DNA of 29,616 nucleotides, taken from IMG/VR virus record IMGVR_UViG_3300027977_002131, positions 1 through 29,616 of that record, one strand, 5' to 3'. The position numbers and the translations under genes are program-made. Positions 1 to 29,616 of the stretch are shown here, piece by piece. The stretch's first letter is position 1. Every line of letters starts with the position of its first letter. The notes under the pieces are model-generated. The model made no database searches. It was not told the DNA's origin and saw only the letters and a list, made by a program, of their open reading frames with translations. Source of the stretch: a virus.

Positions 1-74
1 CATCCTTTTGTTATTATGGATAATCATAGCTCTTTAAATCAACTCAAGAAAAAAACAAACAAATTGGTGCTCAA

Positions 75-419
75 ATGAAAAAATTAATAACTATACTATT
101 AGCCACAATTTTAATTCAAACTTCTTATGCTGAAGATAAAATCAAAATATCAATAAACAAAGATCAAAATGGCAGAATCACCCTTGTTAGCTCTGGTCAT
201 TCAACTCCAATATCTTTTGATATTATGGGCAAAAGTTACGATGTTCCAGCAGGCGGTGGATCAGTAGAAATAGAATCCAATTCGTTTGACATAGAAACAG
301 CAGCAGGAGAGCAGAGTAAAGGTAATCCACCAGCAGTAGTACCTCCAATTGCTTTGCTAATTCCTCCAGTCACATCAGCAGTAAATCCACCACTTGCTAC
401 GCCTATAGGATCAAACTAA
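75..419 (+). CDS. Small exported protein with proline-rich tail
   Basis: The product has 114 residues and begins with a classical Sec signal peptide: two lysines, a hydrophobic stretch (residues 4-15) and a likely cleavage site after TSYA (residue 19). There is no lipobox cysteine, so it should be a soluble periplasmic or secreted protein and not a lipoprotein. The mature part is short and beta-rich in appearance. The last 31 residues are proline-rich (PPAVVPP, LLIPPV, NPPLATP), which suggests an extended linker or wall-spanning tail. The next gene encodes a membrane protein, so a role in the envelope or in lysis is conceivable, but I do not recognise the family. No Shine-Dalgarno (SD) sequence is evident before the ATG. 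Confidence 0.7.
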   Translation: MKKLITILLATILIQTSYAEDKIKISINKDQNGRITLVSSGHSTPISFDIMGKSYDVPAGGGSVEIESNSFDIETAAGEQSKGNPPAVVPPIALLIPPVTSAVNPPLATPIGSN

Positions 420-437
420 TGTGTAAGCTTTTATGAT

Positions 438-704
438 ATGCTATTTAAAATCAAAAATTGGTGGGGTAATTTAAAAACTTATGATAAGTTCTTTTTTATC
501 TCATTTGTGCCAGCGATACTTTTCACGCTTTGGGGGCTAAGTGATCTTTACTTTAATTACTTTGATTTATTAAGTAAGGAAGATCACCTTCAATTCTTTC
601 TTAGGTTTGCTTTTCCAATAGCACTAGCCACATTAGTAACAGTTTTAGAAAACAATAATAGAAAAAAGCTTATAAAAGATATAAAAAACTACTTAAAACA
701 GTAG
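438..704 (+). CDS. Small two-helix inner-membrane protein (holin-like candidate)
   Basis: The product has 88 residues with two hydrophobic segments, roughly 18-38 and 52-70, separated by a short polar loop containing SKEDH. A basic C-terminus (NNNRKKLIK) follows and probably stays in the cytoplasm, placing both ends inside. Small size, two helices and a charged tail are typical of many phage holins, but equally of uncharacterised membrane proteins. No endolysin is visible in this window to support a lysis cassette. It lies 18 bp after the exported-protein gene and 13 bp before the leucine-rich-repeat gene, so co-transcription is likely. Function is uncertain. Confidence 0.6.
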   Translation: MLFKIKNWWGNLKTYDKFFFISFVPAILFTLWGLSDLYFNYFDLLSKEDHLQFFLRFAFPIALATLVTVLENNNRKKLIKDIKNYLKQ

Positions 705-717
705 TGTAATATAATTT

Positions 718-1896
718 ATGGCTTTTATAGTTAAAAAAATAATCTCTTCAGCGTCCATTTTAATTAAAAGAGACGCAATCTTCAAAATTCTTCGGCCAAA
801 TCCTTTAGGAAATTTTTGGAACTTCACTCAGAATCTTTATAATAAAACAATAAGTAATTTTAATCTTACATATGCTGGTGGTCAAGTCGATATTAATTGG
901 GGCGAAGAAAGTGTTAATGAAAGTATACCTAATAATACAAATATAAGTCATACATTTGGAAACACAACGCAAGGTATTTCAATTCTTGCAAGAAACGGAG
1001 CAAATATTACGAATATTAACTGTGGCGTCAGTAGTGTGCCCAGGCTCAGTGGCACAGTGGACATTTCTGCTTTTCCTAATTTGCAGGGGTTTACATGCAA
1101 TTCCAATGACATAACAGCACTGTCTGGTTATGCACAGAACAGCAATTTAATAAATGTTCAGTTTTATAATAATAAAGTAACTGGACCCATTCCTACTTTG
1201 AGTGGCTTGACTGGTTTGCAAACTTTCCTGTGCTTCAGCAATCTGCTCACTGGACCCATTCCTGCTTTGAGTGGCTTAAGGAATTTGCAAAATTTTCAGT
1301 GCTATTCAAATCAACTCACTGGACCCATTCCTACTTTGAGTGGCTTGACTGGTTTGCAAACTTTTATATGCCAAGACAATCTGCTCTCTGGACCCATTCC
1401 TGCTTTGAGTGGCTTGACTAATTTGGTAGATTTTCGTTGCAAGAACAATCCACTTGGTGGATCAATTCCTAGTTTGAGTGGTTTGAACAATTTGCAAAAT
1501 TTTCAATGTCAAATAAATTCATTAGTTGGGTCCATTCCTGCACTCACAGGTTCTCCAGTGTTAAATACATTTTTGTGCGATCGAAATAATCTCACTGGAC
1601 CCATTCCTAGTTTGAATGGCTTGAGTGCCATGCAAGATTTCCGTTGCCACACAAACCAGCTCACAAATTATGCAGGTGGTTCTGTTTCCAATACTTTAGG
1701 AAACTTTCAAGCAAATAGCAATCAATTAACTTCCGCAGCAGTAAATGCTATTCTTGCAGCTTTTGTTACAGCGAACAAAACAACTGGCACTAGAGTTTTG
1801 AATTTAGGAGGCGTTGGAAATGGTGCGCCCACAGGCCAAGGAATAACAGATAAAGCTACTCTTATTTCTAGAGGCTGGACAGTAACAACAAATTAA
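718..1896 (+). CDS. Leucine-rich-repeat adhesin/fibre-like protein
   Basis: The product has 392 residues. Residues about 45-100 look like a PKD/BspA-type beta-sandwich (INWGEE near 59-64, HTFGNT near 78-83). Residues about 150-318 hold seven tandem 23-residue leucine-rich repeats of the plant-like form GLxxLxxFxCxxNxLtGpIPxLs. The C-terminus ends in a cap (TGQGITDKATLISRGWTVTT) of a kind that recurs in phage and bacterial surface proteins. No signal peptide is seen, so it is more likely a virion structural protein (fibre tip or decoration) than a secreted one. Recognition of a host receptor is an inference from the repeat type. The 69-bp DNA period is kept almost without change. Confidence 0.7.
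   Translation: MAFIVKKIISSASILIKRDAIFKILRPNPLGNFWNFTQNLYNKTISNFNLTYAGGQVDINWGEESVNESIPNNTNISHTFGNTTQGISILARNGANITNINCGVSSVPRLSGTVDISAFPNLQGFTCNSNDITALSGYAQNSNLINVQFYNNKVTGPIPTLSGLTGLQTFLCFSNLLTGPIPALSGLRNLQNFQCYSNQLTGPIPTLSGLTGLQTFICQDNLLSGPIPALSGLTNLVDFRCKNNPLGGSIPSLSGLNNLQNFQCQINSLVGSIPALTGSPVLNTFLCDRNNLTGPIPSLNGLSAMQDFRCHTNQLTNYAGGSVSNTLGNFQANSNQLTSAAVNAILAAFVTANKTTGTRVLNLGGVGNGAPTGQGITDKATLISRGWTVTTN
1183..1665 (+). repeat. 69-bp tandem repeat coding the LRR array
   Basis: The motif ggacccattcct or a close variant recurs at 1183, 1252, 1321, 1390, 1459, 1528 and 1597, exactly 69 bp apart, giving seven units of 23 codons with no indel. The first four units and the last share most bases (ctcactggacccattcct and ttgagtggctt blocks); units five and six have drifted. 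The exact period and near identity would allow gain or loss of units by recombination while keeping frame. Confidence 0.9.
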
Positions 1897-1897
1897 T

Positions 1898-2131
1898 ATG
1901 AAAATTTATTCTAATCAAATATTAGGTGCAGAGCATGTTATTCCTTTTCCAGATGAAGTTCATACCACAGAATTAGACTGGTGGATGATTTATGACGCTG
2001 ATACTAAAGTCATTTTAATAGAACCATTACAATGTTCTGGTTATACGTCTGGCCCTACGACAATGGTTATATCAGACACAAAAGAAGAATTAGATCAATA
2101 TATTATAGACAATAAGTTATTATTTAATTAA
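1898..2131 (+). CDS. Short conserved-looking orphan after the LRR gene
   Basis: The product has 77 residues, starting one base after the stop of the LRR gene and so probably translated by coupling. It has no signal peptide or membrane segment. It is acidic, with an N-terminal MKIYSNQI, a central WWMIYDADTKVILIEPL stretch that looks like two beta strands, and a helical end (TKEELDQYIIDNKL). I do not recognise the family. Position suggests a chaperone or partner of the preceding adhesin-like protein, by analogy with small genes after phage fibre genes; this is inference only. Confidence 0.6.
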   Translation: MKIYSNQILGAEHVIPFPDEVHTTELDWWMIYDADTKVILIEPLQCSGYTSGPTTMVISDTKEELDQYIIDNKLLFN

Positions 2132-2264
2132 AATTGCAATAATTAATTATTTTAATCTTTCAATAAGATAAAATATATAAATTAACACAGCAAAACAAAT
2201 TAAAGTAGTAGATAGGGTCATATACGATGTTACACCCAAGATTGGTTTAATATAATAATTTTAC

Positions 2265-2293
2265 TTGACTTATATTATTAATTATAATATTAT
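2265..2293 (+). promoter_or_regulatory. Sigma70-like promoter of the glycan island
   Basis: TTGACT (2265-2270), a 17-bp spacer, then TATTAT (2288-2293). It lies in the largest gap of the left part, directly before the first glycosyltransferase gene. The predicted transcript start near 2300 leaves only 2-3 bases before the TTG codon at 2303. Confidence 0.7.
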
Positions 2294-2302
2294 GAGTATA
2301 AG

Positions 2303-3295
2303 TTGAATTTTATACTTTTAAATACTCATCAAATATTTCCATCGCCCATATCTGGTGGTATAGAAAAAAGAATAGAAGCTTTTATAAAGTTTTGCTCATC
2401 TAATAATATACCATTACAAATCATTTCTTCTCAAAAAATTAATTCAAAAGACTATATTTATATACAAGCCGAATCGCAAGAAGACTTCGTAAGTAAAGCT
2501 ATAATAAATTTACCACAAGAAGGTAAAGTTATAGCCTATAATCTAACAAATGAAAGTTGTAAATTAATACACAATAAAAGAATTAAGGCAATTAATGCTA
2601 ATTGTGGTGGCATGGCTAAAGGTGGTATCCCAGCATTATTTATATTTTCTTCAGAATTTATTACTAATAGGTTTTTATCATTGAATCAAAAACTATCATA
2701 TAGTGGATTTTTTAATGAAGATCAAACATGCATTATACCTCATGGTCTATCTGAAGACGAGTTCTATTATAATGAAAATGAACAAAAAAGAGAGTACTTT
2801 TTATGGTGTGGTAGCTTAGGTTGGGGACTACAAGCTAAAGGGCTTGACCTATTCATTAAGTTAGCAGAATTAAATGCAAAGGATCGATTTAAAATCTATG
2901 GAGCGCCATGGAATAGTGCAGAGCTTGAGAAGTTCTTAAAACGATTAAATATGCCAAACTTAGAATTTTATTTAGGCTTAGAAGATGAAGATAAAAATAA
3001 TGTGATGTCAAATGCCATAGCCTTATGCCAGTTCACAAGATTAATTGAGTCTTGTAATATTACAACATTAGAGTCTTACTCTAGAGGGACACCAGTAATA
3101 ACTTTAGATGAAGATCAAGGCGGGGTAACAAATAATGCTAAATTCTTCGATTTAACATTAAAAAATTTTGATAACTTTAATAATATTAAAAATAAAGCTA
3201 TCGGATTAAACAGAAAAGAAATACATGACTTTTATAAAAATAAATTTCATTGTAGGAATGAACACGACCTTATAATGAAACAATTTAATAAATGA
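2303..3295 (+). CDS. GT4-like glycosyltransferase
   Basis: The product has 330 residues with a GT-B layout. The N-terminal domain starts with a strand (NFILLNTHQ) followed by a GG-containing loop (SGGIEKR). The C-terminal domain starts near C169 (WCGSLGWGLQAKGLDLF) and holds the GT4 E-x7-E signature (ESCNITTLESYSRGTPVI), which binds the nucleotide-sugar donor. It should transfer a sugar from an NDP- or GDP-sugar; the acceptor is unknown. The start is TTG: no ATG or GTG lies in frame between an upstream stop (2285-2287) and this codon, and the N-terminus fits the family here. It is the first gene of a run in which neighbours overlap by 4 bp. Confidence 0.8.
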   Translation: MNFILLNTHQIFPSPISGGIEKRIEAFIKFCSSNNIPLQIISSQKINSKDYIYIQAESQEDFVSKAIINLPQEGKVIAYNLTNESCKLIHNKRIKAINANCGGMAKGGIPALFIFSSEFITNRFLSLNQKLSYSGFFNEDQTCIIPHGLSEDEFYYNENEQKREYFLWCGSLGWGLQAKGLDLFIKLAELNAKDRFKIYGAPWNSAELEKFLKRLNMPNLEFYLGLEDEDKNNVMSNAIALCQFTRLIESCNITTLESYSRGTPVITLDEDQGGVTNNAKFFDLTLKNFDNFNNIKNKAIGLNRKEIHDFYKNKFHCRNEHDLIMKQFNK

Positions 3296-4131
3296 AAATA
3301 TACTTCTGCGGAATTACTCAAAATAAAAAAGAAGAAATCAACGATCTTACAAAAGATGTTTATCAACATTTTGATGGGTTAATTTTTGTAGATGGAGGCT
3401 CAACAGATGGAACATTGGAACTACTAGAATCAAGAAAAAGAGAAGGGGCAATAATAAAAAGAAAATGGACAAATGATCACGATTTTCAGATGAATGAAAT
3501 CTTAAGGCAAGGTCCAATGATTAATGGAGATTGGTTTATTATAAGAGACACAGAGGAAAGATTAAATCCAAAATTCACACTAGAAATAAAACCATTTATT
3601 AATAATTTAGAAAACTCAAGAATATCATCTTGTTGGTGGGAAGGAAAAGGATTTCTTTTTAAATATTATGATGATATGTTTTTTCAAGGAAGCCCTCATT
3701 GGGGATTAATGAATACGCGCCAACAAGGAGTTGATTTAGCCAAACACTTTAATCATAACAATGATACAAAAGAAATAACGTGGAATAATAGAGTAGATGT
3801 TAGATCAAGAAAAGACTGGTTCAAACATCATCTTAAGTATTATTGGGTTTATGGTAGATCTAATCATTTACTCCTTGGGAGAGAAAACAAAATACAAGAA
3901 TACCAACAACTCGAAGCAAATAGAATAAATTTTAGAGAATATTGTAGAATTAAATATAAAACTAATTTCACAATAGAAAGTCTTTACCAACTTCTTTATT
4001 CAGGCCAATGGAGTAGTGATTCTATATTTTTAGAAATGTTCAATAAAGAACCAATTCTACAAAGATATTATTTATCTTTTATCAAAAATGAACCAATAGA
4101 CTCTATTGTAAAAACTTGGGGAGAAGGGTAA
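3292..4131 (+). CDS. GT2-like (GT-A fold) glycosyltransferase
   Basis: The product has 279 residues. The N-terminal half carries the GT2 nucleotide-binding signature VDGGSTDGT (residues 33-41), and the metal-binding DxD position appears as RDTEE (D86-T87-E88), an acceptable variant. The C-terminal half is aromatic and basic (WFKHHLKYYWVYGRSNHL) and is probably the acceptor side. No membrane helix is seen, so it acts in the cytoplasm, perhaps at the membrane surface. It overlaps the GT4 gene by 4 bp, pointing to translational coupling. Donor and acceptor cannot be told from sequence. Confidence 0.75.
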   Translation: MKIYFCGITQNKKEEINDLTKDVYQHFDGLIFVDGGSTDGTLELLESRKREGAIIKRKWTNDHDFQMNEILRQGPMINGDWFIIRDTEERLNPKFTLEIKPFINNLENSRISSCWWEGKGFLFKYYDDMFFQGSPHWGLMNTRQQGVDLAKHFNHNNDTKEITWNNRVDVRSRKDWFKHHLKYYWVYGRSNHLLLGRENKIQEYQQLEANRINFREYCRIKYKTNFTIESLYQLLYSGQWSSDSIFLEMFNKEPILQRYYLSFIKNEPIDSIVKTWGEG

Positions 4132-4892
4132 TGTTTAGTATATATTCTTCAGCTTTTAATTTAATTAAAAATAATTTTGATTATTTAAATGCAATTAATA
4201 AATTCTGCTCTTTTGCTCAAGAAGTTGTAATTGCTGTCAATAAATCTGAGGACAATACGCTTAAAAAACTTCATGATTTAAAGTTTGATAATTTAAAAAT
4301 TATAGAGACCAATATAGATTACAGCGATCCTCTTTTAGATGGTAAGATTAAAAATATAGCATTACAGAATACGTCCTTACCAATAAAAATTAGTTTAGAT
4401 ATGGATGAATATATTCCCTTATGGCAAAAAAATATATGGGATAATTTAGCCCAACAATTACTTCAAGACGATGAAGTAGATTGCTACATGATACCCTCTG
4501 TGAATCTTTATAAAAGTAAAGAAAAATATGCATCAATAAATCCTAAATGGTACTTGCATAAATCAGGATTAATGAGAGGAGCAGTTCATTTTGGCTTAAA
4601 AAATGGATTCTTAGACATAGAAAAAAGTGACGGATGTGAATTAATTTATTCAGATCATACTTTAACAAAATATAGATTAGCTCCATGTGATATAAAAATT
4701 TTAAGAAGCAAACAGGCGCCATTTGTAGTACACGTTGGGTATCTTTCAGTCAAAGATAGGATATTGAGGCAAGAGAATTTTTGGAACAAACATTGGGAAA
4801 TTTCTTCTGGTGGATTTCAAAAAAATGCAAACCCCACAAAAGAAGAAGATTTTAATTGTGAAACGCAAGACCACTTATTGGACATAGACTAA
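4131..4892 (+). CDS. GT-A-type glycosyltransferase with DMD motif
   Basis: The product has about 253 residues. The Rossmann-like start (VVIAVNKSEDNTLKKL, residues 32-47) and the DxD motif LDMDEY (D90-M91-D92) mark a GT-A fold enzyme related to family 2. A His near VVHVGYLS and later acidic residues could complete the site. I chose the ATG at 4131, which overlaps the previous stop as TAATG and has AGAAGG just upstream (4122-4127). A TTG at 4116 in the same frame is possible but would place five atypical residues at the front. Specificity is unknown. Confidence 0.7.
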   Translation: MFSIYSSAFNLIKNNFDYLNAINKFCSFAQEVVIAVNKSEDNTLKKLHDLKFDNLKIIETNIDYSDPLLDGKIKNIALQNTSLPIKISLDMDEYIPLWQKNIWDNLAQQLLQDDEVDCYMIPSVNLYKSKEKYASINPKWYLHKSGLMRGAVHFGLKNGFLDIEKSDGCELIYSDHTLTKYRLAPCDIKILRSKQAPFVVHVGYLSVKDRILRQENFWNKHWEISSGGFQKNANPTKEEDFNCETQDHLLDID

Positions 4893-4893
4893 T

Positions 4894-5733
4894 ATGACAC
4901 AAATCCAAGAAGAGTTTAAAAATTTATTGAATCAAAATAAATTAGGGATAGTTATCGAAGGCGTTGGAATAGGAGATAAAATTCAATATACTCATTTGCC
5001 AGAAAATATATATAAAAATTTTGGAGTAAAATTATATGATCCATTTAAATATTGGGTTTTTGATAAAAATCCTTATATAGTAAGAGATACAAAACCAAAC
5101 ATGCTTATCGTATTAGATAAACTTTTTGATCTTCCTATCGAGCAACACGAAACAATTTATGGAACTCAATATTTTTCGAGAGCCTCAAAACACTGCAATA
5201 TTTTGGGAATAAAATGTTATCTTAGGCATTTCAATTTATACGATCAAAATGATCAAAATATTAATTATAAAAAAATATCCATACATTCTGGTCCAGGAAA
5301 ATCAACAGCAGGAGAAATACCAGATCATATCATAGATATAATCAAAGAAAAATATAAAGATTTTGAATTAATCCAAATTGGCTCAACTCACGATAAGAAT
5401 ATTAATGTTACAGACAAAAGAGGGTCTTCATTAGAAGAAATGATTAGTATAATAAAGAACTCATTTTTATTCATTGGGGTTAATTCTGGACCAATGAATA
5501 TAGCTAATTGTTATCCAAACATATTTAGAAAAGTAATACTAACAGAAGGAAATAATGATTATCCTAAGTTTAGAACAAATTATGAAAGCTTCTTGAATAA
5601 TGAATTTATACCACAAAAGCATTATGGTAAATTGCCACATGTATCACATGAAAACTGGTTAGACTTTGCCTGTTTATATTATAATATAACTAAGGACGAT
5701 ATTGGAGTAACATACTCCTACACAAAGATATGA
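4894..5733 (+). CDS. GT9/heptosyltransferase-like glycosyltransferase
   Basis: The product has 279 residues. An N-terminal G-x-G-D-x-I loop (GVGIGDKI, residues 23-30) and a C-terminal half with ISIHSGPGKS (128-137), IQIGSTHD (160-167) and FIGVNSGPMNIAN (193-205) match the donor-binding layout of GT9 (ADP-heptose:LPS heptosyltransferase) proteins: a strand and phosphate loop, then a conserved D/N-S-G-P/x-M/H loop. It is shorter than typical GT9 enzymes (320-350 residues). It begins one base after the previous gene. A sugar other than heptose is quite possible. Confidence 0.65.
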   Translation: MTQIQEEFKNLLNQNKLGIVIEGVGIGDKIQYTHLPENIYKNFGVKLYDPFKYWVFDKNPYIVRDTKPNMLIVLDKLFDLPIEQHETIYGTQYFSRASKHCNILGIKCYLRHFNLYDQNDQNINYKKISIHSGPGKSTAGEIPDHIIDIIKEKYKDFELIQIGSTHDKNINVTDKRGSSLEEMISIIKNSFLFIGVNSGPMNIANCYPNIFRKVILTEGNNDYPKFRTNYESFLNNEFIPQKHYGKLPHVSHENWLDFACLYYNITKDDIGVTYSYTKI

Positions 5734-6074
5734 TTAATTTATTAGTAGACGAAGCCTATGCTTTTGACTTTTTAAGCATATTTTATATTAAAAGAAATAA
5801 TAGCGATTTAACTCTTAAAGCTTGGAACGAATGTAAAAATTATATTAAAGATCAAATTCCAAATAAATTTAATATAATCATTAAGTCTAAAGAATACAAG
5901 GACCTATTAAAAGCTAATCAAAAAACTTTCAAAGCGGTAGATGAAGCAAAAGTAGACAAGGTAAAAGCAAGTTATGTAGATTCATGTAATTATCAAAGAT
6001 ACTTAGCCAAAAAAAGCTTGCAAGAAAAATTCTTCTCTGCCTCTTTAAAAGAAATAAAAATAGGATACAAATAA
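5730..6074 (+). CDS. Uncharacterised small protein of the glycan island
   Basis: The product has 114 residues and overlaps the GT9-like gene by 4 bp (ATGA). It is largely alpha-helical and basic, starting MINLLVDEAYAFDFLSI and ending in a helix rich in Lys and Ser. A central block KTFKAVDEAKVDKVKASYVD is followed by NYQRYLAKKSLQEKFF, and these look like the conserved core. I have the impression that this protein type recurs in polysaccharide and phage glycan clusters, but I cannot name a family. There is no membrane segment or catalytic motif. An accessory role to glycosyltransferases is inferred from position alone. Confidence 0.6.
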   Translation: MINLLVDEAYAFDFLSIFYIKRNNSDLTLKAWNECKNYIKDQIPNKFNIIIKSKEYKDLLKANQKTFKAVDEAKVDKVKASYVDSCNYQRYLAKKSLQEKFFSASLKEIKIGYK

Positions 6075-6079
6075 AATAT

Positions 6080-6682
6080 ATGAAAGAATTCGTAAAAATG
6101 GACACAAACAATATGATGTTTTTTTATAAAGACATTCGATTAGAGCAAAGAGTAGAAGTCATAGATGTGTTAGAAAGTTTATATTTAGAATTAAAAAAGA
6201 CTAATGAATTACCAAAAACAATAATAGAAATTGGCATGAATCATGGAGGATTTTCTCTTATATTAAATGACTCAAAAATTTCTGAACAAGCAGATATATA
6301 CTGCTTTGATATAGTAGACCGAGGCTTTGATCAAAATTTAAAAAATACAAAAATTAAATGGTATATTAATGATATTTTTAAGATAGAGTCTTTTGTAAAA
6401 GATTTAATTAACAGGGACGGTAAAACTATTTTATTTTGTGACGGGGGAAATAAAGTAAAAGAATTTAATACATTTGCAAAATATTTAAAATCTGGAGATT
6501 TAGTTCTTACGCATGATTACTATAAAAGCGAAGAAGAATATGAAAAATATAAAAATACAAGATGGAGTTGGTTAGAAAGCAAGGAGTCAGATTTAACAAG
6601 CACAGCGAAGATATATAACCTTCAACCCTTTATGCAAGATCAATTCGAAAAATGCGTATGGTCTTGCAAAATTAAGACATGA
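6080..6682 (+). CDS. Class I SAM-dependent methyltransferase
   Basis: The product has 200 residues. Motif I is IIEIGMNHGG (residues 48-57), with the acidic residue that contacts SAM ribose in IYCFDI (73-78). Later strands are ILFCDGGNK and GDLVLTHDYY. This order matches small Rossmann-fold methyltransferases of the cephalosporin-hydroxylase/CmcI-like type that occur in polysaccharide loci. It probably O-methylates a sugar or a related small substrate. It follows the small orphan by 5 bp and overlaps the next methyltransferase gene by 4 bp. No SD is seen. The substrate is unknown. Confidence 0.65.
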   Translation: MKEFVKMDTNNMMFFYKDIRLEQRVEVIDVLESLYLELKKTNELPKTIIEIGMNHGGFSLILNDSKISEQADIYCFDIVDRGFDQNLKNTKIKWYINDIFKIESFVKDLINRDGKTILFCDGGNKVKEFNTFAKYLKSGDLVLTHDYYKSEEEYEKYKNTRWSWLESKESDLTSTAKIYNLQPFMQDQFEKCVWSCKIKT

Positions 6683-7446
6683 ACTTATTTAATCCAAGCA
6701 ATCCGAACAAATATAAAAAATTAAAAGAATTAATCATCCCACACGCTTGTTCATTTACGAAAAAAAGATATGGAGGTATTGGAGACAGTAGTTATGTTTT
6801 TTTAAAAGAATTAATGGAAGATTCAAAAAATATTTATTCTTATGGAGTTGGCCATATTCCAGCTTCTATGGCTTTTGATTTAGAATGTGCAAGCAATGGC
6901 AAAAAAATATATATGTATGATGGTTCAGTAGAAAAACTTCCAATTGAGCATGATAATTTTATTTTTAAAAAACAATACTTAAATAAAGATAACTTTATCG
7001 AACACATAAGAGAGAATAATCATCAAGAAGAATTTAATATGGCGCTTAAAATGGATATAGAATGTCACGAATATGAAGTACTTGAAAAAAATATAGATTT
7101 AGTTAGTAAACATTTTAATCAAATTAGTATGGAAGCACACTCCCTTATAGAGGAATTACCAAACGGATGGGGAATAGACGCTTTTCCATTATATATTAGA
7201 AAAAATATAGACATAAAAATATCTTTTTTTCAAACTATAAATAAATATTATAAAATAGTACACTTACATGCAAATAATCATGGTCCAATTTATGGAGATT
7301 TTCCAGACACACTAGAGATAACATTTCTAAGAAATGATTTTTCAGTTAATGAAATAGAGCAAAGAGCATATCCATTACAAGGATTTGATTATCCTAACCT
7401 TGCTCAAAGAGAGGACTATATTTTAAATTGGTGGATGAATAAATGA
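6679..7446 (+). CDS. FkbM-like methyltransferase
   Basis: The product has 255 residues. YSYGVGHIPASMAFDLE replaces the usual glycine-rich SAM loop, KIYMYDGS supplies the acidic strand-2 residue, and ALKMDIECHEYEVLE closely fits the FkbM-family signature (LKxDxExxExxVL). A late HLHANNHGP segment is also typical of the family. FkbM-type enzymes methylate sugar hydroxyls in capsule, O-antigen and natural products. The gene overlaps both neighbours by 4 bp, so it belongs to the same transcript as the glycosyltransferases. Confidence 0.7.
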   Translation: MNLFNPSNPNKYKKLKELIIPHACSFTKKRYGGIGDSSYVFLKELMEDSKNIYSYGVGHIPASMAFDLECASNGKKIYMYDGSVEKLPIEHDNFIFKKQYLNKDNFIEHIRENNHQEEFNMALKMDIECHEYEVLEKNIDLVSKHFNQISMEAHSLIEELPNGWGIDAFPLYIRKNIDIKISFFQTINKYYKIVHLHANNHGPIYGDFPDTLEITFLRNDFSVNEIEQRAYPLQGFDYPNLAQREDYILNWWMNK

Positions 7447-8207
7447 AAATCGGAGTATTATGTAACTTTTATGGTTTCCCTCAATATCTTGATCGTGTTT
7501 TAGAACACTGGAGAAAGTTTAGTAGCACATGTATTTTCGCCGCATCTTCATGTAAGTTCGATCAATATTTAAATATAAATTACTTAAAAGAAGATACCGA
7601 AACAGCGTTTAGACTAAAGACTCAATATAAAGATATTATTTCATATGTATATGATTCAAAAGTATCGAATGACTCTACTGTAAGAAACTACCCATTAGAA
7701 TATTTATTAAAACAAAACGTAGATTATATTTGGCTTTTAGATGAAGATGAGTTTTATACAGAAGAACAAATTAATAATATAATAAAATTTATACAATCAG
7801 AAGAATTTATACCTTATTTTAAGATAAATTTCAAAAATTATTTTAATGATGAAAACCATTGGATAGACGGATTTTGCCCACCAAGGATATTTAAAACAAA
7901 TTTTAATAACTTAAAATTAAACAAATTCTATTTTGAAAATGACATAGTGTATAATGATAAAGATAATAAAGAAATAGACTACAAAACCTTGGCTCATTTG
8001 CAAATACCACGAGAAATTGCTCATATTAAACATTACTCATGGAACGGAAATGAAGAATTTCTCAAGAATAAAGTGAAATATCAATTACTAAGATATAACG
8101 GGATATGTTCATATATTTGGGATGAAAAAAATAAAAAACTTGAATTAAATATAAATAATTATTATAATATATTTAATATACCCTTGCCCATTATTAACAA
8201 AGACTAA
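7443..8207 (+). CDS. GT-A-type glycosyltransferase with DED motif
   Basis: The product has 254 residues. It opens with a strand-loop MKIGVLCNFYGFPQYLDRVL, and has YIWLLDEDEFYTEEQ, in which DED is the likely metal-binding DxD of a GT-A fold. Downstream FCPPRIFKT and AHIKHYSWNG are reminiscent of GT2-like enzymes that end in a conserved His. It overlaps the FkbM-like gene by 4 bp. The donor and acceptor are not predictable. It resembles the gene at 4131 in layout and could be a distant paralogue. Confidence 0.65.
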   Translation: MKIGVLCNFYGFPQYLDRVLEHWRKFSSTCIFAASSCKFDQYLNINYLKEDTETAFRLKTQYKDIISYVYDSKVSNDSTVRNYPLEYLLKQNVDYIWLLDEDEFYTEEQINNIIKFIQSEEFIPYFKINFKNYFNDENHWIDGFCPPRIFKTNFNNLKLNKFYFENDIVYNDKDNKEIDYKTLAHLQIPREIAHIKHYSWNGNEEFLKNKVKYQLLRYNGICSYIWDEKNKKLELNINNYYNIFNIPLPIINKD

Positions 8208-8221
8208 TAAAAACAAAAGAC

Positions 8222-8917
8222 ATGATAAGATTAAAAAATACTACTTTAATATGCGTAGACGGGAGAGGTCAAAGTGAGGCATCTTTTAAATCTATTGAAG
8301 CTTCTATGAATAATATTGAATACGCAAAAGTAGTATTTATTACTGCAGATTCAAAAGCTAAATCAACAAAAAATATTAACATTAATTATATAAATCAAAT
8401 GTCATGGAACGATTATAATGAATTTATTTTAAAAGATTTAACAAATTACTTTGATACAGAATACGTTTTATTAACTCAAGATGATGGATTTGTTTCTAAT
8501 CCAAATAAATGGTCAGATGAATTTTTTAAATATGATTATATTGGTGCGCCATGGCCGTTACATTTAGTTAATAACCTCTTAAACAATTTATCTAGAAATA
8601 AAGATTTTTTTGGTTTGCCATTTAAAACAAACGTGCCTAAATTAGAAAATTATGATATTCATAATTATAGAGTAGGAAATGGTGGTTTTTCTTTCCGCAG
8701 TAAAAAACTTTGCAATTTTACTCAACAATTTTCTGATAAATATCCAGAGAGACCAGAAGATTGTATAATTTCTTTATATGAAAAACATAATCTCAATATT
8801 AATGGATTAAAAATTGCTCCAGTAGAACTTGCTGCACAATTTTCTGTTGAAGAACATAATGAATTTAATCCATATAAAGATACCTCTAAAACATTTGGGT
8901 TTCATGGATTTAATTAA
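8222..8917 (+). CDS. DUF5672-like glycosyltransferase
   Basis: The product has 231 residues. YVLLTQDDGFVSN places a DD in the DxD position; WSDEFFKYDYIGAPW and YRVGNGGFSFRSKKL are the two hallmark blocks I associate with the DUF5672 group of GT-A-like transferases found in LPS and capsule loci. The end (PEDCIISLY, then FSVEE, then FGFHGF) also fits that group. It lies 14 bp after the previous gene with no SD. It is probably cytoplasmic and acts on a lipid-linked or protein-linked glycan; this is inference. Confidence 0.7.
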   Translation: MIRLKNTTLICVDGRGQSEASFKSIEASMNNIEYAKVVFITADSKAKSTKNININYINQMSWNDYNEFILKDLTNYFDTEYVLLTQDDGFVSNPNKWSDEFFKYDYIGAPWPLHLVNNLLNNLSRNKDFFGLPFKTNVPKLENYDIHNYRVGNGGFSFRSKKLCNFTQQFSDKYPERPEDCIISLYEKHNLNINGLKIAPVELAAQFSVEEHNEFNPYKDTSKTFGFHGFN

Positions 8918-8929
8918 TAATAAAACAAA

Positions 8930-9469
8930 GTGAAAACGCTCAAAGAAATATATCAAAATTATAAAACTCCAGATGGAGATGGGGATAAGGGCACGGCTCA
9001 CTCGTATCTAGAAATATACGAAAAAGTTTTTAATTCTCGAAGAGAAAATATAAGCTTATTAGAGATAGGGGTTTCTAAAGGATATTCTCTTATGCTATGG
9101 AAAGATTTTTTTATCAACTCTAAGATTATTGGTTTAGATATAAATATTTCAAATCTTATATTTAAACCAGACGGATTTCAAGTTTATCAAACAGACGCTA
9201 CGAATAAAACTAAACTAGATAACATTTTAAAAGATGAAAAGTTTGATTTTATAATAGATGACGGCTCTCATTTATTAGAACACCAAATTGTTTCATTTAA
9301 TATTCTTTTTCCAAGATTAAAAGAGCAAGGCATTTATTTTATAGAAGACATAGTAGATATCGATAAAACTAAATTTATATTTTCTAATTTGAATCCAAAT
9401 CTTCAAATATACGATTTAAGAAATCAAAAAGGAAGATCTGATGACGTATTGGCAATAATAGCTAAATGA
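8930..9469 (+). CDS. Class I SAM-dependent methyltransferase (glycan type)
   Basis: The product has 179 residues with a GTG start. Motif I is LLEIGVSKGYS (residues 43-53) with LWKDFF after it; GLDI follows as strand 2; FDFIIDDGSHLLEHQI and GIYFIEDI are strands 4 and 5. The DDGSH/EDI pattern is typical of small methyltransferases near sugar-biosynthesis genes (for example in macrolide and LPS loci), many of which are metal-dependent O-methyltransferases using the DD and H residues. It overlaps the following epimerase gene by 4 bp. The sugar substrate is unknown. Confidence 0.75.
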   Translation: MKTLKEIYQNYKTPDGDGDKGTAHSYLEIYEKVFNSRRENISLLEIGVSKGYSLMLWKDFFINSKIIGLDINISNLIFKPDGFQVYQTDATNKTKLDNILKDEKFDFIIDDGSHLLEHQIVSFNILFPRLKEQGIYFIEDIVDIDKTKFIFSNLNPNLQIYDLRNQKGRSDDVLAIIAK

Positions 9470-10461
9470 AAAAAATAATAATAACTGGCGCAGCAGGAAT
9501 GATAGGGAGCGTTCTTTCAAGATATTTTTTAGAAAAAGGGTATCAAGTAATTGGAATTGATAATTTATCTGGAGGTTTTGTAGAAAATGTATCAAAAGAC
9601 ATGAAGCTTTATGTAAATGATATTTGTAATCTGCAAGAAATAAATAAAATTTTTGAAATAGAAAAACCAGACTTTGTTATACATTGCGCTGCTTATGCAG
9701 CGGAAATACTAAGTCCATTCATAAGAAATTACAACTATCAGAATAATTTAATTGGATCAATAAATATAATAAACGCTTGTATTAATTATAATATTAAAAA
9801 AATAATTAACTTTTCTAGTTTTGCGACTTATGGAGAAGGTAACCCCCCCTTTAAAGAAATTGATTTAAGAAATCCAAAAGATCCATATGGTATCGCTAAA
9901 TTAGCCGTAGAAATGGACTTGAAGGAAGCTAGTGAACATTTTGCTTTAAAATATTCAATCATACTTCCACATAATGTAGTGTCTAAATATCAAAACTATT
10001 GGGATAAATATAGAAATGCAATTGCTATATGGATTAGGCAATGCTCTCAAGGCGAAGACATTACAATTTTTGGAGACGGTTTACAAACAAGAGCTTTCTC
10101 GGATTGTAAATTTTTATGCGAACCAATAGAAAAATTATTGTATAATTTTGATAATGAGATATTCAATATTGGTTCTGATGATACAGTAAAAATTAAAGAT
10201 GCTGCAGAATTAGTTTTAAAAGTTGGCGAAGAATTTGGATTTAATAAATCTAAAATAATTTTTTTAGAAAAAAGAAAAGAAGTTGTTCATGCTTATTGTA
10301 ATCATGATAAAGCGAAAGATTTGTTAAAGTTTGAAGATAATACGAATTTAGAAGTTTTAATAAAAGAAATGTTTAAATTTTATCTAACATTAAGGCCAAG
10401 AACTGTCGATAATATGATTTATGAAATAAATAAAAATATGTATAGTTTTTGGAAAAAATAA
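9466..10461 (+). CDS. NAD-dependent sugar epimerase/dehydratase (GalE-like)
   Basis: The product has 331 residues, a normal size for extended short-chain dehydrogenases. It has a dinucleotide-binding GAAGMIG (residues 8-14), D32-N33 in GIDNLSGG, the HCAAYAA strand, the catalytic set S (FSSFATYG) and YxxxK (YGIAK), and a late RAFSDCKF block equivalent to R-D-F-x-x-V of GalE. It most likely interconverts UDP-Glc/UDP-Gal or UDP-GlcNAc/GalNAc, which would feed the mutase encoded downstream. A C7 run at 9843-9849 is in frame and not a frameshift. Exact substrate is uncertain. Confidence 0.8.
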   Translation: MKKIIITGAAGMIGSVLSRYFLEKGYQVIGIDNLSGGFVENVSKDMKLYVNDICNLQEINKIFEIEKPDFVIHCAAYAAEILSPFIRNYNYQNNLIGSINIINACINYNIKKIINFSSFATYGEGNPPFKEIDLRNPKDPYGIAKLAVEMDLKEASEHFALKYSIILPHNVVSKYQNYWDKYRNAIAIWIRQCSQGEDITIFGDGLQTRAFSDCKFLCEPIEKLLYNFDNEIFNIGSDDTVKIKDAAELVLKVGEEFGFNKSKIIFLEKRKEVVHAYCNHDKAKDLLKFEDNTNLEVLIKEMFKFYLTLRPRTVDNMIYEINKNMYSFWKK

Positions 10462-10473
10462 ATTTTAAAATAA

Positions 10474-10502
10474 TTGAATTCTACCTTTAGATCATATATC
10501 AT
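10474..10502 (+). promoter_or_regulatory. Sigma70-like promoter before gmd
   Basis: TTGAAT (10474-10479), a 17-bp spacer, then TATCAT (10497-10502) in the 46-bp gap between the epimerase and dehydratase genes. Only five bases separate the -10 box from the ATG at 10508, so the transcript would have essentially no leader. Confidence 0.6.
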
Positions 10503-10507
10503 ATAGA

Positions 10508-11647
10508 ATGAATCAGAATTTCAAAGAAACATATTACGGCAAAAAGATAGATACCGCTAATATTTTAAATATTGAAGATGCAGCAAAGATAATAAAAAGA
10601 AGAAAAACTGTAATTATTACTGGTGTTACTGGTCAAGATGGAAGCCATATGGCTGATTTCTTATTAAAAAATAGTGATCTTTTAATATTTGGTGGAGTAA
10701 GAAGACTTAGTGTATATAATCATAAGAACATTAAGCATATTAATTCTGATAGGTTCCATTTAATTAATTTTGATTTAACTGATTCTCATGCAATAGCTAG
10801 AACAGTAGAAAAACTTCAACCAGATTATTTTATTAATTTTGCTGCACAAAGTTTTGTAGCAAGCAGTTGGGATTTCGCTAGGCAAACTTGGGCGACAAAT
10901 TCTACCTCGGTATTAGATATTTTAGAAGCAATTAGACTATATAAACCAAATTGTAGATTATATCAAGCTGGATCCAGCGAAGAGTTCGGTAATGTTCTTT
11001 ATGCTCCCCAAGATGAAAAACATCCGTTAAGGCCAAGAAGTCCTTATGGTGCAAGTAAAGCCGCATCAAGGCAACTTATTAAAGTTTATCGCGATTCTTA
11101 TAATCTTTATGCAATTCAAGGATGGTTATTTAACCACGAAGGAACAAGACGAGGTGAAGAATTTGTAACAAGAAAAATTACTAAAAATGTCGCTAGAATT
11201 TATTATGCATTAAAAAATAATGAAGAATTTGTTCCTTTGGAATTAGGAAATATGGAAGCTAAAAGAGATTGGAGTGATTCAGAAGACTTTATAGAAGGAG
11301 TTTGGATGATGCTCAATCAAGATATTTATAATAAAAATTACGATGGAACACCGAAAGAATATGTGTTTTCATCAGATGAAACTCATGCAATTAAAGAGTT
11401 CGTAGAAAAATCTTTTAATATAGCTGGAATTAAAGGTAATTGGGTTGGTGAAAATAAACACTTAATGTATATATCAAATGATGACAAAATTTTAGTTCAA
11501 ATTAACCCAAAATTTTATAGACCAGCAGAAGTAGAATTATTGCTTGGAGACTCTACAAAAGCTAGAGAAGAATTAGGATGGAAACCAAAAATTTCATTTG
11601 ATAAATTAGTTGAAAAAATGGTTAAGAATGATATAAAAAATGTATGA
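10508..11647 (+). CDS. gmd: GDP-mannose 4,6-dehydratase
   Basis: The product has 379 residues. It converts GDP-D-mannose to GDP-4-keto-6-deoxymannose, precursor of fucose, rhamnose, perosamine and related sugars. Motifs: NADP loop GVTGQDGS (39-46), NFAAQSFV, AGSSEEFG (catalytic Ser/Glu), YGASK (Tyr/Lys), NHEGTRRGEEFVTRKI, RDWSDSEDFIEG, and RPAEVELLLGDSTKAREELG at the C-terminus, all canonical for Gmd. An N-terminal extension of about 30 residues precedes the fold. It has its own promoter and overlaps the start of the mutase gene by 8 bp. No second-step reductase (Fcl, Rmd) or PerA is in the window, so the keto sugar must be finished by the host or by genes elsewhere. Confidence 0.92.
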   Translation: MNQNFKETYYGKKIDTANILNIEDAAKIIKRRKTVIITGVTGQDGSHMADFLLKNSDLLIFGGVRRLSVYNHKNIKHINSDRFHLINFDLTDSHAIARTVEKLQPDYFINFAAQSFVASSWDFARQTWATNSTSVLDILEAIRLYKPNCRLYQAGSSEEFGNVLYAPQDEKHPLRPRSPYGASKAASRQLIKVYRDSYNLYAIQGWLFNHEGTRRGEEFVTRKITKNVARIYYALKNNEEFVPLELGNMEAKRDWSDSEDFIEGVWMMLNQDIYNKNYDGTPKEYVFSSDETHAIKEFVEKSFNIAGIKGNWVGENKHLMYISNDDKILVQINPKFYRPAEVELLLGDSTKAREELGWKPKISFDKLVEKMVKNDIKNV

Positions 11648-12725
11648 TTATTTAATTGTTGGTTGCGGTCTTTTTGGCGCAACATTCGCCAATCAAGCAA
11701 AAAAAAAAATAAAAAATGTTTAATCATAGACTCCAGAGACCATATTGCTGGAAATTGTTATACAGAAAATAAAGAAAATATAAACGTCCATAAATATGGG
11801 CCTCATATTTTTCATACGAATAATGAAGAAATTTGGAACTATGTAAATAAATTCGCTAAATTTAATACTTTTATAAATCGGCCTAAAGTAAATTTTAAAA
11901 ATAGGATCTATTCATTCCCCATTAACCTTCTCACGATGTATCAACTCTGGGGGGGTCAATTCTCCTATAGAAGCAGAAACTAAACTTAATCAAGTTAAAG
12001 TTAAAATACAAAATCCTAAAAATCTAGAAGAATGGATTTTATCTCAAGTTGGAGAAGAAATATATTATACTTTTATATATGGATATACAAAGAAACAATG
12101 GGGAACAGAACCAAAAAATTTGCCAACCTTTATTATAAAAAGATTACCTATCAGATTAAATTACGATGATAATTATTATTTTGACAAATACCAAGGCATA
12201 CCTATTGGTGGATATACACAAATGATAGAAAATATGATTGAAGGCATAGACGTATTAACAAACGAAGATTATTTCAAAAGAAGAGACTATTGGAATAATA
12301 AAGCCAAGACTTTAGTTTTTACTGGTAAAATTGATGAATTCTATGATTATAAATATGGAGAATTAGAATATAGATCTCTGAGGTTTGAAATTGAAAAGCA
12401 TAATAAAAAAGATTATCAAGGAATAGCCCAAATGAATTTTACAGATGAAAATACTCCATTCACTAGGATTATAGAGCACAAGCATTTTGAATTTGGAGAG
12501 CAAGATTATACTTATATAACTAAAGAATATCCAGACGTTTGGGATAAAAATAAAATTCCGTACTATCCAATTAATAATGATAAAAATAATGAAATATTTA
12601 AAAAATATAAAAAGCTTGATACTTCTAGTAATTTAATTTTTGGGGGTAGATTAGCTGAATACAAGTATTATGACATGCATCAAATTATTGGATCTGCAAT
12701 TAATAAAGCGAAAAGCATTGACTAA
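11640..12725 (+). pseudogene. glf: UDP-galactopyranose mutase, two frameshifts
   Basis: Three segments together give a full-length (about 361-residue) Glf. Segment one starts at ATG 11640 (MYDYLIVGCGLFGATFANQA, the FAD loop). After an A11 run (11699-11709) the original frame meets TAA at 11721, while homology continues in the -1 frame (CLIIDSRDHIAGNCYTE, then YGPHIFHT, FPINLLTMYQLWG). At a G7 run (11949-11955) homology returns to the first frame (VNSPIEAET, YGYTKKQWG, LPIRLNYDDNYYFDKYQGIP, FGGRLAEYKYYDMHQ). One extra A and one fewer G would restore the gene. All family motifs are intact, so this is either homopolymer sequencing error, slippage-dependent expression, or a very recent mutation. 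Glf makes UDP-galactofuranose from UDP-Gal. Confidence 0.88.
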
Positions 12726-12746
12726 AACATATTATTTAGATATCAT
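12718..12746 (+). promoter_or_regulatory. Sigma70-like promoter before recA-like operon
   Basis: TTGACT (12718-12723), a 17-bp spacer, then TATCAT (12741-12746). The -35 box overlaps the glf stop codon (TAA at 12723-12725). The predicted start of transcription falls at about 12753, on the second of two adjacent ATG codons. Confidence 0.75.
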
Positions 12747-12752
12747 AATATG

Positions 12753-13091
12753 ATGACGAGCCATAAACTGTGTCAATTAATTATAAAAAAATATATTAAA
12801 GGTCAAGTAAATTGGCCAAGAGAGATTAAAATAGCACAAAAATTAGTTAAAAGATTTAATAGCTTTAGTTTTTGGGATAACCTTAAAGAGTTAGGAAGCC
12901 CACCGCCTTCATTAGCTTGGTTTCTAAAATCAGAAGGTAAAGCTTTTATATTAAAAGAATATGAAAGTTTTAATTTAAATTTAAATAAAGAGACTATAGT
13001 TTTAGAAGAAAACAAAGTAGAAGAAGATAAAAAGGTTTGCAAAAAACCTAAAACCCTGTTAGACTTTATAAGATATGGGAAGAAAACCTAA
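12753..13091 (+). CDS. Unknown small basic protein before the RecA-like gene
   Basis: The product has 112 residues. It has a helical basic N-terminal half (IIKKYIKGQVNWPREIKIAQ, then KLVKRFNSFSFWDNL) and a PPPSLAWFL segment near residues 50-59, followed by an acidic/Lys linker and a basic end. The W-P-R-E and SFWDNL features suggest a small helical domain, possibly DNA- or protein-binding. The gene is first in the replication operon and overlaps the RecA-like gene by 17 bp, so a recombination accessory role (loader or mediator, as UvsY is to UvsX) is plausible but unproven. I prefer ATG 12753 over 12750 because the promoter predicts transcription starting there. Confidence 0.6.
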   Translation: MTSHKLCQLIIKKYIKGQVNWPREIKIAQKLVKRFNSFSFWDNLKELGSPPPSLAWFLKSEGKAFILKEYESFNLNLNKETIVLEENKVEEDKKVCKKPKTLLDFIRYGKKT

Positions 13092-14220
13092 AGAACAAGA
13101 ACCAGTACAAGATACTGGGCCTAGCGCAAAAAATAGATTATCTTCTTTTTTAAAAGAGAATAAAGACGATCATTATAATTATGAAGAAGAGGTTTACTAT
13201 AAAGTATCTACTGGTAGTCTGAATTTAGATATCGCAACCAGCGGAGGACTATGCCCAGGATTACATAGGTTTATTGGAATGAATGAGGGTGGCAAAACCT
13301 CAGAAGCATTAGAGGTAATGAAAAATTTTCTTAACACTGTAAAAGATTCCAAAGCATTATTATTTAAAGCCGAAGGAAGATTAAGCAAAGAGATCAAAGA
13401 GAGATCTGGAATAAAGTTTGTAACTTCTGCAGAGGAATGGGAAGATGGCACATGTTTTGTTTTTGAATGCAATATTTTTGAAACAGTTTCTGAACTTATG
13501 AAAGATCTAATTCAAAATAATGACGAGGCTAAAAAGTATATGTTCGTACTGGACTCTGTTGACGGTTTGATGACCAAAGGAGACAGTCTTAAAAGCATGA
13601 CAGAAGCAACAAAAGTTGCAGGCGGTGCAGTTATCTCTTCGATGCTTATGAAAAGAATATCATTAGCTCTTTCCAAACGTGGACATATGGCTATATTTAT
13701 AAGTCAAGTACGTTCTGATATTAAATTAGATCCATACGCTGCTAATAAAGATATCAGGCAAACTACAGCAACTGGCGGCAATGCACTTTTACATTTTGCT
13801 AATTGGATTCTCGAATTTGAACCAAAATTTGGTAAGGATCTTATATTGGAAAAACCAAATGAAAGATATGACCAAATCAAAAATAAAATCATTGGTCATA
13901 ACGTTAAGATTACTATTAAAAAATCTACCAATGAAACTACAAATTCAAAGGTTCAATACCCAATTAAATATGGCAGGAAAGATGGTTCTTCCGTATGGAG
14001 AGAATATGAGGTTATTGATCAAATTCTTTGTTGGGAATTTGCAACTGCAAAAGGTGCTTGGGTCACTTTCTCAGATGAGGCTGTAGAAGAACTTAAAAAT
14101 GCTAATTTAGAACTGAAGAAACAGCATCAAGGTATTGACAACCTAAGAACTTATCTAGAAGAAAATAAACCAATTGTAGATTATTTTTATAATAAATTCA
14201 CTAATACTCTCACGTCATGA
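13075..14220 (+). CDS. RecA/UvsX-like recombinase
   Basis: The product has 381 residues. The ATPase core shows VSTGSLNLDIATSGGLCPG, a Walker A loop GMNEGGKTS (residues 68-76), a Walker B strand YMFVLDSVDGL (155-165), and the L2-side FISQVRSD segment with a following TTATGGNALLHFA block like RecA/UvsX. It should form ATP-dependent filaments on ssDNA for strand exchange, repair and recombination-primed replication. Walker A departs from bacterial RecA (GPESSGKTT) and from T4 UvsX. The C-terminal tail is charged and helical. It overlaps both the preceding orphan (17 bp) and the following nuclease gene (4 bp). Confidence 0.85.
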   Translation: MGRKPKEQEPVQDTGPSAKNRLSSFLKENKDDHYNYEEEVYYKVSTGSLNLDIATSGGLCPGLHRFIGMNEGGKTSEALEVMKNFLNTVKDSKALLFKAEGRLSKEIKERSGIKFVTSAEEWEDGTCFVFECNIFETVSELMKDLIQNNDEAKKYMFVLDSVDGLMTKGDSLKSMTEATKVAGGAVISSMLMKRISLALSKRGHMAIFISQVRSDIKLDPYAANKDIRQTTATGGNALLHFANWILEFEPKFGKDLILEKPNERYDQIKNKIIGHNVKITIKKSTNETTNSKVQYPIKYGRKDGSSVWREYEVIDQILCWEFATAKGAWVTFSDEAVEELKNANLELKKQHQGIDNLRTYLEENKPIVDYFYNKFTNTLTS

Positions 14221-14636
14221 GACTATTAAATGTTAACGAGAAACTCGTTAATAAAAATGTAAGAAAATACTTAATCAATTGGCAAGGTAAAAGCAGAAGT
14301 AAGTTACAATTTAAATTTAAACAATTTTTTTACCCATATTGGAAAAATCATATTGTTTATGAAGAGTTTCCAGTATATGGGAGTATGCTTAAAATTGATA
14401 TATTAAATGCAACAAAAAAGATAGCGGTAGAGATTCAAGGCAATCAACACGAATCATTTAATGAATTTTTTCATGATCATTCTAGATTAAAGTATCTTGA
14501 AAGTATAAAAAGAGACGTTAAAAAAGAAAAATGGATTAAATTGAATAATTTTAAATTCTTAGAAGTATACGAAAGCGACTTAAAAAATTTATCACCACAA
14601 TATATAGAAAAAAAGTGTGGAGTACTCATTATTTAA
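14217..14636 (+). CDS. Small PD-(D/E)XK nuclease, DUF559/Vsr-like
   Basis: The product has 139 residues. The core KIDILNATKKIAVEIQGNQH fits the PD-(D/E)xK pattern, with D in the first strand and E-x-Q in the second, as in Vsr- and DUF559-type enzymes. YEEFPVYG precedes it and a helix with HDHSRLKYLESIKRD follows; the end (FKFLEVYESDL) is the usual last strand. It overlaps the RecA-like gene by 4 bp, so it is expressed with the recombinase and may cut branched, mismatched or nicked DNA during recombination. A homing-type role is also possible, but there is no intron here. Confidence 0.65.
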   Translation: MRLLNVNEKLVNKNVRKYLINWQGKSRSKLQFKFKQFFYPYWKNHIVYEEFPVYGSMLKIDILNATKKIAVEIQGNQHESFNEFFHDHSRLKYLESIKRDVKKEKWIKLNNFKFLEVYESDLKNLSPQYIEKKCGVLII

Positions 14637-14651
14637 GTGTAAAAGTTTATA

Positions 14652-14924
14652 GTGACTAATAAGAAAAAATTTAATTTTCCAGAGTCTTTGTTAAAACAGA
14701 TTGACGAGTGCAGTTATGGTGGGTATATTTTATTTAATTTCTCCGCTAAAGGCGATCCTCAAGTATATACAAAATTTGATAATCAAATAAATGCTATGGC
14801 TCTTTTATATTATTTAAATACATGGGGTCAAAGTGTTGATCAATTAAATTTTGAAGCTACTACAGATTTAATTAATAGAAATAATGAAAAACAAGACGAA
14901 GAAGATAATGACGAGGATAGTTAA
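14652..14924 (+). CDS. Small protein with acidic tail
   Basis: The product has 90 residues with a GTG start. The body has YGGYILFNFSAKGDPQVYTKF, which looks like two beta strands joined by a turn, then a helix MALLYYLNTWGQSVDQL. The tail KQDEEDNDEDS is strongly acidic. No catalytic motif is present. A second small gene of the replication block (21098) has a similar plan (strand pair, helix, acidic tail) and could be a distant paralogue. Acidic tails are common on ssDNA-binding and replication accessory proteins, so a protein-interaction role is likely; this is inference. Confidence 0.6.
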   Translation: MTNKKKFNFPESLLKQIDECSYGGYILFNFSAKGDPQVYTKFDNQINAMALLYYLNTWGQSVDQLNFEATTDLINRNNEKQDEEDNDEDS

Positions 14925-14927
14925 AAC

Positions 14928-14956
14928 TTGACTTTTAATTTTTAGTTTGGTATCAT
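14928..14956 (+). promoter_or_regulatory. Sigma70-like promoter before the helicase gene
   Basis: TTGACT (14928-14933), a 17-bp spacer, then TATCAT (14951-14956). Seven bases separate the -10 box from ATG 14964, so transcription should start on or next to the A of the start codon. Confidence 0.8.
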
Positions 14957-14963
14957 GTATTGA

Positions 14964-16448
14964 ATGATTTACTCCCTACAAGTAGAGCGACATGTCCTTA
15001 GCGGTTTATTAAAATATCAAGATTTGTTTGCGGATATTGATGTATTTTTATCAGAAAATGACTTCTTTAATGACGTTCATTCTACTATTTATTCTGTATT
15101 TAAGAATATTAAATATAAGGGCGAAAATGTAGATAAAGTTTTATTAGCAGAAAAGATAAAGAATTTGGGCATATCTTTTAAAGACGAAATTAATATTTTT
15201 GATTATATAGACAATTTAACTTTTTCTCAGATAACAGAAGAAGCTACGATGACTGCTTGTAAAGAGTTAATTAAATTTAGGGTCAGAAGAGAGCTTTGCC
15301 AAACAGCAGATAACCTTAAGGAATATGTCACTAAAAATGCAGAAGATTCATTAGATGAGATTATCGGCAAGATAGATGGGATATATAATAAAAAAATATC
15401 ATCTTATTCTGAAAACGATATACCAATTAATATCTTTGAAGGCGTAGAAGATCTTATCGAAGAAAGAGGCAACTCACCCAAAGATGAAACTGGACTTGTT
15501 ACGCCATATTCAGAATTTAATAGAATGTATGGTGGTTTAAAAAATGGCAATATTTATGCTATCGCTAGTAGACCTGGCCAAGGAAAAACAACTTGGCTCA
15601 ATGACATCTGCTTTAAAACCGCAATTAACCCAAGGAACAAAACGAAGACCTTGATTCTAGATACTGAGATGCAAACTATAGATATTCAATTAAGAATGGT
15701 TGCCTCTTTGAGCGGAGTACCAGTTTGGTATCTTGAAACTGGCAACTGGCGAAAAAATGAAGAAATGACAAAAAAAGTAAGAGAAGCTTGGGGTAATGTA
15801 AAAAAATATGAATATTTTCATTATCATGTTGGTAATAAAAATATAGATCAAATTTGCTCTATCATCCGTAGATGGTATCTTTCAAAAGTCGGTAGAGGAA
15901 ATCAAGCTATGATTGCTTATGATTATATAAAATTAACTGGAGAAAAAGTTGGTCAAAATTGGGCAGAGCATCAAGCTATTGGAGATAAAATTGATAAGCT
16001 TAAAAGAATTTCTGAAGAAATTCATTGTCCAATTGTTACTGCCATGCAATTAAATAGAACTGGCGAAAGTTTTAATAGAAAAGGTTCAGAGGTAGTGGAT
16101 GATAGCTCAGTAATCTCTCTTTCCGATAGATTACAATGGTTCGCTTCTTTTGTCGCAATCTTTAGAAGAAAAACTTTAGATGAAATTACTTTAGATGGTC
16201 AATCTTTTGGAACTCATAAATTAATCCCTACAAAAACTAGATTCCAAGGTAAAGATGCAGCTGGGCATCAAGATCTAGTTCGCAGATTAGATTCAACTGG
16301 CAAAGAAACTTGGGCTCAAAATTATTTAAATTATCAAGTTGCGAATTTCAATATAGAAGAAAGAGGATCTCTTGTAGATGTAGCCCAACATCAAAGAGAA
16401 CAGCATCAATTAAACGATGCAAATCCAAATGATGGAGAATTATTATGA
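14964..16448 (+). CDS. dnaB: DnaB-like replicative DNA helicase
   Basis: The product has 494 residues, close to bacterial DnaB. The N-terminal domain (about 1-110) is recognisable from VERHVLSGLLKYQDLFADI. The RecA-type motor shows IASRPGQGKTTWLNDI (Walker A, near 200-215), ILDTEMQ, a Walker B strand AMIAYDYIKLTGE, and PIVTAMQLNRTGE equivalent to the DnaB H4 motif. It should encircle the lagging strand and unwind ahead of the polymerase, working with the primase encoded two genes on. The C-terminal end is acidic and finishes DGELL, resembling the DGELW tail of the protein at 23936. It overlaps thyX by 4 bp. Confidence 0.92.
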   Translation: MIYSLQVERHVLSGLLKYQDLFADIDVFLSENDFFNDVHSTIYSVFKNIKYKGENVDKVLLAEKIKNLGISFKDEINIFDYIDNLTFSQITEEATMTACKELIKFRVRRELCQTADNLKEYVTKNAEDSLDEIIGKIDGIYNKKISSYSENDIPINIFEGVEDLIEERGNSPKDETGLVTPYSEFNRMYGGLKNGNIYAIASRPGQGKTTWLNDICFKTAINPRNKTKTLILDTEMQTIDIQLRMVASLSGVPVWYLETGNWRKNEEMTKKVREAWGNVKKYEYFHYHVGNKNIDQICSIIRRWYLSKVGRGNQAMIAYDYIKLTGEKVGQNWAEHQAIGDKIDKLKRISEEIHCPIVTAMQLNRTGESFNRKGSEVVDDSSVISLSDRLQWFASFVAIFRRKTLDEITLDGQSFGTHKLIPTKTRFQGKDAAGHQDLVRRLDSTGKETWAQNYLNYQVANFNIEERGSLVDVAQHQREQHQLNDANPNDGELL

Positions 16449-17101
16449 ATGTAGATTTAATATCAACTACAAAACCAGAAATTAAAGGAATTAAAAATGC
16501 GGAAGATTTGGTAGCATTTTGCGCCAGAGTTAGCAACCCGTCAAATCAAATGAATGTTGAAACCGCTCCAAAACTTTTAAAATTCTTAATTAAACACAAG
16601 CATTGGAGTCCATTTGAACTTGTTGATATGTGTGTTGAAATTAAAACTAGTCGTGGAATCGCTGCTCAAATTTTAAGGCATAGATCATTTAGTTTTCAAG
16701 AGTTTAGTCAAAGATATAGTCTTGCAAATGAGTTTGAAGATATCGAGCTTCGCTTACAAGGAGACAAGAATAGGCAAGTAGGTGAAAATCTTATGCCAAC
16801 TAATACAGATGCATACGATAAAGTTAGTGAGGTTCTCGTGGAGTCTTTATCGCTTTCGCAGCATTGTTACGATACAATGATAGAAAATGGAATCGCCAAA
16901 GAAGTAGCAAGAATGATTTTACCTTTAACAACTCAAACTACAATGTACATGAAAGGCTCACTTAGAAGCTGGATTCATTACATCGAATTAAGAACAGAGC
17001 AAAATACTCAAAAAGAACATAGACTTATTGCAGAAAAATGTAAGAAGATTTTTATTAAAGAGTTCCCTGTAATAAGCGAGGCATTAGAATGGATCAAGTA
17101 A
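16445..17101 (+). CDS. thyX: Flavin-dependent thymidylate synthase
   Basis: The product has 218 residues. ThyX makes dTMP from dUMP using methylene-tetrahydrofolate, FAD and NADPH. The signature RHRSFSFQEFSQRYS (R78-H79-R80 with S88 and R90) is complete, preceded by KHWSPFELVDMCVEIKTSR. LPLTTQTTMYMKGSLRSWIH and a basic helix follow as in the family. The enzyme raises the dTTP supply for an AT-rich phage genome. It overlaps the helicase gene by 4 bp and the primase gene by 13 bp; a GGAG lies 9 bases before the ATG. Confidence 0.95.
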   Translation: MNVDLISTTKPEIKGIKNAEDLVAFCARVSNPSNQMNVETAPKLLKFLIKHKHWSPFELVDMCVEIKTSRGIAAQILRHRSFSFQEFSQRYSLANEFEDIELRLQGDKNRQVGENLMPTNTDAYDKVSEVLVESLSLSQHCYDTMIENGIAKEVARMILPLTTQTTMYMKGSLRSWIHYIELRTEQNTQKEHRLIAEKCKKIFIKEFPVISEALEWIK

Positions 17102-17988
17102 ATGTTTATCAAGTCCTAACAGATTTAGGATATAAATTAAAAGATTTCGGTAAAGAATATAGAACTAGACCTCTTTATAGAGATAGTGATAATGACACTG
17201 TTTTAAAAATTTATAAAGATACGGGTCATTGGTTTGATTTCAAAGAAAATATAAGTGGAGACTTTAGTTTACTAGTTGGCATGACTTTAAAATTAGATAA
17301 TCCAGAAAAAGCTAAAGAATGGCTTAAAAATTTTATTATTCATAAGTCTAACGACATAGAAAAACCATTATTAAAAGCCACAAAAAAATTTGACATAGAA
17401 ATTCTTTCTAAATTAGAAAATAATCAAAATTATTGGCTTAACAGAGGGGTAAGCCAAAATATTCTTGAAGAATTTAAAGGTGGTTTAGCTAAAACTGGCA
17501 AAATGAAAAATAGATATGTTTTTCCAATTTTTAATTACAAAAAAGACTTAGTAGGATTTTCTGGTAGAGATGTCACAAATTTATCAAAAATTAAATGGAA
17601 ACATTTAGGAGAAAAGAATGATTTTGTTTATCCATTATTTTTAAACGCAGAGACAATAGAAGCTCAAAGAGAAGTAATTCTTGTTGAAAGTATCGGTGAC
17701 ATGTTAAGCCTATATCAATCTGGAGTTAAAAATATTCTAGTTACATTTGGGGTAAATCTTAGTTTAGGTATTTTAAATTATCTTTTAAAGATTGACGTTA
17801 AGAATATTTATATTAGTCTCAACAATGATTCAAATAAAAATAATGCTGGTAATATTGGGGCAGAAAAGATCTATAGTAAATTAACAAGATATTTTGATAA
17901 AAAACAATTACTAATAGCCCTACCAACAAAAAAAGATTTTGGAGAGATGAATAAAGAAGAAATATTACAATGGAAAAACAATCTCTAA
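17089..17988 (+). CDS. DnaG/Toprim-type primase without zinc-finger cysteines
   Basis: The product has 299 residues, shorter than DnaG (about 580). The N-terminal 80 residues (RTRPLYRDSDNDTV, then GHWFDFKENISGDFSLLVGM) align in feel with the CHC2 zinc-ribbon domain but contain no Cys. A middle domain (RYVFPIFNYKKDLVGFSGRD, then WKHLGE) matches the RNA-polymerase basic region of DnaG. The Toprim part has the Glu (VILVESIGDML, E200) and the acidic motif LNNDSNKNNAG (D247), where DnaG normally has DGDxAG. There is no helicase-binding C-terminal domain. It should prime lagging-strand synthesis with the DnaB-like helicase. It overlaps thyX and the next nuclease gene. Confidence 0.8.
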   Translation: MDQVNVYQVLTDLGYKLKDFGKEYRTRPLYRDSDNDTVLKIYKDTGHWFDFKENISGDFSLLVGMTLKLDNPEKAKEWLKNFIIHKSNDIEKPLLKATKKFDIEILSKLENNQNYWLNRGVSQNILEEFKGGLAKTGKMKNRYVFPIFNYKKDLVGFSGRDVTNLSKIKWKHLGEKNDFVYPLFLNAETIEAQREVILVESIGDMLSLYQSGVKNILVTFGVNLSLGILNYLLKIDVKNIYISLNNDSNKNNAGNIGAEKIYSKLTRYFDKKQLLIALPTKKDFGEMNKEEILQWKNNL

Positions 17989-18914
17989 AAACATTATCGG
18001 CATCTAGAATTAAAACTCTTGAAACTTGTTCTTGGGTTTACTGGAATAACTATCATACTAAAGTTCCACAAAGATCTAATGATGGAAGTGATCGTGGTAC
18101 CATTTGCCACACCATTTTTGAATTATTATTAAATAAAAGACATCTTAAAAATTATAAAAGAATAATAAAAAAGAATGCTATTGATGGAGATAAAGGAGTA
18201 GATAAGCTAGTTAAAAAACTATCAGCAAAAGTTAAACTAGATGAAAGTAATTATAAACTATTAAATGATATGATTTTGGTTGGTCTTAAGAATGATTTCT
18301 TTGGAGAAGGTGGAGAAATAGTTAAGCCAGAGTATGATTTTGATATTGCAAATGAAGAACCTAAATATCATATCAAGGGTTTTATAGATAAGCCCATTAA
18401 AATCAAAAAAGAAATGCATATAATCGACTACAAAAGCTCCAAATACAAGTTTAGGGGTGATGACCTTGAAGCTAATATTCAAGCTATGATGTATAGTTTA
18501 GCCAGTAAGAAGCTATGGCCAAAATTAAAGCCTATTGTTAAATTCTTATTTTTAAGATTTCCAAAACAGCCAATTCAAGAATTAGTATTCACGGACGAAC
18601 AAATTAAAGGATTTGAGCATTATCTTGAGCATATTAATGATTATATTAATAAATTTAATGAAGAATCGGCTAAAGCTAATTTCGCAGTAGATAATGATAA
18701 AAATAAATGGATGTGTCAAATAGGTGGTTGGAAATGCCCATACAAAGATTCATATGAATATTATGTTAAATTGAATGAAAAAAATGAAATAGTTGAAACA
18801 AGTCTTGAAAACAATTTCAAAGATATTAAAGGATTTAAGATAGAGACTAGAAGTTATGATGGTTGCCCAAAATTCAAAAATCAAGTTAAAAAAAAGGATG
18901 ATTTTTTAGAATAA
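17970..18914 (+). CDS. Cas4/AddB-like PDDEXK exonuclease with Fe-S cysteines
   Basis: The product has 314 residues. It opens LSASRIKTLETCSWVYW, the usual start of RecB-family nucleases with the first cluster cysteine (C20). The nuclease core is HxxxE-like TICHTIFELLL, then GFIDKP (D140) and IIDYKSSK (D153, K155), then the QAMMYSLA motif. Three further cysteines lie near the C-terminus (WMCQIGGWKCPY and DGCPKF), giving the four that bind a 4Fe-4S cluster in AddB and Cas4. It probably degrades or trims DNA ends to give 3' ssDNA for the RecA-like protein or the annealing protein. It overlaps the primase gene by 19 bp. Confidence 0.82.
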   Translation: MEKQSLKTLSASRIKTLETCSWVYWNNYHTKVPQRSNDGSDRGTICHTIFELLLNKRHLKNYKRIIKKNAIDGDKGVDKLVKKLSAKVKLDESNYKLLNDMILVGLKNDFFGEGGEIVKPEYDFDIANEEPKYHIKGFIDKPIKIKKEMHIIDYKSSKYKFRGDDLEANIQAMMYSLASKKLWPKLKPIVKFLFLRFPKQPIQELVFTDEQIKGFEHYLEHINDYINKFNEESAKANFAVDNDKNKWMCQIGGWKCPYKDSYEYYVKLNEKNEIVETSLENNFKDIKGFKIETRSYDGCPKFKNQVKKKDDFLE

Positions 18915-18933
18915 ATTAAGTTTTTTATATAAT
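18905..18933 (+). promoter_or_regulatory. Promoter before the prolyl-hydroxylase-like gene
   Basis: A perfect TATAAT (18928-18933) lies seven bases before ATG 18941. Seventeen bases upstream is TTTAGA (18905-18910), a weak -35 box (four of six matches) inside the end of the nuclease gene. The geometry equals that of the other promoters in the window. Confidence 0.5.
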
Positions 18934-18940
18934 ATATTAT

Positions 18941-19609
18941 ATGATAGCAAAAATAATTCAAAAAAGTGGTATAGAGATGTTTACTATAGACAACTTCCTA
19001 AATAAAGATGAATGTAAAGTGTTAATCGAATTAATAGATAAGGACGCTGTGAGATCTGCAACGGCATCCGAGAACCCAAGAGAATTTTCTAGAGTAGAAG
19101 AAAATAGGACTTCCTATACTAGTTTTTTGCAAGAAAATAGACATTCATTGATCATCCAAATTAACAATAAGATGTCAGAAGTTTTAAATATACCTAAAAC
19201 AAAAACCGAAGTTCTACAAGGACAAAGGTATGAAGTAGGGCAAGAGTTCAAAGATCATTTCGATTGGTTTGAAACAAACGCAAAAACATACGTCGAAAAA
19301 CAAGGAAACAGAAGTCATACTTTTATGGTCTATTTGAATGACGATTTAGAGGGCGGGGAAACAGAGTTTAAAACATTAAATATTAAATTTAAACCGAAAA
19401 CTGGAATGGCAGTAATATGGAAGAACCTTAATGAAGACGGAACAGGAAATCGTTTAGCTTTACATGCTGGAAGACCAGTGTTAAGTGGAAAAAAATATAT
19501 ACTAACAAAATGGTTTAGGCAATACGAAGAAAATAAAGTCCCAGAAGATTTTATTAAAAAGATTTCTAGTTTGAATATAACTACTAGTGCAGAGACGCCC
19601 TTACAGTAA
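18941..19609 (+). CDS. 2OG-Fe(II) oxygenase, prolyl 4-hydroxylase-like
   Basis: The product has 222 residues. The iron-binding HxD is HFDWF (H106, D108) and the distal His is in ALHAGRPVLSGKKY (H175), with K185 ten residues on as the 2-oxoglutarate contact. FMVYLNDDLEGGETEF is the signature stretch of the P4Hc family. The N-terminal TIDNFLNKDECKVLIELID is also typical. It should hydroxylate a protein (proline or another residue) or possibly a nucleotide or small substrate with 2-oxoglutarate and O2. Its gene sits alone between two promoters amid replication genes. P4H-like enzymes are common in large aquatic phages, but their targets are rarely known. Confidence 0.87.
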   Translation: MIAKIIQKSGIEMFTIDNFLNKDECKVLIELIDKDAVRSATASENPREFSRVEENRTSYTSFLQENRHSLIIQINNKMSEVLNIPKTKTEVLQGQRYEVGQEFKDHFDWFETNAKTYVEKQGNRSHTFMVYLNDDLEGGETEFKTLNIKFKPKTGMAVIWKNLNEDGTGNRLALHAGRPVLSGKKYILTKWFRQYEENKVPEDFIKKISSLNITTSAETPLQ

Positions 19610-19674
19610 AAAATATTAAGGATACCCAAAATTCAACAATAAACAAAAGAACACAAAGAAAGATAGTTTTTAGA

Positions 19675-19703
19675 TTGATTTTTTATAAAATTGGTGTTAA
19701 CTT
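19675..19703 (+). promoter_or_regulatory. Weak promoter candidate before the PHP-domain gene
   Basis: TTGATT (19675-19680), exactly 17 bp, then TAACTT (19698-19703), leaving seven bases before ATG 19711. The spacing matches the other promoters, but the -10 box is poor, so this rests mainly on position in a 101-bp gap with no gene. Confidence 0.25.
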
Positions 19704-19710
19704 AGTATAA

Positions 19711-20457
19711 ATGATACCGTTATTCAAATCTCACTACTCTTTGGGAAGATCTATTTTGACTCTTGAAGATAAAGATGAAAAAGATGATTATCCAGATTCT
19801 ATCATCCAAATTTGCAAACAAAACAAAATGAAAGAACTTTATCTAGTAGAGGATAATATGTCTTCATTTCTTGAAGCTTACTCTAATTGTCGTAAAAATA
19901 AAATCAAATTGAATTACGGGTTAAGAATATCTGTTACAGAATCAATGAGTGATAAATCTGAAGAATCTAAGACCAAGTCCTCAAAGATAATTTTATTCTT
20001 TAAAAACAAAAAAGGATACCAGCAATTAACAAAGCTTTATAGTATAGCAGCGAAAGAAGGGTTTTATTATGAACCGAGATTAGACTACGAGACAATTTCT
20101 AAAAATTGGACTGATGATTTAATTTTATGTATACCTTTTTATGATTCTTTTATATTCAATAACACTCTTAAAAATAGTCTTTGTATTCCGCAATTTGATT
20201 TTACGAAACCCATCTTCTTTATAGAAGATAATGATTTACCATTTGATTCACTAGTAAAAGAAAAGGCTGTATCTTTTGCAGAAAAGAATGGCCTCAAAAT
20301 ATATAAAGCTCAAAGCATTTTCTATAATTTAAGAGAAGATTTTAAAGCTTATCTAACCTTTAGGTGTATTAACAATAGAAGTATTTTATCTAAGCCTAAT
20401 TTAGATCATATGTCAAGCAATGAATTTTGTTTTGAGAGTATTAATAAAAGGAGCTAA
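19711..20457 (+). CDS. DNA polymerase III alpha, separate PHP domain
   Basis: The product has 248 residues and corresponds to the N-terminal PHP part of DnaE. It begins IPLFKSHYSLGRSILTL, equivalent to the H-x-H-S-x-Y-S-L start of DnaE, and ends with LTFRCINNRSILSKP, then LDHMSSNEFCFESI, the stretch that in DnaE joins the PHP domain to the palm. The two histidines expected at the start (HLHS) read FKS here, so metal binding and any PHP exonuclease activity are probably lost. It should associate with the core encoded at 21315 to rebuild a complete alpha subunit. A perfect SD follows at its 3' end for the exonuclease gene. Confidence 0.78.
   Translation: MIPLFKSHYSLGRSILTLEDKDEKDDYPDSIIQICKQNKMKELYLVEDNMSSFLEAYSNCRKNKIKLNYGLRISVTESMSDKSEESKTKSSKIILFFKNKKGYQQLTKLYSIAAKEGFYYEPRLDYETISKNWTDDLILCIPFYDSFIFNNTLKNSLCIPQFDFTKPIFFIEDNDLPFDSLVKEKAVSFAEKNGLKIYKAQSIFYNLREDFKAYLTFRCINNRSILSKPNLDHMSSNEFCFESINKRS
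20448..20453 (+). promoter_or_regulatory. Strong ribosome binding site for the exonuclease gene
   Basis: AAGGAG lies 4 bases before ATG 20458 and just before the stop codon of the PHP gene (agcTAAATG). It is among the few clear SD sequences in the window and occurs where the gene is internal to an operon, in contrast to the leaderless promoter-proximal genes. Confidence 0.75.
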
Positions 20458-21096
20458 ATGGACGAGCATCTATTAAGATACGATAAAGATAAAACTATAG
20501 TTTTTATAGATTGCGAAACATTTAATCTTTGTCTTAATTTTTGTCATAATATTCCTTGGCAGATAGCAATGATAAAAGTCAAAGGCGATAAGAAGATAGA
20601 CCAGAAGAATTTTTATTTAAAATGGGATACAGACTTAAAGATAAGTGAAGATGCTGCGAGAATCACAAGATACGATCATAGAAAAGTGCAAAAAGAAGGC
20701 TTTGATCCAAAAGAGGTATTTCCTACCATAAAAGATTGGCTCGGTCATGCAGATTATATAATTGGACACAATATTTTAGGATTTGACATTTATCTTATAA
20801 AAGAATATTATAAAGCTATGGGATCGACTTGGAAAGGATTAATGAATAAAATCATAGACACTAATGCTGTAGCTAGGGGCATAAAATATAATTCTATTTA
20901 TACTCCTAAAGATGATTTACTTGAGTATCAATATAAAATTCTTAATACTAGAAAGAAGAACGTTAAAAGCTCTTTAACTTTTCTGGGTAAAGAAAATGGC
21001 ATAGAGCACGATTATGAAAGTCTTCACGATGCAATAAATGATCTTGATTTAAATTTAAAAGTATGGAATAAATTAAAATGGCAGGTAGAGATATAA
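20458..21096 (+). CDS. DEDDh 3'-5' exonuclease (DnaQ-like, proofreading)
   Basis: The product has 212 residues. All DEDDh residues are visible: D18 and E20 in VFIDCETFN, D110 in IIGHNILGFD, and H190 with D195 in LHDAINDLD. It should remove mismatched 3' nucleotides for the polymerase encoded around it, like the epsilon subunit of bacterial Pol III or the exonuclease domain inside PolC. It contains no obvious clamp-binding motif. The gene lies directly between the PHP gene and the polymerase core, starts at the PHP stop codon with a strong SD, and is followed one base later by a small acidic protein. Confidence 0.87.
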   Translation: MDEHLLRYDKDKTIVFIDCETFNLCLNFCHNIPWQIAMIKVKGDKKIDQKNFYLKWDTDLKISEDAARITRYDHRKVQKEGFDPKEVFPTIKDWLGHADYIIGHNILGFDIYLIKEYYKAMGSTWKGLMNKIIDTNAVARGIKYNSIYTPKDDLLEYQYKILNTRKKNVKSSLTFLGKENGIEHDYESLHDAINDLDLNLKVWNKLKWQVEI

Positions 21097-21097
21097 A

Positions 21098-21325
21098 ATG
21101 GGCTCATTAGACAATATTTATGATACTATACAAAAGTTAGAAGACTATGATATAGAATATCTTCTTATAACCGTAGAGAAAGGCAAGAAACAAGGTAAAG
21201 CCGATGTATTTTACAGTTTAAAAGACAAAGCCTCCATGAAAATATTGGCAAAAGGCTTACATGTTTTTAACGAAGAAATAGATAAAATTTCAAAAGAGCA
21301 AGAGGAAGACGAAAATGAAGACTGA
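21098..21325 (+). CDS. Small acidic-tail protein between exonuclease and polymerase
   Basis: The product has 75 residues. EYLLITVEKGKKQGKADVFY looks like a strand-turn-strand, followed by a helix (MKILAKGLHVFNEEIDKI) and an acidic tail EQEEDENED. It begins one base after the exonuclease stop and overlaps the polymerase core by 11 bp. Position makes it a candidate accessory subunit that links exonuclease and polymerase (as theta does in E. coli), but there is no detectable relation to known subunits. The plan resembles the small protein at 14652. Confidence 0.62.
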   Translation: MGSLDNIYDTIQKLEDYDIEYLLITVEKGKKQGKADVFYSLKDKASMKILAKGLHVFNEEIDKISKEQEEDENED

Positions 21326-23903
21326 TAATTACTCTGATATAAAAGATTTTTCGGATAAATTTGAGGGTGCAGAGTTAGATATTCATGGAGTTAGATTACC
21401 AGAGTTTGAAATTGATTTGGCCTCTAAAAGACATTTAGGGATAAGCGAAGATTCATCGAATTATGATTTTTTAAGAGCTTTAGCATTAAATGGGTTTAAA
21501 ACTTTAAATATTAATAAATCTGATAAAAATTATAAGAAGTATGTTGATAGAGCAAAACATGAATTAGATACTTTAAAAGAATTGGGTTTTATTGATTATA
21601 TATTATTAGTATGGGATGTTATTGATTTTTGTAAAACTAGTGATATTCCAATAGGTTTAGGTAGAGGTTCAGCGGCTGGGTCTTTGATATTATACTTGGT
21701 AGGCGTTACTAGGATCGATCCAGTCAAATATGACCTCTATTTTGAAAGATTTATATCCAAGATTCGCGCTAAAAAGCAGGTTGTTGATGGGGTGACTTAT
21801 CTAGATGGTAGTTTGATGTGTGACGTAGATTTAGATATTTGTTATTATAATCGTCAAAAAGTCCTGCAATATTTAGAAAACAAGTTCAAAGGCAAAACTA
21901 GTAAAATATTAACCTTTAATAGTTTAAGTGGAAAATTGCTTATTAAAGAATGTGGTAAAATTGTTGCCGAAAAACCAGAGCAAGAAATGACAATGATCTC
22001 TTCTTTGATTCCTAAGACTTATGGTCAAGTTAAGGATATTTCAGAAGCTTATCAAGAAGTTGAGCAATTTAAAGATTGGTGTGATCAAAATAAAGAAGCA
22101 TATCAAATCGCTCTTAAATTAAGAGACTTAATTAAGAATAAAGGAGTTCATCCTTCTGGTGTATTACTTTCTTATTATGATCTAGAAACTATATGTCCAA
22201 CAGAATTTTCTTCAGATAAAGAAGTAGTATCTAGTTTTGATATGAATTGGGCAAGTGTTTTTAATATAAAGCTAGACATCCTTGGGTTAAGAAGTGTTTC
22301 TGTAGTAGATAATGTTTGCAAGAGCATTAAGATAAAAATAGAAGATATTGATTTAAATCATGAATCTATTTATAGAAATTTACAAGATTTAAAATCACCA
22401 CATGGTTTATTTCAAATTGAAGCAGAAACTAATTTTAGAGTATGTCAAAAAGTTAAACCAAAAAATCTAGAAGAACTTAGTGGTGTTCTTGCTTTAGCTA
22501 GACCTGGAGCACTTCAATTCGTAGATAAATATGCAGCTCATACAAATTATCAACAATCAGAAAGTATTCATCCGTTCTTTGATGAAATTTTAAAAGAAAC
22601 TGGCGGAGTTGCTTTGTATCAAGAGCAATTAATGAAAATGGCGAATAAGATTGGCTTTACTTTAGATGAAGCAGAAATCTTAAGAAGAATTGTAGGTAAA
22701 AAGAAAACTGAAGAGATTAAAGCTTGGCAACAAAAGATTGATCAAAAATGTAAACAGAATAAAATTCCAAAAGAAGTTAGTGAAATTCTATGGAAGATTC
22801 TTGAAGACTCCGCTAATTACTCCTTTAATAAATCACATTCTATCGCTTATGCTGGATTAGCAGCAATTACAATTTATCTTAAGTTCAATTATCCTCAACA
22901 ATTCTTTTTATCATTATTAAAGATGAGTAGGAATGAACCAGATCCAATTGGAGAAATATCTAAGATCCAAAAAGAAATGCATAATTTTGGTATCAAGCTT
23001 CTTCCTCCGCACATTATTAAATCAGAAATGGATTTCTCAATCGAGGATAAGGATATTAGATTTGGCTTATTATCAATCAAAGGGATTAGCGATAAATCAA
23101 TAGAAAAACTAAATAGTTTCAGAAATAAATATTCTAATAAATTTGAAATATTTGAAGCCGCAGAAGAAGCTGGATTAAATATTGGAGCATTATCTGCATT
23201 AATTCAAGCTGGAGCCCTCAGTGGTTTTAATCAATCAAGAAGCAAAATAGTATTAGAAGTCCAACTATGGAACATGCTGACCTCTAAAGAGAAAAAATAC
23301 GCTATATCATTTGCAGATAAATTTGACTATGATCTAATTAAAATCATTAAACATCTTAATAAATTCACAGATGAGAAAAATAAAGCAGTAATTAAAGACA
23401 ATAGATTAGAAACTATTAAAGAAAAGTATACGCCATATTTAAGTATATATGAACAAAACAACAAAAGCGAAAGCTTTGCTAATTGGTATTACGAAAAGAA
23501 ACTCTTAGGGTATACTTATAATAAAAGTCTTAAAGACATCTTTGCTGAAAAGAGAGAGAATCTTAAATATGTATCAGATGTATTAGATGAGCCAGTAAAT
23601 TCCAAAGTAGTTTTAGTCGGTCAGATAGAAGAAGTATTTTCTGGGATATCTAAAAATGCAAAAAAGACAAGATATGTCAGACTAAAAGTATCAGATGAAA
23701 CTAATACAATTAGCGTATTAATATTCAATGATAATATTGAGACAAATAAATTATTAAATAATAGAAATTTTGAAGAAGGAAACATTGTTATAGTCAAGGG
23801 TTCTAAAAGAGATGATTGTATATTTGGTGACCTAATAGCCGTTCAAGACCATGAGATATACATGAAATTAAATGATTTAAAAAAGATAGATAAAAATACT
23901 TGA
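21315..23903 (+). CDS. dnaE: DNA polymerase III alpha, catalytic core (DnaE-type)
   Basis: The product has 862 residues. It starts just after the PHP junction (RLPEFEIDL is the counterpart of the YLPQF stretch of DnaE). Palm motifs are LGRGSAAGSL (residues 115-124), CDVDLDI (169-175, carrying the two catalytic Asp of PDFDVDF) and KLDILGLR (D321, third Asp). Fingers follow, with ALYQEQLM and RRIVGKKK blocks and NFSKSHSIAY-like SFNKSHSIAYAG. A helix-hairpin-helix (ALIQAGALSGF) and a C-terminal OB fold (VVLVGQIEEVFSGISK to IVIVKGSKRDD) complete it. Core plus PHP protein total about 1110 residues, close to DnaE (1160). It is the replicative polymerase of the phage. The AGAGGA SD-like stretch precedes its start. 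Confidence 0.92.
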   Translation: MKTDNYSDIKDFSDKFEGAELDIHGVRLPEFEIDLASKRHLGISEDSSNYDFLRALALNGFKTLNINKSDKNYKKYVDRAKHELDTLKELGFIDYILLVWDVIDFCKTSDIPIGLGRGSAAGSLILYLVGVTRIDPVKYDLYFERFISKIRAKKQVVDGVTYLDGSLMCDVDLDICYYNRQKVLQYLENKFKGKTSKILTFNSLSGKLLIKECGKIVAEKPEQEMTMISSLIPKTYGQVKDISEAYQEVEQFKDWCDQNKEAYQIALKLRDLIKNKGVHPSGVLLSYYDLETICPTEFSSDKEVVSSFDMNWASVFNIKLDILGLRSVSVVDNVCKSIKIKIEDIDLNHESIYRNLQDLKSPHGLFQIEAETNFRVCQKVKPKNLEELSGVLALARPGALQFVDKYAAHTNYQQSESIHPFFDEILKETGGVALYQEQLMKMANKIGFTLDEAEILRRIVGKKKTEEIKAWQQKIDQKCKQNKIPKEVSEILWKILEDSANYSFNKSHSIAYAGLAAITIYLKFNYPQQFFLSLLKMSRNEPDPIGEISKIQKEMHNFGIKLLPPHIIKSEMDFSIEDKDIRFGLLSIKGISDKSIEKLNSFRNKYSNKFEIFEAAEEAGLNIGALSALIQAGALSGFNQSRSKIVLEVQLWNMLTSKEKKYAISFADKFDYDLIKIIKHLNKFTDEKNKAVIKDNRLETIKEKYTPYLSIYEQNNKSESFANWYYEKKLLGYTYNKSLKDIFAEKRENLKYVSDVLDEPVNSKVVLVGQIEEVFSGISKNAKKTRYVRLKVSDETNTISVLIFNDNIETNKLLNNRNFEEGNIVIVKGSKRDDCIFGDLIAVQDHEIYMKLNDLKKIDKNT

Positions 23904-23928
23904 CATTATAATAAATAACTAATATCAT
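23900..23928 (+). promoter_or_regulatory. Consensus sigma70-like promoter before the ssDNA-binding gene
   Basis: TTGACA (23900-23905, perfect), a 17-bp spacer, then TATCAT (23923-23928). The -35 box contains the dnaE stop codon (TGA, 23901-23903). Seven bases separate the -10 box from ATG 23936. This is the best promoter of the window, as expected for an abundant ssDNA-binding protein. Confidence 0.82.
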
Positions 23929-23935
23929 TAGAGAT

Positions 23936-24478
23936 ATGATATCATTTTATAAACCAAATAGTAAAAGTAGTGGAACAGCTTGTAGTTTCAGTGTAAATCC
24001 AAAAGATAGTTCGATATGGAGTTCGTTAATCAAACAAAGTTCTTGGAACGAAGGAACAAAAACAGGTTCATTTATAGATAATAAAGATGATCCACAAAAA
24101 AGTGCTAGAATTAAGTATTCATTAACAGAAGTAGCAGCATTACTAGAATCCTTAGATAAGAATGTTGAATTTTCAGCATATCATTCTTCAGATAAACAAA
24201 TTACAAAAATTAAATTTGGGCCTTATATTAAAGACGGCAAGCAAGTTGGATTTTCATACTCTGTAAATAAAGAGAGTAAAGATAATATAGAAAATAAACA
24301 ATCCTACTTGATTGGGTTCTATAGTAACGAAGCAAGACTTTTGAGAGAATTTTTATCGTACTCTCTTAGTACAGTTTTTGATTGTCAAAGAATCGAAAAC
24401 ATTAAAAAGATTAAAAATTCAAAACCAGCGCAAAATGAGAAACCATCAGAAGACAATGACGATGGCGAACTTTGGTAA
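23936..24478 (+). CDS. Putative ssDNA-binding protein with acidic tail
   Basis: The product has 180 residues. FYKPNSKSSGTACSFSVN opens the fold, and KYSLTEVAALLESL, then EFSAYHSSDKQITKIKFGPY and VGFSYSVNKES follow. This order of beta hairpins and a helix resembles the PC4/YdbC/Whirly type of ssDNA-binding proteins seen in some phages. The C-terminus is a linker (KPAQNEKPSEDNDD) ending GELW, comparable to the acidic, hydrophobic-tipped tail through which SSB proteins recruit partners. Strong own promoter and place after the polymerase support an SSB role. No other SSB is in the window. The family call is my inference. Confidence 0.6.
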   Translation: MISFYKPNSKSSGTACSFSVNPKDSSIWSSLIKQSSWNEGTKTGSFIDNKDDPQKSARIKYSLTEVAALLESLDKNVEFSAYHSSDKQITKIKFGPYIKDGKQVGFSYSVNKESKDNIENKQSYLIGFYSNEARLLREFLSYSLSTVFDCQRIENIKKIKNSKPAQNEKPSEDNDDGELW

Positions 24479-24480
24479 TT

Positions 24481-26397
24481 GTGTCTAGGAAAAAGAAATT
24501 ATTCTATCAGTCGGATTATAGTTTGGCCAAAACAGGTTTTGGCAGAGCTACAAGAGCTCTTTTGTCCTATTTACATAAGACTGGCAAATATGATATAGTT
24601 AATTATTGCTGTGGGATTCAATATTCAAACCCAGAATTAAAAAAGACACCATGGAAATCAATTGGAACTCTACCAGACGATCCAAGAGAAATAGAGAAAT
24701 TAAATCGAGACCCAAATTTAGCTAGATTAGCAAGTTATGGCGCGTATAATTTAGATAAATTTATAGAACAAGAAAAACCAGATGTTTATATTGCTGTTCA
24801 AGATATTTGGGGTATAGACTTTGCTATTGATAAAAATTGGTTTGATAAAATAAGTTCTGTAATTTGGACTACTCTAGACTCTTTACCTATCCTTCCAAGC
24901 GCTGTAGAAAAAGCTCCTAAGATTAAAAATTATTGGATATGGAGTGATTTTGCTACTCAAGAATTGCATAGACTTGGGCATGATCATGTAAAAACCATGC
25001 ATGGGCCATTAGAGGCTTCTAGTTTTTTTAGACTAGAAAATGGAGAGAGAGCAAAGCTAAGAGCGGCATTTAATATTCCACAAGATGCATTTATTACTGG
25101 GTTTGTATTTAGAAATCAATTAAGAAAAAGTGTTCCAAATTTATTAGAAGGATATGCTCTATGGAAAAAATCAAATCCACAAATTAAAAATACATTTTTA
25201 CTTTTACATACTTATTGGAGTGAGGGGTGGAACATACATAAATTAGCTCAAGAATACAATATAGATTTAAAAGAAATATTGACTACATATATTTGTAAAA
25301 ATTGTCATAATTACGAAATCAAACCATTTCATGGGCAAGATGTAAATTGTAGATTTTGCGGTGGAGAAAAATGCCAAACAACAACAAGTGTTGGTCTTGG
25401 CGTTTCAGAAAAACAATTAAATGAAGTTTATAATTTTATGGACGTTTATTGCCACCCATTTACAAGTGGAGGTCAGGAAATTCCTATACAAGAAGCTAAA
25501 CTAACAGAATTGATTACTCTTGTAACAAATTATAGTTGTGGAGAAGAAATGTGTAAAGACGAGGCTTATAGTTTCCCACTTGAATGGGCAGAGTATAGAG
25601 AGCATGGCACAGAATTTATTAAAGCCTCAACGAAGCCTAACTCTATAGCAAAACAATTAAATAAAGTATACAACATGCCAATGCAAAAAAGAAGAGATAT
25701 GGGTAAGAAAGCTAGAGAATGGACAATAGAAAATTTTTCAGTAGAAAATATTGGTAAAAAAATAGAAGAGTTTATAGATTCAGCAGATTTTGCAGATTAT
25801 AGTTTTCCTATGGGCGGAGAAGAAAAAGATTCTTTTGCACAAATACCAGACATAAAAGATGATTCAGAATGGCTTATATATATGTATCATAATATTTTGA
25901 AAATGAAACAAATAAATAATCAAGATGATGGTCATAAATACTGGATGCAAGAAATATCAAAAGGCGCAAAACGCCAAGATATTGAAAATTATTTTAGAAA
26001 AATTGCTGCTCAAGAAAATGAGAAGAGTAAAAAAATAGATTTTAGTGATTTATTAGACAAAGATGACGAAGGTAAAAGAATATTATATGTTATTCCTGAA
26101 TCTATAGGAGACATATATATGTCTAGTGCGCTTTTTGATAATATCAAAAAACAATATCCAGACTATAATTTATATGTGGCAGTAAAACAAGAATATTTTG
26201 ATATACTAAAAGGTCATCCATCAATTCATAAAATTATTCAATACATACCTCAAATGGATGAATTACTATGGCTAGAAGGAATGGGAGATCACAAAGGATA
26301 TTTCGAGATTGCATTTTTACCATTTATTGGAACCCAAAGAATATTAGATTATATTCATAACGGTAAAACGAAAATTCAATTTGATTTAAAAGGATAA
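24481..26397 (+). CDS. GT4-like glycosyltransferase with zinc ribbon, fused to half a GT9 domain
   Basis: The product has 638 residues. Residues about 1-430 form a GT-B enzyme: FYQSDYSLAKTGFGRATRALL, then DVYIAVQDIWG, then GFVFRNQLRKSVPNLLEGYA, then a late PIQEAKLTELITLV acidic motif of GT4 type. Inserted between is a four- or five-cysteine ribbon (C272, C275, C290, C293, C298). From about residue 533 a new Rossmann-like domain begins (RILYVIPESIGDIYMSSALF), the N-terminal half of a GT9/heptosyltransferase, and it stops at TAA 26395-26397. The other half is in the next gene, same frame. GTG 24481 was chosen; TTG 24472 in the same frame overlaps the previous gene. Role of a glycosyltransferase in the replication block is unknown; glycosylation of DNA or of proteins is possible. 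Confidence 0.72.
   Translation: MSRKKKLFYQSDYSLAKTGFGRATRALLSYLHKTGKYDIVNYCCGIQYSNPELKKTPWKSIGTLPDDPREIEKLNRDPNLARLASYGAYNLDKFIEQEKPDVYIAVQDIWGIDFAIDKNWFDKISSVIWTTLDSLPILPSAVEKAPKIKNYWIWSDFATQELHRLGHDHVKTMHGPLEASSFFRLENGERAKLRAAFNIPQDAFITGFVFRNQLRKSVPNLLEGYALWKKSNPQIKNTFLLLHTYWSEGWNIHKLAQEYNIDLKEILTTYICKNCHNYEIKPFHGQDVNCRFCGGEKCQTTTSVGLGVSEKQLNEVYNFMDVYCHPFTSGGQEIPIQEAKLTELITLVTNYSCGEEMCKDEAYSFPLEWAEYREHGTEFIKASTKPNSIAKQLNKVYNMPMQKRRDMGKKAREWTIENFSVENIGKKIEEFIDSADFADYSFPMGGEEKDSFAQIPDIKDDSEWLIYMYHNILKMKQINNQDDGHKYWMQEISKGAKRQDIENYFRKIAAQENEKSKKIDFSDLLDKDDEGKRILYVIPESIGDIYMSSALFDNIKKQYPDYNLYVAVKQEYFDILKGHPSIHKIIQYIPQMDELLWLEGMGDHKGYFEIAFLPFIGTQRILDYIHNGKTKIQFDLKG
26389..26394 (+). promoter_or_regulatory. 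Ribosome binding site before the GT9 C-terminal gene
   Basis: AAAGGA lies directly before the TAA stop of the upstream gene and 6 bases before ATG 26401. Ribosomes ending at the stop would be positioned to restart, so the two proteins should be made by coupled translation. Confidence 0.65.
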
Positions 26398-26400
26398 TTT

Positions 26401-27546
26401 ATGCATTTACTAGAAAGATACGCTACATCATGTGGAGTTAAAATTGGAAAACCATATATTTATGATTCATATTTTCCAATTACATCAGAAAAGTTTATAA
26501 CATTTCAACCATTCAGCAAACCTGCAAAAAATTATGATTATTGGCAAGAAGTTTTAGACCTCGTACTACCATATTTAAAACAAAACGATATAGATATTGT
26601 ACAAATTGGATCTAAAGATGATAAACAAATCAATGGTACTATTTGTACTAACGGTCAAACTACCATATCCCAAGCGGCATATTTAATTAAAAAATCAATA
26701 TTACATTTTGGAGCAGATAGCTTTGCTGTACATATTGCGTCTGGATTTAATAAAAAAATTGTAGCATTATATAGCAATAATAACATAGATAACGTAAAAC
26801 CCTATTGGTCAGATGAAAAAGATGTAACTTTAATTAAACCAATCTACAATACATTAAGACCTTCTTATTCTCTAGGAGAAAATCCTAAGAACATCAATAA
26901 TATCAAACCAGAAGAAATAGCTATATCAATATTAAATTTATTAAATATAAAGCATAGCATTAATCAAAAAACAATATATTTTGGCCTAGACTATAATAGT
27001 AGGACTCTAGAAATCATTCCAGATAAACCAATAGATCCAAAATCAATTCCAATTGATAACCCCATTATTAGAATGGACTATTTCTTTAATGAACAAGTTT
27101 TAGCCCTTTACTTGCAATTTAAAAAATGCATTATATTCACAGATAAGGAGATTGATCCAAACCTTATAACACAATTTAGGTCCAATATAGCCCAAGTAAT
27201 ATACTTTATTGATGATAATAACAACCCAGAATTTGTTAAGTTTTTGAAGAATAATGGTATTCAATTTACTTTAATATCTTTCCTAGAAGAAGAGCAGTTA
27301 AATAAATATAAATTAGGATATATGGATTACGGACTAATTCACATAAAGAAAAACACAACTAAAGATTTAATAAAATTAAAAGACCTCCCAACTGATCTTT
27401 ATTATAAATCATCTAAAATCATAATATCTTCAGAAGGACAATTTACCTCTAAATTTGATTGGATAAATAAAAATAAAAATAAAGTAGTAGATAATATAGA
27501 ATTCTGGAAAGAAATAGATAATTTCTATATTTTTTCTATTGACTAA
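26401..27546 (+). CDS. GT9 C-terminal half plus unknown C-terminal domain
   Basis: The product has 381 residues. Residues 1-185 match the donor-binding half of GT9 proteins: FITFQPFSKPAKNYDYWQEV, then DIVQIGSKDD, then ISQAAYLIKKSILHFGADSF with AVHIASGFNKKIVALY after it. It lacks the N-terminal half, which ends the upstream gene three bases before this ATG in the same frame (TAA TTT ATG). Residues about 190-381 form a second, unrecognised domain (TIYFGLDYNSRTLEIIP, IIFTDKEIDPNLITQFR). The two gene products together would be one complete GT9 enzyme in trans. It ends -SID with its stop codon overlapping the next promoter. Confidence 0.68.
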   Translation: MHLLERYATSCGVKIGKPYIYDSYFPITSEKFITFQPFSKPAKNYDYWQEVLDLVLPYLKQNDIDIVQIGSKDDKQINGTICTNGQTTISQAAYLIKKSILHFGADSFAVHIASGFNKKIVALYSNNNIDNVKPYWSDEKDVTLIKPIYNTLRPSYSLGENPKNINNIKPEEIAISILNLLNIKHSINQKTIYFGLDYNSRTLEIIPDKPIDPKSIPIDNPIIRMDYFFNEQVLALYLQFKKCIIFTDKEIDPNLITQFRSNIAQVIYFIDDNNNPEFVKFLKNNGIQFTLISFLEEEQLNKYKLGYMDYGLIHIKKNTTKDLIKLKDLPTDLYYKSSKIIISSEGQFTSKFDWINKNKNKVVDNIEFWKEIDNFYIFSID

Positions 27547-27567
27547 ATATCTAAAATAGACTAAGAT
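27539..27567 (+). promoter_or_regulatory. Sigma70-like promoter before the putative annealing gene
   Basis: TTGACT (27539-27544), a 17-bp spacer, then TAAGAT (27562-27567). The -35 box overlaps the stop codon of the GT9 C-terminal gene (TAA at 27544-27546). Six bases separate the -10 box from ATG 27574. Confidence 0.6.
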
Positions 27568-27573
27568 TGTTAT

Positions 27574-28356
27574 ATGCAAAAAGAATTAACGCAATCTACA
27601 GTTGTCCAACCTAATATTAAATTCCTTGAGGAAGCTTCTATTGTAGAACCAAAAAATAAACCACCTAAACTATTTAATAGAAACCAATATGGTTTAATCG
27701 AAGATGAGATTATCAATTATATTTATAATGAAGATGGCACAATTAATTGGCGTGGTATGGTCAAAACACAATATCTAGTACCAAATCGACAAAAGACTCA
27801 AGAAACCGATACATCAAAGCTAGAAGATAAAGACCTTCTTATCCTACTTGGCGGCATTAAAGAATTAGCTCAAATTAGAGGTTATTCAAAAGTAGAATAT
27901 AAAGTTGTAGCTGCAAATGAAACATATTTTGCAACATCTTGTAGAATTACATGGGTTCCAAATTATGAAACTGGAGGCAAAGAAATCGTATTCGAATCTC
28001 TTGCAGATGCTACCTCAAATAATACAAAAAGTTTTGCTAAATTCTTTTTAGCTGCAATTGCAGAAAATAGAGCCTTTGTAAGATGTGTTAGGAATTTTTT
28101 AAAAATTAATATTGTAGGCCAAGAAGAACTTGGAGATGCAAAATTAGTTGATTATTCAGTTCCTCAAGAAAGTCCTACATCACCCCAAGCTTTACTATCT
28201 AAAGTAATGAAAGACAAAAATATATCTTTTGATCAATTAAAAAAGAAATTAGTTAAAGAAAAATTAGAAAATTCTGAAAACTTCAATAGTATATTAGATA
28301 TACCAAAAAGTAAAATATTTGAACTTATAGAAAGGATAAAAGTTAAAAATGAGTGA
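27574..28356 (+). CDS. Possible single-strand annealing/recombination protein
   Basis: The product has 260 residues. The centre holds YKVVAANETYFATSCRITW, a paired-strand segment with a long EIVFESLADAT, then a helix FFLAAIAENRAFVRCVRNFL and IVGQEELGD. Beta strands followed by a helix with A-x-x-R-A-x-x-R recall Rad52-like annealing proteins (Sak/Erf type), where such a helix follows the hairpins. The end is a separate basic helical domain (LSKVMKDKNISFDQLKKKL) that could bind DNA. It has its own promoter and belongs to the replication module. Family identity is not certain, and an unrelated conserved phage protein remains possible. Confidence 0.5.
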   Translation: MQKELTQSTVVQPNIKFLEEASIVEPKNKPPKLFNRNQYGLIEDEIINYIYNEDGTINWRGMVKTQYLVPNRQKTQETDTSKLEDKDLLILLGGIKELAQIRGYSKVEYKVVAANETYFATSCRITWVPNYETGGKEIVFESLADATSNNTKSFAKFFLAAIAENRAFVRCVRNFLKINIVGQEELGDAKLVDYSVPQESPTSPQALLSKVMKDKNISFDQLKKKLVKEKLENSENFNSILDIPKSKIFELIERIKVKNE

Positions 28357-28543
28357 AGAAAATAATAATCAACAACCGATATTGAATGTAAATGAGGACA
28401 AGTTTCAAGTGCTAGTAACAAAAGAAGACGTTAATGCATTTTATAAATTTATATCTAGGGTAGATTTAAAAGGACAAGAAGTTCCAGAATTTAATAAATT
28501 AATTAATGTTTTTTTGCCTCAAAATCTAAAAAAAGCTAATTAA
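28349..28543 (+). CDS. Small unknown protein, last gene of the replication operon
   Basis: The product has 64 residues and overlaps the preceding gene by 8 bp. AAAGGA (28331-28336) lies upstream at a rather long distance. The sequence has an acidic, Asn/Gln-rich start (SEENNNQQP) and a helix containing VNAFYKFISRVDLKGQEVPEFNKLINVFL. I recall small phage proteins with a similar RVDLKGxEVPxFN core but no function. Its TAA stop overlaps the stop of the convergent fibre-like gene by 2 bp, within a 4-bp overlap of the genes. A regulatory or accessory role in replication is a guess from position. Confidence 0.55.
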   Translation: MSEENNNQQPILNVNEDKFQVLVTKEDVNAFYKFISRVDLKGQEVPEFNKLINVFLPQNLKKAN

Positions 28544-29616
28544 GTATAATACTCACTTGCGAGTATCAAACATTTTTTAGTTTCTCCATTTACACAAATA
28601 GAAAATTCTCTTAATCGTACTGTCGTTGCTGCTGTTGTTCCAAAATCAGTTATACTCAAGCTAATTGCTTTTGAATTATCAACTTTTTGGACTCTAAGGT
28701 AAGCGTTTGATGCTTCAGTAGCAGCATAAATTCCACCAAAAGCATTGTAAACTTGTAAATCAGAAGTTGTGCTAGTTGCGCCTAATCTTGATAATACTGC
28801 AGCTGCCCCTTGAGCGTATACAAGAGCGGAGGAACTATCAGTATACATTTGAGAAAATATTGTACTTGTGCCACCAATAACTTTAGAATAGGCTGTTGTA
28901 GCGTTTACAACCATTTCGTTAGATCTTGTATCAGCAGCATTTTGTACTCTAAGATAAGCATTTGCTACATTAGCAGCACCATAAGCTCCACCAAAACTGT
29001 TGTAAACTTGTAAATCAGAAGTTGTGCTAGTTGCGCCTAATCTTGATAATACTGCAGCTGCCCCTTGAGCGTATACAAGAGCGGAGGAACTATCAGTATA
29101 CATTTGAGAAAATCTAGTATCAGTTGCACCTTGAGTTTTTATGAAGGCAAGTGCTGGTTCAGCTCGTATAGTACATCCATAAGTATCATTTTTAAGCACA
29201 TAAACTTCTGAACGATCTTGTTGAGTTGTAAGATATGTGCCATTGTTTGATGTTCCATCATATGATTGCCACATTGTAAGAACAGGATAATTTGTATTAC
29301 CAATCGTTAGAAAATCAGTAGTATCATTATATATTGCCCAAGGAGCAAATGGCAAAGTTGCAGAATTTGATAAAGCCCAGATTGGTGCAAGAGTAGTTCC
29401 CCAATTACGAAAACGAATATCATAACTTGCAGTCGAAATATCACCAAGACTTAAACTTACATATTTTGTAGCAGAAGCATTTTGAACTGTAAGGTAAGCG
29501 TTTGATGCTTCAGTAGCAGCATAAATTCCACCAAAAGCATTGTAAACTTGTAAATCAGAAGTTGTGCTAGTTGCGCCTAATCTTGATAATACTGCAGCTG
29601 CCCCTTGAGCGTATAC
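28540..29616 (-). CDS. Repeat-rich fibre-like structural protein (5' end beyond window)
   Basis: The frame stays open from the stop (28540-28542) to the right edge (358 codons), so the gene starts outside. A TTG near 29355 could be mistaken for a start; upstream codons continue the protein (WALSNSATLPFAPWAI). The product is built from diverged units of about 85 residues containing MYTDSSSALVYAQGAAAVLS, LGATSTTSDLQVYNAFGG and ASNAYLRVQ, in places identical at DNA level. The last 35 residues (VRLREFSICVNGETKKCLIL, then ASEYYT) resemble the end domains of phage tail or head fibres. It is probably a virion fibre, collar whisker or decoration protein. It is the only minus-strand gene and converges on the replication operon. 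Confidence 0.75.
   Translation of the reverse strand, partial: VYAQGAAAVLSRLGATSTTSDLQVYNAFGGIYAATEASNAYLTVQNASATKYVSLSLGDISTASYDIRFRNWGTTLAPIWALSNSATLPFAPWAIYNDTTDFLTIGNTNYPVLTMWQSYDGTSNNGTYLTTQQDRSEVYVLKNDTYGCTIRAEPALAFIKTQGATDTRFSQMYTDSSSALVYAQGAAAVLSRLGATSTTSDLQVYNSFGGAYGAANVANAYLRVQNAADTRSNEMVVNATTAYSKVIGGTSTIFSQMYTDSSSALVYAQGAAAVLSRLGATSTTSDLQVYNAFGGIYAATEASNAYLRVQKVDNSKAISLSITDFGTTAATTVRLREFSICVNGETKKCLILASEYYT
28696..28858. repeat. Fibre-gene repeat, copy A
   Basis: Bases 28696-28821 are identical by eye to 29491-29616 (126 bp), and 28745-28858 are identical to 29000-29113 (114 bp, offset exactly 255 bp or 85 codons). Each copy encodes the segment from VYAQGAAAVL to ASNAYL. Such long perfect identity inside one gene implies recent duplication or ongoing gene conversion. 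Confidence 0.9.
29000..29113. repeat. Fibre-gene repeat, copy B
   Basis: This is the second copy of the 114-bp block at 28745-28858, 255 bp further on. It is identical over the whole block, while the DNA on its low-coordinate side (about 28940-28999) has diverged from copies A and C. Confidence 0.9.
29491..29616. repeat. Fibre-gene repeat, copy C, cut by the window edge
   Basis: This copy matches 28696-28821 without visible mismatch and stops only because the window ends. Its last 77 bases (29540-29616) also match copy B. Confidence 0.88.

Follow-up and report, generated by a model that had tools for sequence, protein, structure and literature searches.

Does a virus that encodes its DnaE-type polymerase in two pieces, with a presumed proofreader between them, carry a damaged gene, a gene rejoined during expression or a replicase made of separate subunits? 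The question is raised by the window, the whole 29,616-nucleotide stretch of viral DNA analysed here (IMG/VR record IMGVR_UViG_3300027977_002131). The four open reading frames on which a preliminary description of the locus was based were all recovered at exactly the positions it gave, including the DEDDh exonuclease and the small acidic protein that it had placed between the PHP domain and the catalytic core (Table 1).

Table 1. The split polymerase locus of the window and neighbouring genes
Feature	Coordinates	Strand	Length (aa)	Profile matches	Remarks
DnaB-like replicative helicase	14964..16448	+	494	phrog_19 1.6e-58	neighbouring replication gene
DnaG-type primase	17089..17988	+	299	DNAG_N, Toprim; phrog_47 3.2e-26	neighbouring replication gene
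PHP subunit	19711..20457	+	248	Pfam PF02811 2.9e-15; NCBIfam TIGR00594 6.5e-20	DnaE-type PHP domain as its own protein
DEDDh 3'-5' exonuclease	20458..21096	+	212	RNase_T 2.1e-13; phrog_192 DNA polymerase exonuclease subunit 1.9e-22	presumed proofreader
Small acidic protein	21098..21325	+	75		pI 4.55; optional; overlaps start of core gene
Catalytic DnaE core	21315..23903	+	862		palm, thumb, fingers, HhH, weak OB; without PHP domain
Downstream neighbour	23936..24478	+	180		conserved; adjoins core in most loci

The two halves together account for nearly all of a DnaE. On a profile of 1087 positions built from six intact DnaEs, the PHP protein covers positions 24-247 and the core 284-1052 with zero overlap, which upholds the earlier statement that little has been lost. 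Most of the roughly 36 uncovered positions between them probably correspond to the N-terminal ~25 residues of the core, which are conserved (F...F...DLPLHGVRLPxF). The core matches the Pfam models DNA_pol3_alpha (8.8e-56), finger (5.7e-34), HHH_6 (1.1e-17) and, weakly, OB, as well as phrog_405 DNA polymerase (2.3e-155), and its strong NCBIfam matches are all to DnaE models, in agreement with the DnaE-like motifs reported before. Its catalytic aspartates D170, D172, D174 and D321 are present in 131 of 131 sequences and the palm motif GRGSAAGS is invariant in the core alignment (A3). The exonuclease is equally intact: D18, E20, D110, H190 and D195 are kept in 131/131 sequences, and its model superimposes on E. 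coli epsilon with Z 19.6 and rmsd 2.1 over 169 aligned residues. A tblastn search of annotated phages with the exonuclease gave no match. The genes for PHP, exonuclease and core lie side by side and often overlap, and the 180-aa gene downstream, for which Pfam and PHROG profile searches gave no convincing family, probably belongs to the same operon as the core. Ten clade contigs, 98-184 kb in length, yielded no match to a family A or B polymerase, nor was a DNA_pol3_beta_2 match to a beta clamp obtained in ten large contigs. Within the window's clade, 60 of the 78 loci with both exonuclease and core also have a homologue of the small acidic protein, which is missing at tight exonuclease-core junctions and has no convincing family among Pfam, PHROG and NCBIfam profiles; it is an optional accessory of part of the clade, a restriction that the preliminary description had missed.

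Two reading frames that jointly make up one DnaE are also what a decaying or mis-sequenced gene would leave behind, an explanation that the relatives of the window render scarcely credible. In all 137 distinct relatives with a complete region, some with cores as little as 42% identical to one another, the order PHP-exonuclease-core is kept in separate frames with none fused, so that the survey proposed for fused or single-frame forms yielded no polypeptide combining PHP, palm, thumb, fingers and HhH. In the window the halves lie in different frames with 857 bases between them. Comparison with close relatives gives dN/dS of ~0.025-0.045 for PHP and ~0.02-0.04 for exonuclease and core, and all three genes are thus under strong purifying selection. 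Sequencing error, chance and decay are excluded by the 137 loci together with the dN/dS values, and the region is confirmed as a DnaE that has been stably divided between PHP and palm over evolution and has an exonuclease between the parts. A recent split is ruled out as well, since the split clade is monophyletic on a long stem in the core tree; FADO, itself a long branch of unsure placement, joins it at support 89. The carriers are a large group of uncultured viruses from freshwater and marine environments. The MAG contigs that contain close relatives carry the labels Flavobacteriaceae, Flavobacteriales, Lokiarchaeota and Woesebacteria, which are too inconsistent for a host to be named. A search for T4-type capsid proteins was uninformative, as it returned no match anywhere, controls included.

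A continuous DnaE might still be restored during expression by splicing of an intein or intron, by read-through of a stop codon or by programmed frameshifting. The arrangement in the window invites this thought, as PHP and exonuclease share one frame and the PHP stop codon, TAA, which alone separates them, directly abuts the exonuclease ATG; in addition, 54 of 58 tight exonuclease-core junctions show one and the same frame offset. However, a single frame runs across the tight PHP-exonuclease junction in only 3 of 83 loci, and the constant offset is what start-stop overlaps of the ATGA type give. The region contains none of the Rfam intron families, the interval to be bridged encodes an exonuclease that is conserved and under purifying selection, and in one relative (L080) the core lies ~8 kb from the exonuclease. 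Restoration of a continuous chain is accordingly very improbable.

Structure prediction of PHP joined to the core placed PHP as in an intact DnaE. When PHP, a filler and the core of a relative (L194) were modelled by AlphaFold2 as one chain, the product aligned as one body with the intact DnaE 5lew (Z 38.1, rmsd 5.5, 833 residues aligned); the core can supply at most ~637 of these residues, hence PHP at least ~196. The pTM of this chain is only 0.63. AlphaFold2 knows intact DnaE and may have reproduced the predicted DnaE-like position of PHP on the core from that knowledge. The PHP-exonuclease chain of the window reached a pTM of 0.77, with pLDDT of about 90 for PHP residues 31-200; residues 203-249, of low confidence, are left uninterpreted because the underlying alignment (A6) misplaces ~9 residues in each PHP row. 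For each model the parts were linked into a single chain by reading the stop codons as glycine.

After DnaE, the next-best structural matches of the PHP-core model are PolC structures (Z 28.2), and the preliminary description had seen in the order PHP, exonuclease, core a mirror of PolC. A dissected PolC would explain the exonuclease in the gap by an ancestor that had it inside PHP. The PolC of Firmicutes indeed belongs to the C family and has a DEDDh exonuclease beside its PHP; unlike the proteins of the window, it is a single chain, with the exonuclease inserted inside PHP and with a different core and N-terminal domains. The resemblance in order is superficial. Scores of the PHP protein are 6.5e-20 for DnaE models and 1.1e-6 for those of PolC, the core has no PolC match at all, PHP is uninterrupted and precedes the exonuclease, and the N-terminal domains of PolC are absent. 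Profile searches therefore assign both PHP and core to the DnaE type, and an origin from PolC is rejected on these scores and on the uninterrupted PHP.

The PHP protein is DnaE-like across its whole length by profile comparison, and it has lost its metal site. All nine canonical ligands, which form the motif HHDHEH[C/H]DH of PHP proofreading exonucleases (PMC12926913), are gone in 22 of 22 representative clade PHPs aligned, which sets them apart from the PHP exonucleases of the T. aquaticus and M. tuberculosis DnaE1 type. Dead PHP domains have been found to go with a separate exonuclease (PMC3666897), and the combination present in the clade matches this association. The loss of the ligands had gone unremarked in the preliminary description.

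The explanation we favour, with a probability of about three in four, is that the replicative polymerase of this large aquatic phage group consists of three subunits, with PHP as a structural subunit docked in trans and the exonuclease proofreading. An ancestral DnaE alpha would have been cut just behind its PHP domain, and the detached PHP, catalytically dead, would now be a protein of its own that settles by non-covalent contacts on the site next to palm and thumb which it formerly occupied. There it would stabilise the core and provide the seat for the separate DEDDh exonuclease that carries out proofreading, much as in E. coli, where epsilon sits on PHP and residues 1-270 of alpha suffice to bind it (PMC3642679). 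We infer that the proteins bind one another, with the exonuclease seated on PHP, and that the assembly acts as replicase in vivo. The E. coli Pol III core shares with the window a dead PHP, a separate DEDDh exonuclease and a DnaE polymerase. Its PHP is covalently part of alpha, whereas that of the window is a separate protein; the long C-terminal tail that runs around PHP in epsilon is lacking in the phage exonuclease, which terminates with its fold. This lack, and the absence of a beta-clamp match, count against the three-subunit reading.

Alternatively, PHP may stand outside the polymerase body as a free adaptor or regulator, for instance of the exonuclease or of a host protein, with a core that works without it. 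In a recombinant locus (L001), PHP and exonuclease are 92% identical to those of L030 while the core is 97% identical to that of the window, so the pair has moved jointly and apart from the core between different lineages, and a tight match of PHP and core is not required, a point against the three-subunit reading as well. The PHP-exonuclease junction is also an insertion hotspot, overlooked in the preliminary description, into which other genes have freely entered, and the pTM of the PHP-exonuclease chain could be read in the same sense. A free PHP nevertheless seems unlikely: the protein keeps its DnaE character along its whole length, is modelled in the DnaE place and has never had its order with the core broken, and mutations in the PHP of E. 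coli destabilise the entire polymerase (PMC3666897). Its evolution tracks that of the core (r 0.93), although linked genes of one phage would do so anyway. An extension of the three-subunit reading, to which we give somewhat less than even odds, would make PHP and exonuclease a separable proofreading module exchangeable between PHP-less DnaE cores, with PHP turned adaptor and the obligate replicase of the clade assembled from three subunits. Where homing endonucleases have left genes in pieces, as in phage nrdA, the endonuclease gene lies between the fragments. An HNH-like ORF occupies the PHP-exonuclease gap in L075; the other inserts tested there matched no nuclease family.

The PHP domain is reported to be strictly conserved in bacterial replicative polymerases though often catalytically dead, and the reason for keeping it is an open question (PMC3666897). 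A dead PHP that is detached yet under strong selection in more than 100 phages makes its structural or adaptor role measurable by adding or omitting one protein, and if the three-subunit reading is true, polymerase, scaffold and proofreader of a replicase could be mixed in vitro.

The splitting of DnaE is already known in phages, of which the arrangement in the window is a new, old-established and widespread form; no description of the PHP/exonuclease/core arrangement in aquatic phages was found in the open-access literature. Split DnaEs of other phages had not been remarked upon in the preliminary description. Phage DnaEs with a degenerate PHP also occur in Wifcevirus (Escherichia phage Mansfield, where an epsilon gene lies directly upstream of DnaE) and Pbunavirus (Pseudomonas phage Sealy), but there a single protein, of 965 and 1035 aa respectively, combines the PHP remnant with the core. 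Cellulophaga phage phiST and Rossellomorea phage phiT1 have DnaE in two genes, as here, with PHP still joined to the N-terminal part; the cut falls within the palm in phiST (526 + 677 aa) and between palm/thumb and fingers in phiT1 (573 + 469 aa). Microbacterium phages of cluster EF are reported to carry two Pol III alpha-related genes where one is typical (PMC7302621). The annotated phages CoolCookie (gp55/56) and Onyinye (gp82/84), which were compared directly while cluster EF is taken from its description, divide DnaE between PHP region and core as the window does. Their break lies ~35 residues further downstream, the gap holds a 92-aa protein or nothing instead of an exonuclease, and in the core tree both branch from within the fused DnaEs of actinophages, which implies separate split events. 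The splits of Onyinye, CoolCookie, phiT1 and phiST thus look independent of that of the window's clade, which adds an apparently independent case to the repeated fission of DnaE in phages. Unlike in this clade, the full PHP metal motif is kept in CoolCookie and Onyinye, and it is intact in actinophage DnaEs whether split or fused.

The four open reading frames of the polymerase region lie in the window where the preliminary description had placed them, within a virus record of 29.6 kb, and are neighbored by genes for ThyX, a DnaB-like helicase, a primase, a UvsX-like recombinase and a PD-(D/E)XK nuclease. On a reference profile made from six intact DnaEs, the PHP protein spans positions 24-247 and the core spans 284-1052. 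The two therefore follow each other along a single DnaE, of which little is missing, in agreement with the first reading of the region as a nearly complete DnaE in two parts.

Features of the polymerase region in the window and at relatives' loci
Feature	Location	Length	Assignment or remark
PHP protein	window 19711-20457	248 aa	DnaE-type PHP domain (PF02811, 2.9e-15; TIGR00594, 6.5e-20)
Exonuclease	window 20458-21096	212 aa	DEDDh exonuclease (profile searches)
Small acidic protein	window 21098-21325	75 aa	no convincing family in profile searches
Core	window 21315-23903	862 aa	DnaE core: palm, thumb, fingers, HhH, weak OB fold (profile searches)
Core insert	window about 21762-21815		core residues 150-167
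Downstream protein	window 23936-24478	180 aa	directly 3' of core in most of the clade; no family
PHP-exonuclease gaps >350 bases (examples)	L001:2802-3419, L075:4738-5346, L056:2612-3085		relatives' loci
Long PHP frame	L123:1751-3067	439 aa	relative's locus; about 190 residues beyond the PHP domain
DnaE of Cellulophaga phage phiST	L368 (HQ634192) 41632-45232, minus	526 + 677 aa	two overlapping frames

Four viral-contig scans and one genome-contig scan yielded relatives ranging from identical to 42% pairwise core identity, with 153 distinct cores after removal of duplicates and the whole region present in 137. All 137 complete loci have the order PHP, exonuclease, core, with one open frame each. 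Fused forms were surveyed and none occurs among these 137 relatives, which upholds the split first noticed in the window; the longest core frame, of only 886 aa, has no room for a PHP domain. In 14 of the 16 remaining loci, the available sequence before the core is shorter than 2.1 kb. At locus L080, an insertion of about 8 kb separates the core from PHP and exonuclease, which precede it in the usual order, and at L122 the contig ends 4 kb upstream of the core and carries no PHP. The uniform order indicates that the split is old and stable. In comparisons with close relatives, PHP has a dN/dS of 0.025-0.045 and the other genes one of about 0.02-0.04, and it is firmly established that PHP, exonuclease and core are three separate genes, conserved and under selection.

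The junctions between the genes vary. The PHP-exonuclease gap is ≤30 bases in 86 loci, 351-1000 in 37 and longer in 7, and exceeds 350 bases in 44 of the 137. This junction is an insertion hotspot that has taken up genes of many unrelated families, such as a cupin, an HNH endonuclease and phrog_18407 (function unknown); several further inserts, some of them small proteins, have no family assigned. Of 78 loci in the window's clade, 60 have the small acidic gene. Loci in which the exonuclease directly adjoins the core lack it, and it is therefore an optional component. Tight exonuclease-core junctions share a single frame offset in 54 of 58 loci, the pattern that start-stop overlaps with translational coupling should give.

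Active polymerase PHP domains carry the motif HHDHEH[C/H]DH (PMC12926913). In an alignment with intact DnaEs, the clade PHPs carry none of these residues, and the ligand position that the ligand table misses is a lysine (LFKS versus LHxH in active PHPs; in that table the first column is off by a few positions and the second is the first true ligand). The exonuclease DEDDh residues and the core aspartates are present in 131/131. The loss of the PHP metal site and the integrity of the exonuclease and polymerase sites are thus equally firm. In bacteria, a dead PHP correlates with a separate exonuclease (PMC3666897), and the residues found in the clade fit this correlation.

Two joined read-through chains were modelled with AlphaFold2, with stop codons read as glycine as a modelling device that makes no claim about translation. 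Model (a) consists of PHP, an out-of-frame filler and the core (cut at residue 1200), all from relative L194, with paired rows from 31 relatives whose PHP and core chance to share a frame. The pLDDT is mostly 75-92 for PHP and core and about 23 for the filler (pTM 0.63). The model superposes on the DnaE structures 5lew (Z 38.1, rmsd 5.5, 833 aligned, model 1..1095) and 2hpi (Z 35.5, rmsd 5.6, 870 aligned). Since the core can supply at most about 637 of the 833 residues aligned to 5lew, at least about 196 PHP residues are co-superposed, placing PHP in this joined-chain model roughly where it sits in intact DnaE. In model (b), the PHP-G-exonuclease chain of the window, both domains are well folded and the pTM of 0.77 suggests a defined placement relative to each other. 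Structurally, its exonuclease resembles E. coli epsilon (Z 19.6, rmsd 2.1) and, about as closely, exonuclease I, DinG and the PolC exonuclease. Both models are support rather than proof, because the chains are joined and AlphaFold2 has a memory of DnaE.

Neither a family A nor a family B polymerase was matched in ten large contigs, which are not necessarily complete. PHP probably re-associates non-covalently with the core and carries or positions the exonuclease. A free PHP subunit is plausible, given that residues 1-270 of E. coli alpha are well behaved alone and bind epsilon (PMC3642679). E. coli epsilon wraps its tail around PHP, whereas the phage exonuclease has no tail, and its PHP contact would therefore differ.

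The tree of cores, built quickly and containing several long branches, recovers the split clade as monophyletic (SH-aLRT 100) at the end of a long stem, and the cores of the actinophages Onyinye and CoolCookie, also split from their PHP regions, are nested among fused actinophage DnaEs. They are broken about 35 residues farther downstream than the clade's DnaE, and the actinophage PHPs retain the metal motif. The DnaEs of phiT1 and phiST are split at still other places. DnaE thus seems to have undergone fission on several occasions among phages. The family limits of phrog_13169, phrog_7513 and phrog_12219 match the phiST split and suggest that it is present in further phages. At locus L001 of the clade, PHP and exonuclease are both 92% identical to those of relative L030 while the core is 97% identical to that of the window's group; by these identities the locus is a recombinant, and PHP and exonuclease can evidently move jointly onto another core.

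This kind of DnaE is already known, since a single published sentence notes divided Pol III alpha genes in Microbacterium cluster EF phages (PMC7302621). The clade's arrangement, of which no description was found in the open-access literature, adds a dead PHP as a free protein, an exonuclease fixed between the DnaE halves, a different break point and a split that is universal in a large uncultured clade.

The phiST split is inside the palm, just ahead of the catalytic aspartates. Close to that site, from FERF to the catalytic DxDxD, the clade core has ~14 residues more than cellular DnaE (IRAKKQVVDGVTYLDGS), highly conserved within the clade. The downstream protein has an acidic C-terminus with a hydrophobic last residue (NDDGELW), which, as a guess only, may resemble those of single-strand DNA binding proteins.
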